NCBI GenBank assembly: GCA_017547245.1
Contig: JAFYQD010000007.1
Span: 1 to 64,000, forward strand
Source: Oscillospiraceae bacterium
Lineage (GTDB): Bacteria > Bacillota > Clostridia > Oscillospirales > Ruminococcaceae
Length of the DNA: 64,000 bases
Reading direction: 5' to 3'
Every line of letters starts with the position of its first letter. Within the stretch, counting starts at the first letter, position 1. The notes under the pieces are model-generated. The model did not search any database. It saw only the letters and a program-made list of their open reading frames with translations, and was not told where the DNA came from. Position numbers and translations under genes: made by a program. Of this stretch, positions 1 through 64,000 are shown piece by piece.

Positions 1-3
1 AGA

Positions 4-189
4 GTGCCAATCATTGATGGTTTGCTCTATCCGGGCACCTACTTATTCGTAGGTGCTCCCAAGGTCGGCAAATCTTTCCTGATGGCGCAGATTGCCTATC
101 ATGTCAGCACAGGACAAGCGCTCTGGAACTATCCTGTCCATCTAACTTATACACCAAAGCCTCTCGGATTGGAGGGGCTTTTTTATTAG
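4..189 (+). pseudogene. Truncated RepA-like AAA/RecA-fold ATPase (N-terminal fragment)
   Basis: The reading frame opens with GTG at 4 and may continue upstream of the window edge. It encodes a Walker A motif, GAPKVGKS, followed by FLMAQIAYHVSTGQ, the start of the RepA/RecA-like ATPases carried by clostridial integrative elements and phages. The family is usually about 300 residues or more, with Walker B after the point where this frame ends. Here the homology stops near WNYPV, and the last ten codons are encoded by the stem and U-run of a terminator hairpin (156-185). I read it as a gene cut off by deletion or recombination, and so as a relic of a mobile element. The family call is from memory of the motif. 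Confidence 0.7.
156..185 (+). terminator. Intrinsic terminator inside the end of the truncated ATPase frame
   Basis: AAAGCCTCTC (156-165) pairs with GAGGGGCTTT (172-181), ten pairs with one G-U, around a six-base loop and followed by a run of T. The stop codon of the truncated frame lies just beyond the U-run. A terminator here is not part of an intact ATPase gene. Confidence 0.75.
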
Positions 190-429
190 GATAATTCAAT
201 GGCTCGGAAAAGTCTACCTCTTTTTTGAACATGTTCGTAAGTGGAAATAGAGCTTTTTCGAACAGATAAATGGATCTGAACGCAATAGGCCGTAAAGGTA
301 TAGTTTTCGACCAATTTTGCCATTTAGATAAGATAAAATGATGTCACAATATGTTCACTGAGGGATAACCTTTCCTCGGTTGCAATTAACTAAAAAGTAT
401 AAAAATTTTAACGAAGTGGAGTGACAGAT

Positions 430-720
430 ATGTGTGTTGAAAAAAAGATGAAAGAAAGCATTCGCACCCCGAATGAATCAAAAGACAATCAAGATTGCTT
501 TGACCAAACGTCTCCTAAAAGTAATGACGACCATATCTTAGGTTCTCCCGACGATATTTCAGAGTATAGTGGTTCTTATATTTCTGAAAAAGATAGGACG
601 TATCAGGATGAAGTCATAGATATGATGTACGAAATATACATGCTTTATTTTGCAGACGAAGATGAAAGGATGGCAGAAAAATATTCAGGAAAGTCATTTG
701 AAGATGGAGTGGGAAAATGA
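430..720 (+). CDS. Small acidic hypothetical protein (96 aa)
   Basis: Not recognised. I chose ATG at 430 over the GTG at 421 because the GTGGAG at 414-419 is too close to the GTG. The product is strongly charged. The first half is low complexity, rich in D, N, S and K. The second half is a predicted acidic helix with MMYEIYMLYFADEDERMAEKY. It has no membrane segment or signal peptide. A tiny frame of 31 codons (717-812) overlaps its stop but is mostly a hairpin. The AT-rich composition and the position between an ATPase relic and deoC suggest mobile-element cargo; this is inference. Confidence 0.45.
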   Translation: MCVEKKMKESIRTPNESKDNQDCFDQTSPKSNDDHILGSPDDISEYSGSYISEKDRTYQDEVIDMMYEIYMLYFADEDERMAEKYSGKSFEDGVGK

Positions 721-727
721 ACTATCA

Positions 728-762
728 AAAAGAAGGGCGCTCTAAAAGAGAGCCCTTCTTTT
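728..762 (+). terminator. Long terminator hairpin
   Basis: AAAAGAAGGGCGCTCT (728-743) pairs with AGAGAGCCCTTCTTTT (747-762) with a single mismatch and a three-base loop. It follows the stop of the small hypothetical gene and probably ends its transcript. Confidence 0.75.
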
Positions 763-1272
763 ATACGTGGCTGCGGCTGAAATCAGACACTTGCCTGGTT
801 TTCAAGATTTAAGATGTATCTTTGGCGTCCCCAAAACAGGCGAAAGAAAATGCTATGGCAAATAATCGATACAGAACATTTGAAATCTAATTTAGAAACT
901 AAAAGAAGTCTTCAACCAAAGATTGGTGACGCCTCCCGGTCACTAAAAAATTTTCGAGAAGTCTTTTGGGTAGAATCAGGTGTAGTGCAAAGAGAGGTCA
1001 ATATTTTGTGAAAATCATCAATATGCTACATATCTAAAACATAGTAAAATTTATGCTGTAAATAGTATTATATGAAAAAAGGCGTTATTTTTTACTTTGC
1101 ATCACATGGATTTATAGTTCCGTGCAAAATCAACAAAAAGTGCCTTTTTTTGTCTAATCAAACTGTTGAGTGAATGTCAATTATTGTCCTAAAACAATCA
1201 ATATTTGTCGAGCATAAAGGGCTGTTTTTGATTATCATTATCAATAGAAAGCCTGAAAGGAGACTATTGCCT
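763..1272. other. Intergenic leader region with a weak frame and a long-range hairpin
   Basis: This stretch of about 500 bases has no convincing gene. A 65-codon frame at 814-1011 lacks a ribosome binding site and recognisable motifs. AAAAAAGGC at 1075-1083 can pair with GCCTTTTTT at 1142-1150, enclosing about 58 bases with further weak pairing, which could be a terminator or a structured RNA. A Fur-type palindrome lies at 1229-1243. A clear ribosome binding site, GAAAGGAG, lies at 1255-1262 before deoC. Confidence 0.5.
1229..1243. promoter_or_regulatory. Fur-family-like operator candidate upstream of deoC
   Basis: TGATTATCATTATCA matches the 7-1-7 Fur/PerR/Zur consensus TGATAATnATTATCA at all but one position. 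It lies 29 bases before the deoC start. The match is clear in the sequence; the link to a Fur-family repressor is inference, since no fur gene is in the window. Confidence 0.45.
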
Positions 1273-1926
1273 ATGAATTATGCAGAAATCATGAGACACA
1301 CTGATCACACTCTTCTTGGGGTTGCTGCCACTTGGCAGCAAATTCGTACCATTTGTGATGAAGGTATGGAGTTTAAGACTGCCAGCGTATGCATTCCCGC
1401 CAGCTATGTAGCCCAGGCTAAGGAATATGTTGGCGATAAGCTGCCCATCTGCACTGTCATTGGTTTCCCTAATGGCTATAGCACCACTGCTGTTAAAGTG
1501 TGTGAAACTGAAGTAGCGGTAGCCGATGGCGCCGATGAAATTGATATGGTAATCAATGTCGGTTGGGTCAAGGATGGCTTGTACGATCAGGTACTGGAAG
1601 AAATCAGAGCAGTTAAGGCAGCTTGCAATGGAAAATTGCTGAAGGTTATTATCGAAACCTGTCTGCTGACCGATGAAGAAAAAATTCGTATGTGTCAGGT
1701 CGTATCCCAGTCGGGCGCTGAGTACATTAAAACCTCTACCGGCTTTGCCGGCGGTGGTGCCACTCGGGAAGATGTTGCTTTGATGGCCAAGCATATTACT
1801 CCTCCTCTCCGCATTAAGGCTGCCGGTGGCATATCTTCCTTTGAAGATGCTCAGGATTTCCTGGCATTGGGTGCTGACCGTCTTGGTACCAGCCGTTTGG
1901 TTAAGCTGGCCATTGCAGAAAAGTGA
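1273..1926 (+). CDS. deoC: Deoxyribose-phosphate aldolase
   Basis: It cleaves 2-deoxyribose 5-phosphate to acetaldehyde and glyceraldehyde 3-phosphate, the last step of deoxynucleoside catabolism, in the cytoplasm. The 217-residue product has the usual length. The Schiff-base lysine is K153 in YIKTSTGF, with K182 in IKAAGG and D91 in EIDMVINVG as the other catalytic residues. ATG at 1273 follows GAAAGGAG, so the in-frame upstream extension to 1174 is not needed. It is the first gene of the nucleoside operon, with nine bases to the kinase gene. Its place with a nucleoside importer supports the role. A Fur-like palindrome lies just upstream. Confidence 0.95.
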
Positions 1927-1935
1927 GGGAAGGAT

Positions 1936-2865
1936 ATGGCAGGTAAAATTGTAGTGTTCGGCAGCTTTGTTGTCGACTTGATGTCCCGTTCTTCCCATTT
2001 GCCCAGCCCTGGCGAAACGGTTAAGGGTAGCCTCTTTAAGATGGGGGCCGGCGGCAAGGGATTTAACCAGGGGGTTGCCAGCCACAAGTCTGGTGGTGAT
2101 ACGGTTATGATTACCCGCCTTGGCAAGGATGCCTTTGCTCAGGTTGCTCTGGATGCTATGAAGGAACTGGGCATGGATGACTCCAATGTAATCGTCACCG
2201 AGGATACCTCAACTGGTGCCGCCCTTATTCTGGTAGACGAAAAGACCAGCCAGAACGAAATCGTTGTAATTCCCGGCGCCTGTGGCGCCTTTACCGAAGC
2301 AGATGTAGAAGGTTGCCGCAGTGTGCTGGAAGAAGCCGACTACCTGCTGGTACAGCTGGAAGTTAACCCAGAGGCCACCTATCAGGCTGTAGAGATTGCT
2401 TACAAGGCTGGCGCTCAGGTGGTGCTGAACCCTGCCCCTGCATGTCCTGTGGAAGATGATCTGCTGAAGATGGTTACCATTGTTACTCCCAATGAAGTTG
2501 AGGCAGAAATTCTTACCGGCATCAACTGTGACACCGAAGAAGGTCTGGCTGGTGCTGCTGCTTGGTTCCATGCAAAGGGTGTGCGCTATGCAGTAATTAC
2601 CCTTGGCCACCGTGGTGTATACATTTCGGGCGATGGCAAGCATATGCTGATTCCTGCCTTCCGCGTGGATGCAGTAGATACTACCGGCGCAGGAGATGCC
2701 TTCAACGGTGGATTCTTAACTGCCTTGGCTGAGGGTAAATCTGTAGATGAAGCCTCGGAATTTGGCTGTGCCGTTGCTGCACTTTCGGTTCAACGAATGG
2801 GAACCACACCTGCTATGCCTACCCGCCAAGAGGTGGAAGAATTTTTAAGAGATCATGCCGAATAA
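1936..2865 (+). CDS. rbsK: PfkB-family sugar kinase, probable ribokinase
   Basis: It phosphorylates ribose, deoxyribose or a nucleoside with ATP. The 309-residue protein has the PfkB layout: an N-terminal FGSFVVDLMSR segment, the substrate loop GAGGKGFNQ near residue 40, and DTTGAGDAFNGGF near residue 250 with the catalytic Asp and anion hole. The glycine loop reads GFNQ where ribokinases mostly have GANQ. In an operon with deoC and a nucleoside importer, ribose or deoxyribose is the likeliest substrate; a nucleoside kinase is possible. The gene overlaps the following AraC gene by 11 bases, suggesting translational coupling. Confidence 0.85.
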   Translation: MAGKIVVFGSFVVDLMSRSSHLPSPGETVKGSLFKMGAGGKGFNQGVASHKSGGDTVMITRLGKDAFAQVALDAMKELGMDDSNVIVTEDTSTGAALILVDEKTSQNEIVVIPGACGAFTEADVEGCRSVLEEADYLLVQLEVNPEATYQAVEIAYKAGAQVVLNPAPACPVEDDLLKMVTIVTPNEVEAEILTGINCDTEEGLAGAAAWFHAKGVRYAVITLGHRGVYISGDGKHMLIPAFRVDAVDTTGAGDAFNGGFLTALAEGKSVDEASEFGCAVAALSVQRMGTTPAMPTRQEVEEFLRDHAE

Positions 2866-3751
2866 AGGAAATGAAGAACTGCTCCGCCTATATGATCCTT
2901 TGCCCGAGATGGACGGCCCCTGTAAGGTCATCTTTATTGATGATGAGTGGCCTCATCCTCCAATCCATTGGCATTCCAATGTCGAAATTAATTATTTTGT
3001 AGACGGTGGATTTAATGCGACCCTGGAGGGCGAGGAATTTTATGTGGAAAATGACTCAGTAATCCTGGTCAACAGTGAAGCGACCCACTTTTTTGGAGAA
3101 TATCCCTTGGGGGAACAACAGGGAATTACCCTGGTGGTCAGCGAACCGTTTATGCACCGAGCTTGTCCCGACTTTGCGCTTCGTCGGCTCAGTTTGGACT
3201 ACGCACCGGATCGCGTGGAAGTCTTAAAGGGATACTGCAGGGAACTGTTTGAAATGTATCGGAACTGTGACCCTGAAAAACGCCGTAGTGAGGTTCCCTT
3301 TGAGGAATACCAGATGTTAAAAATCCGCGGGCTGCTCAACTTAATCTGCTATGAGATGATTGAATATTTTAGCAGAATAGAAGAACAGGATTTCCGTAAC
3401 AATCTGGGTCAAAACGTGAACTGGATTCAGGACGCAGTAACCTATATTAATGATAACTATGCCAGCGATTTGACTTTGCAGTCGGTGGCCGATCAGTGTG
3501 GTATTAGCAGAGAGCACTTCTCCCGTACTTTTCACAAAAAAGTTGGGATGAAATTCCGAGAATACCTGATGCGGATTCGTTTACAGCATGCCTGCAATAT
3601 GCTTATCTACACCAACGAACGAGTGCTTAATATTGCGGTTAACACTGGGTTCCAAGGGCTGCGTGGATTTAACCGCCAGTTTAAGGAAGTGTTTAATATC
3701 ACTCCGATGGAATACAGAAAAGCATTAAAAAAGAAATTGAATGTGTTATAA
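2855..3751 (+). CDS. AraC-family regulator with N-terminal cupin domain
   Basis: This 298-residue protein has a cupin-like N-terminus (PPIHWHSNVEINYFVDG, residues 30-50) of the sugar-sensing AraC type. A two-helix-turn-helix AraC domain follows at about 190-295, with ISREHFSRTFHKKVGMKFREYL and GFQGLRGFNRQFKEVFNITP. It probably senses a pentose or nucleoside breakdown product and controls this operon. It starts inside the kinase gene (ATG at 2855) and is followed at once by the RarA-like gene, so it appears to be co-transcribed with its targets. The ligand is not known. Confidence 0.85.
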   Translation: MPNKGNEELLRLYDPLPEMDGPCKVIFIDDEWPHPPIHWHSNVEINYFVDGGFNATLEGEEFYVENDSVILVNSEATHFFGEYPLGEQQGITLVVSEPFMHRACPDFALRRLSLDYAPDRVEVLKGYCRELFEMYRNCDPEKRRSEVPFEEYQMLKIRGLLNLICYEMIEYFSRIEEQDFRNNLGQNVNWIQDAVTYINDNYASDLTLQSVADQCGISREHFSRTFHKKVGMKFREYLMRIRLQHACNMLIYTNERVLNIAVNTGFQGLRGFNRQFKEVFNITPMEYRKALKKKLNVL

Positions 3752-3785
3752 ACCCTATTTGGGAAATTTACTTGGAGGAATTGAT

Positions 3786-4412
3786 ATGAGCGATTTTATG
3801 AGCTATGATCCCTGGGCCAATTGTAAGACCCGTAACGGATATAGCGGTGACATCATCATTTCGATGCTGCAGAAGTCTATTCGTCGTGGAGAAGAAAAGA
3901 ATGCTCTATGTGCTGCCTACGAGATGTATATCACCAGCCCTCAGCTTGAAGAAAAGCTGTGGCGCCGCCTGCAAATCATCTCGGTGGAGGACATCGGTTT
4001 TGGTGATCCGATGGCTGCAGTTTTGGTTAATAACTGCAACCAGATGAGAAAAGAGTTTCTGTACAACGATGGCGATCGCGCAATGTTCTTCTTCCACGTC
4101 ATTCGTTATCTCTGCCGTTGCAAAAAGGAACGCTCCGGCGACCATTTGAAGAATATGATGGCCAAGGAATTCCAGGCAGGAAAGCTGTTTGAAGTTCCTG
4201 ACTATGCCTACGATATGCACACCGTGGAAGGCCGTGCCATGGGCCGTGATGAAGCTCACTTCTTGCGGGAGGGCAGCAAGGTTGTTCCCGAAATGGAAAC
4301 TGAAGAAACCAAGGCTATCAAGGAACAGTATCTTGCATTTTTGGAACAGTGGAACGAAGAGGAGAGCAAAGCTGAGGTTCCTCCTTTCCACTATAATGAA
4401 TGGCAATATTAA
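3786..4412 (+). CDS. Free-standing RarA/MgsA C-terminal-domain protein
   Basis: The 208-residue protein has no ATPase motifs but resembles the C-terminal domain of the replication-fork ATPase RarA/MgsA. Segments such as KSIRRGEEKNALCAAYEM, WRRLQIISVEDIGFGDP and DMHTVEGRAMGRDEAHF parallel the RarA lines on KSIRGSD, RLVRIASEDIGLADP and DxHTxxGRxxGR. The start ATG 3786 follows TTGGAGGAATTG; the frame extends upstream to 3741 without a better site. Its function is unknown. It lies between a regulator and the binding protein of a nucleoside importer, so a role in nucleotide metabolism is more likely than replication repair. The domain match is made by eye. Confidence 0.6.
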   Translation: MSDFMSYDPWANCKTRNGYSGDIIISMLQKSIRRGEEKNALCAAYEMYITSPQLEEKLWRRLQIISVEDIGFGDPMAAVLVNNCNQMRKEFLYNDGDRAMFFFHVIRYLCRCKKERSGDHLKNMMAKEFQAGKLFEVPDYAYDMHTVEGRAMGRDEAHFLREGSKVVPEMETEETKAIKEQYLAFLEQWNEEESKAEVPPFHYNEWQY

Positions 4413-4424
4413 AATGTAAAATAC

Positions 4425-4437
4425 GCCATAGGCGTTA
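4425..4437 (+). other. Small hairpin before the binding-protein gene
   Basis: ACGCC-ATA-GGCGT is a perfect short inverted repeat in the 47-base gap before the lipoprotein gene, followed by TAATAAAAAA. It may be a weak terminator or an mRNA processing site. Confidence 0.4.
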
Positions 4438-4459
4438 ATAAAAAAGGAGAGTAAAAGAA

Positions 4460-5458
4460 ATGAAAAAGATCATTGCTGTACTGCTGGTTCTCGTCATGTG
4501 CCTGAGCATGGTAGCTTGTGGTGCCAAGGCTCCCGAAGCTGCCCCCGAAGCTAAGCCCCTGAAGGTTGCACTTTGCACCCCCGGCCCCATCAACGACGGC
4601 GCTTGGAGCTCCATCGCTTATGACGCTGTAATGGGCGCAAAGGAAAAGTACGACATCGAAGTAGTATACTCCGAAAATGTTCAGCTGACTGACATGGAAG
4701 CTGTATTCACCGACTATGCTGCTCAGGGTTACGAACTGCTGATCGGCCATAGCTACATGTTTGGTGATGCTGCTCTGGCTGTTGGCGAAAAGTATCCCAA
4801 TGTTAAGTTTGCTATCATCGACGGCACCGTAGGCAGCGAAAACGTTGCTTCTTACAGCCTGGGTATGCAGGACGCTCACTACATCCAGGGCGCTGTAGCT
4901 GCTATGCTGACCGAAACCAACAAGGTTGGTATGGTTGCTGGTCTGGAAGGCCCCGCCATCATCAAGTGCGTAGAAGCCTACAAGCTGGGTGCTGCCAGTG
5001 TTAACCCCGACATCGAAGTAATGACCGCTTTCACCGGCTCTTCTGACGACATCGACAAGGCTAAGGAAGCTGCCATGGCTATGCTGGACGACGGTGCTGA
5101 CATCGTTTCCGGTGGCGCTAACCAGGCTAATGCCGGTACCTTCAAGGCTTGTGATTCCAAGGGCGCTCTGTCCTTCGGCGAAACCACTCAGCGTGAACTT
5201 TCCGATTCTGTAATCCTCTGCAACACCAGCGACATCGGTGGTCTGCTGGAAACTGCTATCAAGAATGTTATTGACGGCACCTACGAAGGTGGCATTCATG
5301 ACATCGGTATGAAGGACGGCGTTGTTTACTTCTCCGATTTCGACGCTTTCTCTGAAGAATACCCCGAAGAAGTTGTTAAGGCTGTTTCTGATCTGATTGA
5401 ACAGATCCAGAAGGGTGAACTGGTTGTTCCCAAGATTGAAACCCTGACCCAGAACTAA
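4460..5458 (+). CDS. BMP-family (PnrA-like) nucleoside-binding lipoprotein
   Basis: This is the extracellular substrate-binding subunit of an ABC importer for purine nucleosides. The 332-residue product begins with a lipoprotein signal, MKKIIAVLLVLVMCLSMVACG, with Cys-20 the lipidation site. The mature part has the BMP/PnrA pattern: DGAWSSIAYDAVMGAKEKY near the N-terminus, then YIQGAVAAMLTETNKVGMVAGLEGP and GADIVSGGANQANAGTF. It precedes an ATPase and two permeases of the matching family, and a strong hairpin separates it from them. The operon also carries deoC and a ribokinase-type gene, which supports a nucleoside substrate. Confidence 0.9.
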   Translation: MKKIIAVLLVLVMCLSMVACGAKAPEAAPEAKPLKVALCTPGPINDGAWSSIAYDAVMGAKEKYDIEVVYSENVQLTDMEAVFTDYAAQGYELLIGHSYMFGDAALAVGEKYPNVKFAIIDGTVGSENVASYSLGMQDAHYIQGAVAAMLTETNKVGMVAGLEGPAIIKCVEAYKLGAASVNPDIEVMTAFTGSSDDIDKAKEAAMAMLDDGADIVSGGANQANAGTFKACDSKGALSFGETTQRELSDSVILCNTSDIGGLLETAIKNVIDGTYEGGIHDIGMKDGVVYFSDFDAFSEEYPEEVVKAVSDLIEQIQKGELVVPKIETLTQN

Positions 5459-5471
5459 GTTTGTTTTTTCC

Positions 5472-5504
5472 TTCCAGCTGCCCCGTTTTGCGGGGCAGCT
5501 GGAA
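5472..5504 (+). other. Strong hairpin without U-run between binding-protein and ATPase genes
   Basis: TTCCAGCTGCCCCG (5472-5485) pairs perfectly with CGGGGCAGCTGGAA (5491-5504) around a five-base loop. No T-run follows, so it is better explained as a 3' stabiliser of the binding-protein mRNA or a partial stop than as a full terminator. Confidence 0.75.
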
Positions 5505-5538
5505 AACTGTTATCCATACAAGAGAGGGAGGGAAACCA

Positions 5539-7068
5539 GTGGAATTACTGGAAATGCACGGGATCGTAAAAAGTTTTCCTGGTGTGCTGGCAAATGACCG
5601 GGTAGATCTCTTCGTACGCAAGGGAGAAATTCATGCCCTGCTGGGTGAGAACGGTGCTGGCAAAAGCACTCTGATGAACATATTGTACGGCCTTTATATC
5701 CCCGAAGAAGGGGAGGTATATTGGGAAGGAAAGCGAGTTGCTTTCACTACACCTGAAGAGGCCATTCGCAACGGTATCGGTATGGTACACCAGCACTTTA
5801 TGTTGGTCCAGAAAATGACCGTTTTGCAAAATATTATTCTGGGGTTAAAGCCCAAGGGACATCCTCTGCTGAATGTTGCATCGGTTGCTGCCGAAATTCG
5901 GGAACTTTCCGAAAAATATGGCCTGAGTGTCGATCCTGATGCGGTTGTCCAGACCCTCTCCGTAGGACAGCAGCAGCGTGTTGAAATTTTGAAGGCCCTT
6001 TATCGTGGGGCTAGACTGCTTATTTTGGACGAACCTACTGCGGTGTTGACTCCTCAGGAGACCACCGAATTCTTTAAAATGCTGCGTACCCTGCGTGATG
6101 AAGGCCAGAGTGTCATCCTGATTTCTCACCGCCTTTCTGAAATTATGCAGGTTAGCGACCGAGTAACCATCCTCCGTGATGGTCGCTCCATTGGAACGGT
6201 TGAAACCGTAAACACCACCCTGGAAGAACTTTCTCGACTGATGATTGGCCGTGAATTGCGTACCGGTGGTATGGACCTGCCCCAGGCAGATTACGAAGCT
6301 GCCCCCTTGATGGAGGTAAAAAATCTGACCTTGGCTGGCAAAGATAAGAAAAACCGCCTGGAAGATATCACACTGAACCTGTATCCCGGCGAAGTGCTGG
6401 GCATTGCCGGGGTTGACGGCAACGGGCAGCGTGAACTGGCTGAGGTGCTTGCTTGTATTGAAAAGAGCTCCGAAGGTCAGATTGTTTTCCGTGGTGATAA
6501 CATTGACAATTTGGGGATTCGTCAGAGAAACCGTTTGGGAATTGCTTATATTCCCGATGACCGACATCGTGACGGTCTGGTGACAAACGCTACCTTGCAG
6601 GATAACCTGATGCTGCGTTTGTACAATCAATCCCCTTATGCCCACCGTGGTCTGCTTCAGTTCCGTCAAATCGAGGAATCTTCCCAGCAGGCTGTGGAGC
6701 ATTATAATATCAAAACTCCTTCGATCTCGGCTGTGGTTCGTTTCCTTTCGGGCGGCAACCAGCAGAAGATCATTCTGGCCCGAGAACTGGAACAGAACCC
6801 AAGTCTGGTAATTGCCTGCCAGCCCACCCGTGGCCTGGATATCGGTGCTTCAGAATATGTTCGTGATCGACTGGTAGATTGTTGCCGTGAAGGTGGCAGC
6901 GTTCTGCTGATTTCCACCGACTTGGAAGAAATCCGCATGATGTCCCACCGCATCGCTGTTATGTACGGCGGTAAGGTAATGGGTATTGTGGAGAATAACG
7001 AGGATCTGAAGCTTGAAACCATCGGTTTGATGATGGGCGGCAAACGCCTGGAGGAGGTAGACGCATGA
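5539..7068 (+). CDS. ABC importer ATP-binding protein with two nucleotide-binding domains (nucleoside uptake)
   Basis: The 509-residue protein energises the nucleoside importer on the inner face of the membrane. Domain 1 has Walker A GENGAGKST (about residues 35-43), signature LSVGQQQRVEI and Walker B LLILDEPTAVLTPQE. Domain 2 has the degenerate GVDGNGQRELAE in place of Walker A, signature LSGGNQQKIILAREL and LVIACQPTRGLDIG. This asymmetric pattern is typical of sugar and BMP-type nucleoside importers. I chose GTG at 5539 after GAGGGAGGG; the longer upstream frame would run through the hairpin. The stop overlaps the first permease start (ATGA). Confidence 0.93.
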   Translation: MELLEMHGIVKSFPGVLANDRVDLFVRKGEIHALLGENGAGKSTLMNILYGLYIPEEGEVYWEGKRVAFTTPEEAIRNGIGMVHQHFMLVQKMTVLQNIILGLKPKGHPLLNVASVAAEIRELSEKYGLSVDPDAVVQTLSVGQQQRVEILKALYRGARLLILDEPTAVLTPQETTEFFKMLRTLRDEGQSVILISHRLSEIMQVSDRVTILRDGRSIGTVETVNTTLEELSRLMIGRELRTGGMDLPQADYEAAPLMEVKNLTLAGKDKKNRLEDITLNLYPGEVLGIAGVDGNGQRELAEVLACIEKSSEGQIVFRGDNIDNLGIRQRNRLGIAYIPDDRHRDGLVTNATLQDNLMLRLYNQSPYAHRGLLQFRQIEESSQQAVEHYNIKTPSISAVVRFLSGGNQQKIILARELEQNPSLVIACQPTRGLDIGASEYVRDRLVDCCREGGSVLLISTDLEEIRMMSHRIAVMYGGKVMGIVENNEDLKLETIGLMMGGKRLEEVDA

Positions 7069-8108
7069 AGAAAAAACTCCTGAAAATTCTTCCTCAAATT
7101 GTAATTGTACTGGTGGTTGCGGCTCTGCTGGTAATTATGGCAGGGGGCAATCCTCTGCGTGCCATCAAGATTTTCTTCCAGGGTACTCTTGGTAACCTCA
7201 ATGGTTTTATGGAAATCTTTGTTAAGGCTACCCCCCTTATTTTCCTTGGATTGGGTGTTTCGGTTTCTTTCCGCACCGGCTTTTTTAACATCGGTGCAGA
7301 AGGTCAGCTGTATATGGGCGCTGTAGCAGCCACTGCTACGGTATTTGCCCTGCCTGGCTTGCCTGGCGCTGTCCGCATCATTCTGGCCACTCTGGCTGCC
7401 TTTGTAACCGGTGGTTTGTGGGCTCTTATTCCCGCCATGCTGAAAAGAAAGATGAACATCTCTGAAACGGTTACTACCATTATGTTCAACTACATTGCCA
7501 TTATGATTGTTGGCATTTTGGTGCGTGGCCCTCTGCAGGATAAATCCGGTGCTCTGCCTCAAACTCCCTTTATCCCCGATGAGGCATCTCTGCCCCTTCT
7601 GGCCTATCCCACTCGTCTCCACCTTGGCGTTGTGCTGGCTATTGCTGCGGCCATTCTGCTGTATATCCTGCTTACCAAAACTACTGTCGGTTACGAGTTG
7701 AAAATTGTTGGCACCTCTCCCCGTGCAGCATTTTGTATGGGCCTGCCCATTACCCGAAGCCTGGTTATTTCGGCTCTGTTGGGTGGCGGCCTGGCCGGTA
7801 TGGCTGGCATGAACGAGGTGCTGGGCGTACAGCACCGTCTGCTGGAAGGTATCTCCAGTGGTAACGGCTATACCGCCGTGTTGGTAGCCCTGTTGGCTCG
7901 CAACCATCCTATCGGAGTTGTCATTGTTTCTGTCCTGCTGGCTGCTGTACAGGTTGGTGCCAACACTATGCAGCGTCAAATGGGTATTCCCGCCTCGATT
8001 GTAAACCTGCTGATTGGGTTCATTGTGGTTATGGTACTTTCTCAAGATATTGTGAAAATTTATCGTGAACATAAAAAGGCCAAGGAACTGGAGGTGAATC
8101 AGAAATGA
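7065..8108 (+). CDS. Nucleoside ABC transporter permease 1
   Basis: Inner-membrane channel subunit of the BMP-type importer, 347 residues with about nine to ten hydrophobic helices. It carries the family's FFNIGAEGQLYMGAVAA segment near residue 70 and GGGLAGMAGMNEVLG near residue 240. Start ATG 7065 overlaps the ATPase stop by four bases, and its own stop overlaps the next permease by four bases, so the three are translated as a unit. Confidence 0.9.
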   Translation: MKKKLLKILPQIVIVLVVAALLVIMAGGNPLRAIKIFFQGTLGNLNGFMEIFVKATPLIFLGLGVSVSFRTGFFNIGAEGQLYMGAVAATATVFALPGLPGAVRIILATLAAFVTGGLWALIPAMLKRKMNISETVTTIMFNYIAIMIVGILVRGPLQDKSGALPQTPFIPDEASLPLLAYPTRLHLGVVLAIAAAILLYILLTKTTVGYELKIVGTSPRAAFCMGLPITRSLVISALLGGGLAGMAGMNEVLGVQHRLLEGISSGNGYTAVLVALLARNHPIGVVIVSVLLAAVQVGANTMQRQMGIPASIVNLLIGFIVVMVLSQDIVKIYREHKKAKELEVNQK

Positions 8109-9046
8109 GTGAGATTTTGAATGTAGGATTTCTGACAGCCTTCCTTTCTGCTGCTGTGCGCATGTCTATGCCCATTACCTATGCAGCCTTGGGTGAAACT
8201 GTTTCGGAAAAGGCCGGTATCATCAATGTAGGTCTGGAAGCAGTTATGCTTAGTGGTGCCTTCTTCAGTTTCGCGGTATTGTATTATACCGGAAGCATGA
8301 TTCTCGGTTTTCTGGGGGGCATCCTGGCCGGTGTCATCCTCAGTTCGCTCCATGCTTTTCTGGCTGTTTATCTCCGACAGGATCATAACGTTTCGGGTGT
8401 TGCGCTGAACTTCTTTTCCCTGGGTATCACTAGCTTCCTGTTCGGTATTATGGTAAAAAAGGTTGGCAGTCTGCCCCAAACCGAAACTCTGCCCACTATC
8501 GAAATTCCTCTTCTTTCTGATATTCCTATCATTGGCGAAGCTTTTTTCAGCTGTGACATTATCACCTATCTGTGCTACTTTATGGTGTTTGCCATTTGGT
8601 TCTTCCTTAAGAAGAGCACCTGGGGCCTCTCGCTGATTTCGGTTGGTGAAAACCCTCGTGCTGCCGATACGGTTGGTATCCGTGTTAACAAGGTTAAGTA
8701 CCTCAGCGCCATTTTCAATGGCTTTATGAGTGGTCTTGGCGGTGCCTATCTGGCCATTGGTCAGTTGGGTGTTTTCTCCGAAAACGTAACCTCGGGCCGT
8801 GGCTATATTGCCTTGGCAGTTGTTGTATTTGGCCAGCGCAATCCTGTGTTTATTTTCCTGGCTGCCCTTTTCTTTGGTGCAGCACAGGCTCTTCAGTTCC
8901 GTCTGCAGGCACTGGGGGTAAATCTGCCCTCTCAGTTCTTCAACGGCTTGCCCTATCTGCTGACCGTTGTTGTGCTGCTGCTGAGCACCAAAAAGAGCAG
9001 CGAACCTGCTGCCTTGGGTCAGCCCTATATCCGTAGCATGCGCTAA
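8105..9046 (+). CDS. Nucleoside ABC transporter permease 2
   Basis: Second channel subunit of the BMP-type importer, 313 residues with many hydrophobic helices. The early LGETVSEKAGIINVGLEA segment and the later GVALNFFSLG and YIALAVVVFGQRNP segments match the smaller permease of this family. It starts within the stop of permease 1 and ends the operon, with a short terminator directly after it. Confidence 0.9.
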   Translation: MSEILNVGFLTAFLSAAVRMSMPITYAALGETVSEKAGIINVGLEAVMLSGAFFSFAVLYYTGSMILGFLGGILAGVILSSLHAFLAVYLRQDHNVSGVALNFFSLGITSFLFGIMVKKVGSLPQTETLPTIEIPLLSDIPIIGEAFFSCDIITYLCYFMVFAIWFFLKKSTWGLSLISVGENPRAADTVGIRVNKVKYLSAIFNGFMSGLGGAYLAIGQLGVFSENVTSGRGYIALAVVVFGQRNPVFIFLAALFFGAAQALQFRLQALGVNLPSQFFNGLPYLLTVVVLLLSTKKSSEPAALGQPYIRSMR

Positions 9047-9068
9047 AAAGTGGGAGTTCCCACCTTTT
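9045..9068 (+). terminator. Terminator after the nucleoside operon
   Basis: AAAAGTGGGA pairs with TCCCACCTTTT across a short loop, directly after the permease stop. A second longer hairpin follows at 9107-9137. Confidence 0.65.
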
Positions 9069-9106
9069 CTGCAATGCTTCAGATTGTGCGGATAATAAGT
9101 TTTATA

Positions 9107-9137
9107 TGGAGTGGCGCTGCGTAAGCGCGCCACTCCA
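9107..9137. other. Perfect 11-bp hairpin downstream of the nucleoside operon
   Basis: TGGAGTGGCGC (9107-9117) pairs with GCGCCACTCCA (9127-9137). No T-run follows. It may back up termination or protect the 3' end. Confidence 0.6.
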
Positions 9138-9243
9138 GTCTTCAACTGGATATGCGAGTGATTAATCATTTGGATTCCAGCCTTTGCAAATCAGCAATAA
9201 ATTGTCTTGCAAAAATTTTGATGTTTTTAAATTTTTGATTTTT

Positions 9244-9316
9244 GATGCAAATGTATATGCTTTCAATATGGGAGAGCGTTTCTACCAACTGCCATAAACA
9301 GTTGACTACATGTGCG
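9244..9316 (+). ncRNA. Purine riboswitch aptamer, guanine type
   Basis: All conserved parts of the purine aptamer are present. P1 is GCAAATG (9247-9253) with CATGTGC (9309-9315). P2 is GCTTTC (9259-9264) with GAGAGC (9272-9277), closing loop AATATGG. J2/3 is GTTTCTACC. P3 is AACTG (9287-9291) with CAGTT (9299-9303), closing loop CCATAAA. J3/1 is GAC, with C at 9306 at the position that pairs with the ligand (C74 in xpt), which predicts guanine or hypoxanthine rather than adenine. It lies 41 bases before the start of an FAD-dependent dehydrogenase gene. Confidence 0.92.
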
Positions 9317-9345
9317 TTTTAATGTGGTCAACTGGTTCTTTTTTT
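9299..9345 (+). terminator. Riboswitch expression platform: terminator that competes with the aptamer
   Basis: CAGTTGACTACAT (9299-9311) can pair with ATGTGGTCAACTG (9322-9334), 13 pairs with one wobble, followed by GTTCTTTTTTT. The 5' arm is the 3' half of aptamer P3, J3/1 and P1, so the ligand-bound aptamer and the terminator cannot coexist. This predicts that ligand turns expression on. GGAGG of the gene starts right after the U-run at 9346. Confidence 0.8.
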
Positions 9346-9356
9346 GGAGGGTAATT

Positions 9357-10721
9357 ATGGATTTTGATGTAATTATTATTGGTGCTGGTCCTGGAGGAAT
9401 ATACTCTGCTTTTGAACTGAGTAAAACTAAGCCTGACCTGAAAGTTGCTATTTTTGAAGGTGGACATGAGTTGAAAAAACGCCATTGTCCCATTGATGGT
9501 GAAAAAATCAAAAGCTGCATCGGGTGCAAAAGTTGCTCCATCATGAGCGGTTTCGGCGGTGCCGGCGCTTTTTCTGACGGAAAATATAACATTACCAATG
9601 ACTTTGGCGGAACACTTTACGAATATATTGGAAAAACTCAAGCTCTGAAATTGATGGAATATGTAGATGAAATCAATTTGGAGTATGGCGGTAAGGGTAC
9701 AAAACTATACTCAACCGCCGGTACAAAATTCAAAAAAATCTGTATGCAAAACGACTTGCATCTTTTGGATGCTTCGGTTCGACATCTCGGTACCGACATC
9801 AACTATATTGTTCTTGAAAACCTCTACGACTTCCTGAAGGATAAGGTAACCTTCTTCTTTGACACCCCTGTAGAGAGCATCGAAGTTGTGGACGGTGGAT
9901 ACAAGGTTATCTGCGGTGATGCCGAATATCATTGCAAAAAATGCGTTGTTTCGGTTGGCAGAAGCGGTAGCAAATGGATGGAAAAGGTCTGTAAGGATCT
10001 GTCCATTCCCACGAAAAGTAATCGAGTCGATATCGGTGTCCGTGTAGAACTTCCTGCCGAAGTTTTTTCCCATCTCACCGATGAACTCTATGAAAGCAAA
10101 ATCGTTTACCGCACTGCAGAATATGGAGATAGAGTTCGTACTTTCTGTATGAACCCCAAGGGTGCTGTTGTTAACGAAAATACTAATGGCATCATTACTG
10201 TAAATGGACACAGCTATGAGGATCCCGCAAAACAGACTCAAAACACCAATTTTGCTTTGTTGGTAGCCAAACACTTCTCGGAACCCTTTAAGGATTCCAA
10301 TGGCTATGGCGAATCCATTGCTCGTCTGAGCAATATGTTAGGTGGGGGAGTCATTGTTCAGCGTTTTGGTGACTTGATTCGCGGTCGACGTTCTAATCCG
10401 GTTCGCATTGAAGAAGCTTTCATCACCCCCACTCTGAATGCTACTCCTGGCGACTTGAGCCTTGTTCTTCCTAAACGAATTTTGGACGGCATTATCGAAA
10501 TGATTTATGCTTTGGATAAGGTTGCTCCCGGTACGGCCAACGATGATACCCTGTTGTATGGCGTTGAAGTTAAGTTCTATAATATGGAAGTATCGGTCAA
10601 TGAAAACCTGGAAAGCTGTTATCCTGGCCTGTATATCATCGGTGATGGTAGTGGTATTACCCATTCTCTTTCCCACGCATCTGCCAGCGGTATTCATGTT
10701 GCTCGTAATTTGTCCATCTAA
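9357..10721 (+). CDS. FAD-dependent dehydrogenase (COG2509-like) under a guanine-type riboswitch
   Basis: The 454-residue protein begins with a dinucleotide-binding motif, VIIIGAGPGGIYSAFEL, followed by an acidic strand end, IFEGG. It then has a Cys-rich stretch, CPIDGEKIKSCIGCKSC (residues about 43-60), and GFGGAGAFSDGKYN, a pattern of the uncharacterised FAD-dependent dehydrogenases. The C-terminal GLYIIGDGSGITHSLSHA is a second FAD contact typical of the fold. ATG 9357 follows GGAGG with six bases between. The substrate is unknown. Control by a purine riboswitch suggests a role in purine or related redox metabolism. The four closely spaced cysteines could bind an Fe-S cluster or act in thiol chemistry; this is inference. 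Confidence 0.8.
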   Translation: MDFDVIIIGAGPGGIYSAFELSKTKPDLKVAIFEGGHELKKRHCPIDGEKIKSCIGCKSCSIMSGFGGAGAFSDGKYNITNDFGGTLYEYIGKTQALKLMEYVDEINLEYGGKGTKLYSTAGTKFKKICMQNDLHLLDASVRHLGTDINYIVLENLYDFLKDKVTFFFDTPVESIEVVDGGYKVICGDAEYHCKKCVVSVGRSGSKWMEKVCKDLSIPTKSNRVDIGVRVELPAEVFSHLTDELYESKIVYRTAEYGDRVRTFCMNPKGAVVNENTNGIITVNGHSYEDPAKQTQNTNFALLVAKHFSEPFKDSNGYGESIARLSNMLGGGVIVQRFGDLIRGRRSNPVRIEEAFITPTLNATPGDLSLVLPKRILDGIIEMIYALDKVAPGTANDDTLLYGVEVKFYNMEVSVNENLESCYPGLYIIGDGSGITHSLSHASASGIHVARNLSI

Positions 10722-10772
10722 GTTCAAAAACGAAGCATTCTGATGTAACCCACATGTAGAGAGGTGGCGTCT

Positions 10773-10907
10773 ATGCGAGAATTAACCTTCAAAGGGTTTC
10801 TTACTAAATATACAGATACAGGAGCGTGCAACGCTCCTGTATTTTGTTATCAGGGAAGAAGGAGACTCTTAATGGTTGAATTCAACGAGAAAATGTGTAT
10901 AATGTAA
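10773..10907 (+). pseudogene. Short gene remnant, 44 codons
   Basis: A frame starting MRELTFKGFLTKY follows GAGAGGTGGCGTCT. After about 14 codons it runs into a terminator hairpin (10816-10846). Like the fragment at the left end of the window, its last part is coded by a terminator and unrelated sequence. I suspect the N-terminus of an element-borne gene, but I cannot name the family with confidence. Confidence 0.35.
10816..10848 (+). terminator. Perfect terminator hairpin
   Basis: ATACAGGAGCG (10816-10826) pairs with CGCTCCTGTAT (10832-10842) around a five-base loop, followed by TTTGTT. Confidence 0.8.
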
Positions 10908-10946
10908 ATAGTAATGAAATCATTCTCTTACGTATTTACTTTCTTA

Positions 10947-10968
10947 CTGATAGCAATCTGATAGCAAT
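10947..10968. repeat. Tandem direct repeat, 2 x 11 bp
   Basis: CTGATAGCAAT is repeated twice without a gap, at 10947-10957 and 10958-10968, in the non-coding stretch before the thiamine island. It could be an arm-type recombinase site or a protein-binding site. Confidence 0.6.
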
Positions 10969-11066
10969 CGTTTGGATAGCTAATGGATTATCGGCAATGT
11001 ATGTAATCTGAGTCAAATGAAGACAAATCCACCACGCGGAAATGTGTAGTATTCGATTTGAATCTT

Positions 11067-11084
11067 CGAGTGGGAATAATACCA
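11067..11084. repeat. Left flanking repeat of the thiamine island (att-like)
   Basis: CGAGTGGGAATAATACCA recurs with one mismatch at 17940-17957. GAGTGGGAATAA equals the last codons (Glu-Trp-Glu-stop) of many clostridial guaA genes, a known integration target for genomic islands, although guaA itself is not here. Between the two copies lie the thiamine genes and their riboswitches. Confidence 0.5.
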
Positions 11085-11173
11085 AATGGCTTACAGGTGC
11101 CCGGGAACCCTTGGAAACAAAGGACTTTCGGGCGCTTTGGTAGTGTTCGAAACGGGGGAATTTCCCTAAGTAC

Positions 11174-11202
11174 TTGTATTTTTGTAAAAGCAGATATATA
11201 AT
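11174..11202 (+). promoter_or_regulatory. Sigma-A promoter of the thiamine operon
   Basis: TTGTAT (11174-11179), a 17-base spacer and a perfect TATAAT (11197-11202). Transcription should start near 11209, just before the first TPP aptamer. Confidence 0.8.
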
Positions 11203-11212
11203 AATAAACAAA

Positions 11213-11302
11213 TACAGGGGAGCTTGTGTATGCAGGCTGAGAGGAAGTACCGAACTTCGACCCTAAAACCTGATGCGGATAATGCCGCCGTAGGAAGTCA
11301 TA
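11213..11302 (+). ncRNA. TPP riboswitch, first of two in tandem
   Basis: The THI element is recognised from GGGGAGC, GCTGAGAGGAAG, ACCTGATGCGGATAATGCC and GCCGTAGGAAG. It is followed by a terminator at 11317-11348. The sequence from GGGGAGC to CGACCC is identical to the second aptamer, so the pair arose by a recent duplication. The 3' end reads GTAGGAAG where the second copy reads GTAGGGAC, which changes the closing P1 pairing. Confidence 0.95.
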
Positions 11303-11316
11303 TACAAGGATTTTTT

Positions 11317-11348
11317 ACAGGAGGCATCAAAAGGTGTCTCCTGTTTTT
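11317..11348 (+). terminator. Terminator of the first TPP riboswitch
   Basis: ACAGGAGGCATC pairs with GGTGTCTCCTGT (one mismatch and one wobble) around a short A loop, followed by TTTTT. This is the expected OFF platform. Confidence 0.85.
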
Positions 11349-11362
11349 ATTTTACAATCAAA

Positions 11363-11452
11363 TATACGGGGAGCTTGTGTATGCAGGCTGAGAGGAAGTA
11401 CCGAACTTCGACCCATATAACCTGATTTGGATAATGCCAACGTAGGGACTTT
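11363..11452 (+). ncRNA. TPP riboswitch, second of two in tandem
   Basis: GGGGAGC, GCTGAGAGGAAG, ACCTGATTTGGATAATGCC and AACGTAGGGAC make a complete TPP aptamer. It has its own terminator at 11464-11498, so transcription must pass two independent TPP-sensing gates before thiS. Confidence 0.95.
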
Positions 11453-11463
11453 TGAGAGCATCA

Positions 11464-11498
11464 CGGGAAGTTTCCAAATTGGAGATTTCCCGTTTTTA
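11464..11498 (+). terminator. Terminator of the second TPP riboswitch
   Basis: The arms CGGGAA and TTCCCG (outer), and TCC and GGA (inner), form an interrupted stem followed by TTTTTATTTT, 17 bases before the thiS start. Confidence 0.8.
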
Positions 11499-11514
11499 TT
11501 TTGGAGGTGCAGTA

Positions 11515-11709
11515 ATGGTAAAGGTAAATGGAACGGAGCTGGATATTGCCGGAAAGACAGTATCGGAGTATCTGGCTATAACCAACTACGATTCGAAGCG
11601 TATCGCTGTAGAACGCAATGGCGACATCGTATTTAAGTCTCAGTACGATGTTACAGTCCTTGAAAACGGCGACAGTTTGGAAATCGTCAGCTTTGTAGGA
11701 GGTGGTTGA
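11515..11709 (+). CDS. thiS: Sulfur carrier protein ThiS
   Basis: This 64-residue ubiquitin-like protein carries sulfur as a C-terminal thiocarboxylate for thiazole synthesis. It starts with MVKVNGTELDIAGKTVSEYL and ends in VGGG, giving the C-terminal diglycine that ThiF adenylates. ATG 11515 follows GGAGG at 11503-11507. It is the first gene after the tandem TPP riboswitches and is followed directly by thiF, whose ribosome binding site lies inside the thiS C-terminus codons. Confidence 0.95.
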   Translation: MVKVNGTELDIAGKTVSEYLAITNYDSKRIAVERNGDIVFKSQYDVTVLENGDSLEIVSFVGGG

Positions 11710-12345
11710 TTGAATCCCTCTAAGAGTGAATGGATGGAAGCTTTGACTGCTCGCCACGGAATTACACTTCACAAACGGTTTACTTCCGCAACTGTAGCCG
11801 TTTGCGGACTTGGTGGCCTGGGGTCAAATATCGCTATTGCCTTGGCAAGAGCCGGTGTCGGAAAGCTGTTGCTGATTGATTTTGACAGGGTGGACATTAC
11901 CAACCTACACCGTCAGCAGTATAAGGCAAAACAAATTGGATGCTATAAAACGGAAGCTCTTACAGAAAACCTGTTAGAGATTGCACCTTACATCGAAGTT
12001 AAGGCTGTAACAGCAAAGATAACCGAAGCAAACTTGGCGGATCTCTTGAAAGAAGCAGATGTTGTATGCGAAGCATTCGATAATGCGCAGGCCAAAGCAA
12101 TGCTTGTAAACGGTGTATTGGAGCAATTGCCCAACTGCTATTTGGTTGCAGCTTCCGGTATGGCAGGTATGGATACACCGAACACCATCAAGACCCGGAA
12201 AGTAATGAAACGATTTTACTTGTGCGGTGACGAAGTAAGCGAAGTGGCAGATTCCATTGGCTTGGTGGCTCCACGGGTTATGCTTTGTGCCGCGCATCAG
12301 GCACACACCGTCCTGCGCATTTTAGCAGGCGAATACGAAGTATAA
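11710..12345 (+). CDS. thiF: ThiS adenylyltransferase ThiF
   Basis: It adenylates the C-terminus of ThiS so that sulfur can be loaded. The 211-residue protein has the E1-like nucleotide motif [19 protein letters not shown] near residue 30, then [19 protein letters not shown]. It is shorter than E. coli ThiF and lacks the CxxC zinc pairs, as in the Firmicute form. It starts with TTG at 11710, supported by AGGAGGTGG seven bases upstream; this is an unusual start codon that the ribosome binding site decides. Confidence 0.93.
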
Positions 12346-12361
12346 GAAAGAAGGCGTTAGT

Positions 12362-13135
12362 ATGCTTAACAATGATAAGCTTGTTATTGGCGGTCACGAA
12401 TTTAATTCCCGTTTTATTCTGGGCTCGGGCAAGTATTCCATGAAGTTAATTGAAGCCGCAATCAAGGATGCAGGTGCAGAAATCATTACCCTTGCGGTTC
12501 GTCGTGCAAATACCAAAGAGCACGAAAACATTTTGGACTACATTCCTGAGGGAGTGACCCTTTTGCCCAATACTTCTGGGGCAAGAAATGCAGAAGAAGC
12601 CGTTCGCATTGCCCGTCTTGCCAGAGAACTTGGCTGCGGTAATTTTGTGAAGGTGGAGATCATGCGTGACACCAAGTACCTGCTGCCCGACAATCAGGAA
12701 ATCATCAAAGCCACCGAAATTCTTGCAAACGAAGGCTTTGTGGTCATGCCCTATATGTACCCCGACCTGAACGCTGCCCGTGATATGGTCAACGCCGGAG
12801 CCGCAGCTATTATGCCTCTGGCTTCTCCCATCGGCTCCAACAAGGGTCTGGCAACCAGAGAGTTTATTCAGATTCTCATCGACGAAATTGATTTGCCCAT
12901 TATCGTAGATGCCGGTATTGGCAGACCCTCTCAGGCTTGTGAAGCGATGGAAATGGGTGCAGCCGCAATTATGGCGAATACTGCCCTTGCAACTGCCGGT
13001 AATCTGCCGCTGATGGCATCTGCATTCCGTCAGGCAATCGAAGCGGGCCGCAAGGCTTATCTGTCCGGCCTTGGTCGTGTGCTGACCCGTGGCGCTTCTG
13101 CTTCTGACCCTTTGACCGGATTCCTGCGTGATTAA
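12362..13135 (+). CDS. thiG: Thiazole synthase ThiG
   Basis: A TIM-barrel enzyme that joins deoxyxylulose phosphate, dehydroglycine and ThiS sulfur into the thiazole phosphate. The 257-residue protein has the typical length. Visible family segments are [20 protein letters not shown], the Schiff-base region [16 protein letters not shown] and [19 protein letters not shown]. It lies 16 bases after thiF and 11 bases before thiH. Confidence 0.95.
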
Positions 13136-13146
13136 GGAGGAAACTC

Positions 13147-14400
13147 ATGGAAAACCAATTCTTTGTAGATTCGGAGTATCTGTCACCGGCTGCTCTGGAG
13201 AAAAAACATAGACTGGAAACAGATCCTTCCAGTCGCAAGAATCATATGGAATATTTGCCGGGGATGGAAATCATTGAATCGGATGTTTGTCGACAGGTGT
13301 TGTCGCAGATGGATTCCTTTGATTATTCCAACTATACCGCCCGTGATGTTCGTGCAGCTCTTGACCATGAGACCTGCTCCGTAGAGGATTTTAAGGCTCT
13401 TTTATCGCCTGCAGCAGAACCTTTTCTGGAAGAAATGGCGCAGAAGGCTCGTATGGAAACAAGCAAGCACTTCGGCAACACCGTTTACTTATTTACCCCT
13501 CTGTACATCGCCAATTATTGCGAAAACTATTGTGTATACTGCGGCTTCAACTGCTACAACCATATCAACCGCATGAAGCTGAACATGGAGCAGATCGAGC
13601 ACGAAATGAAGGTCATTGCTGATTCCGGTATGGAGGAAATTCTGATTCTTACCGGGGAAAGCCGTGCCCAAAGCGATGTTCAGTATATCGGTGAAGCCTG
13701 CAAATTGGCTCGAAAGTATTTCCGCATGGTTGGTTTGGAAATCTATCCTGTTAACACCGATGAATATCAATACCTGCACGAGTGCGGTGCTGACTATGTA
13801 ACCGTGTTCCAAGAGACATACGATGCTGACAAATACGAAACGCTTCATCTATTCGGACACAAGCGTGTATGGCCTTACCGTTTTGATGCACAGGAGCGAG
13901 CACTCCGTGGCGGTATGCGTGGTGTTGCTTTCTCTGCGCTTCTAGGATTGTCAGATTTCCGAAAGGATGCTCTTGCAAGTGCGCTTCATGTCTATTATCT
14001 GCAGCGCAAATATCCACACGCAGAAATGTCGCTGTCCTGTCCCAGACTGCGCCCAATCATCAATAATGACAAAATCAATCCCCTTGATGTGGGTGAAAAG
14101 CAGCTTTGCCAGATTCTTTGCGCCTACCGTATTTTCCTGCCGTTCGTGGGTATTACTGTATCTTCCCGTGAGAGTGCAGAGTTCAGAAATGGCATTGTAA
14201 AAATCGCGGCAACAAAGGTTTCCGCAGGTGTATCTACGGGTATCGGTGACCACGAAAGCAAGTACACCGGCAAGGAAGATGATGCCGTTAAGGGCGATGA
14301 GCAGTTTGAAATCGATGATAACCGCAGCTTTGAAACTATGTACAAGGATATGTCCGGCGAAGGATTGCAGCCGGTTTTGAACGATTATGTGTATGTCTGA
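13147..14400 (+). CDS. thiH: 2-Iminoacetate synthase ThiH (radical SAM)
   Basis: It cleaves tyrosine to dehydroglycine and p-cresol with a radical SAM mechanism under anaerobic conditions. The 417-residue protein has the CxxxCxxC cluster motif CENYCVYC at C125, C129 and C132, and the NxxNHINRMKLNMEQI stretch typical of ThiH. Use of ThiH instead of the oxygen-dependent ThiO fits an anaerobe. Its 3' end overlaps the tenI gene by eight bases. Confidence 0.95.
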   Translation: MENQFFVDSEYLSPAALEKKHRLETDPSSRKNHMEYLPGMEIIESDVCRQVLSQMDSFDYSNYTARDVRAALDHETCSVEDFKALLSPAAEPFLEEMAQKARMETSKHFGNTVYLFTPLYIANYCENYCVYCGFNCYNHINRMKLNMEQIEHEMKVIADSGMEEILILTGESRAQSDVQYIGEACKLARKYFRMVGLEIYPVNTDEYQYLHECGADYVTVFQETYDADKYETLHLFGHKRVWPYRFDAQERALRGGMRGVAFSALLGLSDFRKDALASALHVYYLQRKYPHAEMSLSCPRLRPIINNDKINPLDVGEKQLCQILCAYRIFLPFVGITVSSRESAEFRNGIVKIAATKVSAGVSTGIGDHESKYTGKEDDAVKGDEQFEIDDNRSFETMYKDMSGEGLQPVLNDYVYV

Positions 14401-14986
14401 TATTCTTTGTGTTACCAATCGAAAACTGTGCCGGGAGGACTTTCTGGCAAGAATTCAACAAATTGCGGTCTGTCATCCTGCAGGAATCATTCTCCGTGAA
14501 AAAGATATGCAATTGGAGGATTATAAGGAACTGGCAGTTACGGTCAAGACAATCTGTGGGCGGTATGGTGTGCGGTGTATCCTGCATAGTTTTCCCGATG
14601 TTGCCATTTCTCTTCAAGCAGATGCCATTCATTTGCCGCTGCATCTTTTAAGGGCAATGCCACGGGAACAAAAAGCACATTTTAAGGTCTTGGGAGCATC
14701 TTGCCATAGTGTGCAGGATGCTTTGGAAGCACAAGCGTTGGGATGCACCTACATCACCGCCGGACATGTGTTTGAAACGGACTGTAAGAAAGGTCTGCCC
14801 GGTAGAGGTCTGGACTTTCTGCGGAATGTGTGTGCTGCCGTGGACATTCCTGTGTATGGAATCGGCGGAATTGATGCTGCCAATATCGCTTTGGTGCGTA
14901 ATGCAGGAGCCAAAGGTGCATGCCTGATGAGCAGCTTGATGCAAAGCGATGATGTACCGGGTTTACTGAAATCAATGGAGGAATAA
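14393..14986 (+). CDS. tenI: Thiazole tautomerase TenI
   Basis: It converts the first thiazole product to the aromatic tautomer used by ThiE. The 197-residue protein resembles ThiE but lacks its GAIFPSPTK phosphate loop, having GHVFETDCKKGLPGRG instead, which is the TenI signature. ATG 14393 lies within the end of thiH; no clear ribosome binding site is seen, so translation is probably coupled to thiH. ATG 14387 in the same frame is the alternative. Two bases separate it from thiE. Confidence 0.85.
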   Translation: MSDILCVTNRKLCREDFLARIQQIAVCHPAGIILREKDMQLEDYKELAVTVKTICGRYGVRCILHSFPDVAISLQADAIHLPLHLLRAMPREQKAHFKVLGASCHSVQDALEAQALGCTYITAGHVFETDCKKGLPGRGLDFLRNVCAAVDIPVYGIGGIDAANIALVRNAGAKGACLMSSLMQSDDVPGLLKSMEE

Positions 14987-14988
14987 GC

Positions 14989-15630
14989 ATGAAATTTAAC
15001 AAGAATATGCTGCTTTTATACGCGGTAACCGATTCAGCATGGGTTGGAAAGCAAACTCTTTTAGAACAGATTGAATCTGCCTTAAAGGGTGGGGTGACCA
15101 TTGTGCAGCTTCGTGAAAAGAAACTGGATGATGAAAGTTTTATAGAAGAAGCGATAAAGGCCAAAGAATTGTGCCATAAGTATGGTGTGCCGTTAATCAT
15201 CAATGACAATCTGGAAGTTGCGCTGAAAAGTGGGGCAGATGGTATTCACGTGGGAATAGAAGATATCCCCGTAGCCGAAATTCGTAGAAAAGTTCCCGAG
15301 GACTTTATCATCGGTGCAACCTGCAAAACTGTTGAACAGGCTCAAATTGCCCAGTCTTCCGGGGCAGATTATATGGGCGTGGGAGCTATTTTTCCATCTC
15401 CAACCAAAACCAATGCCATTCGTGTTACATATGACCTGCTGAAAGAGATTTGTTCCAGTGTTTCTATTCCTGCTGTTGCCATCGGTGGCATCAGCCGCGA
15501 AAATTTGATGGAAGTTGCTGGTGGTGGAATAGAGGGAGTTGCTGTTGTTTCAGCTATTTTTGCTGCAGAGGATATTCAGGAAGCTGCGAAAGAACTGAAA
15601 GAGATGGCGCAGGCTGCAGTAAATTCATAG
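14989..15630 (+). CDS. thiE: Thiamine-phosphate synthase ThiE
   Basis: It joins hydroxymethylpyrimidine diphosphate and thiazole phosphate to thiamine phosphate. The 213-residue TIM barrel shows VTIVQLREKKLDDESF, the metal and diphosphate-binding INDNLEVALKSGADGIHVG, GAIFPSPTKTNA and AVAIGGI. All expected catalytic segments are present. It follows tenI by two bases. Confidence 0.95.
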   Translation: MKFNKNMLLLYAVTDSAWVGKQTLLEQIESALKGGVTIVQLREKKLDDESFIEEAIKAKELCHKYGVPLIINDNLEVALKSGADGIHVGIEDIPVAEIRRKVPEDFIIGATCKTVEQAQIAQSSGADYMGVGAIFPSPTKTNAIRVTYDLLKEICSSVSIPAVAIGGISRENLMEVAGGGIEGVAVVSAIFAAEDIQEAAKELKEMAQAAVNS

Positions 15631-15708
15631 TTAACAGAGCGGTAGATTGGGGGCACCACCTTATGCCGCTATAAAAAACGATGCTGAAAAACGAAAGGAG
15701 TAAAAACA

Positions 15709-16521
15709 ATGAAAATGAAAACAGCATTGACCATTGCAGGAAGCGACTGCAGTGGAGGCGCCGGTATTCAGGCAGACGTGAAAACAATGACCATGAATGG
15801 TGTTTATGCCATGAGTGCAATCACAGCACTAACAGCACAAAACACAACCGGCGTGCAAGCGATTCAGGAATCAACACCGGATTTCTTGAAACAACAGTTG
15901 GATGCGATATTCGAGGACATCTACCCCGATGCAGTGAAAATCGGCATGGTAGCATCCAGCGAGCTGATCCGTGTGATTGCGGACAGGCTGAGATATTACG
16001 ATGCAAAGAATGTGGTCATTGACCCTGTGATGGTGGCAACCTCCGGTTCTGCCCTGATGAAAAACGATGCAGTACAGACCCTTATCGAAGAATTGCTGCC
16101 CGTTTCAACTCTTGTGACACCGAACATTCCTGAAGCACAGGTTCTATCCGGCCTGACCATTGAAACGAAAGAGGATATGGTGACTGCTGCAAAGCAAATC
16201 GGAGACAACTATCATTGTGCTGTTCTGCTGAAAGGCGGTCACAGCATCAACGACGCAAACGACCTGCTTTACGCAAACGAAAAACTGGTTTGGTTTGAGG
16301 GCAAGCGTATTGACAATCCCAACACCCATGGCACAGGATGTACGCTCTCCAGTGCCATTGCATCCAATCTTGCCAAGGGATTTCCCCTCGCTGAATCCGT
16401 ACAGAGAGCAAAGGAGTATATCTCCGGTGCTTTGGCGGCAATGCTTGATCTTGGCGAAGGTTCCGGCCCGATGAATCACGCCTTTGACTTACAGGAGGAA
16501 TATGCAAAGGAGGTGCGGTGA
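15709..16521 (+). CDS. thiD: Hydroxymethylpyrimidine (phosphate) kinase ThiD
   Basis: It phosphorylates HMP twice to HMP diphosphate. The 270-residue protein has the substrate motif IAGSDCSGGAGIQADVKT at residues about 8-25 and the C-terminal THGTGCTLSSAIA with the catalytic cysteine and anion hole. GGAG at 15695-15698 supports ATG 15709; ATG 15715 is possible. The 78-base gap after thiE holds no terminator that I see. With no thiC in the island, ThiD must act on imported HMP. Confidence 0.95.
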   Translation: MKMKTALTIAGSDCSGGAGIQADVKTMTMNGVYAMSAITALTAQNTTGVQAIQESTPDFLKQQLDAIFEDIYPDAVKIGMVASSELIRVIADRLRYYDAKNVVIDPVMVATSGSALMKNDAVQTLIEELLPVSTLVTPNIPEAQVLSGLTIETKEDMVTAAKQIGDNYHCAVLLKGGHSINDANDLLYANEKLVWFEGKRIDNPNTHGTGCTLSSAIASNLAKGFPLAESVQRAKEYISGALAAMLDLGEGSGPMNHAFDLQEEYAKEVR

Positions 16522-16522
16522 A

Positions 16523-17695
16523 ATGGAAGAAAGACGCACTTCTATTTTTGAGAACGGACTGATTTGGTTTGGTGCTGCGGTCTCTATCGCTGAAATCCTG
16601 ACCGGTACATATTTCGCCCCTCTCGGATTCACAAAGGGCTTGCTTGCAATATTGCTCGGTCATGTTATCGGTTGTGCAATGCTCTTCTTTGCCGGACTGA
16701 TCGGCGGCAAAGTACGCAAATGCGCAATGGAAACCGCCAAAATGAGCTTCGGCAGCAAAGGTGCATTGCTGTTCTCGATGCTGAACATCATTCAGCTTGT
16801 GGGTTGGACAGCCATCATGATCTATGACGGGGCACTGGCGGTAAACGGTATCTTTGACATTGGAAACTGGATTTGGTGTATCGTGATCGGTGTATTGATT
16901 GTGCTCTGGATCATGATTGGCATCAAAAATCTTGGCAAAGTAAACACTGTGGCCATGGGAGCATTGTTTGTCCTGACGATCATTCTCAGCTTTGTGATTT
17001 TCGGTAAAGGCAGTGCATTGAATATCAGCGGTGAGGGCATGACCTTTGGTGCTGCCGTGGAGCTTTCAGTCGCTATGCCGCTGTCCTGGCTGCCGCTGAT
17101 TAGCGACTATACCAGAGAGGCAAAGAAGCCCGTCAAAGCTACGGCAGTCAGTGCTGTCACATACGGTGTGGTCAGTTGTTGGATGTACCTTATCGGCATG
17201 GGCGCTGCCATCTTTACCGGCGAATCCGATATTGCACAGATTATGGTGAAGGCCGGTCTTGGCATTGCAGGACTCCTGATTATCGTATTCTCTACTGTTA
17301 CAACTACTTTCCTTGATGCGTATTCTGCCGGTGTTTCCAGCGAATCACTGTCGGGAAAGATAAACGGAAAGCTGATTGCGGTTGCAGTAACCGTCATCGG
17401 TACATTCGGCGCAATCTTCCTGCCCCTTGCTGATATAACCGATTTCCTGTATTTCATTGGCTCCGTGTTCGCTCCGATGATAGCCATTCAAATTGCCGAT
17501 TTCTTTATTCTGAAGCAAAACAAGGAAACAAGCGCATTCAACGTCTGCAATCTGATGATCTGGTTTGCTGGCTTTGTGGTTTACAGACTTCTGATGAGGG
17601 TGGATATTATTGTTGGAAACACTCTGCCCGATATGCTTGTCACGATTGTGCTCTGTGTTGCAGTCAGCAAGATGGGAAGAAAAGATCAGAAATAA
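16523..17695 (+). CDS. cytX: Hydroxymethylpyrimidine permease CytX (NCS1 family)
   Basis: An inner-membrane importer of the cytosine/purine permease family, 390 residues with about twelve hydrophobic helices. Segments such as FGAAVSIAEILTGTYFAPLGF and PLSWLPLISDYTREAKKP match CytX. The start ATG 16523 lies one base after the thiD stop, with AAAGGAGG at 16507-16514 inside thiD. The link with thiD and the lack of thiC make HMP the likely substrate. Confidence 0.9.
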   Translation: MEERRTSIFENGLIWFGAAVSIAEILTGTYFAPLGFTKGLLAILLGHVIGCAMLFFAGLIGGKVRKCAMETAKMSFGSKGALLFSMLNIIQLVGWTAIMIYDGALAVNGIFDIGNWIWCIVIGVLIVLWIMIGIKNLGKVNTVAMGALFVLTIILSFVIFGKGSALNISGEGMTFGAAVELSVAMPLSWLPLISDYTREAKKPVKATAVSAVTYGVVSCWMYLIGMGAAIFTGESDIAQIMVKAGLGIAGLLIIVFSTVTTTFLDAYSAGVSSESLSGKINGKLIAVAVTVIGTFGAIFLPLADITDFLYFIGSVFAPMIAIQIADFFILKQNKETSAFNVCNLMIWFAGFVVYRLLMRVDIIVGNTLPDMLVTIVLCVAVSKMGRKDQK

Positions 17696-17696
17696 G

Positions 17697-17786
17697 ATGA
17701 GGAAAATGAAACGCTGTGCAATTGTCGGCGGAGCGGACAACAGCTATGGCTTTGTCCGTGAAAAGCGTTCACATTTATATGATTGA
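17697..17786 (+). pseudogene. thiN: Truncated thiamine diphosphokinase ThiN (N-terminal 20 or so residues)
   Basis: A frame directly after cytX starts MRKMKRCAIVGGADNSYGFV, which matches the beginning of clostridial ThiN (MKRCVIVGGA type), then runs into unrelated sequence and stops after 29 codons. ThiN is normally over 200 residues and often ends such operons. The break lies about 150 bases before the right att-like repeat, so the gene appears to have been cut off at the island edge. Confidence 0.65.
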
Positions 17787-17939
17787 TGATGTCCTCAGGA
17801 TATGGTATAGCGAGAACGCTTACAGGAGGTATCACCTGCAAGCCGATTTGAACTTGTGTCCACAATAATTCACTTCGGCTAATGAGAAATAAGCCCACTC
17901 AAAAGCCACATGTGAGACTCCAGAGATAGATTAAATAAG

Positions 17940-17957
17940 CGAGTGGAAATAATACCA
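17940..17957. repeat. Right flanking repeat of the thiamine island (att-like)
   Basis: CGAGTGGAAATAATACCA differs at one base from the copy at 11067-11084. The similarity weakens beyond the core but GCTT and nearby bases still align. The two copies bound about 6.9 kb that contain all the thiamine genes. Confidence 0.5.
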
Positions 17958-17974
17958 CAGAGCTTGTAAAAGAA

Positions 17975-18030
17975 CCAAAACCCACCGATCCGTATAAGAA
18001 AAGGATAGGTGGATTTTGGCTTTGTTTTTT
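17975..18030 (+). terminator. Terminator downstream of the thiamine island
   Basis: CCAAAACCCACC (17975-17986) pairs with GGTGGATTTTGG (18008-18019) with one mismatch, closed by a smaller GATCC/GGAT helix, and followed by CTTTGTTTTTT. Confidence 0.75.
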
Positions 18031-18158
18031 CATATTGATGTTTGGAGCATTTGGGGGCAGCAGTCGAAAAGAAAATAACCGAGCAGACACTTTTTTCGTG
18101 CAAAAATGCCCAAGATATGGTATGATAAAAGCAATATTCAGTCGAAAGGATGAAACCC

Positions 18159-19547
18159 ATGATTGAAGCAATCGTCCAAATTAATAAAACTATCAACAAC
18201 CTTGTCTGGGGCGTTCCGGCAATGGTTCTGATTCTGGGTGTTGGCCTGTGGCTCAGCTGCCGCAGTGGATTTATCCAGATAAAAAAATTCGGTACAGCCA
18301 TGCGCTGCACCGTGGGGCGTATGTTCCGCAAAGAAACCGCACAGGAAGGCGCTGTAACCCCCTTCCAGGCCGTATGTACCGCATTGGCTGCAACGGTAGG
18401 TACCGGTAACATTGCCGGTGTTGCCGGCGCTATTGCTCTGGGTGGCCCCGGTGCTGTTTTCTGGATGTGGATCAGCGCCCTGTTGGGTATGTGCACCAAG
18501 TTTGCCGAAGTTACGCTGGCTGTACATTTCCGCGAGCGCAACACCCACGGTGACTGGGTAGGCGGCCCCATGTATTACATCAGAAACGGCCTTAGCTCCA
18601 AGTGGCATTTCCTGGGCTATCTGTACGCTGCACTGGGTGTTCTTACTGTATTCGGTACCGGTAACGCAACTCAGGTTAATACCATTACCGCTTCCATCAA
18701 CACTGCGCTGCAGAGCTACGGCCTGATTTCGCAGGATTCAGTTTTTGGCGTCAACCTGATTGTCGGTATCCTGATTGCCATCATGGTGGCTATGGTACTG
18801 TTGGGCGGCGTAAAGCGCATCGGCCGCTTTACCGAAAAGCTGGTTCCCTTTATGGCAGTGCTTTATGTAATTCTTGCAGTAGGCGTTATTGCCTTTAACA
18901 TCGGAAAGGTACCTGCCGTATTCCAGAGCATTTTTGCTGGTGCTTTCACCCCCGCAGGCTTTACCGGCGGTGTGGTAGGCAGCATGTTCATCAGCATGCG
19001 CCGCGGTGTATCCCGTGGTATCTTCTCCAACGAAGCCGGCCTTGGTACCGGTTCCATCGCCCATGCCGCTTCGGATATCAAGTCTCCCATACAGCAGGGC
19101 TACTTCGGTATCTTTGAAGTATTCTGTGATACCGTTATCATCTGCACCCTTACCGCACTTACCATTCTGCTGGGCGCACCTGTTATCAACTATGGCCTTA
19201 GTGCCGGTGCTGAACTGACCATCAGCGGCTTTATCAACACCTATGGCAGCTGGGTTTCTATCTTTACTGCAATTGCACTGTGCTGCTTTGCCTTCTCCAC
19301 CATCATTGGCTGGGGCCTCTATGGCGTACGCTGTCTGGAATTCATCATTGGCAGCAAGGGCAACACCGTATTTATGATTCTGTATTCTCTGGTAGCCATT
19401 CTGGGCGCCACTGTGGACTTGGGCGTGCTGTGGGATATCGCTGATACCTGCAACGGCCTGATGGCCATCCCCAACCTGCTCGGCTTGTTCCTGCTTAGCG
19501 GCACATTGGTCAAGCTGATCCGCGACTACGCCAAGGGCAAAGAATAA
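18159..19547 (+). CDS. Sodium:alanine (amino acid) symporter, AGCS family
   Basis: A membrane carrier taking up alanine or glycine with Na+. The 462-residue protein has about eleven hydrophobic helices and the family signatures ALAATVGTGNIAGVAGAIALGGPG near residue 75 and IFSNEAGLGTGSIAHAAS near residue 290. I chose ATG 18159 because GAAAGG lies at a proper distance; the ATG at 18150 abuts it. A possible extended -10, TGGTATGAT, lies at 18117-18125. A Na+-driven carrier fits with the Na+-type V-ATPase at the end of the window. Confidence 0.93.
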   Translation: MIEAIVQINKTINNLVWGVPAMVLILGVGLWLSCRSGFIQIKKFGTAMRCTVGRMFRKETAQEGAVTPFQAVCTALAATVGTGNIAGVAGAIALGGPGAVFWMWISALLGMCTKFAEVTLAVHFRERNTHGDWVGGPMYYIRNGLSSKWHFLGYLYAALGVLTVFGTGNATQVNTITASINTALQSYGLISQDSVFGVNLIVGILIAIMVAMVLLGGVKRIGRFTEKLVPFMAVLYVILAVGVIAFNIGKVPAVFQSIFAGAFTPAGFTGGVVGSMFISMRRGVSRGIFSNEAGLGTGSIAHAASDIKSPIQQGYFGIFEVFCDTVIICTLTALTILLGAPVINYGLSAGAELTISGFINTYGSWVSIFTAIALCCFAFSTIIGWGLYGVRCLEFIIGSKGNTVFMILYSLVAILGATVDLGVLWDIADTCNGLMAIPNLLGLFLLSGTLVKLIRDYAKGKE

Positions 19548-19584
19548 ACCGCTTGGCTGAACAATCAAATTAACAAAGAAAACG

Positions 19585-19624
19585 AAAACCCACAGAAGAA
19601 TTTTTTGCTGTGGGTTTTGTTTTA
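19585..19624 (+). terminator. Terminator after the AGCS symporter gene
   Basis: AAAACCCACAG pairs with CTGTGGGTTTT, followed by GTTTTA. Confidence 0.85.
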
Positions 19625-19720
19625 AGGTATAATGGATTTAACAAGCGCTTTCCCTTTACCAAAACCAACTTTTTCCGTTTCTGTATCAAACGGTATATTT
19701 TGTCGTATATGGAGGTCTGT

Positions 19721-20401
19721 ATGAACGGAAAAAGAGTATTCTATTGTGAAATAGCCTATGTTGTCGGAATTGTTGTATTGGCAATAGCCACCGCCTTTAT
19801 GGAAAAAGCAGATTTTGGCATGTCAATGGTTGTGGCTCCGGCATATCTGATTTATCTGAAAGTATCGCAATTCGTTCCCTTTTTTACATTCGGTATGTCC
19901 GAATATATCTTTCAGGCGGTTCTGTTGATCCTGTTGGCGCTGGTTATGCACAAGGTGAAAAGAAGCTATTTTTTGTCCTTTGTGACAGCTTTTTTGTACG
20001 GAGTAATACTTGATGCCGCAATGGGTGTTGTCGGCTTGCTGCCTTGTGACAGCATTGCCTGGCGGATAGCCTTCTTTGTGACAGGGTTGGTAATCTGTGC
20101 CATCTCGATAGCATTTTTGTTTCACACCTATTTCCCGCCCGAAGCATACGAACTGTTCGTAAAAGAGCTTTCGGAAAAATTCAATATGGAAATAAGCAAA
20201 ACAAAAACAATTTATGATTGCTGCAGCTGTGTTTTGGGCGTTGTTCTGTCCCTTGTCTTTTTCGGTACATTTGTTGGTGTGAAATTTGGCACTGTTATTT
20301 GTGCGGCAGTCAACGGTTGGTTGATTGGACGTTTCAGCCGCCTGCTGGAAAGCAAGTTTGTTTTTAAAGATGCACTTCCGCTGAGGGAAAAGATGAAATA
20401 A
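19721..20401 (+). CDS. YitT/YczE-like integral membrane protein (DUF6198-like)
   Basis: A 226-residue protein with about five to six hydrophobic helices. It has a conserved-looking start with AIATAFMEKADFGMSMVVAPAYL, which resembles the YczE/YitT membrane families of unknown function. ATG 19721 follows GGAGGTCT. It stands alone between two terminators, so it is probably its own transcript. The role is unknown. Confidence 0.6.
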   Translation: MNGKRVFYCEIAYVVGIVVLAIATAFMEKADFGMSMVVAPAYLIYLKVSQFVPFFTFGMSEYIFQAVLLILLALVMHKVKRSYFLSFVTAFLYGVILDAAMGVVGLLPCDSIAWRIAFFVTGLVICAISIAFLFHTYFPPEAYELFVKELSEKFNMEISKTKTIYDCCSCVLGVVLSLVFFGTFVGVKFGTVICAAVNGWLIGRFSRLLESKFVFKDALPLREKMK

Positions 20402-20430
20402 GAAACCAGATAAATGGTTTGATTGCAAAA

Positions 20431-20466
20431 AAATGCTCTGACGAGGTTTCGTCAGAGCATTTTTGT
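20431..20466. terminator. Bidirectional terminator between convergent genes
   Basis: AAATGCTCTGACGA pairs with TCGTCAGAGCATTTTT. It lies between the YitT-like gene (plus) and the nucleoside importer operon (minus), with A- and T-runs on both sides. Confidence 0.85.
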
Positions 20467-20481
20467 TGTTTGTAAAAGTGA

Positions 20482-21480
20482 CTATCTGTCCTCTCGGAAA
20501 TATGGCAGACCCAAAGACTGGGGGGGCTGCTTGTCTCTCTGGTTTCTCAGCGAGGAAATAATCAGTACGATAATGGTTACCACATAGGGCAGCATCTTGT
20601 ACAGTTCCTTTACGGCCAGGTTCATGCCGGAGGGGATGTACATATGAAGGATGTAGAGGCCGCCGAAAAGGAAGGAGGCAAGAACGCCTACATTGGGTCT
20701 CCATACGGTAAAGATTACAAGGGCAATGGCAAGCCAGCCTCGGTCACCGAATGCGTCGTTGGCCCAAATGCCGCCTGCGTAGTCCATAACGTAGTAAAGA
20801 CCACCAAGACCGGCCACCATACATCCCAAACAGGTGGCAAGGTATTTGTGACGGTTAACATTGATGCCGGCTGCGTCTGCGGTGTTGGGGTTTTCGCCAA
20901 CAGCACGAAGATGGAGACCGGTACGGGTGCGCTTGATGACAAAGGAAGCAACCAAAGCGATGGCTACGGCAAAATAGACCAGGAAGCTGTAGTTGAGGAA
21001 AACCTTGCCAAACCAGCCCATCTGTGCGGCACCGGGAAGGGTTTTCTTAAAGCAGTTGCTGGTTGCCGAAAGGGCCAGGAAGGGAATATCTGCGCCGGAA
21101 AGCTTGATGAGCGAACCGCCAAAGAAGTTGCCGAAACCAACACCGAAAGTGGTCATGGCAAGACCGGTAACGTTCTGGTTTGCTCTCAGTGTTACGGTAA
21201 GGAAGCAGAAGAGAAGGCCCATCAGAAGGGAACCGATCAGGCAGAACAAGGTGGGAATCAGTACTGCCAGCGCAGGGTTGATGGCGTCGGGGGAGGGCAG
21301 GCTCTGTTCGTAAAGGAATGCGCCAATAACGCCGCAGATGCCGCCAACATACATTACACCGGGAATACCAAGGTTCATGTTGCCCGACTTCTGGGTGATA
21401 ATTTCACCGGTAGAACCGTAGAGAAGGGGAGTGCCCTGGGCTATGGCACGAGGGAGGAAAGAAAGTATAGCTTCAAGCAT
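20482..21480 (-). CDS. Nucleoside ABC transporter permease (second system)
   Basis: A 332-residue inner-membrane permease of the BMP-type importer, with GSTGEIITQKSGNMNLGIPG near the N-terminus and VTGLAMTTFGVG further on. It corresponds to the smaller permease of the first system but is clearly divergent from it. ATG at 21480 follows AAGGAGG and overlaps the region just after the stop of the upstream permease gene by two bases of spacing. It is the last gene of the minus-strand operon. Confidence 0.9.
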   Translation of the reverse strand: MLEAILSFLPRAIAQGTPLLYGSTGEIITQKSGNMNLGIPGVMYVGGICGVIGAFLYEQSLPSPDAINPALAVLIPTLFCLIGSLLMGLLFCFLTVTLRANQNVTGLAMTTFGVGFGNFFGGSLIKLSGADIPFLALSATSNCFKKTLPGAAQMGWFGKVFLNYSFLVYFAVAIALVASFVIKRTRTGLHLRAVGENPNTADAAGINVNRHKYLATCLGCMVAGLGGLYYVMDYAGGIWANDAFGDRGWLAIALVIFTVWRPNVGVLASFLFGGLYILHMYIPSGMNLAVKELYKMLPYVVTIIVLIISSLRNQRDKQPPQSLGLPYFREDR

Positions 21481-21482
21481 GA

Positions 21483-22580
21483 TTATTTCTCCTCCTTTTT
21501 AGAAGTTTTGGTCAAGCTGAGTTTATAGTTGATGAAGAATTCACAACCGATGATAAAGAAAAGAATGATGCCGGTAAGAATGTCGCCGAAAGAAGAGTTA
21601 AGACCAAAGTCAGTGGCAATTTCGCCTGCGCCTCGTCCAAGGAATACAAGGAGGAAGCTGGTCAGGATCATCCAGATGGGATTGAATTTGCCCAGCCAGG
21701 ATACCATAACAGCGGTAAAGCCGCGGCCGTCAACAATGGCGGAGTTGAGGGTGTGGTTGGTGCCGCCAACCAGCAGCAGACCGGCCAGACCGCAGATGGC
21801 GCCAGAAATCAGCATGGTGCGGATGATGATCTTTTCTACCTTGATGCCAACGTATCTTGCGGTACGTTCACTTTCGCCAACAACCGAGATTTCATAGCCG
21901 TGCTTGGTATAGTTGAGGTAGATGTACATGGCAACGGTTACCACCGCTACAATCAGGATGTTCAGGGCATATTTGTTGCCCAAAATTTCGGGGAACCAAC
22001 CGACCATGGTGTTGGGGTTGATAACACCGATGTTGCCGGAACCCTTGGGGTTTTCCCATACAACCGAGAAGTAGGCTACCAGCTGGGTAGCAACATAGTT
22101 CATCATAAGGGTAAACAGGGTTTCGTTGGTGCCAAACCGGGCCTTAAAGAAGGCAGGTACAAGGCCCCAAAGTGCACCTGCAACAATACTGGTAAGCACC
22201 ATACAGGGCAGAACCACAAGGTTGGGCTGGTTCTTCATAAGAATCATGCAGGCTGCGGAAGCAAGGGCGCCTGCAAGGGCCTGTCCTTCGCCGCCGATGT
22301 TCCAGAAACGCATCTTGAAGGCGGGGGTAAGGGCAAGGGCGATACAAAGCAGCATTGCGGTGTTCTGAAGAAGAACCATGAACTTTCGGCTGGAACCGAA
22401 GGAACCATCAAAGATGGTGACAAAAATCTGAATGGGATTTTCAGAAGTAACGATGGTGCTGATCAGACCACAGCAGACAAGGGCAAGCACAATGGCTGCT
22501 GCTCTTATACCCCAGCTGAAATACCAGGGCATTTCACCACGTTTCACAATATGAAAAAGAGGTTGCTTTGTCTTATTCAT
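21483..22580 (-). CDS. Nucleoside ABC transporter permease (second system, larger)
   Basis: A 365-residue permease with about ten hydrophobic helices, including FWNIGGEGQALAGALA near residue 95 and GVINPNTMVGWFPEI in a periplasmic loop. I chose ATG 22580, which follows GGAGGT, over the TTG at 22595. The start lies inside the end of the ATPase gene (eight-base overlap), so translation is coupled. Confidence 0.9.
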   Translation of the reverse strand: MNKTKQPLFHIVKRGEMPWYFSWGIRAAAIVLALVCCGLISTIVTSENPIQIFVTIFDGSFGSSRKFMVLLQNTAMLLCIALALTPAFKMRFWNIGGEGQALAGALASAACMILMKNQPNLVVLPCMVLTSIVAGALWGLVPAFFKARFGTNETLFTLMMNYVATQLVAYFSVVWENPKGSGNIGVINPNTMVGWFPEILGNKYALNILIVAVVTVAMYIYLNYTKHGYEISVVGESERTARYVGIKVEKIIIRTMLISGAICGLAGLLLVGGTNHTLNSAIVDGRGFTAVMVSWLGKFNPIWMILTSFLLVFLGRGAGEIATDFGLNSSFGDILTGIILFFIIGCEFFINYKLSLTKTSKKEEK

Positions 22581-24111
22581 TGTTGTTACCTCCAAGACGG
22601 GTCATCATCATGCCGACGTCTCGTTTCTTTGCGCCTCTTCCGGGAACAATGCCGCTGACCTTGCCTGCACAAAGAACAAGAATGCGGTCGCACAGTTCCA
22701 GAAGAACGTCCAGGTCTTCGCCAACATAAATGACGGCGACACCCTTCTGCTTCTGCTGATTGATCAGGTCATAAATGGTGTGGGAAGAGTTGATGTCAAG
22801 ACCGCGTACAGCATATGCGGTAAGAAGAACCTTGGGTGCCGAAGCAATTTCGCGTCCAACCAGAACCTTTTGAACGTTGCCGCCGGAAAGCTTTCTTACC
22901 GGGGTTTCGATGCCGGGGGTTTTTACATCCAGTTCCTTAACAACCTGCTTGGCAAGGCGTCTGGGGCTCTTGCGGTCGGTGAAAAAGCTCTTGCCTTTTC
23001 GGAAGGAACGCAGCATCATGTTGTCGCTGAGGTCCATGCCGCCAACAAGACCCATGCCAAGACGGTCTTCGGGCACAAAGGAAAGGGTAACGCCCATTTC
23101 GGAAATGCTCAGGGGATCCTTGCCCAGCAGTTCTTCGCGGGTGCCGTCATCTTCAATATAGCAGACAGAGCCGCTTTCGACGGGCTGCAGACCGGCAATG
23201 GCTTCCAACAGTTCCTTCTGGCCGCTGCCGGAGATGCCGGCAATGCCAAGAATTTCGCCGCTCATGGCGGTGAAGGAAACATCCTCAAGCTTGAGAACCC
23301 CTTCGATGGAACGAACGGTCAGGCCGTTTACTTCAATTCGGGGCTGAGGATCTACCGGGTCGGGACGAACGATGTTCAGGTTTACCGAATGGCCAACCAT
23401 CATATTGGTCATTTCCTGGGCATCGGTGTTTTTGGTAGGCATATCGCCGACAAAATGTCCGTGGCGGAGAATGGCAACACGGTCAGAAAGGTCTTCCACC
23501 TCGTGCATCTTGTGGGTGATGATTACGATGGTTTTGCCGGCATCACGCATGTTGCGCAGTACAGCAAAAAGCTTATCGGTTTCCTGGGGGGTAAGAACGG
23601 CGGTGGGTTCATCCAGAATAAGAATGTCGGCGCCTCTGAAAAGAACCTTTACGATTTCTACCGTCTGCTTCTGGGATACCGACATGTCATAGACCTTCTG
23701 GTTGGGGTCTACATCAAAGCCGTAGGAATCACAAATCTGACGAATTTTTTCCGAAGCAACCTTAAGGTCCAGCTTCCCTTCCAGCCCCAGAATGATGTTT
23801 TCTGCAGCGGTAAGCACGTCAACCAGCTTAAAGTGCTGATGAATCATGCCGATGCCGTGGTCAAAGGCATCCTTGGGGGAACTGATAACAACCTTTTCGT
23901 CGTTGATAAAAATATCGCCTTCGTCAGGGAAATAAATGCCGGAAAGCATATTCATCAGGGTAGTTTTGCCGCTGCCGTTTTCGCCCAGCAGCGCAAGAAT
24001 TTCTCCCTTATAGATATCCAGCCATACCTTGTCATTAGCGACAACAGAACCAAAGGTTTTGGTGATGTTTCGCATTTTAACGGCGGCAACTCTTTTCTCC
24101 AAAGGTTTCAT
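22573..24111 (-). CDS. ABC importer ATP-binding protein, two domains (second nucleoside system)
   Basis: The 512-residue ATPase has Walker A GENGSGKTT near residue 42, a first signature reading MSVSQKQTVEI, and Walker B ILILDEPTAVLTPQE. The second domain has GISGSGQKELLE, signature LSGGNVQKVLVGREI, and VLLTAYAVRGLDINSS in place of the common QPTRGLD. The QPT to YAV change at the second Walker B is unusual compared with the first system. ATG 24111 follows AGGAGG. The gap to the binding-protein gene holds a strong hairpin. Confidence 0.92.
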   Translation of the reverse strand: MKPLEKRVAAVKMRNITKTFGSVVANDKVWLDIYKGEILALLGENGSGKTTLMNMLSGIYFPDEGDIFINDEKVVISSPKDAFDHGIGMIHQHFKLVDVLTAAENIILGLEGKLDLKVASEKIRQICDSYGFDVDPNQKVYDMSVSQKQTVEIVKVLFRGADILILDEPTAVLTPQETDKLFAVLRNMRDAGKTIVIITHKMHEVEDLSDRVAILRHGHFVGDMPTKNTDAQEMTNMMVGHSVNLNIVRPDPVDPQPRIEVNGLTVRSIEGVLKLEDVSFTAMSGEILGIAGISGSGQKELLEAIAGLQPVESGSVCYIEDDGTREELLGKDPLSISEMGVTLSFVPEDRLGMGLVGGMDLSDNMMLRSFRKGKSFFTDRKSPRRLAKQVVKELDVKTPGIETPVRKLSGGNVQKVLVGREIASAPKVLLTAYAVRGLDINSSHTIYDLINQQKQKGVAVIYVGEDLDVLLELCDRILVLCAGKVSGIVPGRGAKKRDVGMMMTRLGGNNNE

Positions 24112-24208
24112 CCTCCTGTTCTATGTAAAAGATGTTGATACTATACAAAGCGACAAAGGGCAACTCAGCGGCTAAAATGGTCACTGGGCTGCCCTTTACA
24201 GCATTGTA

Positions 24209-24236
24209 GGGAAGCTCTGCCGAAGCAGAGCTTCCC
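24209..24236 (-). other. Strong hairpin without U-run between binding-protein and ATPase genes
   Basis: GGGAAGCTCTGC pairs perfectly with GCAGAGCTTCCC around a four-base loop. It sits 12 bases after the binding-protein stop, the same place as the hairpin at 5472-5504 in the first system. A likely role is to stabilise the upstream mRNA and set a higher level of binding protein. Confidence 0.7.
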
Positions 24237-24247
24237 ATAAAAGTTAC

Positions 24248-25483
24248 TTATGCGTCGAGGTTAGTGATACCGTCGATAAACATATCAAAATAGGGAGCAG
24301 AACGGAATTCGGATTCATGGAAGTAGCCGTCGGAGATAACTTCGGTTTCGGGAACGAAGTCGCCCATGTCGTCTACGTCAGCCAGGTAGCTATCCAGGGT
24401 TGCACCGCCAACGGTGAAGGCAGCGGTATCAAATACCTTGAGGGAGCCGTCCAGCAGAGCAGCCTTGACTTCTTCAATCTTGGCAGCAGTGCCTTCAGCA
24501 GCAACAGCTTCGTTGAGTTCCTTCAGAGCAACGCCGCCATTTTCCAGAGTACCGGTCCAGTCGGCAGCAATGGGTTCACCGTTCATGGTTGCCTGCATGG
24601 AGTAGGTCATGTAAGGAGCCCAGTTGATGTAGGAAGCAACGATGTAGGTGTCGGGGCAGGCATCGGCAGCAGAGCCGTTGTAGAATACGAAGGGGATGCC
24701 GTTGTTCTGGCATTCGGTGGGGGCGCCCATGGAGTCAGCATGCAGGGAGATCAGCTTGCAGCCGTTGTTGATCAGCTTTACGGCGCCTTCCTGTTCCAGG
24801 GTGGGATCATACCAGGAGTTGGTGAAGGTTACGTCCATGGTGGCTTCGGGGCATACGTAGCGAACGCCCAGGAAGAAAGAGGTCATACCGGAAACTACTT
24901 CGGCGTAGGGGAAAGCACCGATGTAGCCAACCTTGGCTTCGTCAGCGGTGAATTCGCCGTTGGCGATCATTTCATTCAGCTTCAGACCAGCAGCAACACC
25001 ACCCAGGAAACGGCCTTCGTAGATGGAAGCGAAAGCGTTGTGGTAGTTGGGAACACCGGCGGTGTGAGCCTGAGTACCGGTAGCGTGGCAGAACTGAACT
25101 TCGGGGAATTCCTTAGCAGCCTGAATCATGTAGGGTTCATGGCCAAAGGAGTCGGCGAAGATGTAGGTGCAGCCTTCGTCAACCAGTTCGGCAGCGGCGT
25201 CATAGCAGGCTTCGGATTCGGGAATGTTTACCTTAACTACGGATTCAACACCCAGAGCAGCGCAAGCTTCCTTGGCAGCATTGATGAAGTTGAGGTCGTA
25301 GGTGGAGTTTTCGTCATGCAGGAAAATAAAGCCGGCCTTCAGGGTAGCGGTTTCGGCTTCAGCGGCAGGAGCGTCGGCTGCGGGAGCGTCGGCTGCGGGA
25401 GCCTTTTCAGCGGGCTTGCTGCCGCAAGCGGCAAAGGAAAATACGAGAACCAGAGCGAGGAGCAGTGCAATAATCTTGTTCAT
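24248..25483 (-). CDS. BMP-family nucleoside-binding lipoprotein (second system)
   Basis: The extracellular binding subunit, 411 residues. It has a lipoprotein signal with the lipobox FAAC (Cys-20), then an Ala/Pro-rich linker made of repeated PAADA units before the binding domain. The domain shows KAGFIFLHDENSTYD, ADSFGHEPYMIQAAKEFPEVQF and GRFLGGVAAGLKLNEM. It is about 80 residues longer than the first system's protein. It is the first gene of the operon, with a 280-base leader that carries a purine riboswitch. Confidence 0.9.
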   Translation of the reverse strand: MNKIIALLLALVLVFSFAACGSKPAEKAPAADAPAADAPAAEAETATLKAGFIFLHDENSTYDLNFINAAKEACAALGVESVVKVNIPESEACYDAAAELVDEGCTYIFADSFGHEPYMIQAAKEFPEVQFCHATGTQAHTAGVPNYHNAFASIYEGRFLGGVAAGLKLNEMIANGEFTADEAKVGYIGAFPYAEVVSGMTSFFLGVRYVCPEATMDVTFTNSWYDPTLEQEGAVKLINNGCKLISLHADSMGAPTECQNNGIPFVFYNGSAADACPDTYIVASYINWAPYMTYSMQATMNGEPIAADWTGTLENGGVALKELNEAVAAEGTAAKIEEVKAALLDGSLKVFDTAAFTVGGATLDSYLADVDDMGDFVPETEVISDGYFHESEFRSAPYFDMFIDGITNLDA

Positions 25484-25603
25484 TCTTAATCTCTCCTATT
25501 TCATTATCAATTCTTTATCGAAACCCCCGATGGGTCAAGATACATTTGTTATGCCGCTTCCTTTGTTTGAAAAGGCGGAAGACGAAGACCTTTTTATGGT
25601 GTG

Positions 25604-25652
25604 TACCAAAAACAAAAGACACCGATAAGGGGACATAATGACCCTATCGGTG
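25604..25652 (-). terminator. Terminator of the minus-strand purine riboswitch
   Basis: On the minus strand CACCGATAGGG pairs with CCCCTTATCGGTG, followed by TCTTTTGTTTTT. The 5' arm CGATAG can instead pair with CTATCG at the 3' side of aptamer P1, so ligand binding should free the terminator and turn the operon off. Confidence 0.8.
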
Positions 25653-25686
25653 CGCAGGCTTGACTATCCCTATACAAAGGGAATAT

Positions 25687-25761
25687 CGCTATCGATAGAC
25701 CGGTCATTTACGGCGTCCGGGTAGAGACTTCAAATCCATATCATTTGCTATATATCGAGCG
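25687..25761 (-). ncRNA. Purine riboswitch aptamer with variant junction
   Basis: Read on the minus strand: P1 TCGATA with TATCGA; ATATGGA in L2 (plus-strand 25735-25741); J2/3 GTCTCTACC (25720-25728); loop CCGTAAA in L3 (25707-25713). P3 has an internal A-A mismatch. J3/1 reads GTC where known guanine aptamers have GAC; the ligand-pairing C (25698) is kept and the base before it is U in place of A. The aptamer precedes a nucleoside importer operon. Ligand class is guanine-like by the C, but the change next to it makes guanosine, 2'-deoxyguanosine or another purine worth considering. Confidence 0.82.
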
Positions 25762-25968
25762 GTAATTTAATATTCAAGTTTCACTATTTTTCTGTACATA
25801 TTAAGATTATCAGCCAAACAATCAAATGTCAATTGAGATTTTGGTTGATTAAAATCACTTATTTTGACACGATTCGGGCAAGTTGCACATAGTGCTGGTT
25901 TTAATTGGAATTTTACCCCCCAACATTTCGTCCGTTTTCTGTTTTTTTATTTAAGTGATATATGAAAG

Positions 25969-25997
25969 TTTACATATTTTAGAAAAAGAGCTATAAT
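25969..25997 (+). promoter_or_regulatory. Sigma-A promoter of xpt
   Basis: TTTACA (25969-25974), a 17-base spacer and TATAAT (25992-25997). About 80 bases of leader follow, without a purine aptamer. Confidence 0.85.
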
Positions 25998-26083
25998 AAA
26001 AGGCAACAAATCAAGGTGAAAGTAACCTTTTGAAACGGAAGCAATCAAAAACCTGCCTTAAGGTAATTTCGGAGGTATGCATC

Positions 26084-26665
26084 ATGAATTTTTTGGAAGA
26101 ACGCATTCTGAAAGACGGTATTGTAAAACCCAACAATGTACTGAAGGTTGACAGTTTCCTCAATCATCAGATGGATATTTCCCTGATGGAAGAAATCGGT
26201 CGTGAGTTTAAGCGCCGCTTTGCCGACAAAGACATCACCAAAGTTCTGACCATTGAAGCTTCCGGCATCGGCATTGCCTGTTTTGTGGCAAAGGAATTCG
26301 GTGTTCCCATGGTGTTTGCCAAAAAATCCAAGTCGATTAACATCGACAGCGAAGTTTATATGGCTGAGGTGGAATCCTTTACCCACAAGAATAAAAACAA
26401 CGTTATTGTTTCGAAGAAATTTTTGAACCAGGGCGATCGTGTTTTGGTTATCGATGACTTTTTGGCCAACGGCTGTGCCCTTCAGGGTCTTATCGCCATT
26501 GCAAAGTCTGCCGGAGCAACCGTAGAGGGCATCGGCATTGTTATTGAAAAGGGCTTCCAGATTGGCGGTCAGGTTATCCGAAACCTGGGTATTCAGCTTG
26601 AATCGCTGGCCATCATTGATGCTATGGATGCCGAAAACGGCTCCATCACCTTCCGTGAACAATAA
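26084..26665 (+). CDS. xpt: Xanthine phosphoribosyltransferase
   Basis: It converts xanthine (and guanine weakly) with PRPP to the nucleotide for purine salvage. The 193-residue protein has the type I PRTase PRPP loop VLVIDDFLANGCA at about residues 123-135, and the Xpt start FLEERILKDGIVKPNNVLKVDSFLNHQMD. ATG 26084 follows GGAGG; the frame extends to 26030 without need. It stands alone between a promoter and a terminator. In Bacillus the gene is under a guanine riboswitch, which is missing here. Confidence 0.95.
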   Translation: MNFLEERILKDGIVKPNNVLKVDSFLNHQMDISLMEEIGREFKRRFADKDITKVLTIEASGIGIACFVAKEFGVPMVFAKKSKSINIDSEVYMAEVESFTHKNKNNVIVSKKFLNQGDRVLVIDDFLANGCALQGLIAIAKSAGATVEGIGIVIEKGFQIGGQVIRNLGIQLESLAIIDAMDAENGSITFREQ

Positions 26666-26680
26666 AAATGATAAAAACAG

Positions 26681-26719
26681 AAAAGGAAGAAGTCTTTATT
26701 TGAGACTTCTTCCTTTTTA
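26681..26719 (+). terminator. Terminator after xpt
   Basis: AAGGAAGAAGTCT pairs with AGACTTCTTCC, followed by TTTTTAT. Confidence 0.88.
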
Positions 26720-26724
26720 TACTG

Positions 26725-26753
26725 TTGACAAAATGGGCTGCAGCGCATACAAT
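26725..26753 (+). promoter_or_regulatory. Sigma-A promoter of arsR
   Basis: TTGACA (26725-26730), a 17-base spacer and TACAAT (26748-26753). Confidence 0.85.
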
Positions 26754-26755
26754 GA

Positions 26756-26774
26756 CACATAGATAGCTGTCTAT
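26756..26774. promoter_or_regulatory. Candidate ArsR operator before arsR
   Basis: ATAGATAGCTGTCTAT is an inverted repeat right after the -10 element. ACATAGA at its left side recurs before arsP at about 27140, where CATATATAAATATG forms another palindrome. Both are placed where an ArsR repressor would act. Confidence 0.5.
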
Positions 26775-26788
26775 AGGAGGTGGCTTGC

Positions 26789-27097
26789 ATGGACGAAAGA
26801 AAAGCTGCACTGATTTTCAAAGCATTCTGCGACGAAAATCGAATTCACATTCTAAGAATGCTGACAAGCGGAGAAAAATGTGCCTGCAAGCTGCTTGAAG
26901 AGTTAAACGTCACACAGCCCACTTTGTCCCATCATATGAAAATTCTTTGCGATTCCGGCGTTGTGGTGGGCCGCAAGGAAGGCAAGTGGATGCACTATTC
27001 CATTTCCGAAACAGGTGGAAAGGCTGCTGTGGATCTGGTAAAGGAACTTACAACCACACAAAGCGGTTGCAGCAACGGGTCGTGTTGTGAAAAGTAA
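26789..27097 (+). CDS. arsR: ArsR-family metalloregulator
   Basis: A 102-residue winged-helix repressor. The helix region KCACKLLEELNVTQPTLSHHMKIL contains a CxC pair at the DNA-binding helix (ELCVCDL-like site in ArsR) that binds As(III), and the C-terminus ends in CSNGSCCEK, which adds more thiols. ATG 26789 follows AGGAGG; the GTG at 26780 is too close. The following gene is an ArsP-type permease, so an arsenical, or another thiophilic metal, is the likely signal. Confidence 0.85.
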   Translation: MDERKAALIFKAFCDENRIHILRMLTSGEKCACKLLEELNVTQPTLSHHMKILCDSGVVVGRKEGKWMHYSISETGGKAAVDLVKELTTTQSGCSNGSCCEK

Positions 27098-27181
27098 GGG
27101 ATAACCTAGCTTTTCCGCACGACTTTCTTTAAGGTTAATACATAGACATATATAAATATGTATATCTGAAAGGAGATATCT

Positions 27182-28195
27182 ATGGAGATGCTCAAAACAG
27201 GCTGGGATTTCTTTCAGAATGAAATTCTGGGAATGAAATGGCTGAACCGATTAATCGGCAGCATTGTGGAGGCGGTCGGGCTTGACCCAGCAAGCCGTGT
27301 TGGCGGCAGCGTCCGGTTTTTCTTTTACGACACCATCAAAATTATGGTCTTGTTGGGTGTGCTGATTCTCATCATCTCTTACATCCAAAGTTTCTTTCCG
27401 CCCGAACGGACCAAAAAGATTCTTGGCCGATTTCACGGCATTGGGGCAAACTCTGTGGCGGCGCTGCTTGGTACGGTAACGCCATTCTGCTCCTGTTCGT
27501 CCATTCCGCTGTTTATTGGTTTTACCAGCGCTGGTTTGCCCTTGGGGGTAACCTTTTCCTTCCTGATTTCCTCGCCCATGGTGGATTTGGGAAGTCTGGT
27601 GCTGCTTATGAGCATCTTTGGCTGGAAGGTGGCTGTGGTATATGTGGTGCTGGGCCTTATAATTGCCATTGTGGGTGGCACAATGATTGAAAAACTGCAT
27701 TTGGAAAATCAGGTGGAGGAGTATATCCGCAAGGGCAAGTCAATCGATATTGCACAGGAAGAACTGCATTTTAAGGAACGCATAAAGTATGCCTGGGAGC
27801 AGGTGGTATCCACCGCCAAAAAGGTGTTCCCCTATGTGCTGGTGGGGGTTGGCATTGGTGCCTTCATACACAACTGGATTCCCGAAGAATTTATCGTGCG
27901 GCTTCTGGGCAGCGGCAACCCCTTGGGTGTTGTTATTGCAACCTTTGCCGGTGTTCCCATGTACGCCGATATTTTTGGCACCATTCCCATTGCCGAGGCT
28001 CTGCTTGCCAAAGGCGCACAGCTGGGAGTGGTTCTCAGCTTTATGATGGGTGTTACCACCCTGTCGCTTCCCTCTATGATTATGCTCCGCAAGGCGGTAA
28101 AACCCAGGCTGCTGGGCATCTTCATCGCAATCTGCACGGTGGGAATAATCATTGTTGGTTATTTCTTTAATACAATTCAAGGATTTATTATTTAA
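27182..28195 (+). CDS. arsP: ArsP/SO_0444-type efflux permease
   Basis: An inner-membrane permease of the UPF0718 family, 337 residues with about eight helices. The conserved TPFCSCSSIPLFIGFTSAGLP segment (C103 and C105) is the thiol site of ArsP, which exports trivalent organoarsenicals. Related members export Cu or Zn. The arsR gene upstream favours arsenic. It is followed, with its stop overlapping an ATGG, by the Cys-rich thioredoxin-like gene. Confidence 0.82.
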   Translation: MEMLKTGWDFFQNEILGMKWLNRLIGSIVEAVGLDPASRVGGSVRFFFYDTIKIMVLLGVLILIISYIQSFFPPERTKKILGRFHGIGANSVAALLGTVTPFCSCSSIPLFIGFTSAGLPLGVTFSFLISSPMVDLGSLVLLMSIFGWKVAVVYVVLGLIIAIVGGTMIEKLHLENQVEEYIRKGKSIDIAQEELHFKERIKYAWEQVVSTAKKVFPYVLVGVGIGAFIHNWIPEEFIVRLLGSGNPLGVVIATFAGVPMYADIFGTIPIAEALLAKGAQLGVVLSFMMGVTTLSLPSMIMLRKAVKPRLLGIFIAICTVGIIIVGYFFNTIQGFII

Positions 28196-28209
28196 TGGAG
28201 GAATTTATT

Positions 28210-28614
28210 ATGGCACTGTTCAATTTCGGTAAAAAGAAAGAAGAAAAGAAGGTACCTACCTGCTGCTGCAACGCCGAACCCGTTGCAGAAGAAACCGCAT
28301 GCTGCTGCGGGACTGCTCCCAAGGCTGAACAGGCTGTATCCTGCTGCTGCGGTGCACCCGTAGAGGGTATCTGCTGCATCAAGGTTCTGGGTGCAGGCTG
28401 CAAGTCCTGCCACGATCAGTATGAATTTGCCCAGGCTGCCGCAAAATCAATGGGTCTGGATGTGGAAGTGGAGTACATTACCGATATGGAAAAGGTGATG
28501 GAGTACGGTGTGATGAGCATGCCTGCCATCGTGGTCAACGAACAGGTTGTTTCCATGGGTAAGGTGCTTAAGGTAGCCGATGTGGAAGGCCTGCTGCACA
28601 AACTGGGATATTAA
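28210..28614 (+). CDS. Thioredoxin-fold protein with Cys-rich N-terminal extension
   Basis: A 134-residue protein in two parts. Residues 1-55 contain three CCC triplets (18-20, 31-33, 45-47) and CC at 55-56 in a linker rich in Ala, Glu and Pro. Residues 57-134 are a small thioredoxin fold of the TM0996/MTH895 type with the CKSC active site at 64-67 and a cis-Pro segment MSMPAIVVNEQVVSMG. I chose ATG 28210 because GGAGG at 28197 fits it. Placed with arsR and arsP, it may bind or reduce an arsenical and hand it to the pump; this is inference. Confidence 0.75.
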   Translation: MALFNFGKKKEEKKVPTCCCNAEPVAEETACCCGTAPKAEQAVSCCCGAPVEGICCIKVLGAGCKSCHDQYEFAQAAAKSMGLDVEVEYITDMEKVMEYGVMSMPAIVVNEQVVSMGKVLKVADVEGLLHKLGY

Positions 28615-28683
28615 GTTTAAACATAATTTTGACAGAAGCAGGGTATTGCCGATTTTGACAAAATAGATATCTTGGTTTTAAAG

Positions 28684-28717
28684 CCTTGGTCATTCTTTGG
28701 GGTGACCAAGGTTTTTT
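28684..28717 (+). terminator. Terminator after the ars operon
   Basis: CCTTGGTCA pairs with TGACCAAGG and is followed by TTTTTT. The 69 bases between the stop and the hairpin hold nothing else that I can see. Confidence 0.88.
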
Positions 28718-28847
28718 GTATCTTGTTTTGTATCGGCATTCCTGCCGTGTTTTTATCTGTTTTCAGGCAAAACCCTCTTGAAATCGAGCTTTTTTGATTG
28801 TTGCTTGAAAGAAGATGGAAAATTACCAAAATTAGCATGGTTTTTTC

Positions 28848-28876
28848 TTTACAGCTTTTTTGCTCCAATTTATAAT
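28848..28876 (+). promoter_or_regulatory. Sigma-A promoter of the corrinoid cluster
   Basis: TTTACA (28848-28853), a 17-base spacer and TATAAT (28871-28876). The leader to the next gene is about 105 bases. Confidence 0.75.
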
Positions 28877-28986
28877 CGTCTTAAAAGGAATTTCTATGCC
28901 TGTCCGCAAACGAGGGTCAGGCTGGATTCTCCGATAATTTCTTTTGTATTCAAATCTTCAAAATAAATGAATTAGGAGGCTACACC

Positions 28987-30366
28987 ATGAAAGAATTGCT
29001 GTTTCAAACCTTGCGCCACGAAGAAACCTCCCGTGCTCCTTGGGTTCCCTTTGCCGGTGTTCATGCCGGAAAGTTGAAGGGTTATGATGCAACCGAAATG
29101 CTTACCGATGTTGATAAAGCGGTAGAATCTTTGCTGGAAGTAAACCGTCTGTATAAGCCCGATGGCCAGCCTGTAATTTTTGACCTTCAAATTGAAGCCG
29201 AATGTCTGGGCTGCGGTTTGTCCTGGGCAAAAGATTGCCCTCCTTCGGTTGCAACCCATCCCCTTGATGGCAGCGACGACGAACCCCCTGTAACCCCCTG
29301 CGACTGCTCCATTCCCACCAAAGAATCCGGCCGCATTCCTTATGTTCTTGAGGTAATGCGCCGCATGAAGCAGGAAGTGGGCGAAACCACCGCCCTCTAT
29401 GGCCTTATCTGCGGTCCGTTTACTTTGGCTTCCCACCTGCGCGGCAACAACCTCTTTACCGATATGTACGATTTTGAAGATGAGGTTGCCAGCCTGTTTG
29501 CCTACTGCAAGCGTGTTTGCATGCGTATGGTGGATTATTATGTGGAAGCAGGCATGGATGTTATCGCTCTTGTTGACCCTCTTATTTCTCAGATTTCCAC
29601 TTCGCACTTTGAAGATTTTATGACCGAACCCTATACCGAACTTTTCGACTATATTCGTGAAAAGGGCGTTTATTCCTCCTTCTTTGTCTGCGGCGATGCT
29701 ACCCGTAATATTGAGGCGATGTGCCAGACCAATCCTGACTCTATTTCGGTGGATGAAAACGTCAATTTGCTGGCAGCCAAGGCCATCAGCGATAAGTACA
29801 ACATCGTCATCGGCGGCAATATTCCTCTGACCACCGTTATGCTGTTGGGTAACCAGCAGGACAACATGAAGTTTGCTGTGGATCTGCTGGACTCGGTAGA
29901 GGTCAAGAAGAACTTTATTCTTGCCCCCGGCTGTGATATGCCCTACGATGTGCCCATCGAAAACACCATCGGTGTTGCTCAGGCTGCTCTGGAAACCGAT
30001 GCTGTTCGCCAGATGGTCCAGAACTATCAGGCAGAAGCCGTGGATACCTCCAATGTTGAGCTGCCCGATTATGCCAGCCTGAAAAAGCCTTTGGTAGAAG
30101 TATTCACTTTGGATTCGGCCCAGTGTGCTGCCTGCGGATACATGATGCTGGCTGCAAATTCTGCCAAGGAAACCTTTGGTGATGCCATCGATCTGGTGGA
30201 ATACAAATTTATTTATCGTGAAAATGTTGCCCGCTGTGTAAAGATGGGTGTTTCCAATCTGCCCAGCATGTACATCAATGGCGAATTGAAATACAGCTCC
30301 ATCATTCCTGCTAAGGCTGAACTGGAAAAGACCATTCAGGAAGCCATTGAGTCCTGCAAGAGATAA
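28987..30366 (+). CDS. UroD-family methyltransferase fused to a C-terminal thioredoxin-like domain
   Basis: Residues 1 to about 365 belong to the uroporphyrinogen decarboxylase/MtaA family, whose corrinoid members move a methyl group to a thiol. The late segment ILAPGCDMPYDVPIEN has the third zinc-ligand cysteine known from MtaA/MtbA. The usual HxC site reads SFFVCGDATRN, with Phe in place of His. Residues about 370-459 form a second domain with C380-A-A-C383 in AQCAACGYMML and a NLPSMYINGELKYSS segment, like a thioredoxin fold with cis-Pro. The protein is about 100 residues longer than simple family members. Its substrate and methyl acceptor are unknown. A corrinoid protein and its activator are nearby. 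Confidence 0.78.
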   Translation: MKELLFQTLRHEETSRAPWVPFAGVHAGKLKGYDATEMLTDVDKAVESLLEVNRLYKPDGQPVIFDLQIEAECLGCGLSWAKDCPPSVATHPLDGSDDEPPVTPCDCSIPTKESGRIPYVLEVMRRMKQEVGETTALYGLICGPFTLASHLRGNNLFTDMYDFEDEVASLFAYCKRVCMRMVDYYVEAGMDVIALVDPLISQISTSHFEDFMTEPYTELFDYIREKGVYSSFFVCGDATRNIEAMCQTNPDSISVDENVNLLAAKAISDKYNIVIGGNIPLTTVMLLGNQQDNMKFAVDLLDSVEVKKNFILAPGCDMPYDVPIENTIGVAQAALETDAVRQMVQNYQAEAVDTSNVELPDYASLKKPLVEVFTLDSAQCAACGYMMLAANSAKETFGDAIDLVEYKFIYRENVARCVKMGVSNLPSMYINGELKYSSIIPAKAELEKTIQEAIESCKR

Positions 30367-30399
30367 TTACAAAAGCAACAGCCTGAAAGGAGGCCTGTT

Positions 30400-31323
30400 A
30401 TGAGTAAGCTATATCTGATAACCGGCTTTCTTGGTGCGGGAAAAACCACCTTTCTAAAACAGTTTATTGGTTTGTTTTCCGGGCTGCGCATCCAACTTAT
30501 TGTCAATGAATTTGGGCAGGAAGGTGTGGACGGCATTCTGCTTGCCGAGCTGAAAGCTGTCCTTAACGAGATAACCGGAGGATCGGTTTTTTGTTCCTGC
30601 CGCATGGATCAGTTTGAAAAGGTTTTGCGGGAGTCTGCCGATGTCAATGCCGATGTCATCTTGGTGGAGGCTTCCGGCCTTTCAGACCCAACCGGTGTGC
30701 GCAAACTGTTTGCCCAAAGCGGAAGATTCCCTCATATTGAATATCAGGGAGCCATCTGTTTGGTGGATGCGGTGCGCTTTCCGAAACTTTATGCGACTGC
30801 ACGCACCTGTGTAAAACAGCTTGCCGCCAGTGATATTGCTGTGGTAAACAAAGTGGATAAAGCCACACCGGAGCAGCTGGAACAGACCCTTGGGCTGATT
30901 CAGGGTCAGCGGCCGGAAATGCCGCTGCTGCAAACCAGTTATGGCAGGGTGGATTGGGAAATTCTGCAGACACTTGCCCGGATCCAACAGCTTCCGCCTG
31001 AGGATATGCCGCTGACGGCTGACCTTACTTTGCGCAAACTGTTGGTGCATATTTCGCCCGACATCACCCCCTATCAGCTCCAGAAGTTTATCGAAATGTT
31101 TTTGGAGGTTACCTTCCGTGTAAAGGGTTTTGTAAAAACCAGCGAAGGGGTATATCTGGCGGATTGTGTAGGAAATATGGTTACCCTTACCCCGTTTAAG
31201 GGGGCGGTGCCGGAAGAAAAACAGGGTTTTTTGGTGGTGCTGTCCGGTGCAGGCATGCCGCTGCATAGCCGTGTAAAGGAAGCGCAAAGCTGGTATCCAG
31301 ACCATATACTTGCTATAGGATAA
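30400..31323 (+). CDS. CobW/G3E-family GTPase, probable metallochaperone
   Basis: The 307-residue protein has Walker A GFLGAGKTT at residues 8-16, IVNEFGQEGVD, the Cys motif reading SVFCSC (about 64-68, in place of the usual CxCC), EASGLSDPTGV, and NKVD for guanine recognition. COG0523 proteins deliver zinc, cobalt or other metals. Set between a UroD-type methyltransferase and a radical SAM gene, it may load zinc into the methyltransferase or handle the corrinoid. The Cys motif has one Cys fewer than the standard form. Confidence 0.8.
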   Translation: MSKLYLITGFLGAGKTTFLKQFIGLFSGLRIQLIVNEFGQEGVDGILLAELKAVLNEITGGSVFCSCRMDQFEKVLRESADVNADVILVEASGLSDPTGVRKLFAQSGRFPHIEYQGAICLVDAVRFPKLYATARTCVKQLAASDIAVVNKVDKATPEQLEQTLGLIQGQRPEMPLLQTSYGRVDWEILQTLARIQQLPPEDMPLTADLTLRKLLVHISPDITPYQLQKFIEMFLEVTFRVKGFVKTSEGVYLADCVGNMVTLTPFKGAVPEEKQGFLVVLSGAGMPLHSRVKEAQSWYPDHILAIG

Positions 31324-31378
31324 AACAACCGACATAAAACGATATTGATTTTTTGCCACAGGGAAGGAGTCCCGAGTT

Positions 31379-32335
31379 ATGAAAAAACTGCTGGAAAAAG
31401 CAAAGACCGGTGCAGAGCTGACCCGAGAAGAGGCCCTGCAGCTGCTTGGTATTGAAACCTGCAGTTCCGATTATTACACACTGTTGGGCATCGCCAATGC
31501 TGAGGCGCGCAGAGACTATCAGAACTGCGGCTCTATTTTGGCTCAGATTGGGATAGAGGCCTCACCCTGTCCCGGCAATTGCGCTTTTTGCTCTTTGGCC
31601 GAAAGTGTGTTTCGCAAAGAAGACAGTTTTGTTTTGCCGATAGAAACGGCCGAACAAATCGCAGACCTGTTGGTTCAGCAGGGTACCGATGAGCTGTTTT
31701 TGATGACAACCGCCAACTATACCAATTCGGATTTTCTTGAATATGCCGCAAAGGTGCGGCGCCATCTGCCCGAAGGGATGCGTTTTGTAGCCAATGTGGG
31801 CGATTTTGATTTGGAATATGCCAAAGAACTGCGCAAAGTAGGCTTTACGGGGGTATACCATGTTTGCCGTCTGCGTGAAGGTGTGGACAATGACCTGACC
31901 ATTGCCCAACGCATTCGCTCTATCGAAGCAGCCTGCCAGGTCGGTTTGGAGCTTTATTATTGTGTGGAACCCATTGGTCCGGAACATACCTATGAAGAAA
32001 TGGTGGAAGAAATGGAACGCGCCAGAAAGTATGGCGCCGATGTTGCCGCCGTCATGAAGCGTACCTGTGTGCCCGATACCAAACTTTATGAAAGAGGGGA
32101 ACTGTCCTCGGCCGAATTGGCTAAGATTTGTGCGGTTGCAAAACTGTTCATCAAGCCCAAACGTGCCATGGGTGTGCACGAACCCGATGTGCTCTGCCTG
32201 ATGTCGGGTGCAAACCAGATTTATGCCGAAGTGAGTGTAAATCCCCGAGACCTCAGTCTTTCTACCGAAACAAGCCGTGGTGCTTCTATGGAAAAGGCTT
32301 GTGGATTCCTGCGTGCCGCCAACTGGAACAGATAA
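31379..32335 (+). CDS. BioB-like radical SAM enzyme
   Basis: A 318-residue protein with the cluster motif CPGNCAFC (C64, C68, C71) in a biotin-synthase-like frame (EALQLLGIE at the start, then EASPCPGNCAFCSLAE). BioB has TGxCxxxCxYC with cluster-2 ligands further on; here a run with YHVCRLREGVDNDL and ELYYCVEPIGPEH gives further cysteines. No other biotin genes are present. In the cluster it could modify the corrinoid protein, the methyltransferase or a substrate. The reaction is unknown. Confidence 0.7.
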   Translation: MKKLLEKAKTGAELTREEALQLLGIETCSSDYYTLLGIANAEARRDYQNCGSILAQIGIEASPCPGNCAFCSLAESVFRKEDSFVLPIETAEQIADLLVQQGTDELFLMTTANYTNSDFLEYAAKVRRHLPEGMRFVANVGDFDLEYAKELRKVGFTGVYHVCRLREGVDNDLTIAQRIRSIEAACQVGLELYYCVEPIGPEHTYEEMVEEMERARKYGADVAAVMKRTCVPDTKLYERGELSSAELAKICAVAKLFIKPKRAMGVHEPDVLCLMSGANQIYAEVSVNPRDLSLSTETSRGASMEKACGFLRAANWNR

Positions 32336-32340
32336 ACAGC

Positions 32341-32372
32341 ACCCCCGGTCCAAACAGGACCGGGGGTATATT
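32341..32372 (+). terminator. GC-rich hairpin after the radical SAM gene
   Basis: ACCCCCGGTCC pairs with GGACCGGGGGT, followed by ATATTTAT. A second terminator follows at 32411-32447. Confidence 0.65.
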
Positions 32373-32410
32373 TATGGGCTGGAAAACGATGTGTTTATAA
32401 TAGAAAACGA

Positions 32411-32447
32411 AAAAGCCCAACAGCAATGAAAAAGCTGTTGGGCTTTT
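32411..32447. terminator. Bidirectional terminator between convergent operons
   Basis: AAAAGCCCAACAGC pairs with GCTGTTGGGCTTTT. It serves the plus-strand radical SAM gene and the minus-strand corrinoid gene. Confidence 0.88.
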
Positions 32448-32458
32448 ATAGATTAGGT

Positions 32459-33088
32459 TTATGCGCGGCAGAACTGAACAGCCATGTCGGCAGCAGAGGC
32501 AGCGTCGGGAGTATAACCGTCGGCACCAATCTGATCACAGAAAGCCTGAGAAACAGGTGCGCCGCCAATCATAACCTTAGCATCCAGACCGGCTTCACGA
32601 ACGGCCTGAACAACATCCTTCATAACGGGCATGGTGGTGGTCAGCAGAGCGGAGCAGCAGATAACCTGACAACCCTGTTCCTTGGCGGTCTGTACATAGG
32701 TGGCGGGGGAAACGTTGGTGCCCAGGTCGATTACTTCCAGACCCTTGCCTTCCATCATCATCTTTACCAGGTTCTTGCCGATGTCATGCAGGTCGCCTTC
32801 AACGGTGCCGATGCATACCTTGCCGGTGGCTTCAACGCCGGCTTCGGCCAGCAGAGGCTTCAGCAGACCTGCGCCAACGTTCATTGCACGTGCTGCAACC
32901 AGAACTTCGGGAACAAATACTTCATTGTTCTTAAACTTTTCGCCGATAATGCTCATGCCGCTGAGCAGGCCTTCCTCCAAAATGGTTTTGGCAGGGATAT
33001 TCTCATCAATGGCCTGCTGAACAAGTACCTTAACGTCCTTGGCTTTGCCTTTTTGCAGCTTTTCACAAATTTCCTTAAGCAGTTCCAT
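32459..33088 (-). CDS. Corrinoid (B12-binding) methyl-carrier protein
   Basis: The 209-residue protein has the two-part layout of MtbC/MttC-type carriers. A helical cap (residues 1-85) contains ILEEGLLSGMSIIGEKF. The Rossmann B12 domain has GDLHDIGKNLV with the cobalt-ligand His at 101, then a Ser/Leu loop SALLTTTM and a GGAPVS segment. ATG 33088 follows AAGGAGAAAAG; the frame extends upstream without need. It would carry the methyl group between methyltransferases of this cluster. The gene lies downstream of, and on the same strand as, a PocR-AraC regulator. Confidence 0.92.
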   Translation of the reverse strand: MELLKEICEKLQKGKAKDVKVLVQQAIDENIPAKTILEEGLLSGMSIIGEKFKNNEVFVPEVLVAARAMNVGAGLLKPLLAEAGVEATGKVCIGTVEGDLHDIGKNLVKMMMEGKGLEVIDLGTNVSPATYVQTAKEQGCQVICCSALLTTTMPVMKDVVQAVREAGLDAKVMIGGAPVSQAFCDQIGADGYTPDAASAADMAVQFCRA

Positions 33089-33131
33089 AGTCTTTTCTCC
33101 TTGTTTGAATATTTTTGCGCAGGTCCGATGT

Positions 33132-34400
33132 TTATGCCCTTCCCAACGAGTCGCGGTAGTGAATGGGTGAAACGCCGGTAATGCGCTTGAATACTTTGGT
33201 AAAATAGCTTTGATCTTCAAAACCAACCATAACAGCAATGTCAATGATTTTTAACTGTTTGTCTCTCATCATTTCCTTGCTTTTTTCAATACGAACCTGG
33301 TTGAGGTAGGTGTTGAAGGATACCCCCATATCCTGTTTGAAAACTTTGCTGAAGTAGGAAGGGGAGAGGTAAACATTTGCAGCTGCCATTTCTACCGACA
33401 GCTTTTCATTGTAATGATCGTGAACAAACTGAATGGACTTATGGATGATATCCATGTGTTTTATGTCACGCAGCTGGAAGGTGGCGTTCATAAAACTGTT
33501 CATGGTCTTTGTAATCCAAAGACACAAATCATCTATGTCGTGGAAAGATTGCAGTCTGCGCAGATGGTTAAAATTCTGTTGGAGGGGAACTTCTGTTTGG
33601 GCCCCTCCGTCAACGGCGGCACGGGACATCAGGATAAGAAGTTCGTATACCCCAGCCTTGATTCGGTCAAGGTCTCCGCCGGAAGAGAAAAAGATATAAC
33701 CAAGCAGGTCGTTCAACGCCTCACCGGCCTGGTCGCGTTCATAATGAACGATACTGTTCAGCAGCTTCTTTTCGGTTGCATAGGGGTACTTCAGCCCCAT
33801 GCTGCTGTTTTTTATCTCGTAAATATATTCCCCTATGGATGCCTGGATTGCGTCGGAACGCTGGGTTTCAAGCATTTGGGCCGAGCACCATACATTGCTG
33901 ATAAACCCTACCGAAAGGTACAGCATGGTGGATAAAGCGGTTACCTTATCAGGTTCAACACAGGGGATGTTTTTAAGGATATCCCGGGCATCTTCCAGCT
34001 GCTGACCATGCAAGTCCAGGGTCTGCTGCAGTTCCAGAAAATCAAAATCTTCCCGATCAACCATCAAAAAGGGGCCGACGGTAATTTTGCCTACGCTGCC
34101 CAGCTGGTCAAGGATGGGGGAGACAAAAAAGGCAAGCCCTGCGGGACAAAAATAGATATAGCGTCCGCCAAAGCGTTCTGCCTCATCCATTCCGTAGATG
34201 TGCACCTCATTGCAGGCGGTGCTTTTTTGCGAAATCTGGCAAAGCTTGCAGGAGGAATAGCCGTGTCCTGTTTCTCCCAGAACCTTACCGTGAATATCGG
34301 AAATGGTGCATGCAAGGCCGGTGGCGGCAGAAAAAGCCTCTACACATTCGCCTGCCAGACGCAAATCAAATTCAGTTTGTGGTAGATCTTTCCATTGCAT
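33132..34400 (-). CDS. PocR-domain AraC-family regulator
   Basis: A 422-residue regulator. The N-terminal 170 residues show the PocR sensory domain pattern: SAATGLACTISDIHGKVLGE, a Cys set CKLCQISQKSTAC, and YFCPAGLAFFVSPI. A linker region follows, then a C-terminal AraC domain (about 320-422) with LSPSYFSKVFKQDMGVSF and GFEDQSYFTKVFKRITGVSP. PocR domains sense small hydrocarbon or methylated derivatives, and such proteins control corrinoid methyltransferase and propanediol genes. The next gene downstream is the corrinoid carrier. An extended -10, TGCTATAAT, lies on the minus strand at 34426-34434. Confidence 0.85.
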   Translation of the reverse strand: MQWKDLPQTEFDLRLAGECVEAFSAATGLACTISDIHGKVLGETGHGYSSCKLCQISQKSTACNEVHIYGMDEAERFGGRYIYFCPAGLAFFVSPILDQLGSVGKITVGPFLMVDREDFDFLELQQTLDLHGQQLEDARDILKNIPCVEPDKVTALSTMLYLSVGFISNVWCSAQMLETQRSDAIQASIGEYIYEIKNSSMGLKYPYATEKKLLNSIVHYERDQAGEALNDLLGYIFFSSGGDLDRIKAGVYELLILMSRAAVDGGAQTEVPLQQNFNHLRRLQSFHDIDDLCLWITKTMNSFMNATFQLRDIKHMDIIHKSIQFVHDHYNEKLSVEMAAANVYLSPSYFSKVFKQDMGVSFNTYLNQVRIEKSKEMMRDKQLKIIDIAVMVGFEDQSYFTKVFKRITGVSPIHYRDSLGRA

Positions 34401-34641
34401 AGCGATGCCGCCTTCCTTTAGGAAAATTATAGCACCAGTTTTTTTTCCAGACTTGTAAAAAGCAAATGATTTTGGTATTTTTTTGCTATTTTACATGGGG
34501 TTTGTTTTCAAAACAATCCAAAAATACAAATATTCAGATGATTTTACCGTGAAGAAAGGAATATTTGTTGTATAATGTTTTTAGGCATAATATTTCTATA
34601 GTATAATTAAAACATAAATAGGTTATGGGAGGCAAGCGGTT

Positions 34642-35184
34642 ATGATGGATAATTTTGTCGCAAAGATAATTGAATTTGGCGCAAAGGCAGCTTCTGTAAT
34701 CGAGGTAAAGGATATTACATTCCGTCCCGAGTTTCGTGAGGCCTGCAAGCGGAATGCGTGTGGAAAATACAATACAAACTGGGGATGTCCTCCTGCCTGC
34801 GGAAGCATTGAAGATATGATGGCTCAGGCCCAAAGCTATCCCTATGCATTGGTTTATCAGACGGTAAGTCAGCTGGAAGATTCTTTCGATTACGAAGGTA
34901 TGCAGGCAGGAAAAGCCTTTTACAATCAGGTGACCGAACAGGTCCTCAAGGCTTATGCCGAAGATTTCCCTGAAAAGGAAACCCTGTTTTTGAACGCAGG
35001 AGCCTGCAAGCTGTGCAGCAGATGTGCCAAGCTGGATGAACAGCCTTGCCGCTTCCCCGACAAACGCACCATTTCTATGGAAGCTTATGGTGTGGATGTT
35101 TCTAATTTGGCAAAGGTGGCAGGCATGAACTATATAAACGGTCAAAACACCGTTACCTATTTTGGGGCCATATTGTTTCGATAA
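34642..35184 (+). CDS. DUF2284 putative metal-binding protein
   Basis: The 180-residue protein has many cysteines in a ferredoxin-like order: CKRNACGKYNTNWGCPPACG (residues about 34-54), then CKLCSRCAKLDEQPC (about 128-142). This is the DUF2284 pattern, which probably binds an Fe-S cluster or metal. ATG 34642 follows GGGAGG. It is the first gene of a two-gene unit with the RACo-like activator, suggesting an electron transfer or maturation role for the corrinoid system. Confidence 0.8.
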   Translation: MMDNFVAKIIEFGAKAASVIEVKDITFRPEFREACKRNACGKYNTNWGCPPACGSIEDMMAQAQSYPYALVYQTVSQLEDSFDYEGMQAGKAFYNQVTEQVLKAYAEDFPEKETLFLNAGACKLCSRCAKLDEQPCRFPDKRTISMEAYGVDVSNLAKVAGMNYINGQNTVTYFGAILFR

Positions 35185-35196
35185 GAGGAGAAGAGC

Positions 35197-36693
35197 ATGA
35201 GCCTGAAGGTTACAGTCCATAATGGAGATGAAATAACCGCATTAAACGCTCAAAACGGTCAGCTGTTGTCAGATGTACTGAAATTGGGCGGAATGGTTGC
35301 GGTGTTTCCGTGCGGCGGCAACGGCAAATGCGGACGCTGTAAGGTAATGGCCGAAGGCTCGCTTGAGGCTCCCGGTGCGGCCGAACAGCAGGCACTTGGC
35401 GAAGAAATAAACAATGGAATACGCCTAGCCTGTATGACCCGTGTTCTGGGAGATTGCTCTGTTTCGCTGCCCCGGGGCAAAATTGAAGCGGTTACCAAAG
35501 GGGTTATTTCCGACTATGTCAGAGAGCCCTTGTATGCCAACTGCGGGGCAGCCATCGACATTGGCACAACCACCATTGCTGCACAGCTTTGGCAGGATGG
35601 CAAGGTTGCTGCCGAATATTCCATGCTTAACCCACAGGCCACCTTTGGTGCCGATGTTATCTCACGCATACAGGCTGCCCTGGACGGAAGACTGCCCGAA
35701 CTTCAAAAATCTGTTGCACAGGCCATAAAAGAGACGGTTCTTGCCATGGGTGAAAAGGTTGGAATGCTTCCCGAGACGGTGGTAATAACCGGTAATACCG
35801 CCATGCTTCATTTTTTGGCGTCGGAGGACCCGGCCCCTCTTTCGGCGGCTCCGTTCCATGCCAACAGATTGTTTGGAGAATGGGTGTCGGCTGCCGATAT
35901 TGGAATAACCGATGATCGGCTGAATTGCCGTTTCTATCTTACCCCTTGTTTTTCAGCCTTTGTGGGGGGCGATATCTCCACCGCTGTGCTTGCCAGCGAT
36001 ATGCTGAAAAAGGATGAAATTTCGCTGTTGGTGGATATTGGCACCAATGGTGAAATGGCCCTGCTGAAAGACGGCAGGCTGTTGTGCTGCTCTACGGCTG
36101 CCGGTCCGGTGTTTGAAGGTGCCCAGATCAGCTGCGGCATGCAGGGAAAACCCGGCGCAATCGATCATGTTGACATTGCCGATGGGGCTATGAGATACAC
36201 CACCATTGGCGGAGAGAAACCGATTGGTCTTTGCGGCAGTGGTTTGGTGGATTGCATCGCTGCGCTGATAGAGTTGGAACAGTTGGACGAAACCGGCTTT
36301 CTGGAAGACGATGTTGAACTTGCCCCCGGGGTGGTGCTTACTCCGCAGGATATCCGCATGGTGCAGCTGGCCAAAGGTGCAATTTGCGCCGGCATAACCA
36401 CCCTGTGTGATACCGCAGGAATATCTTTGCAAGAGGTTTCTACCCTTTATATCGCCGGTGGCTTTGGCGCAAAGCTGGATATTGAAAGTGCTGCGGCGAT
36501 TGGAATGATTCCGGCCGAGTTGGCCCCGAAGGCCAAGGTGATTGGAAATGCCGCATTGGCAGGGGCTTCCATGCTGCTGGAATCGGCTCCGCTGTTGGAT
36601 TACTGTCGTACATTTATTGGGGAAAGCGAAATGCTGGAGCTTTCCGCCAATCCTTTGTTTGCACAAAATTATATGGAAGCAATGATGTTTTAA
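35197..36693 (+). CDS. RACo-like reductive activator of corrinoid proteins (DUF4445)
   Basis: The 498-residue protein has an N-terminal [2Fe-2S] ferredoxin domain with C39, C44, C47 in CGGNGKCGRCK and a fourth Cys near 79 in RLACMTR. A linker and an ASKHA ATPase region follow, with AAIDIGTTTIAAQLW and LVDIGTNGEMALL and the late YIAGGFGAKLDIESA. It reduces Co(II) corrinoid that has become inactive back to Co(I), driven by ATP. It is shorter than some members (about 600 residues). It follows DUF2284 by 12 bases. Confidence 0.9.
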   Translation: MSLKVTVHNGDEITALNAQNGQLLSDVLKLGGMVAVFPCGGNGKCGRCKVMAEGSLEAPGAAEQQALGEEINNGIRLACMTRVLGDCSVSLPRGKIEAVTKGVISDYVREPLYANCGAAIDIGTTTIAAQLWQDGKVAAEYSMLNPQATFGADVISRIQAALDGRLPELQKSVAQAIKETVLAMGEKVGMLPETVVITGNTAMLHFLASEDPAPLSAAPFHANRLFGEWVSAADIGITDDRLNCRFYLTPCFSAFVGGDISTAVLASDMLKKDEISLLVDIGTNGEMALLKDGRLLCCSTAAGPVFEGAQISCGMQGKPGAIDHVDIADGAMRYTTIGGEKPIGLCGSGLVDCIAALIELEQLDETGFLEDDVELAPGVVLTPQDIRMVQLAKGAICAGITTLCDTAGISLQEVSTLYIAGGFGAKLDIESAAAIGMIPAELAPKAKVIGNAALAGASMLLESAPLLDYCRTFIGESEMLELSANPLFAQNYMEAMMF

Positions 36694-36728
36694 GCAGCAA
36701 AAATCAATTTGCTGCACATCTGTTCACG

Positions 36729-36780
36729 AAAACCGCCAAAATGCCCAAAGGGGCAATTGACTGGCGGTTTTTGTATTTTT
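36729..36780 (+). terminator. Terminator after the RACo-like gene
   Basis: AAAACCGCCA pairs with TGGCGGTTTTT, enclosing a small GCCC/GGGC helix, followed by GTATTTTT. Confidence 0.8.
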
Positions 36781-36819
36781 ATAATTAAAACTACAAAGAA
36801 CCTCTGCGCATTTTTGATC

Positions 36820-36900
36820 CCGCGCAGGCGGCAGCCGCAACCTGTCGCTTGCGCAAAGCGCCTTTGGGCGCAACTTTAATTGTACCGTCTTTGGGCGGTA
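36820..36900 (+). ncRNA. GC-rich structured leader upstream of a UroD-family gene
   Basis: Three hairpins lie in a row in an AT-rich gap. A branched one runs from about 36822 (GCGCAGG, with CCTG and TTGCGC partners and GCGGC/GCCGC inside). GCGCC-TTTG-GGCGC follows at 36858-36871, then TACCGTC-TTTG-GGCGGTA at 36883-36900, which ends one base before GGAGG. It could be a regulatory RNA that occludes the ribosome binding site. It matches no riboswitch class I know. Confidence 0.45.
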
Positions 36901-36912
36901 GGAGGTATGCTG

Positions 36913-38037
36913 ATGAATAGCAGAGAAAGAGTACGGGCTGCCGTAAACTTTCAGCAGCCGGATCGTGTACCCATGGACCTGTGGGGAAGTGACAGCCGGT
37001 TAAACACCAACTTTTATCTCCGTGTGGTCGAGGAACTGAATCTGGGCTCTCTTGGCGAAAGAATCCGTCCCGGATCCACCTCGGAATATGAGGATTATCG
37101 TTTGAGTGATATGGTCCAAAGCGACTTCCGTCACATCAACATTGGTAAACCGGATGGCTTCAAGAGTTATACCGACGAACAAGGGAATATCATTGACGAA
37201 TGGGGCGTTGGCCGAAAAATGATCGGCAAACATCCTTCTTTCACACTGCATCCTTTGGCCGATGCCACTATTGAAGATCTTGAAAATTACAAGTGGCCCA
37301 ACATGAGTGATCCTGGACGTTTTCGTGGATTGGCCGAAAAGGCAAAAGACTGGTATGAAAATACCGACTTTGCCATTACTGCCACCACAGCAACCTCGGG
37401 AACTATTTTTGAACTGTGCCAGTATTTGCGCGGCATCGAACAGTTCCTGATGGATTTGTATGTGGAGCCCGAATTTGCCCAGGCTCTGATTGAAAAGGTT
37501 ACTGATTTGTTGATTGAACTGAATGTCAACTATGTAAACGCTGTGGGCGATTATATTGAGTGGATTGAGTTTGCCTCGGACTGGGGAACCCAGACTGCTC
37601 CCTTTATTTCTCCCGACTGCTATGAAGAGTTCTTCCTGGAACCTCACAAGCGGTTGTTTGCAGCAGTAAAGGCAGCCAAGCCCAACGTCAAGATTTTCTT
37701 GCACAGCTGTGGCAGCGTACGCAAGCTTATTCCGCTGTTCCTTGAATCTGGCGTAGAAATTCTGAGTGCTCTGCAGCCTTTGGCTGAAGGAATGGATTCC
37801 TATGAACTGAAGAAGGAATTTGGTGACAAGCTTGTTTTCCATGGTGGTGTTGACCTGCAGCGCGCCATGATTGGCACTACCGAAGAACTGGAGATTGAAT
37901 GTAAGAAACGTTTGGATGCATTTTGCCCCGGCGGCGGTTATATTTATTCTCCTTCCAACCATTTCCAGAACGATGTTCCCGTACAGAACTTCTTGGATAT
38001 GTATCGTTTTGGCCTGAAATACGGTAAGTACGAATAA
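36913..38037 (+). CDS. UroD-family (methyltransferase-like) protein
   Basis: The 374-residue protein starts MNSRERVRAAVNFQQPDRVP, as do most UroD-family methyltransferase-like proteins. FLHSCGSVRKLIP has the HxC metal pair. The third position, where MtaA has Cys, reads YSPSNHFQNDVPVQNF, typical of the large uncharacterised branch. ATG 36913 lies seven bases after GGAGG. Its gene is between the corrinoid genes and a SorC/PTS unit, so it could belong to either. Catalysis and substrate are unknown. Confidence 0.8.
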   Translation: MNSRERVRAAVNFQQPDRVPMDLWGSDSRLNTNFYLRVVEELNLGSLGERIRPGSTSEYEDYRLSDMVQSDFRHINIGKPDGFKSYTDEQGNIIDEWGVGRKMIGKHPSFTLHPLADATIEDLENYKWPNMSDPGRFRGLAEKAKDWYENTDFAITATTATSGTIFELCQYLRGIEQFLMDLYVEPEFAQALIEKVTDLLIELNVNYVNAVGDYIEWIEFASDWGTQTAPFISPDCYEEFFLEPHKRLFAAVKAAKPNVKIFLHSCGSVRKLIPLFLESGVEILSALQPLAEGMDSYELKKEFGDKLVFHGGVDLQRAMIGTTEELEIECKKRLDAFCPGGGYIYSPSNHFQNDVPVQNFLDMYRFGLKYGKYE

Positions 38038-38050
38038 CGAAACTCCTACA

Positions 38051-38083
38051 AAACAAAGGCACCCTCTCCGGTGCCTTTGTTTT
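38051..38083 (+). terminator. Terminator after the UroD-family gene
   Basis: AAACAAAGGCACC pairs with GGTGCCTTTGTTT, ending in TTTT. Confidence 0.88.
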
Positions 38084-38147
38084 GCCGCTCTTACATTAAA
38101 GCATAACCGTATGCAATAAACAGACCTTTATAGAAAAGGGGAACAGT

Positions 38148-39119
38148 ATGGAAGTTTACAGCAGCAGAAAAAATTTGGTGCAGGTGGCAAAGCTTTATTA
38201 TGTTGCCGGAATGTCACAGGAAGAGATTGCTTCCATTATGTCCATTTCCCGTTCAAAGGTTTCCCGAATGCTCGCTCTTGCAAAGGAACTGAATGTGGTC
38301 CAGTTCAAAATCAGCGAGTATCCTTCACTGCAAAGCGAACTGGAGTGCCAGCTGGCAGGTCACTTTGGACTTGCTCCGGTCGTGGTTGTTCCATCGGCCT
38401 CAAACATTCAAAAGACCAAGCAGAGAGTAGGCGCCGCTGCTGCAAAGCTGCTCTCTTATTATATTGAAGATGACATGTCCATTGGCATAGTGTGGGGCAG
38501 CACCATCGACTGTATGGTGGATGCCTTTGAAGGCGATGTCAACATGGAAGCAGTTAATGTAAAATGTGTTCAAATGACCGGCGGTATGCATGTTTCTAAC
38601 ACCATCGCCGATGGACGCGAAATTGTTCGCCGCCTTTCCAACAAAATCGGGGCTGAAAGCATTATGCTTCAGTATCCGCTGATTGTAAAAAACCCGGCAT
38701 TGGCGGAGCTTATCCGCACCACAGAATGCCCCGAATACTTTGAACAGCTGAAAAAGCTGGATATTGCATTTGTTTCTATGGGCTCCTGTGTGCCGGAGGA
38801 AAGCGCCTCTTATCTGGGCGGCTATATTACCAAGGAAGAAAGCTATGAACTGGTGGACAAAGGGTACGCCGCCGATGTATGCGGTCACCGCCTTACCGCC
38901 GATGGTCAACCTGCTGATACAATCCTTTCGGGCAGAGTGGTCAGCATTCCTTTGGAAGATTTGAAAAATACACCGACTGTTATTGGCATGGGTGCAGGAA
39001 AAAGCAAAGTGCAGTCAATGATTGCCGCAGCCAAAGGCGGCTATGTTACCGGTTTGGTAATGGACGAGGTGGCTGCCATCACCATAGCCCAGCAGGAAGG
39101 TTTAAACGGAGTATTATAA
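38148..39119 (+). CDS. SorC-family sugar-responsive regulator
   Basis: A 323-residue protein with an N-terminal helix-turn-helix (VAKLYYVAGMSQEEIASIMSISRSKVSRML, seen in residues 13-42) and a C-terminal sugar-phosphate-binding domain with GIVWGSTIDCM and VVSMGSC-like segments. It probably controls the PTS genes that follow. It ends in a terminator, so it is transcribed apart from them. The ligand is unknown. Confidence 0.88.
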   Translation: MEVYSSRKNLVQVAKLYYVAGMSQEEIASIMSISRSKVSRMLALAKELNVVQFKISEYPSLQSELECQLAGHFGLAPVVVVPSASNIQKTKQRVGAAAAKLLSYYIEDDMSIGIVWGSTIDCMVDAFEGDVNMEAVNVKCVQMTGGMHVSNTIADGREIVRRLSNKIGAESIMLQYPLIVKNPALAELIRTTECPEYFEQLKKLDIAFVSMGSCVPEESASYLGGYITKEESYELVDKGYAADVCGHRLTADGQPADTILSGRVVSIPLEDLKNTPTVIGMGAGKSKVQSMIAAAKGGYVTGLVMDEVAAITIAQQEGLNGVL

Positions 39120-39125
39120 ATTGGT

Positions 39126-39163
39126 TTCCCCAGTCAAAAGAATGCTTTTGGCTGGGGTTTCTT
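39126..39163 (+). terminator. Terminator after sorC-type gene
   Basis: CCCCAGTCAAAAG pairs with CTTTTGGCTGGGG around AATG, followed by TTTCTT. Confidence 0.85.
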
Positions 39164-39275
39164 GTCGATTTATTGAAAATCATTGCACAAATTCTCACGT
39201 TATTGTGGAAAGTGTCTTGAATTGTTCTTTTTGCTCTATTAGACTTAAAATACAACAAGGAGAGGAGATTGTAAT

Positions 39276-39590
39276 ATGGCAAAAGATAAATTGATTCTTT
39301 GCGTTTGTGGCGCTGGTATCAACACATCTCACAATGCTGCTATGACCATTGAAGAATACTTTGAAAAAGCTGGTGTAGCAGATGACTATGAGATCAAGTT
39401 TTTGCAGGTAGATCAGATGGCTCCTTATAAGGGTCGCAAGAACATGGTCGTTTGTTGGATGACTCAGGTTGATGAAAGCTTTGGCGCCCCCAGTGTTCAA
39501 GGTCTTGCATTCCTGATTGGCGGTAAAAAGGCAAAGCAGGAACTGACCGATAAGATTATCGCCCTGATGGACGAAATCTACGAACCCTAA
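39276..39590 (+). CDS. PTS IIB component, galactitol type (first)
   Basis: A 104-residue cytoplasmic domain that passes phosphate from IIA to the sugar. LILCVCGAGINTSHNAAM near the N-terminus contains the phosphorylated Cys (CGAGINTS) of the galactitol/ascorbate-type IIB. ATG 39276 follows GGAGAGG. It precedes the IIC gene by 150 bases that hold a possible regulatory gap with no terminator I can see. Confidence 0.82.
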   Translation: MAKDKLILCVCGAGINTSHNAAMTIEEYFEKAGVADDYEIKFLQVDQMAPYKGRKNMVVCWMTQVDESFGAPSVQGLAFLIGGKKAKQELTDKIIALMDEIYEP

Positions 39591-39741
39591 GTAATTTGTT
39601 ACACACGGCGTTTGCTGTTGTATAAAGGGAACATTTTGTTGTGCGGAATAAACTGTTCCTTCAAATTGCTCAGAGGGACTTTGTGCGTAATCCTGTGCGC
39701 TGATACAGGAAAACACACATATTTATTGAGGAGGGAAATAT

Positions 39742-41001
39742 ATGTCTGGCTTCGCAGCTGCTGTTTCCGGTTTTTTGGGAGGCTTGGGTAGTACTGTTCT
39801 TGTTGCTCTTGTAATGATGATTCTTGGTCTGGTTTTCCAGGCTGGATGGAGCAAGGCCATTCGTGGCGGTCTTTACACCGGTATCGGTCTGGCCGGCCTT
39901 GGCCTTGTAGTAGATAACGCTACTGCACAGCTTACCCCCGCTATCACCGCTCTTTCTGAACGTCTTGGCACCACCACTACCACCGCTGACGTTGGTTGGG
40001 GCAGCGCAGGTGTTGCATTTGCATGGCCCGGTCTGGCATTCACCCTGATCGCTGTTCTGGTTGTAAACGCAGTTCTGGTTCTGCTTGGTGTTGTAAAGAC
40101 CATGTGGACCGACATCTGGAGCATCTGGCATGGCCAGGTTCTGGGTGGCTTTGTTTGGGCGCTCACCGGCGGCAATGTTACCCTGGGTGTTGTAGCCGCT
40201 ACCCTTTACCTTACTGTTGGTTCTCTTATTGCCGACTACACTGCTAAGGATTATCAGGAATTCAACGGTCTGCCCGGTATTTCTGTTCCCTGTACAGTAA
40301 CTCTGCTGGCTCTGTTTGCAAAGCCTGTAAACAAGCTGTTTGAACTCATCCCAGGCTTCAACAAGATCAACCTGGCTCCCGACGTCATCCGCAAGAAGAT
40401 GGGCGTATTTGGCGAACTGGGCGTTATGGGCGCCGTTATCGGTATCGTAATCGGTATTCTGGGCGGCCAGCCTTACAATGCTTGCCTGGGTCTGGGTGTT
40501 CAGATGGGTCTGGTTATGGTATTCCTGCCCAAGACCGTTTCTGTTCTGTGCGAAGGTGCTATTCCCATCGCAAACTCCATCACCGAATTTATTCAGGACC
40601 GCTTTGATGGCAAAAAGGCTATCTATGTTGCAGTTGACTGCGCAGCCCTGCTGGGTCATCCTTCTGTAATGGCTTCTGCCGTTCTGCTGTACCCCCTGGC
40701 AGTTATTCTTGCCATCCTGCTGCCCGGCAACGCTCTGATCCCCATCGCTTCTCTGGCAATTATTCCTTACTGGTGCGGCGCTATTGCTCCTTACTTCAAG
40801 GGCAACGTATTCCGCATGGTAGTCTTCATGCTGCTGTGGCTGGTTCCCGTATTCTACATTGCTTCGGCTAACGGTCCTCTGCACACCCTGACCATGGGTA
40901 ACCTGGGTCTGGCTGATCCTGCAATGCTGAACTCCAGCTTTGACATGGGCGGCGACATTCTGGGCTTCATCTTCATCAAGATCTTTGGCCTGTTTGCATA
41001 A
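39742..41001 (+). CDS. PTS IIC component, galactitol family
   Basis: The membrane channel of the system, 419 residues with about ten hydrophobic helices. Segments such as SVLCEGAIPIANSITEFIQ and GNVTLGVVAATLYLTVGSLIADYTAKDYQEFNGLPGI, read in pieces, match GatC. ATG 39742 follows GAGGAGGG. A GC-rich hairpin stands between it and the IIA gene. Confidence 0.88.
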   Translation: MSGFAAAVSGFLGGLGSTVLVALVMMILGLVFQAGWSKAIRGGLYTGIGLAGLGLVVDNATAQLTPAITALSERLGTTTTTADVGWGSAGVAFAWPGLAFTLIAVLVVNAVLVLLGVVKTMWTDIWSIWHGQVLGGFVWALTGGNVTLGVVAATLYLTVGSLIADYTAKDYQEFNGLPGISVPCTVTLLALFAKPVNKLFELIPGFNKINLAPDVIRKKMGVFGELGVMGAVIGIVIGILGGQPYNACLGLGVQMGLVMVFLPKTVSVLCEGAIPIANSITEFIQDRFDGKKAIYVAVDCAALLGHPSVMASAVLLYPLAVILAILLPGNALIPIASLAIIPYWCGAIAPYFKGNVFRMVVFMLLWLVPVFYIASANGPLHTLTMGNLGLADPAMLNSSFDMGGDILGFIFIKIFGLFA

Positions 41002-41039
41002 TTAACGATAATTCCATATAAAGAATTGCCTTAATCCCC

Positions 41040-41076
41040 AAAGCGGGGCGGGGATCTTCACCCCGCCCCGCTTTAT
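41040..41076 (+). terminator. Strong GC-rich hairpin inside the PTS operon
   Basis: AAAGCGGGGCGGGG pairs with CCCCGCCCCGCTTT around a seven-base loop, followed by ATTAAATA. It may terminate part of the transcripts so that the downstream IIA, IIB and desulfurase genes are made at a lower level. Confidence 0.7.
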
Positions 41077-41105
41077 TAAATAGCTGATATATTCCGGAGG
41101 AAAAT

Positions 41106-41564
41106 ATGCTGGAACTGGATAAAAGAAATGTTATACTCGGTCTGGAAGCTTCCGACCGTGATGATTGTATTCGCAAAATTGTTGCCCACATGGCCGAAAA
41201 CGGCTATGTTGGTCTGGATTATGCCGATGCTGTTATTGAGCGTGAAAACAAGTATCCTACCGGCCTTCCCACCGAAGGCGTTGTTACCGCCATCCCTCAT
41301 GCCAATTGTGGAACAGTGCACATTACCGGTATGGCGCTGGCTGTGTTGACACATCCTGTAGGATTTTATAATATGGCAGATAGTAGCGAACTTCTTAAGC
41401 CTGAGATTGTTTGTGTGATTGCCAACACCGATGCAAGCCAGCAGCTAAGCACCCTTCGTCAGCTGATGACCTGCTTCTCGGAGGAGGAACTGCTGCTGAA
41501 AATCAAGGCTGCTGCCACTGCAGAAGAAATCATTGATATTCTTGCCAACGCTGAGGAAGATTGA
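41106..41564 (+). CDS. PTS IIA component (mannitol/fructose type)
   Basis: A 152-residue phosphocarrier. GLPTEGVVTAIPHANCGTVH contains the active His in the IPHA motif typical of the family. It accepts phosphate from HPr. ATG 41106 follows CCGGAGG. It ends two bases before the second IIB. Confidence 0.88.
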   Translation: MLELDKRNVILGLEASDRDDCIRKIVAHMAENGYVGLDYADAVIERENKYPTGLPTEGVVTAIPHANCGTVHITGMALAVLTHPVGFYNMADSSELLKPEIVCVIANTDASQQLSTLRQLMTCFSEEELLLKIKAAATAEEIIDILANAEED

Positions 41565-41566
41565 GT

Positions 41567-41860
41567 ATGAAAAAGGTTTTAATCGCTGGAGGTCTTTGCG
41601 GCACAACCATGCTTATGGCTGCCCAGAATGTGACCGAGGCATGTGAAAAACAGGGAATAGATGTAAAAGTGACGGTACATAACCTTTGGGAAGGCGCCGC
41701 CATTACCGGTGCGGGTTATGACATTGTAATTGAAATGTTCCCGTACTTTGAAAATTTGTCCTGCCCACTGCTCAGCGGAAAACCTTTTATCGGGCGCATT
41801 GGCGAAAAGCAGCTGATTCAGGAAATTATAGAGCTGCTGAAAAATCCTAAGGAGGCGTGA
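41567..41860 (+). CDS. PTS IIB component (second)
   Basis: A 97-residue IIB-like protein. VLIAGGLCGTTMLMAAQNV contains a Cys at the phosphorylation place of galactitol IIB. The rest, with EMFPYFENLSCPLLSGKPFIG, fits that fold. It is a second, distant IIB in the same gene set. ATG 41567 is supported by GAGGAAG. Its stop lies against the start of the desulfurase gene, so the two are co-translated. Confidence 0.78.
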   Translation: MKKVLIAGGLCGTTMLMAAQNVTEACEKQGIDVKVTVHNLWEGAAITGAGYDIVIEMFPYFENLSCPLLSGKPFIGRIGEKQLIQEIIELLKNPKEA

Positions 41861-41862
41861 TG

Positions 41863-42993
41863 ATGGGAATTTATGTAGATCATTCCTCTACAACTCCGGT
41901 AGATCCTCGTGTTCTGGAGGCTATGCTGCCGTTTTATCAGGAACAATTCTTCAATCCTTCGGCCCTTTATCCTGAAGGCAGAAGGGTACAGGCTGCCCTT
42001 GGCCAAAGCCGTCAAACCATTGCCGATTATCTTAACTGCAGCCCGGAAGAAATTATTTTTACCAGCGGCGGTACCGAGTCGGACAATCTGGCAGTTCTTG
42101 GCGTGATGGAGCGGCTGGGAAAGAAAAAGTTTATTACCAGCAAAATAGAGCATCACGCAATTTTGTCGGCAACCGATTATCTGGAGCAAAAGGGATTTTC
42201 TGTCGTTGTGCTTCCGGTTGATGAATATGGTTTCGTTTCACCTGCCGAACTGGAAAAGAACATAGATGACGATACCGCACTGGTGTCGATTATGTGGGCC
42301 AATAATGAAACCGGCGCAATCCAGCCGATTGAGGAGCTGTGCGAAATAGCACATAAGCATGGTGCACTTTTTCATACCGATGCGGTTCAGGCTATTGGCA
42401 CCCAGGAAATCGATCTTTCCAAAACAAAGGTGGATTTGCTGAGTTTCTCGTCTCACAAAATCTATGGACCTAAGGGTGCTGGCGTTTTGTTCTTCCGCAA
42501 GGGGGTCGAGCTTGTTCCGCGCAACATGGGCGGACAGCAGGAAGGCTTTTTGCGCGGCGGCACCGAAAATGTTGCCTGTATTGTTGGCATGGCCAAGGCA
42601 ATAGAGTTGTTGAAGCAGGAAAGGGAAGGCCGATGTGCCAAACTTTCGGATCTTTCCGATGATTTGCTGGTATGGGTTGAAAAACTGCTGCAGGATGTAA
42701 AAATCAACACCCCAAAGGTCAATCGCATTCCGGGTGTCATCAATATGAGCTTTAAGGGTGTAGAGGCTGAGCCCATGATGATTTTGCTGGGAGCCGCAGG
42801 CATCTGTGCTTCCATGGGTGCGGCCTGCAATTCTTCCAGTGTAGAGCCTTCCCACGTGCTTAAAGCAATGCAGGTTCCTGCCGATTATATTCGAGGCAGT
42901 CTGCGTATTTCCTTTGGCAAAGACTCTACCGCTGAAATGCCGGAGCAAATCGCAACAGAATTGGATAAAATCCTGAAAAGAATAAGAAAATAA
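41863..42993 (+). CDS. Cysteine desulfurase-like PLP enzyme (NifS/IscS family)
   Basis: It removes sulfur from cysteine (or selenium from selenocysteine) with PLP. The 376-residue protein starts IYVDHSSTTPVDPRVLEAM. It has GGTESDNLAV, a HH pair in KIEHHAIL, the PLP lysine in SFSSHKIYGPKG, and the active Cys near GAACNSSSVEPSHVL. All catalytic parts seem present. ATG 41863 has better spacing from GGAGG than ATG 41860. No iscU, thiI or suf gene is next to it. It is translated with the second IIB, an odd partner for a PTS. Confidence 0.88.
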   Translation: MGIYVDHSSTTPVDPRVLEAMLPFYQEQFFNPSALYPEGRRVQAALGQSRQTIADYLNCSPEEIIFTSGGTESDNLAVLGVMERLGKKKFITSKIEHHAILSATDYLEQKGFSVVVLPVDEYGFVSPAELEKNIDDDTALVSIMWANNETGAIQPIEELCEIAHKHGALFHTDAVQAIGTQEIDLSKTKVDLLSFSSHKIYGPKGAGVLFFRKGVELVPRNMGGQQEGFLRGGTENVACIVGMAKAIELLKQEREGRCAKLSDLSDDLLVWVEKLLQDVKINTPKVNRIPGVINMSFKGVEAEPMMILLGAAGICASMGAACNSSSVEPSHVLKAMQVPADYIRGSLRISFGKDSTAEMPEQIATELDKILKRIRK

Positions 42994-43005
42994 AACTTGA
43001 GAATA

Positions 43006-43044
43006 AAAAGACACCGCTGGCTTGAAAACCAGCGGTGTCTTTTT
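43006..43044. terminator. Bidirectional terminator between convergent operons
   Basis: AAAAGACACCGCTGG pairs with CCAGCGGTGTCTTTTT. Confidence 0.88.
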
Positions 43045-43084
43045 GGATGAAGAAACCTTTAAAAAGATAATTGTCAGAAGAATA

Positions 43085-43531
43085 TCAGACCAGAACTTTT
43101 ACAACGCACTTGCGGATGTTAACGGGCTCATCAACAGCAATGCCAGGAGCGTGGGCATCATCGGGGAAAAGAACGGTCAGTCTGTCGTCACGGAGCAGCA
43201 GATAATCCTGGGGACCATTGTAGAACCAGATGTCATTTTCGGGCTTTTCTTCAACAACACCGGTCATGTCTGCCAGAGGGCCAACACCAATCAGCTCTTC
43301 ACCTTCAATCATATACTGAATATCAATGTATTTTTTGTGAGCTTCAGGAGTATTGTTTTCAACCTTGGTGTCGTAGTGCAGCAGCAGGAAATAGAGCTTG
43401 TCTCCATCGATTTCATAGCGGCCGTCTTCCATAGTGGAAAAATCGGTTTCAGCCAGAAAACGCAGACCCTTTTTCAGGTTTTCGCTAATGCCGTAGTACT
43501 GTTCAATGTTTTTGAGGGTGGTGTAAATCAT
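43085..43531 (-). CDS. YhcH/YjgK/YiaL-family protein (DUF386)
   Basis: A 148-residue cupin-like protein of a family tied to sugar catabolism (sialic acid, diketogulonate, EbgC). It has HKKYIDIQYMIEGEELIGVGP with the metal-like His and Glu, then YFLLLHYDTK and FPDDAHAPGI. It may act as a sugar anomerase or an isomerase. It is the last gene of the minus-strand unit with the FGGY kinase and SorC regulator. Confidence 0.85.
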   Translation of the reverse strand: MIYTTLKNIEQYYGISENLKKGLRFLAETDFSTMEDGRYEIDGDKLYFLLLHYDTKVENNTPEAHKKYIDIQYMIEGEELIGVGPLADMTGVVEEKPENDIWFYNGPQDYLLLRDDRLTVLFPDDAHAPGIAVDEPVNIRKCVVKVLV

Positions 43532-43572
43532 TTGAAGGTTTCCTTTCTGATGTCATTTATGAATATGCTGGC

Positions 43573-45114
43573 TTAGAACATGCTTTGTATTTTAGAAAGC
43601 TTGGAGAAAGTTCCCTGACACAAATCCCGGTATGCCTGCTTGTACACATCAAACAGTTGATTGTACATTTCAACTGCAGCAGGGTTGGGAATGTATTCTT
43701 TGCTAACCTTTACAAGGCTTTCTACCGCAGAAGGATAGTCGGGGAAAATACCGGCGCCAACAGCGCCAATGATGGCTGCCCCCAAAACAGAGGCATCTGT
43801 TACGGCCAACGACTCTACTGGAATTCCATAGATATCAGCCTGAATCTGGTTCCAAACTTCAGATTTGGTAGGTCCGCCAACAACACGTACACGGTTGGCT
43901 TTTATGCCCATTGTTTGAACATATTCCAGCATTTCACGCTGCTCCATGGTAATGCCCTCCATGCAGGCGCGGGCAAGACATCCTCTGTCGTGGGCCAAAG
44001 TTAACCCGATGAATGCTCCGCGGGCTTCCGGGTTCCAGTGGGGAGGAGTGGACCCGGCAAAGAAGGGGAGAAGCAAAAGCCCCTTACTGCCAATGGGGGT
44101 ATCGACAACCATCTTGTTCAGCTGGGTGTATACATCGGTATTGTTGTTGCGGCTTTGCTCTGTTTCCAAAGCGGCAAGCTCGTTTTTGAACCACTTAAAA
44201 ATGCTGGCAGAACCTTTCTGCATGCCTTCCCACTGCCACTTGTCCGAAACGATGTGGCGGCTGTTGTAAAAACCGTATTCAGGGTCTTCCATATAATGGT
44301 CCGAACAAACCATACACATGCCGCCGGTGCCCATCGAAACACAAATGTCACCGTGGTTGATTGTTCCGGCTCCCAATGCGGCACAGGATTGGTCACCTGC
44401 ACCGACAAACAAAGGAATTCCTTTTCCAAGTCCGGTTTTTTCGGCAGTGGCGGCAGAAATATAACCAACACGGTATCCGGGCTGACGGATTTTAGGTGTG
44501 CCAAATTCATTAAAGCCGAACAGATTGGCATATCGTTCTTCAATTTTTTGTTCTTTGATGTTCCAGACACCATAGTATTGGGCATCTGTGCTGGGGGTAT
44601 AGTAATCGTCTGCACCAAGTTGCTTTAATACATAATCCTGCAGCTGAACAACCTTATCGGTTTCTTCCATAAGCTTGGGGTTGTTGTCTCTTACCCACAT
44701 CAGTTTGGGCAAAATCCAGGTGCTGGATATGGGGTGGCCTGTAATATGGTAGTACTCGTCCATATCAATTGCCTGTGCAATTTGCTTCGCTTGCTCGGTG
44801 GCGCGGCTGTCCTGCCAGGAAATCATCATCAGAGCCTTTCCATGTTTGTCCAAAAACACGGCGCAGCAGCGCTGGCAGGAAATGCCCAGACAACGGATTG
44901 CGGAAGAGGGGAGTCCGCTTTTGGTGATTGCTTCATTACAGGCACCTGTCATGGCGCGCACAAGCATATCCGGGTTCTGTTCGGCCCACATGGGCAGGGG
45001 ATAAGTAGATTTATATTCGCGGTAGGATTTGCTGATGGTATTGCCTTGCAAGTCAAATATGGAACACTTGGTACCGGTGGTGCCTATATCGATACCTATA
45101 ATATAAGTTTCCAT
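43573..45114 (-). CDS. FGGY-family carbohydrate kinase (first of two)
   Basis: A 513-residue kinase, like xylulokinase, with IIGIDIGTTGTKCSIFD at the N-terminus, LFVGAGDQSCAALGAG in the middle and VVGGPTKSEVWNQIQADI near residue 415. It phosphorylates a ketose or polyol. ATG 45114 follows GGAGGATC. It is about half identical by eye to the second kinase at 51367, so the two are paralogs serving related sugars. Confidence 0.9.
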   Translation of the reverse strand: METYIIGIDIGTTGTKCSIFDLQGNTISKSYREYKSTYPLPMWAEQNPDMLVRAMTGACNEAITKSGLPSSAIRCLGISCQRCCAVFLDKHGKALMMISWQDSRATEQAKQIAQAIDMDEYYHITGHPISSTWILPKLMWVRDNNPKLMEETDKVVQLQDYVLKQLGADDYYTPSTDAQYYGVWNIKEQKIEERYANLFGFNEFGTPKIRQPGYRVGYISAATAEKTGLGKGIPLFVGAGDQSCAALGAGTINHGDICVSMGTGGMCMVCSDHYMEDPEYGFYNSRHIVSDKWQWEGMQKGSASIFKWFKNELAALETEQSRNNNTDVYTQLNKMVVDTPIGSKGLLLLPFFAGSTPPHWNPEARGAFIGLTLAHDRGCLARACMEGITMEQREMLEYVQTMGIKANRVRVVGGPTKSEVWNQIQADIYGIPVESLAVTDASVLGAAIIGAVGAGIFPDYPSAVESLVKVSKEYIPNPAAVEMYNQLFDVYKQAYRDLCQGTFSKLSKIQSMF

Positions 45115-45138
45115 AGAGATCCTCCTCGCAATATTGTC

Positions 45139-46098
45139 TTAGTTAAATCTCAACATACTAAGTGCGCTTTCTTCATCAATTATCAGCGTAGTAATGTATC
45201 CGCTTTTCAAAATAGTTGTGGTTTGTATCTTGTCATTACCCCATGCAACGCCAATTCTTTCGGGACATTTTTTTAGGATATCCAAATCGATTGCCATTAC
45301 ACGCTGATTAATTTCTGAAAGATAGGGCTTGCCGTTGTGGTCCAGAAAGTAGCCGCACAGATTTGCCTTTGCGCCATTCATTTCTGCATATTCCAATTCT
45401 TCCTGAGAAAGACACTTGGATTTCAAGATGTTTGACATATCCTGGGAGGACATGCCAAGGGAAACCACCGAAATATCCAGCTTTTTATGAAAAGAAAAAA
45501 CCGGTTCCACAGAAGGGTCTGACAAAAGGGTGTCGTGAAGGGATTTGTCATGAACAATAAGCGGAACCAGGAGGGGGTAATATTCCCCATGCAGCTGTTC
45601 GGCCAATTTGTTCAGCATCATGTATACATGAATATCACTCATGCTGCTGCGGACACTTCCCATCAGCTGAACAATTTTGCAGTTATAAACCGACGAACTT
45701 TGGGGAAAAAGGTTCGATATATGGTTGATTGCTGTGCCCCAACCGATACCAATGGTCATGTTGTTCTCAACAACTCGATTTAGGTATCTGGCGGCAGCTT
45801 CGGTTATGGCCTGTTGTCGATCAGCCTCATTGGGCTTTGTGGGAACAATAACAACCGTTTTAAGTCCATACAGATCTGAAATAATAGACTGCAAAGTTTT
45901 TTGGGACTGAATGTCGTCGTTTATCTTAAATTCAACAACATTCTCATCTTCGCAGCGCTTCAGCAGGTTTGAAACAGTTGAGCGTGAAAAGAAAAGCCGG
46001 GAAGCAATCTGTTCCTGAGAAAGCTTTTCAACATAGTACATTCGTGCCACCTTAACAAGGAGCTCTCGATTAATTTTTGTGTTTTTTCTTGTTTCCAT
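45139..46098 (-). CDS. SorC-family regulator (second)
   Basis: A 319-residue regulator with the helix-turn-helix KLSQEQIASRLFFSRSTVSNLL and an effector domain with GIGWGTAINHIS. It is transcribed away from the TRAP operon. Two long palindromes in the gap (46156-46188 and 46225-46263) are its probable operators. It is likely to control both the kinase/YhcH unit and the TRAP operon in response to a phosphorylated sugar. Confidence 0.88.
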   Translation of the reverse strand: METRKNTKINRELLVKVARMYYVEKLSQEQIASRLFFSRSTVSNLLKRCEDENVVEFKINDDIQSQKTLQSIISDLYGLKTVVIVPTKPNEADRQQAITEAAARYLNRVVENNMTIGIGWGTAINHISNLFPQSSSVYNCKIVQLMGSVRSSMSDIHVYMMLNKLAEQLHGEYYPLLVPLIVHDKSLHDTLLSDPSVEPVFSFHKKLDISVVSLGMSSQDMSNILKSKCLSQEELEYAEMNGAKANLCGYFLDHNGKPYLSEINQRVMAIDLDILKKCPERIGVAWGNDKIQTTTILKSGYITTLIIDEESALSMLRFN

Positions 46099-46155
46099 TT
46101 AAGCTCTCCTTGCAGCAAAAACGTACAATACCATTTGATTATATTATAGATTCCT

Positions 46156-46188
46156 AACTATAATTTTTCAATTGCCTGAAAAATAGTT
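46156..46188. promoter_or_regulatory. Palindromic operator candidate 1 (SorC-type)
   Basis: AACTATaaTTTTTCA and TGAAAAATAGTT form an inverted repeat with a central ATTGCC. It lies 58 bases from the SorC start. Confidence 0.65.
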
Positions 46189-46224
46189 AACAAATTCCAA
46201 CTACAAGAGTGGTACTGTGGAATA

Positions 46225-46263
46225 ATTCAACTTTTTTTACGATTCTAAAAAAAATAGTTGAAT
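46225..46263. promoter_or_regulatory. Palindromic operator candidate 2 (SorC-type)
   Basis: ATTCAACTttttTTTACG and the mirror AAAAATAGTTGAAT form a long inverted repeat that shares the AGTT/AACT and A-run design of candidate 1. It lies just upstream of a -35 element. Confidence 0.65.
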
Positions 46264-46286
46264 TTGTCAATTGCATCTAAAAGATA

Positions 46287-46315
46287 TTCACTTAAAAATT
46301 TCTATATTGTATCAT
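46287..46315 (+). promoter_or_regulatory. Candidate promoter of the TRAP operon
   Basis: TTCACT (46287-46292), a 17-base spacer and TATCAT (46310-46315). The weak -35 next to a palindrome suits an activated promoter. Two small hairpins follow in the leader, GATTCT/AGAATC near 46338-46360 and CCTAATT/AATTAGG near 46381-46405. Confidence 0.55.
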
Positions 46316-46436
46316 ATTGATAAACAAAGGAAATTGATTCTGCTTGTTTTAGAATCAACCCTTGTTTAGTGCCATAAGAGCCTAATTGTTTGAAATTAAA
46401 TTAGGTCTCTAATTAATAGTGAAAAGGAGAAAAAAC

Positions 46437-47504
46437 ATGAAAAGAATTCTCGCTATCCTGTTGGCCCTGCTGATGTGCTTCAGCCTGGTTGCCTGCGGCG
46501 CCAAGGCCCCCGCTGAAGAAGCTCCCGCTCCCGAAGCCGAAGCTCCCGCCGAAGAAGCTCCCGCCGAAGAAGCTCCCGTAGATCCCATCGTTCTGCGCTT
46601 CTCTTCTGCCGCTACCGGTGCTTCCACCACTGCCGAAGCTATGGAAGTTTTCAAGAAGGCTATTGAAGAAAAGTCCAATGGCCGCATTCTGGTTGAAATC
46701 TACCATTCTTCCTCTCTGGTAGCTCAGGACGCCGAAGTTGAATCTGTTATCAATGGCAACATCGAAATGGCCACTGCTGACATCAGCTTTGTAACTCCTT
46801 ACCTGCCCTACCTGTCCATGTTCTCTGCTGCTTACTTCTTTGAAAGCGCTGAACATGCCGACACCGTTATGAACCGCAGCGAAATCGGTAAGGCCCTGTG
46901 CGACCGCGTTGCTGACGAAATCGGCGTACAGCCCCTGCAGGTTTGGTACGACGGCTGCCGCGTTCTGTCCACTCGTTTCACCGAACCCACCATCATGACT
47001 CCCGATGACATGGCCGGCGTTATCCTGCGTATGCCCAACTCCGACTCCTACATGTTCATGGGCGAAGTTCTGGGTGGCAACCCCACTCCTCTGGCCTTTG
47101 CTGAACTGTACACCGCTCTGAACACCGGTGCTGTTGACGCTCAGGACAACCCCCTGCCCAACATCGAATCCTCTAAGTGCTACGAAGTTACCGGCCAGAT
47201 CTCTCTGACCAACCACCTGGTTGGCAACGTATGGCCCATGATCAACAAGCAGGTTTGGGACGACATGGGTGCCGAACTGCAGGGTCTGATGATGGAAGCT
47301 ATTGACGAAGCCGGCAAGTACATGATGGAAACCAACAAGGCTAAGGAAGCCCGTCTGGTTGAATTCTTCGAAAGCGAAGGCATCAAGGTTGTTGAACCCG
47401 ACCGCGCCGCTTTCATCGCCAGAGCTGAAGAAATGTACCTGAACAGCAGCTTTGCTGAAACCTGGGATATGGATCTGTACGCCGAAATCAAGGCACTGGC
47501 CTAA
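46437..47504 (+). CDS. dctP: TRAP transporter solute-binding lipoprotein DctP
   Basis: An extracellular binding protein, 355 residues. The signal MKRILAILLALLMCFSLVACG gives a lipobox with Cys-20. A PAEEAPA-type repeat linker follows, then a DctP domain with RMPNSDSYMFMGEVLGGNPTPL carrying the conserved Arg that binds a carboxylate. TRAP systems import organic acids or sugar acids with Na+. ATG 46437 is supported by AAAGGAG. A terminator-like hairpin follows, which should make the binding protein more abundant than the downstream products. Confidence 0.92.
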   Translation: MKRILAILLALLMCFSLVACGAKAPAEEAPAPEAEAPAEEAPAEEAPVDPIVLRFSSAATGASTTAEAMEVFKKAIEEKSNGRILVEIYHSSSLVAQDAEVESVINGNIEMATADISFVTPYLPYLSMFSAAYFFESAEHADTVMNRSEIGKALCDRVADEIGVQPLQVWYDGCRVLSTRFTEPTIMTPDDMAGVILRMPNSDSYMFMGEVLGGNPTPLAFAELYTALNTGAVDAQDNPLPNIESSKCYEVTGQISLTNHLVGNVWPMINKQVWDDMGAELQGLMMEAIDEAGKYMMETNKAKEARLVEFFESEGIKVVEPDRAAFIARAEEMYLNSSFAETWDMDLYAEIKALA

Positions 47505-47545
47505 CGCCAAGATCCAAGCAATGGCCTAACCAAGAATTTTTGACG

Positions 47546-47578
47546 AGGGCTGCATACTTCAGTATGCAGCCCTTTCTT
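47546..47578 (+). terminator. Hairpin with short U-run after dctP
   Basis: AGGGCTGCATAC pairs with GTATGCAGCCCT, followed by TTCTT. It may be a partial terminator within the operon. Confidence 0.75.
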
Positions 47579-47629
47579 CAACCTTAGCATTTGACCCAAC
47601 AATCGATAACAAAAATGGAGGAATATTCC

Positions 47630-48397
47630 ATGCTTATTGATGCTGTAAAAGCCGTAAAGGCTAAACTGGAAAACCGAGAAAAGATTTTTTCTACTGTTTT
47701 GCAGTCTATTCATGGAAACTGTCTTGCCGATGTATACAAGGATGCAGGGCTTGATTTCCTGGTACTGGACATGGAACACGGTCCTTTCTCTCCCGAAAAT
47801 TCCAGCGACTTTATTGCAAAGTGCAATGACGTTGGCCTGCCCGTTATCGTGCGTGTGCAGGACTGCGGCTACTACTATATTTCCAAGCCTTTGGATAGAG
47901 GTGCCGACGGCATCATGATTCCCAACGTAAAGACCATGGAACAGGTAGAAACTGCTATTAAGTGTATGCGACTGCCCCCCGTGGGTGCCAAGGGTTTCGG
48001 CGCCGGCCCCCAGATTCACAAAGGCGAAAAAATTGAAGAGTTTAACACAAACCGTATGCTGATTCTGCAAATCGAATCCAAGGCCGGTACCGATGCTTTG
48101 GACGAAATGCTGACCAAGTACGGTCACGAAATTGCCGGTATCATCATTGGCCCCGGCGATATGTCGGTAGATCTGGGCTATCCCTTCGATCTTACCGCAC
48201 CTCCACTGCTTGAAAACATTGCCAGAACTGTTGATATCTGCTTGAAACACAACAAGTCTGTTGGTATGTGGATGCCTGACAAGGCTACTGCCGAAAAGTG
48301 GTACAAAGCCGGCATGAACATTTTCTGGTACGGTACCGATCTTATTATGCTGTCGAATGAACTGAACAGAGCCAAGGCTTTGATTGACTCTCTGTAA
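47630..48397 (+). CDS. HpcH/HpaI-family aldolase (first of two)
   Basis: A 255-residue TIM-barrel aldolase of the class II type that splits 2-keto-3-deoxy sugar acids or hydroxy-keto acids into pyruvate and an aldehyde. FLVLDMEHGPFSPEN has the metal and acid pattern. PVIVRVQDCGYYYISKPLDRGADGIMIPNV has the Arg and substrate loop, and GPGDMSVDLGYP the final loop. ATG 47630 follows ATGGAGG. It lies between dctP and dctQ, so the imported acid is likely a source of its substrate. Confidence 0.88.
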   Translation: MLIDAVKAVKAKLENREKIFSTVLQSIHGNCLADVYKDAGLDFLVLDMEHGPFSPENSSDFIAKCNDVGLPVIVRVQDCGYYYISKPLDRGADGIMIPNVKTMEQVETAIKCMRLPPVGAKGFGAGPQIHKGEKIEEFNTNRMLILQIESKAGTDALDEMLTKYGHEIAGIIIGPGDMSVDLGYPFDLTAPPLLENIARTVDICLKHNKSVGMWMPDKATAEKWYKAGMNIFWYGTDLIMLSNELNRAKALIDSL

Positions 48398-48433
48398 GTT
48401 GTCTATAAATAATATTTTATGGAGGTGGGTGTC

Positions 48434-48961
48434 ATGAAAAAGTTGGGAGCCGAAAAGTCTCCGATTGCCCGTGCAGGCCAAACTATTCTTGACATTTTTG
48501 AAATTTACATTCCTGCAGTTACCTTTGCTGCAATCTTTCTGATTTTTATGTACCAGGTTATCTGCCGTTATTTCTTCCGTAACCCTGTGCCCTGGTCCTA
48601 TGACATCACTATGACCCTGTACATCTACGCCATCATGTTTGGTGCCTGCAATGTACAGCGTAACGATGAACACATTGTTTTCTCGATGATTTACGATGGC
48701 TGCCGCGAAGATGTTAAGCGCGCAATGCGCATCATTGGCGGTTTGCTGATTATTGTTGTTTTCGCTCTGTCTCTGCCCACTTGCTTCCATTATGCCATCA
48801 CCATCATCACCGCAACCATCAAAAAGACCTCTGTTGTTAAAATCCCCTATAAGATTCTGTATGCACCTATCGTCTTTATGATGGTCGATACCCTTGTTCG
48901 TCTGCTTATCAACCTGTTCAAGGATATCAAAGCAATTTTTGTTAAAAAGGAGGAAGCATAA
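48434..48961 (+). CDS. dctQ: TRAP transporter small membrane subunit DctQ
   Basis: A 175-residue protein with four hydrophobic helices and the YQVICRYFFRNPVPWSYDITMTLYI style of DctQ (split here as ICRYFFRNPVPWSYD). GGAGG at 48421-48425 fits ATG 48434 better than the ATG at 48419. It is followed with no gap by dctM. Confidence 0.92.
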   Translation: MKKLGAEKSPIARAGQTILDIFEIYIPAVTFAAIFLIFMYQVICRYFFRNPVPWSYDITMTLYIYAIMFGACNVQRNDEHIVFSMIYDGCREDVKRAMRIIGGLLIIVVFALSLPTCFHYAITIITATIKKTSVVKIPYKILYAPIVFMMVDTLVRLLINLFKDIKAIFVKKEEA

Positions 48962-50248
48962 ATGAGCATTAATTTCATCATTCCTCTGCTGATTATCTTT
49001 GGCAGTTTGCTGATTCGTGTACCTGTTGCATACGGCATGATTGCCAGTGCACTTACATACTTCCTGATGACCCCCGGCGATCCCGGCCAGGTTGTCCACC
49101 TGATGGGCAACGGCATTTTCAATAACTATGTTTACCTCGCCGTTCCTCTGTTTATGTTCACCGCCAATGTTATGAACAGCGGCGAAATTACCGACCGTAT
49201 CTTCAAGTTTGCCAACGGTCTGGTAGGTCGTTTCCGCGGCGGCACGGGCTATGTTAACGTACTGGCCTCCCTCATCTTTTCGGGCATGACCGGTTCGGCT
49301 GTTGCCGACGCCGCCGGCCTGGGCATCATGGAAATTGACCAGATGCGTCGTGAAGGCTATGACGATGGCTTCGCTTCGGCTCTGACCGCTTCCACCGCTG
49401 TTATCGGCCCCATCTTCCCCCCCTCGGTTCCCATGGTTATTTACGCTATGGTATCGGGCGCTTCCATCGGTGCTTTGTTCATGGGCGGTATGATTCCTGC
49501 CTTTATTATCGCAGGCATTCTGGCTCTTTATGTTGGCATTATGTCCAAAAAGCGCAACTATCCCCGTGGCGCACAGGTTACCAGAAAAGAGTTCATCAAG
49601 GATAGCTTCTATGCCATTCCTGCTCTGCTGACCCCCGTTATTTTGCTGGTCGGCATCTACACCGGCGTTATGACCCCCACCGAAGCAGGCGCTGTTGCTG
49701 CTGCTTACTCTCTGATCATTTCCATTCTGATCTACCGTTCTCTGGGCTGGAAGACCCTGTGGAACATCATTAAGGAAACCGGCAAATCGGTTGGTCAGGT
49801 TGGTCTGGTTGTTTGCGCCGCCTACGGCTTCTCTTATGTTGTAGCCAACGAAAAGATTGCTGTACTGGCTGCCGACTTTGTTCTGGGCCTGACCGACAAC
49901 AAGTATGTTTTCCTGCTGATTGTTAACGTTGCATTCCTGATCATGGGCATGTTCCTGGATACCTCCACCATGCAGCTCATCTTCCTGCCCCTGTTGCTGC
50001 CCATCGTAACCACTCTGGGCATCGACCTGGTACACTTTGGTGTAGTTTGCACCTTGAACATGATGATCGGCCTGATGACTCCTCCTTACGGCATGCTGCT
50101 GTTTGTAACCGCCGGTGTTTCCAAGACGCCAATGAAGGAGATCATAAAGGAAATCATGCCAATGATTGGTCTGGAAATTGCTGTATTGATACTGATCACT
50201 TACGTTCCCTCTGTCATTACTTTTATCCCCAGCGTTCTGTTGGGCTAA
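48962..50248 (+). CDS. dctM: TRAP transporter large membrane subunit DctM
   Basis: The main permease, 428 residues with about twelve helices. SGMTGSAVADAAGLGIMEID and PPSVPMVIYAMVSGASIGALF match DctM. It begins one base after the dctQ stop (TAA-ATG) and is followed by the UroD-family gene. Na+ is the usual coupling ion. Confidence 0.93.
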   Translation: MSINFIIPLLIIFGSLLIRVPVAYGMIASALTYFLMTPGDPGQVVHLMGNGIFNNYVYLAVPLFMFTANVMNSGEITDRIFKFANGLVGRFRGGTGYVNVLASLIFSGMTGSAVADAAGLGIMEIDQMRREGYDDGFASALTASTAVIGPIFPPSVPMVIYAMVSGASIGALFMGGMIPAFIIAGILALYVGIMSKKRNYPRGAQVTRKEFIKDSFYAIPALLTPVILLVGIYTGVMTPTEAGAVAAAYSLIISILIYRSLGWKTLWNIIKETGKSVGQVGLVVCAAYGFSYVVANEKIAVLAADFVLGLTDNKYVFLLIVNVAFLIMGMFLDTSTMQLIFLPLLLPIVTTLGIDLVHFGVVCTLNMMIGLMTPPYGMLLFVTAGVSKTPMKEIIKEIMPMIGLEIAVLILITYVPSVITFIPSVLLG

Positions 50249-50280
50249 TTCATTAATTCTTCAGCAACAAGGAGAATCTT

Positions 50281-51348
50281 ATGACCAATAGAGAAAACTT
50301 TATCAGAGCCATTCGACGGGATAACCCCGAATATGTGCCTCTGGATTTCAGACTCTGCCCTTCGCAGAATGATCGTTTCAAAGAGAAAACCGGCAGCGAA
50401 GATTTTATGGAATACTATAATCTTCCCATTCGGTATGTCGAATTGAATCCTACCAACAAAAACTATGATTTTATCCCTTATTATAAGGGTACCCTGCCTG
50501 CCGATTATGCCCCTCTTTCCTGGGCTAAGGAATGGGGTATCATGGGTATTGCCGGTATGGCTCACTTCCAGCATATGTTCCATCCTCTTGCTCAGGTAGA
50601 TGATATCGAAGAGCTGAAGGAATTCCCCATGCCCGACCTGGATGAGGACTATCGCTATGAAGGTGTTGCTGAACGCATTCAGCAGCTGAAGGATCAGGAT
50701 ATCATCACCGTAAAGCATATGAAGGAAACCATCTTTGAGATGGCCTGGTATCTGCGTGGTATGGATAACCTGATGATCGACTTCTTTGATGACGAGGATT
50801 ATGCCAACTGCCTGTTGGATAGACTTACTCAGCTTAGAATCAATTCCATCCGCAAAATCACTGCCTGCGGTATTGACGTTATCCAGCTTGGCGATGATAT
50901 TGCCACCCAGCTGGATATGCTGATGAGCCCCGACCAGTGGAGAGAATGGCTGAAACCCAGAATGAAGGCCATTATTGATGCAGCCAAGGAAGTTAACCCC
51001 GATGTCATTATCTTCTATCACAGCTGCGGCAACATTCAGCGCGTCATTCCCGATTTGATTGAAATCGGTATCGACGTTCTGAATCCTATCCAGCCCGAAT
51101 GCATGGATGTTGCTGAAATCAAGGCAAAATATGGCGACCAGATCTCTTTCTGGGGCGGTTTGGGAACCCAGACCGTAATGCCTTTCGGCACTCCTGAAGA
51201 AGTGGAAGCCGAATGCAAACGTTTGATTGAAGTTGTTGGCAAGGGCGGCGGCTTTGTGCTTTCTCCCTCCCACGTGGTTGAACCCGAAGTTACTTGGGAA
51301 AACCTGCAGGCAATGATTTTCGCACACAAAAAGTATTCCAAATACTAA
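50281..51348 (+). CDS. UroD-family (methyltransferase-like) protein in a TRAP operon
   Basis: A 355-residue protein. FYHSCGNIQRVIPDLIEIGIDVLNPIQ, read in parts, has the HxC metal pair. WGGLGTQTVMPFGTPEEV follows, and the third-ligand place reads LSPSHVVEPEVTWEN, with Ser and His instead of Cys. This matches the protein at 36913, so two members of the uncharacterised branch are in this window. It stands between dctM and a kinase gene. A role in demethylating or rearranging the imported compound is possible but not shown. Confidence 0.82.
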   Translation: MTNRENFIRAIRRDNPEYVPLDFRLCPSQNDRFKEKTGSEDFMEYYNLPIRYVELNPTNKNYDFIPYYKGTLPADYAPLSWAKEWGIMGIAGMAHFQHMFHPLAQVDDIEELKEFPMPDLDEDYRYEGVAERIQQLKDQDIITVKHMKETIFEMAWYLRGMDNLMIDFFDDEDYANCLLDRLTQLRINSIRKITACGIDVIQLGDDIATQLDMLMSPDQWREWLKPRMKAIIDAAKEVNPDVIIFYHSCGNIQRVIPDLIEIGIDVLNPIQPECMDVAEIKAKYGDQISFWGGLGTQTVMPFGTPEEVEAECKRLIEVVGKGGGFVLSPSHVVEPEVTWENLQAMIFAHKKYSKY

Positions 51349-51366
51349 AAAAGAGGTGACAAAACT

Positions 51367-52914
51367 ATGGGCAAATATATTGCAGGTATCGACATTGGTA
51401 CCACCGGCGCAAAAACCATCATTTTTGACATGGAAGGTAACAAGGTATCCAGTGCCTATCGCGAATATAAGTGTTATTACCCCAACCCTACCTGGGTTGA
51501 ACAGGATCCCGTAGAACTGGTTGAAGCAGCCATGTGGTCCTGCAAGCAGGCCATTGCCAACGCTGGTCTGGAAGCCTCCGAAATTCTTTCGGTAGGTTTT
51601 TCTCCCCAGCGCAGCTGCAGCATTTTCCTGGATGAAAACGATAAGCCCATGAAGATGCTTTCCTGGCAGGACAACCGTGCAGGCGAAGAAGTTCAGGAAA
51701 TCAACGAAATGATGGATCCCAAGGAACTTACTCGCATTTCCGGCCTGGTAATGAGCACCACCTGGATTCTGCCCAAACTGATGTGGGTCAGAAAGAAGGA
51801 TCCCGAACTGTGGGGCAAAACCAAGCGCATCGTTCAGCTGCACGACTATCTGCTGCATTGCTTCGGCGCTGATGAATACTATCTGTCCGAAACCGACGCC
51901 GGCTTCTATGGTTGTTGGGATGTAAACAAGGCCGAATGGAGCGAAGAGCTGTCCAAGCTGTTTGACATCGACCTTTCCAAGATTTCCATCATCAAGCCCA
52001 CCGGCGCTCACATCGGTTACATCTCTAAGGAAGCTGCCGAAAAGACCGGCCTTTCCGAAGGTCTGCCCCTGTGCGTAGGCCCTGGCGACCAGTCCAGTGC
52101 TGCTTTGGGCGCAGGTGTTATCCACAATGGTGATGCTTCGGTTTCTTTGGGTACCGGCGGTATGTGCATCATCTGCATGGATGAAGCCAAGTATGACGTT
52201 ACCCAGTCTTTCTTTACCACCAATCACGTTATCAGCGGCAAGTGGGAATGGGAAGGCATTCAGAACGCTTCTGCCGGCACCTTCCGTTGGTTCCGCGATG
52301 AAATTGCCACCCTGGAAAATGAACTGGCACAGAAGGAAGGCTATGACGTTTACGATAAGCTGAGCGAAATGGCTGCCTCTGTTCCTGCCGGTTCCAAGGG
52401 CCTTATGGTTATGCCTTACTTTGCCGGTTCCGGCTCTCCCCGTTGGAATCCCACTGCCCGTGGTACCATTCTTGGCCTTACCCTGGCTCATGACCGCGCC
52501 TGCCTGACCCGTGCTTTCATGGAAGCCGTTGTTATGGAACACCGCGACATGATGGAAAATGCCAAGAAGAACGGCCTTGAAATTAGCAAGGTTCGCATTA
52601 TGGGTGGCCCCACCAAGTCTGAAGTATGGAATCAAATTCAGGCTGACATCTACGGCGTAAACGTAGAAACCCTGAAGGTGCCCGATGCCTCTGTTCTGGG
52701 CGCAGCCATTACCGGTGCTGTAGGTTCAAAGCTGTTCAACTCTTTCGAAGAAGCAGTTGAACGCCTGGTAAAGGTTGACAAGGTTTATACCCCCAACCTG
52801 GAAAACACCCGCAAGTACGATGAAATGTACAAGGTATACTGCGCTGCTTATCAGGGCCTCAAGGATTCCGGTGCCTACGAATTGATTTCTGATTTCCAGG
52901 CCAATTTTGCCTAA
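51367..52914 (+). CDS. FGGY-family carbohydrate kinase (second of two)
   Basis: A 515-residue kinase with IAGIDIGTTGAKTIIFD at the start, LCVGPGDQSSAALGAG in the middle and IMGGPTKSEVWNQIQADIYG late. It is a paralog of the kinase at 43573. It starts 18 bases after the UroD-family gene. A terminator follows about 45 bases after its stop. Confidence 0.9.
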   Translation: MGKYIAGIDIGTTGAKTIIFDMEGNKVSSAYREYKCYYPNPTWVEQDPVELVEAAMWSCKQAIANAGLEASEILSVGFSPQRSCSIFLDENDKPMKMLSWQDNRAGEEVQEINEMMDPKELTRISGLVMSTTWILPKLMWVRKKDPELWGKTKRIVQLHDYLLHCFGADEYYLSETDAGFYGCWDVNKAEWSEELSKLFDIDLSKISIIKPTGAHIGYISKEAAEKTGLSEGLPLCVGPGDQSSAALGAGVIHNGDASVSLGTGGMCIICMDEAKYDVTQSFFTTNHVISGKWEWEGIQNASAGTFRWFRDEIATLENELAQKEGYDVYDKLSEMAASVPAGSKGLMVMPYFAGSGSPRWNPTARGTILGLTLAHDRACLTRAFMEAVVMEHRDMMENAKKNGLEISKVRIMGGPTKSEVWNQIQADIYGVNVETLKVPDASVLGAAITGAVGSKLFNSFEEAVERLVKVDKVYTPNLENTRKYDEMYKVYCAAYQGLKDSGAYELISDFQANFA

Positions 52915-52958
52915 ATCGTTTTTAATTAATTATCTAATAGAAGTGCCTCCTAACAAAG

Positions 52959-52996
52959 TACCCCCGAGCCAACGGATGTTGGCTCGCGGGGTATTT
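52959..52996 (+). terminator. Terminator after the second kinase gene
   Basis: TACCCCCGAGCCAAC pairs with GTTGGCTCGCGGGGTA with one mismatch, followed by TTTG. Confidence 0.75.
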
Positions 52997-53023
52997 GCGT
53001 AAAAGTATATTGGAAAATAGAAT
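52995..53023 (+). promoter_or_regulatory. Candidate promoter before the small membrane-anchored protein
   Basis: TTGCGT (52995-53000), a 17-base spacer and TAGAAT (53018-53023). Confidence 0.5.
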
Positions 53024-53042
53024 AAAAAGTAGGGGAGGTTGA

Positions 53043-53618
53043 ATGATGAAAAAAGGAATAAAAACTGTTGTTATACTGCTTACAATTCTTGTGTGTGTGA
53101 ATACCATTACTCTCTATAAAATCAATGACAGAACAGAAAAAACATATACTTATGTGGAGCATAGTGATGCTTTTATCACTGAATTAATAAATGTGCTGAC
53201 AGGGAAAGTAAACGGACTTGTGAGTGCAGTTAACCAAGAAAAAGATTCAGCAGTAGAATCCGAAAAAATGGGTAAAACAACCATCGGCGGTTCCTTTGTT
53301 GCTACAGTTCGTGAACTGATACCGGATTATGTTCTTGATGATGCAACTCCAGCAGTAGCAATCGTTACAGTCTATCAGGAAACCCCCTTTGCTGTGTACA
53401 TAGGTAAAGATTTGGCTTCTCAAGTTGAAGCTGGTAAAACGTATGAGTTTTTTATCAAAGAAAAAGCGATTGAAGTAACGCAGGAACAGTATGAGATAGG
53501 ACCGATGTCTCCCAATATTACAATTCCTACTTATAGCCTTTCTATTTCTTGTGTTGCACCAATAACAGATGCAGGTTTGGATTTTAATCATTTGACGTAT
53601 CAGGATTTCGTTAGATAA
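53043..53618 (+). CDS. Membrane-anchored hypothetical protein (191 aa)
   Basis: Not recognised. Residues 6-25 (GIKTVVILLTILVCVNTITL) form one hydrophobic segment, an N-terminal anchor or uncleaved signal, so the rest is probably outside. The remainder is mostly beta-like, with SFVATVRELIPDYVLDD, ATPAVAIVTVYQETPFAVYIG and a repeated hydrophobic/polar pattern. Codon use is more AT-rich than in the neighbours, and it lies between a kinase and an aldolase, like a later insertion. ATG 53043 and 53046 are both possible after GGGGAGG. Confidence 0.6.
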   Translation: MMKKGIKTVVILLTILVCVNTITLYKINDRTEKTYTYVEHSDAFITELINVLTGKVNGLVSAVNQEKDSAVESEKMGKTTIGGSFVATVRELIPDYVLDDATPAVAIVTVYQETPFAVYIGKDLASQVEAGKTYEFFIKEKAIEVTQEQYEIGPMSPNITIPTYSLSISCVAPITDAGLDFNHLTYQDFVR

Positions 53619-53632
53619 TAAGGAGAAAAGCT

Positions 53633-54427
53633 ATGAATTACATTAACAATTTGAGAGAAAAAATCAAAAACGGCCAGCTGAACTTTGGTACCCATTGTTC
53701 CTGCACCGATCTCTCTTTTTACGAGATGTGCGGCCGCTTGGGCTATGACTATGTCTGGATTGACAACGAACACGGCGGCATGACCAATACTATGGTCACC
53801 AATGCCATTCTGGCAACCAACGCCGGCGGCACCGCTGCCTTTGTGCGTGTTGTTGACCATTCGGTAGGCAACATCAAGCCCGTACTGGAAGCCGGTCCTG
53901 ACGGCATCATTTTCCCCTTGGTAAACACCGCTGAAGACGCCCGCCGCTGCGTGGAAGTCTGCAAATATCCCCCTGTAGGTATTCGTGGCTACGGCCCCCG
54001 TCGTGCTCAGCTTTACGGTCACATTTCTGATGCTGACTACTACAAGATGGCCAATGACAGCGTTATGCTGATTATGCAGTGCGAACGCAAGGAATCTGTA
54101 GACAATCTGGAAGAAATTCTGGCTGTTCCCGGCGTAGACGGCATCATTGTAGGTCTTAACGACCTTTCGGCTTCTATCGATAAGTTTGGCCAGATCAACG
54201 ATCCTGAAGTAGTTGATATGGTTGACCAGATTATGACCAAGTGCAAAAAGGCCGGTAAGCCCTTTGGCGTATCGCTGGGCTACAACTTTGAACTGGCTAA
54301 GTTCTGGATCGATAACGGTGCTTCCTTTGTTTCCATGGGCTTCCCTCAGGACTACTACTTTATGGTAGGCAAGGATGCCGTTGCACGCATTCGCAAGATT
54401 GAGGATGAACATGCCGCTGCTAAGTAA
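53633..54427 (+). CDS. HpcH/HpaI-family aldolase (second of two)
   Basis: A 264-residue aldolase that shares the layout of the gene at 47630: VWIDNEHGGMTNT, AFVRVVDHSVGNIKPVLEAGPDGIIFPLVNTAE, read in parts, then GIRGYGPRRAQLYGH and GLNDLSASIDKFGQIND. It most likely yields pyruvate (or a short keto acid) and an aldehyde from a keto-deoxy sugar acid. ATG 53633 follows AAGGAG. The last codons overlap the AEC transporter start by 17 bases. Confidence 0.88.
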   Translation: MNYINNLREKIKNGQLNFGTHCSCTDLSFYEMCGRLGYDYVWIDNEHGGMTNTMVTNAILATNAGGTAAFVRVVDHSVGNIKPVLEAGPDGIIFPLVNTAEDARRCVEVCKYPPVGIRGYGPRRAQLYGHISDADYYKMANDSVMLIMQCERKESVDNLEEILAVPGVDGIIVGLNDLSASIDKFGQINDPEVVDMVDQIMTKCKKAGKPFGVSLGYNFELAKFWIDNGASFVSMGFPQDYYFMVGKDAVARIRKIEDEHAAAK

Positions 54428-55349
54428 TTTTTTAATCATTGCCGAACAGGTCAGCATAGTTTTTCTGATTGTTCTGTTGGGTTTTATTGGAGGAAAAATA
54501 AACCTGTTTGGCGACGAAGCCTCAGACGGTATGGCCAATATAGCTGTCTATTTCATTACTCCGGCAGTAATTATTACGGCTTTTCAGCGTGAGTTTGAGG
54601 CTGCGCTTGTTCATGGATTTCTGATTACTTTGGCCGGGAACTTTCTGGCGCTTATTCTGGGTATAGTGCTCAGCCACACATTGATAGGCGGAACAGACTG
54701 CGGCCGCACCAGTGTGCTGAGGGCATCCACTGTTTTTGGCAATTTGGGAATGATGTCCTTGCCCCTTCAGCAGGCATTGTTTGGTGCGGATGGCGTGTTT
54801 TATTGCGCTGCCGGCATGACGGTTTTCAATTTTGCTTTTTGGACCTATTGCTCCATCACCATGGGCCCAAAGGGAGGAAGCAAGACTTTGATGCGCCGTG
54901 TGCTGCTCAATCCCGGATTTCTTGGAACAATAGTGGGATTGCTGATGTTCTTTCTGTCTTTGAAGATACCAAAGGTACCGTCTGCTGCTCTTGACTATAT
55001 TTCTAACCTGAATATGCCTATGTGTATGTTGGTTATTGGCCAGCGCCTGTCTAAAATTTCGCTGCGCACCCTGTTTAACGATGTTAAAATTTGGGGTACC
55101 GCAGCACTGCGGTTGGTGATTATTCCGCTGATTATGGCTGTTGTGCTGTGGATGGTCGGCGTCAGAGGGACGGTGGCAATTTGCCTGATTATTTCTGTAG
55201 CCGCACCGGCTGCGGCTTCGGTCAACATGCTGGCAATCACCTATCGTCAGGACATTGACATGGCCACCAAAACAGTTTCGATGCACACCCTTGTTTCAAT
55301 GGTTACCATGCCGCTGGTGATTTCTTTGGTTTATGGCTGGCTTGCCTGA
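54411..55349 (+). CDS. AEC-family transporter (auxin efflux carrier type)
   Basis: A 312-residue membrane protein with about ten hydrophobic helices, with LVIGQRLSK and SVAAPAAASVNMLAITY near the C-terminus. Bacterial members move organic acids such as malate or other small anions. I chose ATG 54411 with GAGG six bases upstream; it starts inside the aldolase gene, so translation is coupled. It may export an end product of the cluster. Confidence 0.8.
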   Translation: MPLLSNFLIIAEQVSIVFLIVLLGFIGGKINLFGDEASDGMANIAVYFITPAVIITAFQREFEAALVHGFLITLAGNFLALILGIVLSHTLIGGTDCGRTSVLRASTVFGNLGMMSLPLQQALFGADGVFYCAAGMTVFNFAFWTYCSITMGPKGGSKTLMRRVLLNPGFLGTIVGLLMFFLSLKIPKVPSAALDYISNLNMPMCMLVIGQRLSKISLRTLFNDVKIWGTAALRLVIIPLIMAVVLWMVGVRGTVAICLIISVAAPAAASVNMLAITYRQDIDMATKTVSMHTLVSMVTMPLVISLVYGWLA

Positions 55350-55364
55350 GTGCAAAAATATTCC

Positions 55365-55389
55365 CAAAGAGAAGGCTTTTCTCTTTTTG
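55365..55389 (+). terminator. Terminator after the AEC transporter gene
   Basis: AAAGAGAA pairs with TTCTCTTT across a short loop, ending in TTTTTG. Confidence 0.7.
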
Positions 55390-55402
55390 TAATTTGAACA
55401 GG

Positions 55403-55438
55403 ATAATGGCTTCCCTTTGGGAGGCCATTATCTTGTTT
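55403..55438 (+). terminator. Second terminator hairpin
   Basis: ATAATGGC and TCCC pair with GGGA and GCCATTAT around TTT, followed by CTTGTTTT. Confidence 0.7.
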
Positions 55439-55510
55439 TGGGGGTAAATTGCAAAGCAATGCCTATGGGCATAAAAGAAGGGGAAAGAAGTGATAATTGA
55501 AGGGAAGCGG

Positions 55511-55539
55511 TTGACATCAGCGCTGTAGTGTGCTAAAAT
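55511..55539 (+). promoter_or_regulatory. Sigma-A promoter of the T-box operon
   Basis: A perfect TTGACA (55511-55516), a 17-base spacer and TAAAAT (55534-55539). Transcription would start near 55546 at the head of the T-box leader. Confidence 0.88.
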
Positions 55540-55545
55540 AAAAAA

Positions 55546-55830
55546 AGTTAAAAAGCTGTGAAGATATTAAGTCGAAGGGTAACTTACTGCAGAGAACTGT
55601 CGGTTGGTGCAAGACAGGTAAAAGACCTTTTGATTGTCTCGTATCTGAGCTGGATTTCCGAAATCGATTCAGTAAGAAATCCCGGGTGAGCCCGTTACAG
55701 GTCAAGAGGCTTGATAGAGCTTCATGAGTGGCCATAGGAGATACTATGGCAATACGGGTGGTACCGTGGTTAATGATATGTTAATCATCCCGCAGAAAAT
55801 CGTATGGTTTTCTGCGGTTTTTGTTTTTTC
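55546..55830 (+). ncRNA. T-box leader, probable isoleucine specifier
   Basis: AGAGA (about 55600) followed by the GGTTGGTGCAA bulge stem marks Stem I. CTTACTG and CAGTAAG form its base, and the specifier loop reads CCGAA-ATC-GAT, giving ATC (Ile) at the usual place. The T-box proper is CGGGTGGTACCGTGG (from about 55755), whose TGGT would pair with an ACCA end, as expected for tRNA-Ile. The terminator CCGCAGAAAA/TTTTCTGCGG with TTTTTG follows at about 55794-55828. Uncharged tRNA should permit readthrough into the downstream operon. The specifier reading is by eye. Confidence 0.88.
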
Positions 55831-55865
55831 ATTCAGTTTTACACCAAGAAAGTGAGGCAATCCCC

Positions 55866-57245
55866 ATGAAGAAGATTTTTGTCAGCGATTATACGCTCCG
55901 GCAGACTGCCGCCAATGGTTCTGCGGTTTCTTTCCGCGAAAAAACAAACATTGCCAAGTGCCTAGATGAACTTGGCGTGGATGCTGTTGAACTGGGCGCA
56001 ATCAAGTCTGGCAAGGAGGATGTCATCGTAAATCGCACGATTGCCTCTGCTATAAAAAAAGCCGCCGTTTCCATTCCCGTTGGCTTCAGCGAAGCCGAAA
56101 TTGACGAAGCCTGGGAATGTGTTAAGGATGCGGTTAAGCCCTGCCTGCAGGTTATCGTTCCTACCTCCACCGTTCAGATGGAATACCTTTTCCACATGAA
56201 GGACGCACAGATGACCCAGAAGGTAGCTGCTTTGGTGGCCTATGCCAAGGGCAAGTGCGAAAACGTGGAATTTGTTGCCATGGATGCTTCTCGTGCCGAA
56301 ATTGATTTTCTGGTAAATATCTGCAAAACTGCCGAAGAAAGCGGCGCAACCGCAGTAACCGTATGCGATGACGCAGGCATCATGGCTCCCCGAGCCTTTG
56401 GCGACATGGTCAGCGACGTAAAAAGCATGGTTTCGGTTCCTGTCTACGCCTGTCCCTCCAATGCCATTTATATGGCAGCGGCCGCCGCTATGGAAGCCAT
56501 CGCTTCCGGTGCCGATGGCGTAAAAACTACCATCGCCGACGAAAAGACTCTGCAGCTTGTTCAGTTTGCGGATGTTGTGCGTGTGCTGGACTGTGAAGAA
56601 GACATCGAATGCGGTTTGGACCAGACCGGAATCCACCGTGCGGTATCGGTGTTTGCAGGTAAAACCACCATTGCCGCCGAACCCACTGCAATTCAGGAAG
56701 ATGCTGCAGTATTGCTGAATGGCGAAAGCTCCCTGACCGATATTGCCCGTGCCGTATTTGCCCTGGGTTACGAGGTTTCGGACGAAGATAACGGCAGAGT
56801 TTATGAAGAATTCAAGCGTGTTATCGCTCGCAAGGAAACCATCAGCGCCAAGGAACTGGAAGCCATTGTTGCCAGCGTGGCCATGCAGGTTCCCTCTACC
56901 TATCACGTAGAAAACTACATCTGCAACAGCGGCAGCGCTGCCAAATCCATGGCCTGTGTATCCCTGATGAAGGATGATGTGGTTTACGACGGTGTAAGCA
57001 CCGGCGACGGCCCCATTGATGCCTCCTTCCGTGCGATCGAACAGGCCATCGGCCACCACTATGAATTGGACGATTTTCAGATTCAGGCAGTTACCGAAGG
57101 CCGCGAGGCTTTGGGCTCTGCTCTGGTAAAGCTGCGCAGCCTCGGCAAGCTCTATTCGGGCAATGGCCTTTCCACCGATATTGTCGGTGCTTCCATCCGT
57201 GCCTACGTCAACGCCCTCAACAAGATCGTTTACGAGGAGGAGTAA
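55866..57245 (+). CDS. LeuA/citramalate synthase-like protein with altered catalytic barrel
   Basis: The 459-residue protein has an HMGL-type TIM barrel (about 1-290) and a C-terminal LeuA regulatory domain (about 340-459). The second is well kept: STGDGPIDASFRAIEQAIG, AVTEGREALGSALVKL and STDIVGASIRAYVNALN. The barrel begins VSDYTLRQTAANG, keeping D8 and R12 but having Gln where LeuA has Asp. At the place of the metal-binding HxHND motif it reads YACPSNA near residues 194-199, with no His. Isopropylmalate or citramalate synthase chemistry needs those ligands, so activity may differ. The T-box for Ile and the LeuA domain suggest an Ile-linked branched-chain role. Confidence 0.7.
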   Translation: MKKIFVSDYTLRQTAANGSAVSFREKTNIAKCLDELGVDAVELGAIKSGKEDVIVNRTIASAIKKAAVSIPVGFSEAEIDEAWECVKDAVKPCLQVIVPTSTVQMEYLFHMKDAQMTQKVAALVAYAKGKCENVEFVAMDASRAEIDFLVNICKTAEESGATAVTVCDDAGIMAPRAFGDMVSDVKSMVSVPVYACPSNAIYMAAAAAMEAIASGADGVKTTIADEKTLQLVQFADVVRVLDCEEDIECGLDQTGIHRAVSVFAGKTTIAAEPTAIQEDAAVLLNGESSLTDIARAVFALGYEVSDEDNGRVYEEFKRVIARKETISAKELEAIVASVAMQVPSTYHVENYICNSGSAAKSMACVSLMKDDVVYDGVSTGDGPIDASFRAIEQAIGHHYELDDFQIQAVTEGREALGSALVKLRSLGKLYSGNGLSTDIVGASIRAYVNALNKIVYEEE

Positions 57246-57246
57246 G

Positions 57247-59697
57247 ATGAAAATCGCATTTTCCACCAAGGATGTTTCGGCCAAAAGCTTCCTTGAAGTT
57301 TGCAATATTGCCGATGAATACGGCTTTGCCGGCTTTGAAATCTATGATGCCGAAAATGAGCGCAAAATGCACAGCGACAGCATCCTTAAAAGCCTGTCTG
57401 CCGCAGATGCCAAACGCAAACTGCGCAACCGCGGCATTGCGGTTCCCGCTCTTACCTATCCCCATCCTCTGGAAAAAGACCCCAGCGGTGTGGCCAAGTA
57501 TGTTGAACGGGCCGCAGGTGCTTCCATTTCTTATGTTGTGGTCCGCATCGAAAAAGAAACGGACATAGCCGAAATTGAAAAGGCCTTGCGCCCTGCCATC
57601 GAAAAGGCTGAAAAATATGATGTTACCATTCTGCTGGAAACGGTGGGCTATCTGGCCAACACCCAGCAAATGATCAGCATTTTTAATCACTTTGCCACGG
57701 TTGCACTGGGTGCTACATGGAATATCCGTGAAACCTATTTTGAAGCAGGGGAGAGTGCCGAAGCCACCATCCAGACCCTGGGTGCCTACATCAAGTATGT
57801 GCGCATGGGTGACCGCAAAGATGGCGTAGATGTACTGATTGGTGAAGGCTATCTCCCTGTCAGCGAGTTCTTTGGCGCACTGCAGTCGCTCAACTATGAG
57901 GGCTATGTCTGCGCCGACTGGAATGACGAGGTAAGCAACCCTGACATTGTGCTGACCCACTTTGCCAGCTATATCGAAAACACCGTCGCAAAGGCCGAAA
58001 AGGCCAAAAAGCTCTATTACAACCGTGCCCATACCGGCACCTTCCCCTGGAAGAAGTATGACGTAATGGACAAGACCTTCTCTCAGGTGTTGGATACCAT
58101 GGTTGAATACTATCCCGACCAGTACGCCTTCAAATATACAACTTTGGATTACACCCGTACATACAGCCAGTTCCGTGATGACGTGGATCGTGTGGCTGCC
58201 GCCCTGATCTCTTTGGGTGTAAAACCGGGCTGCCATGTGGCTATTTGGGCCACCAACGTGCCCCAGTGGTTCCTGACCTTCTGGGCAGCCACCAAAATCG
58301 GTGCCGTTCTGGTTACCGTAAACACCGCATACAAAATCCACGAGGCCGAGTATCTGCTGAACCAGTCCGATACCCATACTCTGGTGATGATTGAAGACTG
58401 CAAGGACTCCAATTATAAGGAAATTATCGAGGAGCTTTGCCCCGAGCTTAAAACCCTCAAACCCGGCACCCCCCTGTACTGCGAAAAACTGCCCTTCCTG
58501 CGCAATGTTGTCACCGTCGGCTTTGAGATGGATGGCTGTCTGACCTGGGAACAGATGATGGAACGCTCCGCCCTTGTGCCCGAAGAAGAAGTGCGCCGCC
58601 GTGCCGCTGCCGTTCGCCCCGACGATGTTTGCAATATGCAGTACACTTCGGGCACCACCGGCTTCCCCAAGGGTGTTATGCTGACCCACCGCAACATTGT
58701 CAACAACGGCAAAACCATCGGCGACCGCATGGATCTTTCCACCGCCGACCGTATGATGATTCAGGTGCCGATGTTCCACTGCTTTGGCATGGTGCTTTCC
58801 ATGACCAGCATGATGACCCATGGTGGTACCCTCAGCCCCATTCCGTATTTCTCGCCCAAATCCTCGTTGGCCTGCATCACCAATGAACGCATTACCTGCT
58901 TCAACGGTGTGCCCACCATGTTCATTGCAATGTTCAACCATGAGGATTTTGTAAAAACCGATTTCTCGCACATTCGCACCGGCATTATGGCGGGCGCAAA
59001 CTGTCCTGCAGATTTGATGCGCCGTGCCGCCCGCGAGATGAACATGACCGAAATCATTTCGGTATACGGTCAGACCGAGGCTTCGCCCGGCTGTACCATG
59101 GGCGAGGTTAACGAGGACGAAGACCACCGTGTAGAGACCGTCGGCAGTGCCTTCCCCGGTGTGGAATGCAAGATCATTGACCCCGAAACCGGACTGGAAC
59201 TGCCCGATGGGGAAAACGGTGAATTTGTTGCCCGCGGCTTTAATATTATGAAGGGCTATTATAAAATGCCCAAGGCCACCGCACAGACCATCGATGCCGA
59301 TGGCTGGCTCCATTCCGGCGATATTTGCTGCCGCACCCCCGATGGCTATTACAAGGTAACCGGCCGTTTGAAGGATATGATCATCCGTGGCGGTGAAAAC
59401 CTTTATCCCCGTGAAATCGAAGAATTCTATCTGACCCATCCCAAGGTCAAGGACGTGCAGGTGGTGGGTGTGCCCGACAAGCGCTATGGCGAAGAAGCCT
59501 GCGCCTGGATTATTCTGCACGACGGTGTGGAATCCGGCGAAGAAGAAATGCGTGAATACGGCAATTCTTATATGGCTCGCCACAAGGTGCCCCGTTATTT
59601 TATGATGGTAGAAGATTTCCCCATGAACGCAGCCGGCAAAATCCAGAAATTCAAAATGCGTGACCGCTCCATTGAAGTTTTGGGTCTGCAGAAATAA
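57247..59697 (+). CDS. Fusion: xylose-isomerase-like TIM barrel + AMP-forming acyl-CoA synthetase
   Basis: The 816-residue product has two enzymes. Residues 1 to about 265 are a sugar-isomerase/AP-endonuclease-2-like barrel with FAGFEIYDAENERKM, TILLETVGYLANTQQM, GATWNIRETYFEAGES and VCADWNDEV. Residues about 275-816 are an acyl-CoA synthetase with the AMP motif YTSGTTGFPKGVMLTHR near 465, VYGQTEASPG, a GWLHSGDICCR segment, GRLKDMIIRGGENLYPREIE and the catalytic Lys in AAGKIQKFKMR. The synthetase activates a carboxylic acid with ATP and CoA. ATG 57247 follows GAGGAGGAG inside the end of the preceding gene, one base after its stop. Such fusions are rare in my memory. Confidence 0.88.
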   Translation: MKIAFSTKDVSAKSFLEVCNIADEYGFAGFEIYDAENERKMHSDSILKSLSAADAKRKLRNRGIAVPALTYPHPLEKDPSGVAKYVERAAGASISYVVVRIEKETDIAEIEKALRPAIEKAEKYDVTILLETVGYLANTQQMISIFNHFATVALGATWNIRETYFEAGESAEATIQTLGAYIKYVRMGDRKDGVDVLIGEGYLPVSEFFGALQSLNYEGYVCADWNDEVSNPDIVLTHFASYIENTVAKAEKAKKLYYNRAHTGTFPWKKYDVMDKTFSQVLDTMVEYYPDQYAFKYTTLDYTRTYSQFRDDVDRVAAALISLGVKPGCHVAIWATNVPQWFLTFWAATKIGAVLVTVNTAYKIHEAEYLLNQSDTHTLVMIEDCKDSNYKEIIEELCPELKTLKPGTPLYCEKLPFLRNVVTVGFEMDGCLTWEQMMERSALVPEEEVRRRAAAVRPDDVCNMQYTSGTTGFPKGVMLTHRNIVNNGKTIGDRMDLSTADRMMIQVPMFHCFGMVLSMTSMMTHGGTLSPIPYFSPKSSLACITNERITCFNGVPTMFIAMFNHEDFVKTDFSHIRTGIMAGANCPADLMRRAAREMNMTEIISVYGQTEASPGCTMGEVNEDEDHRVETVGSAFPGVECKIIDPETGLELPDGENGEFVARGFNIMKGYYKMPKATAQTIDADGWLHSGDICCRTPDGYYKVTGRLKDMIIRGGENLYPREIEEFYLTHPKVKDVQVVGVPDKRYGEEACAWIILHDGVESGEEEMREYGNSYMARHKVPRYFMMVEDFPMNAAGKIQKFKMRDRSIEVLGLQK

Positions 59698-59708
59698 CGA
59701 GGTACCCC

Positions 59709-60515
59709 ATGTCGCGGATCATTGATTGTCATTGTCACATCTATCCGGACGCCATTGCCGAAAGGGCCGTGGCCGGCACCAGTGGTTTTTACCATCTGCC
59801 CAGCGTCTATAACGGCAAGGTCAGCCAGCTTTATGAACTGGGAACCCGACTGGGCGTCGACCATTATGTGGTCTTTTCTGTAGCAACCACACCCCACCAG
59901 ACCCAAAGCATCAACGAGTTTATTGCGGCGGCCGTGGCCGACAGCAATGGCCTGATGACCGGTTTGGGTACGGTGCACCCCGACAGCCTGAAGATGGAAG
60001 AGGACATCGACCATCTGCAGCAGCTGGACCTTCGGGGAGTAAAGCTTCATGCGGACATTCAGGCTGTTGCAGCCGATGACCCACGGTGCATGAAAATCTA
60101 TGCCATCTGTCAGGAACGGGGACTGCCCGTGCTGATGCATACCGGCGACCATCGCTTCAACTATTCCAATCCAAAGCGCATTGCCCATGTGCTGGAGTCT
60201 TTCCCCAACCTTACTGTGGTAGGGGCTCATTTGGGCGGCTGGTCGGTATGGGATGAAGCCGAACATGTTCTGCCCAAGTATCCCAATTTCTATGTGGATT
60301 GCTCCTCTTCCATGTACGCCCTTTCTGCCGAAAAGACCCTTGAAATCATTCGGGCTTATGGAGCAGACCGTGTGCTTTATGGCACCGATTTTCCCATGTG
60401 GCCCATGGAAACGGAAATTGAAAGATTTTTTGCTTTGGCGCTGACCGAAGATGAACGGGAGCTGATCCTGCACAAAAACGCAGAAAGACTGTTTGGAATT
60501 CCGGAAAAGAAATAA
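59709..60515 (+). CDS. Amidohydrolase-family metal-dependent hydrolase
   Basis: A 268-residue TIM-barrel hydrolase of the amidohydrolase-2 type. Metal ligands are visible as IIDCHCHIYPD (H8, H10), PVLMHTGDHRFNY, VVGAHLGGW and VLYGTDFPMWP. The family includes decarboxylases (ACMSD type) and hydrolases. ATG 59709 follows CGAGG. It is the last gene of the T-box operon, before a terminator. The substrate is unknown; it might hydrolyse or decarboxylate the product of the fusion enzyme. Confidence 0.85.
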   Translation: MSRIIDCHCHIYPDAIAERAVAGTSGFYHLPSVYNGKVSQLYELGTRLGVDHYVVFSVATTPHQTQSINEFIAAAVADSNGLMTGLGTVHPDSLKMEEDIDHLQQLDLRGVKLHADIQAVAADDPRCMKIYAICQERGLPVLMHTGDHRFNYSNPKRIAHVLESFPNLTVVGAHLGGWSVWDEAEHVLPKYPNFYVDCSSSMYALSAEKTLEIIRAYGADRVLYGTDFPMWPMETEIERFFALALTEDERELILHKNAERLFGIPEKK

Positions 60516-60516
60516 A

Positions 60517-60557
60517 AGAAAAACCGTTGGCACAAGTGTCAACGGTTTTTTGTTTTT
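60517..60557 (+). terminator. Terminator after the T-box operon
   Basis: AAAACCGTTG pairs with CAACGGTTTT with an inner CAC/GTG, followed by TTGTTTTTTT. Confidence 0.88.
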
Positions 60558-60806
60558 TTACCTCCCTCCCATTGGCGGATATGTGTTTTTTTAAGAGTTT
60601 GTTAAAACAGAAAACGTGGAAATAAAAAGGAAAACAAATGTTAAAGCGTGACACAAAAAAATAACAAATTCAACATATATTTGCGTTGTTTGACCACACT
60701 ATTTGTGTTATCATTTTATATGAAGAAGTGTTTCTTAACAGAAGTTTTATATGTCTTCCGGGATGTACTTTCGCATCCCAAATCTGATAGCAAAGGCGGT
60801 GAAAAA
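60558..60806. other. AT-rich leader of the V-ATPase operon
   Basis: The 249 bases before the first V-ATPase gene are AT-rich and hold the promoter. TTGACC at about 60689 and TATCAT at about 60708 are candidates but their spacing is short, so I do not assign a promoter. I see no terminator or gene. Confidence 0.4.
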
Positions 60807-61121
60807 ATGTCATTGGAAGCCATTCGTGAAATCCAGAGTGTGGAAGCCGCAGCCGAAGCTTTGGTTGCCCAGACCCGTGCCCAAACTCAGAAGGTTTTGT
60901 CTGAAGCCGAGCACGAGGGAACCGTACTGCTGGAGCAGGGCAAGGCTGAAGCGGCCCGAAAGGCTGCCGAAGCAATGGCCGAGGCCGAACAGCGTGCAGC
61001 ACAGCGTCGTGAAGAGATTCTGGCTGCCGCAAAGCAGAACTGTGAAGCTCTTTCTGCCCAGGCCGAAACCCACATGGCGCGAGCCGTAAAAATGATCGTA
61101 GAAAGGGTGGTAGAGCGCTAA
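60807..61121 (+). CDS. V-type ATPase subunit H/G (peripheral stalk)
   Basis: A 104-residue, almost wholly helical protein (residues 5-95 are an Ala, Glu, Gln and Arg-rich coiled coil), as in AhaH/NtpF subunits that form the peripheral stalk with subunit E. ATG 60807 follows AAAGGCGG. It is the first gene of the V-ATPase operon; its TAA overlaps the next ATG (TAATG). Confidence 0.78.
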   Translation: MSLEAIREIQSVEAAAEALVAQTRAQTQKVLSEAEHEGTVLLEQGKAEAARKAAEAMAEAEQRAAQRREEILAAAKQNCEALSAQAETHMARAVKMIVERVVER

Positions 61122-63070
61122 TGTCCATTGTCAAAATGAAACGGATTCGGCTCATCGCCCTTGACCGTGACAAGGACGAGCTGCTGTCGGGTTTGCTTCA
61201 TGCTGGCTGCGTCGAAATTCGTGAGTCTGCCCCTGTTTCCGATGGGGAAGGGGAGCCGCTGCTGCGCCCTGCCTTATCCAACGCATCCCAGGTGCGTGGC
61301 TGGCAGAATGAAATACGCCGCGCGGTAACCTCTCTGGGCAGCTATGCGCCGCAAAAAACGGGTATGTTCCCACCGCGTGATGCCATGGCAGAAAAGGATC
61401 TGCTTTCTGCCGAGGCACTGCAGGCGGCTTTGGAACTGGCCGATAAGGTCAACGGCCTGGTAAAGGATATGAATGCCCTTGCCTCGCGCGAGACCCGTCT
61501 TCAGGCCGAGCAGCTGTCGCTGCAGCCCTGGCGGGATCATCAGCTGCCGTTGGAAATGAAGGGCACCAAAACCGTATCGGTGCTGCTGGGAACCATTCCT
61601 GCCGCAGCCGACTATGAGGCTTTGGCCGGTGCTTTGTCTGAGGCTGCCCCCGCAACCCGGATGATCTGCCTTTCGACCGACCGTGAACAGCAGTACCTTT
61701 CGGTCATCAGCCACAAAGCAAACGAAGCCGAAGCGCTGGAATGCCTGCGCAGCTATGGCTTTGGTTTTGCCCAGCTGAAGGAACTGACAGGAACTGTGGC
61801 CGAAAACATTGCCGCCCTGGAAAAAGAGACGGCTGAAACGTCTGCCCGGCGTGAAGAGCTGCTGGAAGAAATCCGCAGCTATGGCCCCTGCACTAAGGAT
61901 CTGCAGGTGGCGCTGGACCGTGTTCAGCAGGTGCTGAGCAAGGAAGAGGCCAAGGAACGGCTGCAGACCGGTGGAGCACTGCTTTATCTGGAAGGCTGGC
62001 TGGAAGCTTCCCAGTCGGAAAAACTGGAAGCGCTGCTGAATCAATTCGACTGTGCCTATGAAATTACCGACCCCGACCCGGAAGAATATCCCGAGGTTCC
62101 GGTTAAACTGAAAAACAATTGCCTGACCCGTTGTATGAACGTGGTGACTGAGATGTACTCGCTGCCTGCCTACGACGGCACCGACCCCAATCCGCTGATG
62201 TTCCCCTTCTTTGTGGTGTTCTTTGGCATGATGATGGCCGATATGGCCTATGGCGCGCTGATGGTGGCCGCCGCTTTGTTTGTGCTGAAAAAGCGCCCCA
62301 AGGAGGGTGCCCGCAACTTTATGGAGGGTGTTTTGTGGTGCGGTGTCAGCACCTTTGTCTGGGGTGCATTGTCCGGCGGCTTCTTTGGCGACTTTATTCC
62401 TCAGCTGCTTAAGGTCATCAATCCCGCAAGCACCTTTGCCATGCCTGCGCTGTTTACCCCGCTGGACGATACCATGGCCATTATGATCGGTTCGCTTGCT
62501 TTGGGCTGCATTCAGATCATCACCGGCATGACGGTAAGTATCATCAACAAGATAAAGGCCGGCGACTTTATGGATGCCCTGTTTGACGAGATCACCTGGT
62601 GGATCATCATCGGCGGTATTGTGCTGGCTGTGCTGGGTGTCGGCAGTGTGTCGGGCATCCCGGTGGTTCTGGTCTTCGGCATTCTGATGCTGGTGTTCGG
62701 CGGAACCCGCAACGCCAAGGGCTTTGGCAAACTGACCAAGCTGGTGGGCCTTGTCTACAACGGTGTTACCGGCTACTTCTCCGATATCCTCAGCTACGTC
62801 CGTCTGATGGCGCTTATGCTTTCGGGCAGCGTTATTGCCTCGGTGTTCAATACCTTGGGCGCCACATTTGGCAATGTAATTTTGTTTGTTATCGTTGCCA
62901 TGATCGGCAACGCTCTCAACCTGGTGCTTAACCTGCTGGGTTGTTATGTTCACACACTGCGTCTGCAGTGCCTGGAATTCTTTGGCCGCTTCTATAAGGA
63001 AGGCGGCAGACCCTATCGGCCTTTGGCCTTTGAAACCAACTACGTAGATATTATCAAGGAGGAAAACTAA
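61121..63070 (+). CDS. ntpI: V-type ATPase subunit I (a subunit)
   Basis: The 649-residue stator subunit has a soluble N-terminal half with coiled coils (about 1-340) and a membrane half of seven or eight helices. FFVVFFGMMMADMAYGALMV and GVTGYFSDILSYVRLMALML match the family; the Arg in SYVRLMAL is the essential one for ion movement between rotor and stator. ATG 61121 overlaps the preceding stop. It is followed by the K subunit with one base between. Confidence 0.93.
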   Translation: MSIVKMKRIRLIALDRDKDELLSGLLHAGCVEIRESAPVSDGEGEPLLRPALSNASQVRGWQNEIRRAVTSLGSYAPQKTGMFPPRDAMAEKDLLSAEALQAALELADKVNGLVKDMNALASRETRLQAEQLSLQPWRDHQLPLEMKGTKTVSVLLGTIPAAADYEALAGALSEAAPATRMICLSTDREQQYLSVISHKANEAEALECLRSYGFGFAQLKELTGTVAENIAALEKETAETSARREELLEEIRSYGPCTKDLQVALDRVQQVLSKEEAKERLQTGGALLYLEGWLEASQSEKLEALLNQFDCAYEITDPDPEEYPEVPVKLKNNCLTRCMNVVTEMYSLPAYDGTDPNPLMFPFFVVFFGMMMADMAYGALMVAAALFVLKKRPKEGARNFMEGVLWCGVSTFVWGALSGGFFGDFIPQLLKVINPASTFAMPALFTPLDDTMAIMIGSLALGCIQIITGMTVSIINKIKAGDFMDALFDEITWWIIIGGIVLAVLGVGSVSGIPVVLVFGILMLVFGGTRNAKGFGKLTKLVGLVYNGVTGYFSDILSYVRLMALMLSGSVIASVFNTLGATFGNVILFVIVAMIGNALNLVLNLLGCYVHTLRLQCLEFFGRFYKEGGRPYRPLAFETNYVDIIKEEN

Positions 63071-63071
63071 T

Positions 63072-63563
63072 ATGGCATCTTTTATTGAATCGATTGGCGG
63101 CATGGCTCTGGCATTTTTGGGCGCAGCTTTGGCTGTAGGCCTGTGCTGTGTTGGCTCGGCCAAGGGCACCGGTCTGGTTGGTGAAGCCGCCACCGGCGTT
63201 ATTTCCGAAGCTCCCGAAAACTTCTCCAAGTGTCTTATTCTGCAGGTACTGCCCGGCACCCAGGGCCTTTACGGCATGGTTGCATGGTTCTTTGTACTGC
63301 TTACCCTCGGCATCTTTGGCGGCAGCGGTATGGTCAGCCTGACCATTGCCCAGGGCATGAATATTTTTGCTGCCTGTATGCCCATCGCACTGGGCGGCTG
63401 GCTGTCTGCCATTGCTCAGGGCCGTGTAGCTGCTGCCTCCATCAACATTGTTGCCAAGCGCCCCGAAGAAGCCACCAAGGGCATTATCCTTTGTGGTATC
63501 GTTGAATTCTACGCCATTCTGTCGCTGCTGGCCACCATCCTGCTGCTGATGAACGCTCTGTAA
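63072..63563 (+). CDS. ntpK: V-type ATPase rotor subunit K (c subunit), Na+ type
   Basis: A 163-residue membrane protein with four hydrophobic helices, the double-hairpin form of the rotor subunit. The ion site residues of the Enterococcus hirae Na+ pump are all present: L60, T63 and Q64 in LPGTQG, Q116 in AIAQGR, and E145 in GIVEFYAIL. The Q-to-E distance of 29 equals that in E. hirae (Q110 and E139). This predicts Na+ rather than H+ transport. ATG 63072 follows AAGGAGG. Confidence 0.92.
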   Translation: MASFIESIGGMALAFLGAALAVGLCCVGSAKGTGLVGEAATGVISEAPENFSKCLILQVLPGTQGLYGMVAWFFVLLTLGIFGGSGMVSLTIAQGMNIFAACMPIALGGWLSAIAQGRVAAASINIVAKRPEEATKGIILCGIVEFYAILSLLATILLLMNAL

Positions 63564-63600
63564 ACAAATCCATCATCATTAGGAAAGGCGGTAACAACGC

Positions 63601-64000
63601 ATGAACGGAATTGAAAAAATTACCGCGAGAATTCAGGAAGATGCTCAGACCGAAATTGCTGCCATGACCGCAGCCGCCCGGGAAAAGGCTGCTGCTGTTC
63701 GTGCACAGTATGAGGCACAGGCCGCTGCCGAAACCGAAAAGGCCCTCGAAAGCGGACGCAAGGCTGCCCAGCAGCGTTACGAGCGTCTGGAAGGCGCAGC
63801 CGATATGGAAGCCAAAAAGTTGATTCTTGGCACCAAACAGCAGTCCATCGAAGCTGCCTTTGCCAAGGCAAAAGAGACCATTCTCACCCTGCCTGAAGAA
63901 GAATATGCCGCCCTGCTGGCCAAGCTGGCGGTGGCTTCTGCCAAATCGGGCAAAGAAGAGATTCTTCTCAATGCCGCTGACCGTGAAAAGGTTGGTGCAA
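63601..64000 (+). CDS. ntpE: V-type ATPase subunit E (peripheral stalk), cut by the window edge
   Basis: The frame from ATG 63601 after GAAAGGCGG is open to the window end (133 codons). It starts MNGIEKITARIQEDAQTEIA, is a long Ala, Glu and Arg-rich coiled coil, then begins a globular C-terminal part with EEEYAALLAKLAVAS. Its place after the K subunit and before the expected C, F, A, B and D genes is the standard order. Its end is not visible. Confidence 0.85.
   Translation, partial: MNGIEKITARIQEDAQTEIAAMTAAAREKAAAVRAQYEAQAAAETEKALESGRKAAQQRYERLEGAADMEAKKLILGTKQQSIEAAFAKAKETILTLPEEEYAALLAKLAVASAKSGKEEILLNAADREKVGA

Follow-up and report, generated by a model that had tools for sequence, protein, structure and literature searches.

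The locus described here raises the question of why a guanine-type purine riboswitch stands directly before the gene of an uncharacterised flavoenzyme, and whether a bound purine turns that gene on or off. The window, that is the whole stretch of 64,000 nucleotides that was analysed, belongs to an assembly of 1.23 Mb that is 56% complete. Computation places in it an aptamer with C at the ligand-pairing position and a terminator exclusive with that aptamer, an arrangement that recurs and covaries, within a purine-linked gene context. It is probable that the element is a transcriptional ON riboswitch and that the flavoenzyme serves purine handling next to xanthine phosphoribosyltransferase (Xpt). 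Along the + strand the order is importer operon, hairpin, riboswitch, FAD gene, two TPP aptamers and a thi operon, the thi genes being assigned by eye, and the main features are the following.

4460..9046, + strand: Bmp-family ABC importer operon (lipoprotein, ATPase, two permeases), from Pfam Bmp, ABC_tran and BPD_transp_2
9050..9063, + strand: terminator-like hairpin after the importer operon, from a terminator scan
9248..9314, + strand: guanine-type purine riboswitch aptamer, from the RF00167 match, helix coordinates and covariation over 12 FAD-gene leaders
9299..9345, + strand: intrinsic terminator, from arm covariation, the leader-swap control and folding
9346..9351, + strand: ribosome-binding site GGAGGG of the FAD gene, from the sequence
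9357..10721, + strand: FAD-dependent oxidoreductase gene, 454 aa, from Pfam, the PDB relative 3nlc and conserved cysteines
25676..25777, - strand: second purine riboswitch, from the RF00167 search, upstream of a second Bmp-like operon (24248-25483, - strand)
26084..26665, + strand: xanthine phosphoribosyltransferase gene (xpt), from NCBIfam XPRTase above cut-off, about 15 kb from the FAD gene

The closest NCBIfam models to the lipoprotein, ATPase and permeases of the first importer are those of a putative B6 transporter, all under the cut-off, and nucleosides are the presumed substrate of this Bmp-family importer. The hairpin at 9050-9063 (one found, versus 0.3 expected in shuffles) follows the importer operon, so the riboswitch leader is probably its own transcription unit. 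Before the thi operon, whose genes were named by eye, two TPP aptamers stand in tandem (11206-11313 and 11357-11465, +), and a T-box leader (55549-55795, +, 113.8 bits) lies upstream of a 474-aa open reading frame. A general link of the FAD gene to thiamine was considered and dropped, thi genes having been found in 1 of 142 loci; at locus L198 the genes downstream of the FAD gene look thiW-, thiM- and thiE-like (by eye).

The FAD protein matches Pfam FAD-depend_C (PF21688) with 48.2 bits (cut-off 27) and Pyr_redox_2 with 41.9 bits (cut-off 26.1), which agrees with the preliminary description of the target as an uncharacterised FAD enzyme. Its clear PDB relative, by sequence and by fold, is VP0956 (3nlc), the weaker matches being general FAD oxidases. 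VP0956 shares the FAD-depend_C domain, but in the sequence alignment cysteines are missing from its residues opposite the C-x2-C-x2-C of the window protein. VP0956 and the other FAD-depend_C flavoproteins presumably correspond to COG2509. An alignment of 50 close-group proteins shows no variation at C44, C54, C57 or C60, and R-x-C-P followed by C-x2-C-x2/3-C is present in 107 of 107 gathered proteins, the distant group included, where only the C-x2-C part is an independent count because the gathering required a C-P/C-A pattern. At a guess, the four cysteines form an iron-sulfur site. The structure prediction is weak (mean pLDDT 60.5, with confidence below 50 at residues 44-84), and the model therefore supports the FAD fold only. 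In a class-level sample of 341 genomes, 165 have a member of the enzyme family, matched at E up to 1e-40.

How often a riboswitch precedes such genes was determined at the loci of 80 named close homologues, the top 80 among 573 relatives (proteins 79-85% identical); by their titles these are metagenome-assembled genomes, in many cases of animal-gut origin. A covariance model made from 12 FAD-gene aptamers, which replaced regular-expression scans, detects a purine riboswitch at 12 of these 80 loci, every time just 5' of the FAD gene, although 10 of these 12 belonged to its training set; it finds none at the other 68, and one in 3 of 29 further loci (L005, L011 and L012). The Rfam model gave 82 riboswitch matches over 297 genomes of the window's family, one below cut-off, and 14 of them lie directly before a FAD gene: the window's own, three with genes 81-84% identical and ten with genes 39-42% identical. 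Two of the riboswitch-FAD loci (L150 and L151, contig C62 of genome G258) have identical aptamers, face apart on one contig and are counted twice; the pair may be an assembly duplication. L205, from another family, has a riboswitch, an ON hairpin and a FAD gene, and at L193-L197 the FAD gene adjoins a purine riboswitch-xpt-Bmp unit; class-level adjacency is drawn from 20 hand-picked loci, four of them chosen since a riboswitch was close by.

The preliminary description held that the regulated gene is not a known purine gene, which is correct by annotation, but neighbouring genes link it to purine salvage: xpt and, named by eye, an NCS2 permease (L072) and purF (L200). By tblastn, xpt lies near the FAD gene in 10 of the 80 named loci (8 by ORF clustering) and in 16 of the 142 loci searched, where 10 of 80 is the fair figure because five of the 16, L193-L197, were fetched by choice. 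The two genes are paired on the same strand in L033, L044, L048 and L083, an NCS2-like permease, xpt and the FAD gene stand in a row in L072, and a purF-like gene comes after the FAD gene in L200. In the distant group (39-42% identity), the FAD gene is followed by xpt after 26-37 nt in G132 and G219, and no purine gene was recognised by eye alongside the riboswitch-bearing FAD genes. Across the family, xpt is present in 91 of 125 FAD-positive and 31 of 172 FAD-negative genomes, an odds ratio of 12 that is uncorrected for phylogeny and completeness. Judging from this gene context, the flavoenzyme most likely serves purine handling beside Xpt, and it is attractive to suppose that it oxidises or reduces a purine base into an Xpt substrate.

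The competing account that survives best, and that is distinctly possible, gives the flavoenzyme no purine substrate: guanine would be a signal of nutrient or nucleotide excess and the gene would meet a general redox need. It accommodates the 68 of 80 named loci without a riboswitch and the 70 of 80 without a nearby xpt, the distant group in which no purine neighbour of the riboswitch-bearing genes was recognised by eye, and a structure model that yields a general FAD fold only. It is harder to reconcile with the FAD-xpt pairs and the permease-xpt-FAD row, with the xpt neighbourhood in other families, and with the co-occurrence of the two genes.

The guanine-class aptamer with C at the ligand position, as first described, is confirmed by an RF00167 match at 9231-9328 (+) that scores 64.9 bits, where the gathering score is 37 (E 4.6e-9). 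P1 pairs 9248-9255 with 9307-9314 (seven of eight pairs standard, one A-G mismatch), P2 pairs 9259-9264 with 9272-9277, and P3 pairs 9286-9291 with 9299-9304, where every pair is standard. J2/3 reads UUUCUACC, has no insertion and keeps U51, and the ligand-pairing position in J3/1 is a C, C74 in xpt numbering. The folding z-score of 9230-9380 is -2.49. Covariation over 12 FAD-gene leaders covers the structure of 20 pairs, 14 of which have two-sided changes, and its score was equalled in 0 of 500 shuffles, which ignore relatedness. C74 is kept in 26 of 26 FAD leaders (by eye). The U74 of adenine riboswitches is replaced by C in the window aptamer, which also lacks the one- or two-base J2/3 insertion of Guanine-II and xanthine-II and the U51G of xanthine-II; by its sequence the core is of the Guanine-I type (C74, U51, no J2/3 insertion). 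Two other FAD-gene aptamers depart from this: that of L144 has one extra base in J2/3 (by eye; compare the guanine-II description), and that of L084 (4868-4940) has several A-to-G changes in J1/2, J2/3 and J3/1, with C74 and a matching ON terminator kept, and possibly an altered specificity.

It is rather unlikely that the proposed ON switch responds in nature to a purine other than guanine (xanthine, hypoxanthine, guanosine or 2'-deoxyguanosine). Such a ligand would be in line with Guanine-I pockets being only about 10-fold selective against hypoxanthine and xanthine (PMC9295807), with the varying purine preference of C. difficile purine riboswitches (PMC11477304) and with Xpt as the recurrent neighbour, while the window core differs from xanthine-II in lacking a J2/3 insertion and in retaining U51 and C74.

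The hairpin of the terminator is formed by 9299-9311 with 9322-9334 (13 pairs, of which 12 are Watson-Crick and one is G-U; -17.5 kcal/mol), and its 3' arm is followed by GUUCUUUUUUU, with a U-rich tail at 9335-9345. The 5' arm of 13 nt consists of the 3' strand of P3 (6), J3/1 (2) and the 3' strand of P1 (5), which are the 13 shared bases reported earlier. Because the arm is drawn from these elements, aptamer and terminator are mutually exclusive, and the design is therefore predicted to be an ON switch. No second terminator was seen by eye between the aptamer and the ATG at 9357, as had been claimed, nor was a separate terminator with an antiterminator seen in the window leader. With P2 kept and no ligand, the terminator fold reaches -25.8 versus -14.4 kcal/mol for the aptamer fold; since the ligand-free fold is already the terminator, switching must be kinetic, and only about 20 nt lie between the aptamer and completion of the terminator, a point against the ON reading. 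A simple terminator scan (loops of 3-8) does not list this hairpin, the loop of which has 10 nt.

The adenine riboswitch of B. subtilis pbuE works in this manner: its aptamer, once the ligand is bound, precludes a terminator made in part from aptamer strands, and transcription is rescued while the RNA is being made. It has U74, is specific for adenine and controls an efflux pump gene. The window leader shares with this transcriptional ON switch the borrowing of aptamer strands, its terminator 5' arm overlapping the aptamer by 13 nt, whereas it has C74 and a flavoenzyme where pbuE has U74 and an efflux pump.

From these features we infer the ligand, the direction of switching and the place of the enzyme in purine metabolism as follows. 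With no ligand, the P3-3'/J3-1/P1-3' segment would pair with 9322-9334 and transcription would end at the U-run, short of the FAD gene. If guanine (or hypoxanthine or, at a higher level, xanthine) occupied the three-way junction ahead of synthesis of the 3' arm, P1 and P3 would be locked, the terminator blocked and the FAD gene transcribed. Termination would be the default, rescue would take place during RNA synthesis, and purine excess would lead to more flavoenzyme.

The sign of control was compared over 94 leaders (82 Rfam matches, both window riboswitches among them, and 12 named loci), 26 belonging to FAD genes and 68 to other genes; targets were named by script motif and partly by eye, six being verified with NCBIfam. 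By a rule that asks for aptamer bases as partners of the 3' arm preceding the best U-run, the terminator arm lies inside the aptamer in 21 of 26 FAD leaders versus 22 of 68 others (Fisher p 5e-5, ignoring relatedness). Two of the 21 (L152 and L153) have only 4-5 aptamer bases in the arm, and several of the 22 look doubtful because the pairing is with the 5' side of P1. Inspection of the folds added L068, L079 and L144 as aptamer-borne terminators, the first two with poor U-tracts, and revealed no terminator in the folds of two FAD leaders (L086 and L087). A first, cruder classifier, which considered hairpins no longer than 64 nt, scored 14 of the 26 FAD leaders and 11 of the 68 other leaders as ON; it missed long nested hairpins and the window's own, which the second classifier detects, and was superseded by the latter.

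In the stricter leader-swap control, each aptamer was paired with the arm of its own leader and with arms from leaders of other genes. For the window aptamer and its own terminator arm the pairing energy is -20.6 kcal/mol, compared with a mean of -9.8 for other genes' leaders, and none of those 68 pairs as well. The control is passed by 16 FAD leaders out of 26, ten failing, versus 8 of 68 others (p 3e-6, Fisher ignoring relatedness). By target, the passes among the others are Bmp 0/7, xpt 0/5, pbuX-like 0/5, pbuG-like 4/27, guanine deaminase-like 1/2, MATE 1/1, purC/E/F 0/7, xdh 0/3, nucleoside phosphorylase-like 0/1 and unnamed 2/10. Within the window's bacterial family, most leaders of presumed purine uptake and salvage genes lack the ON build. 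The second window riboswitch has a separate downstream hairpin, no terminator arm within the aptamer and an antiterminator pairing of -9.5 kcal/mol that 17% of swapped arms equal, and it is presumed to work as an OFF switch. An ON design in xdh leaders was considered as well and rejected, L157 (xdh by eye) and L181 (XdhA-like) having failed the swap control; L113 (XdhB-like) has complementarity of the OFF kind. Aptamer-borne terminator arms were also observed in L134 and L167 (guanine deaminase-like), L184 (MATE), and L164 and L174 (NCS2-like permeases), of which L167 narrowly fails the swap control and the other four pass.

The terminator arms covary in 12 chosen leaders of the window's type, aligned in an ungapped frame. 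Position 1 occurs as C-G, U-A, U-G, G-C and G-U, position 2 as A-U and G-C, and position 4 as U-A, C-G and U-G. Residue 73 in J3/1, which is outside all aptamer helices, is A-U in seven leaders, U-A in L079 and G-C in L084, and is unpaired in 3 of the 12. The frame fits poorly in four of them (L059, L068, L082 and L100), the arm being shorter and shifted in L059 and the pairing bulged in L068. The distant group has a nested design, in which the terminator 5' arm is the J2/3-P3-L3 segment and the remaining 3' side of the aptamer folds within a long hairpin; in L145, for example, ACCAGC..CCGGAA of the aptamer pairs with UUCCGG..GCUGGU, followed by UUUUU. Ligand binding would block this terminator too. 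Two unlike platforms with the same sign in front of one gene family suggest that the sign of control matters.

It is very improbable that the ligand instead lowers expression, through an unseen antiterminator or a translational platform as in xpt-type leaders. Known guanine riboswitches commonly reduce expression (PMC9295807) and four of four C. difficile purine riboswitches are OFF (PMC11477304), yet the terminator before the ATG has the aptamer as its arm, this arrangement recurs and covaries, and the ribosome-binding site at 9346-9351 lies outside the aptamer fold and the terminator fold alike. A chance or decayed element with a coincidental hairpin overlap can practically be dismissed, since 0 of 68 other-gene leaders pair as well and both aptamer and terminator covary. 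The ON arrangement of the preliminary description, predicted there from exclusive folds, is strengthened by recurrence, covariation and the swap control.

Its further claim, that an ON design is unusual for a guanine aptamer, is overstated. Guanine riboswitches are typically OFF (PMC5912903), but ON control by their variants is not new as such, having been predicted in print for guanine-II, xanthine-II and a guanosine variant, with some catabolic targets under xanthine-II (PMC9295807). Guanine-I riboswitches of the xpt-pbuX and yxjA type have the same core as the window aptamer (U22, U51, C74, no J2/3 insertion; PMC9295807), but they are OFF and the window leader has the opposite expression platform. 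Guanine-II and xanthine-II resemble the window leader in predicted ON control and purine ligands, but they have J2/3 insertions (xanthine-II also U51G) where the window core is canonical (PMC9295807). Xanthine-I, an unrelated class, is an OFF switch on purine oxidation genes (PMC7373994), guanine aptamers have been placed in pbuE chimeras (PMC7707468), and the excerpt of PMC10907184 holds no information on ON control by guanine-type aptamers. Searches of open-licence PubMed Central papers turned up no report in which this FAD gene family is preceded by a natural ON terminator joined to a canonical guanine-type core.

The fullest form of the proposal, which is possible and is put forward tentatively, makes the FAD-depend_C protein with its four cysteines a hitherto unrecognised oxidoreductase of purines that works beside Xpt. 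Clostridia-like bacteria would then have arrived at two or more kinds of guanine-sensing ON terminator that induce it once purine bases build up. The FAD leaders supply natural guanine-type aptamers whose ON platforms come in two terminator designs, a useful set for examining how the platform, and not the pocket, sets the sign of control. An uncharacterised and widespread flavoenzyme family becomes tied to purine metabolism through regulation and gene context, which gives a direct hypothesis for its substrate, and the recurrence of the riboswitch-FAD wiring in other bacteria may point to a part played by the enzyme in purine metabolism that has been overlooked.
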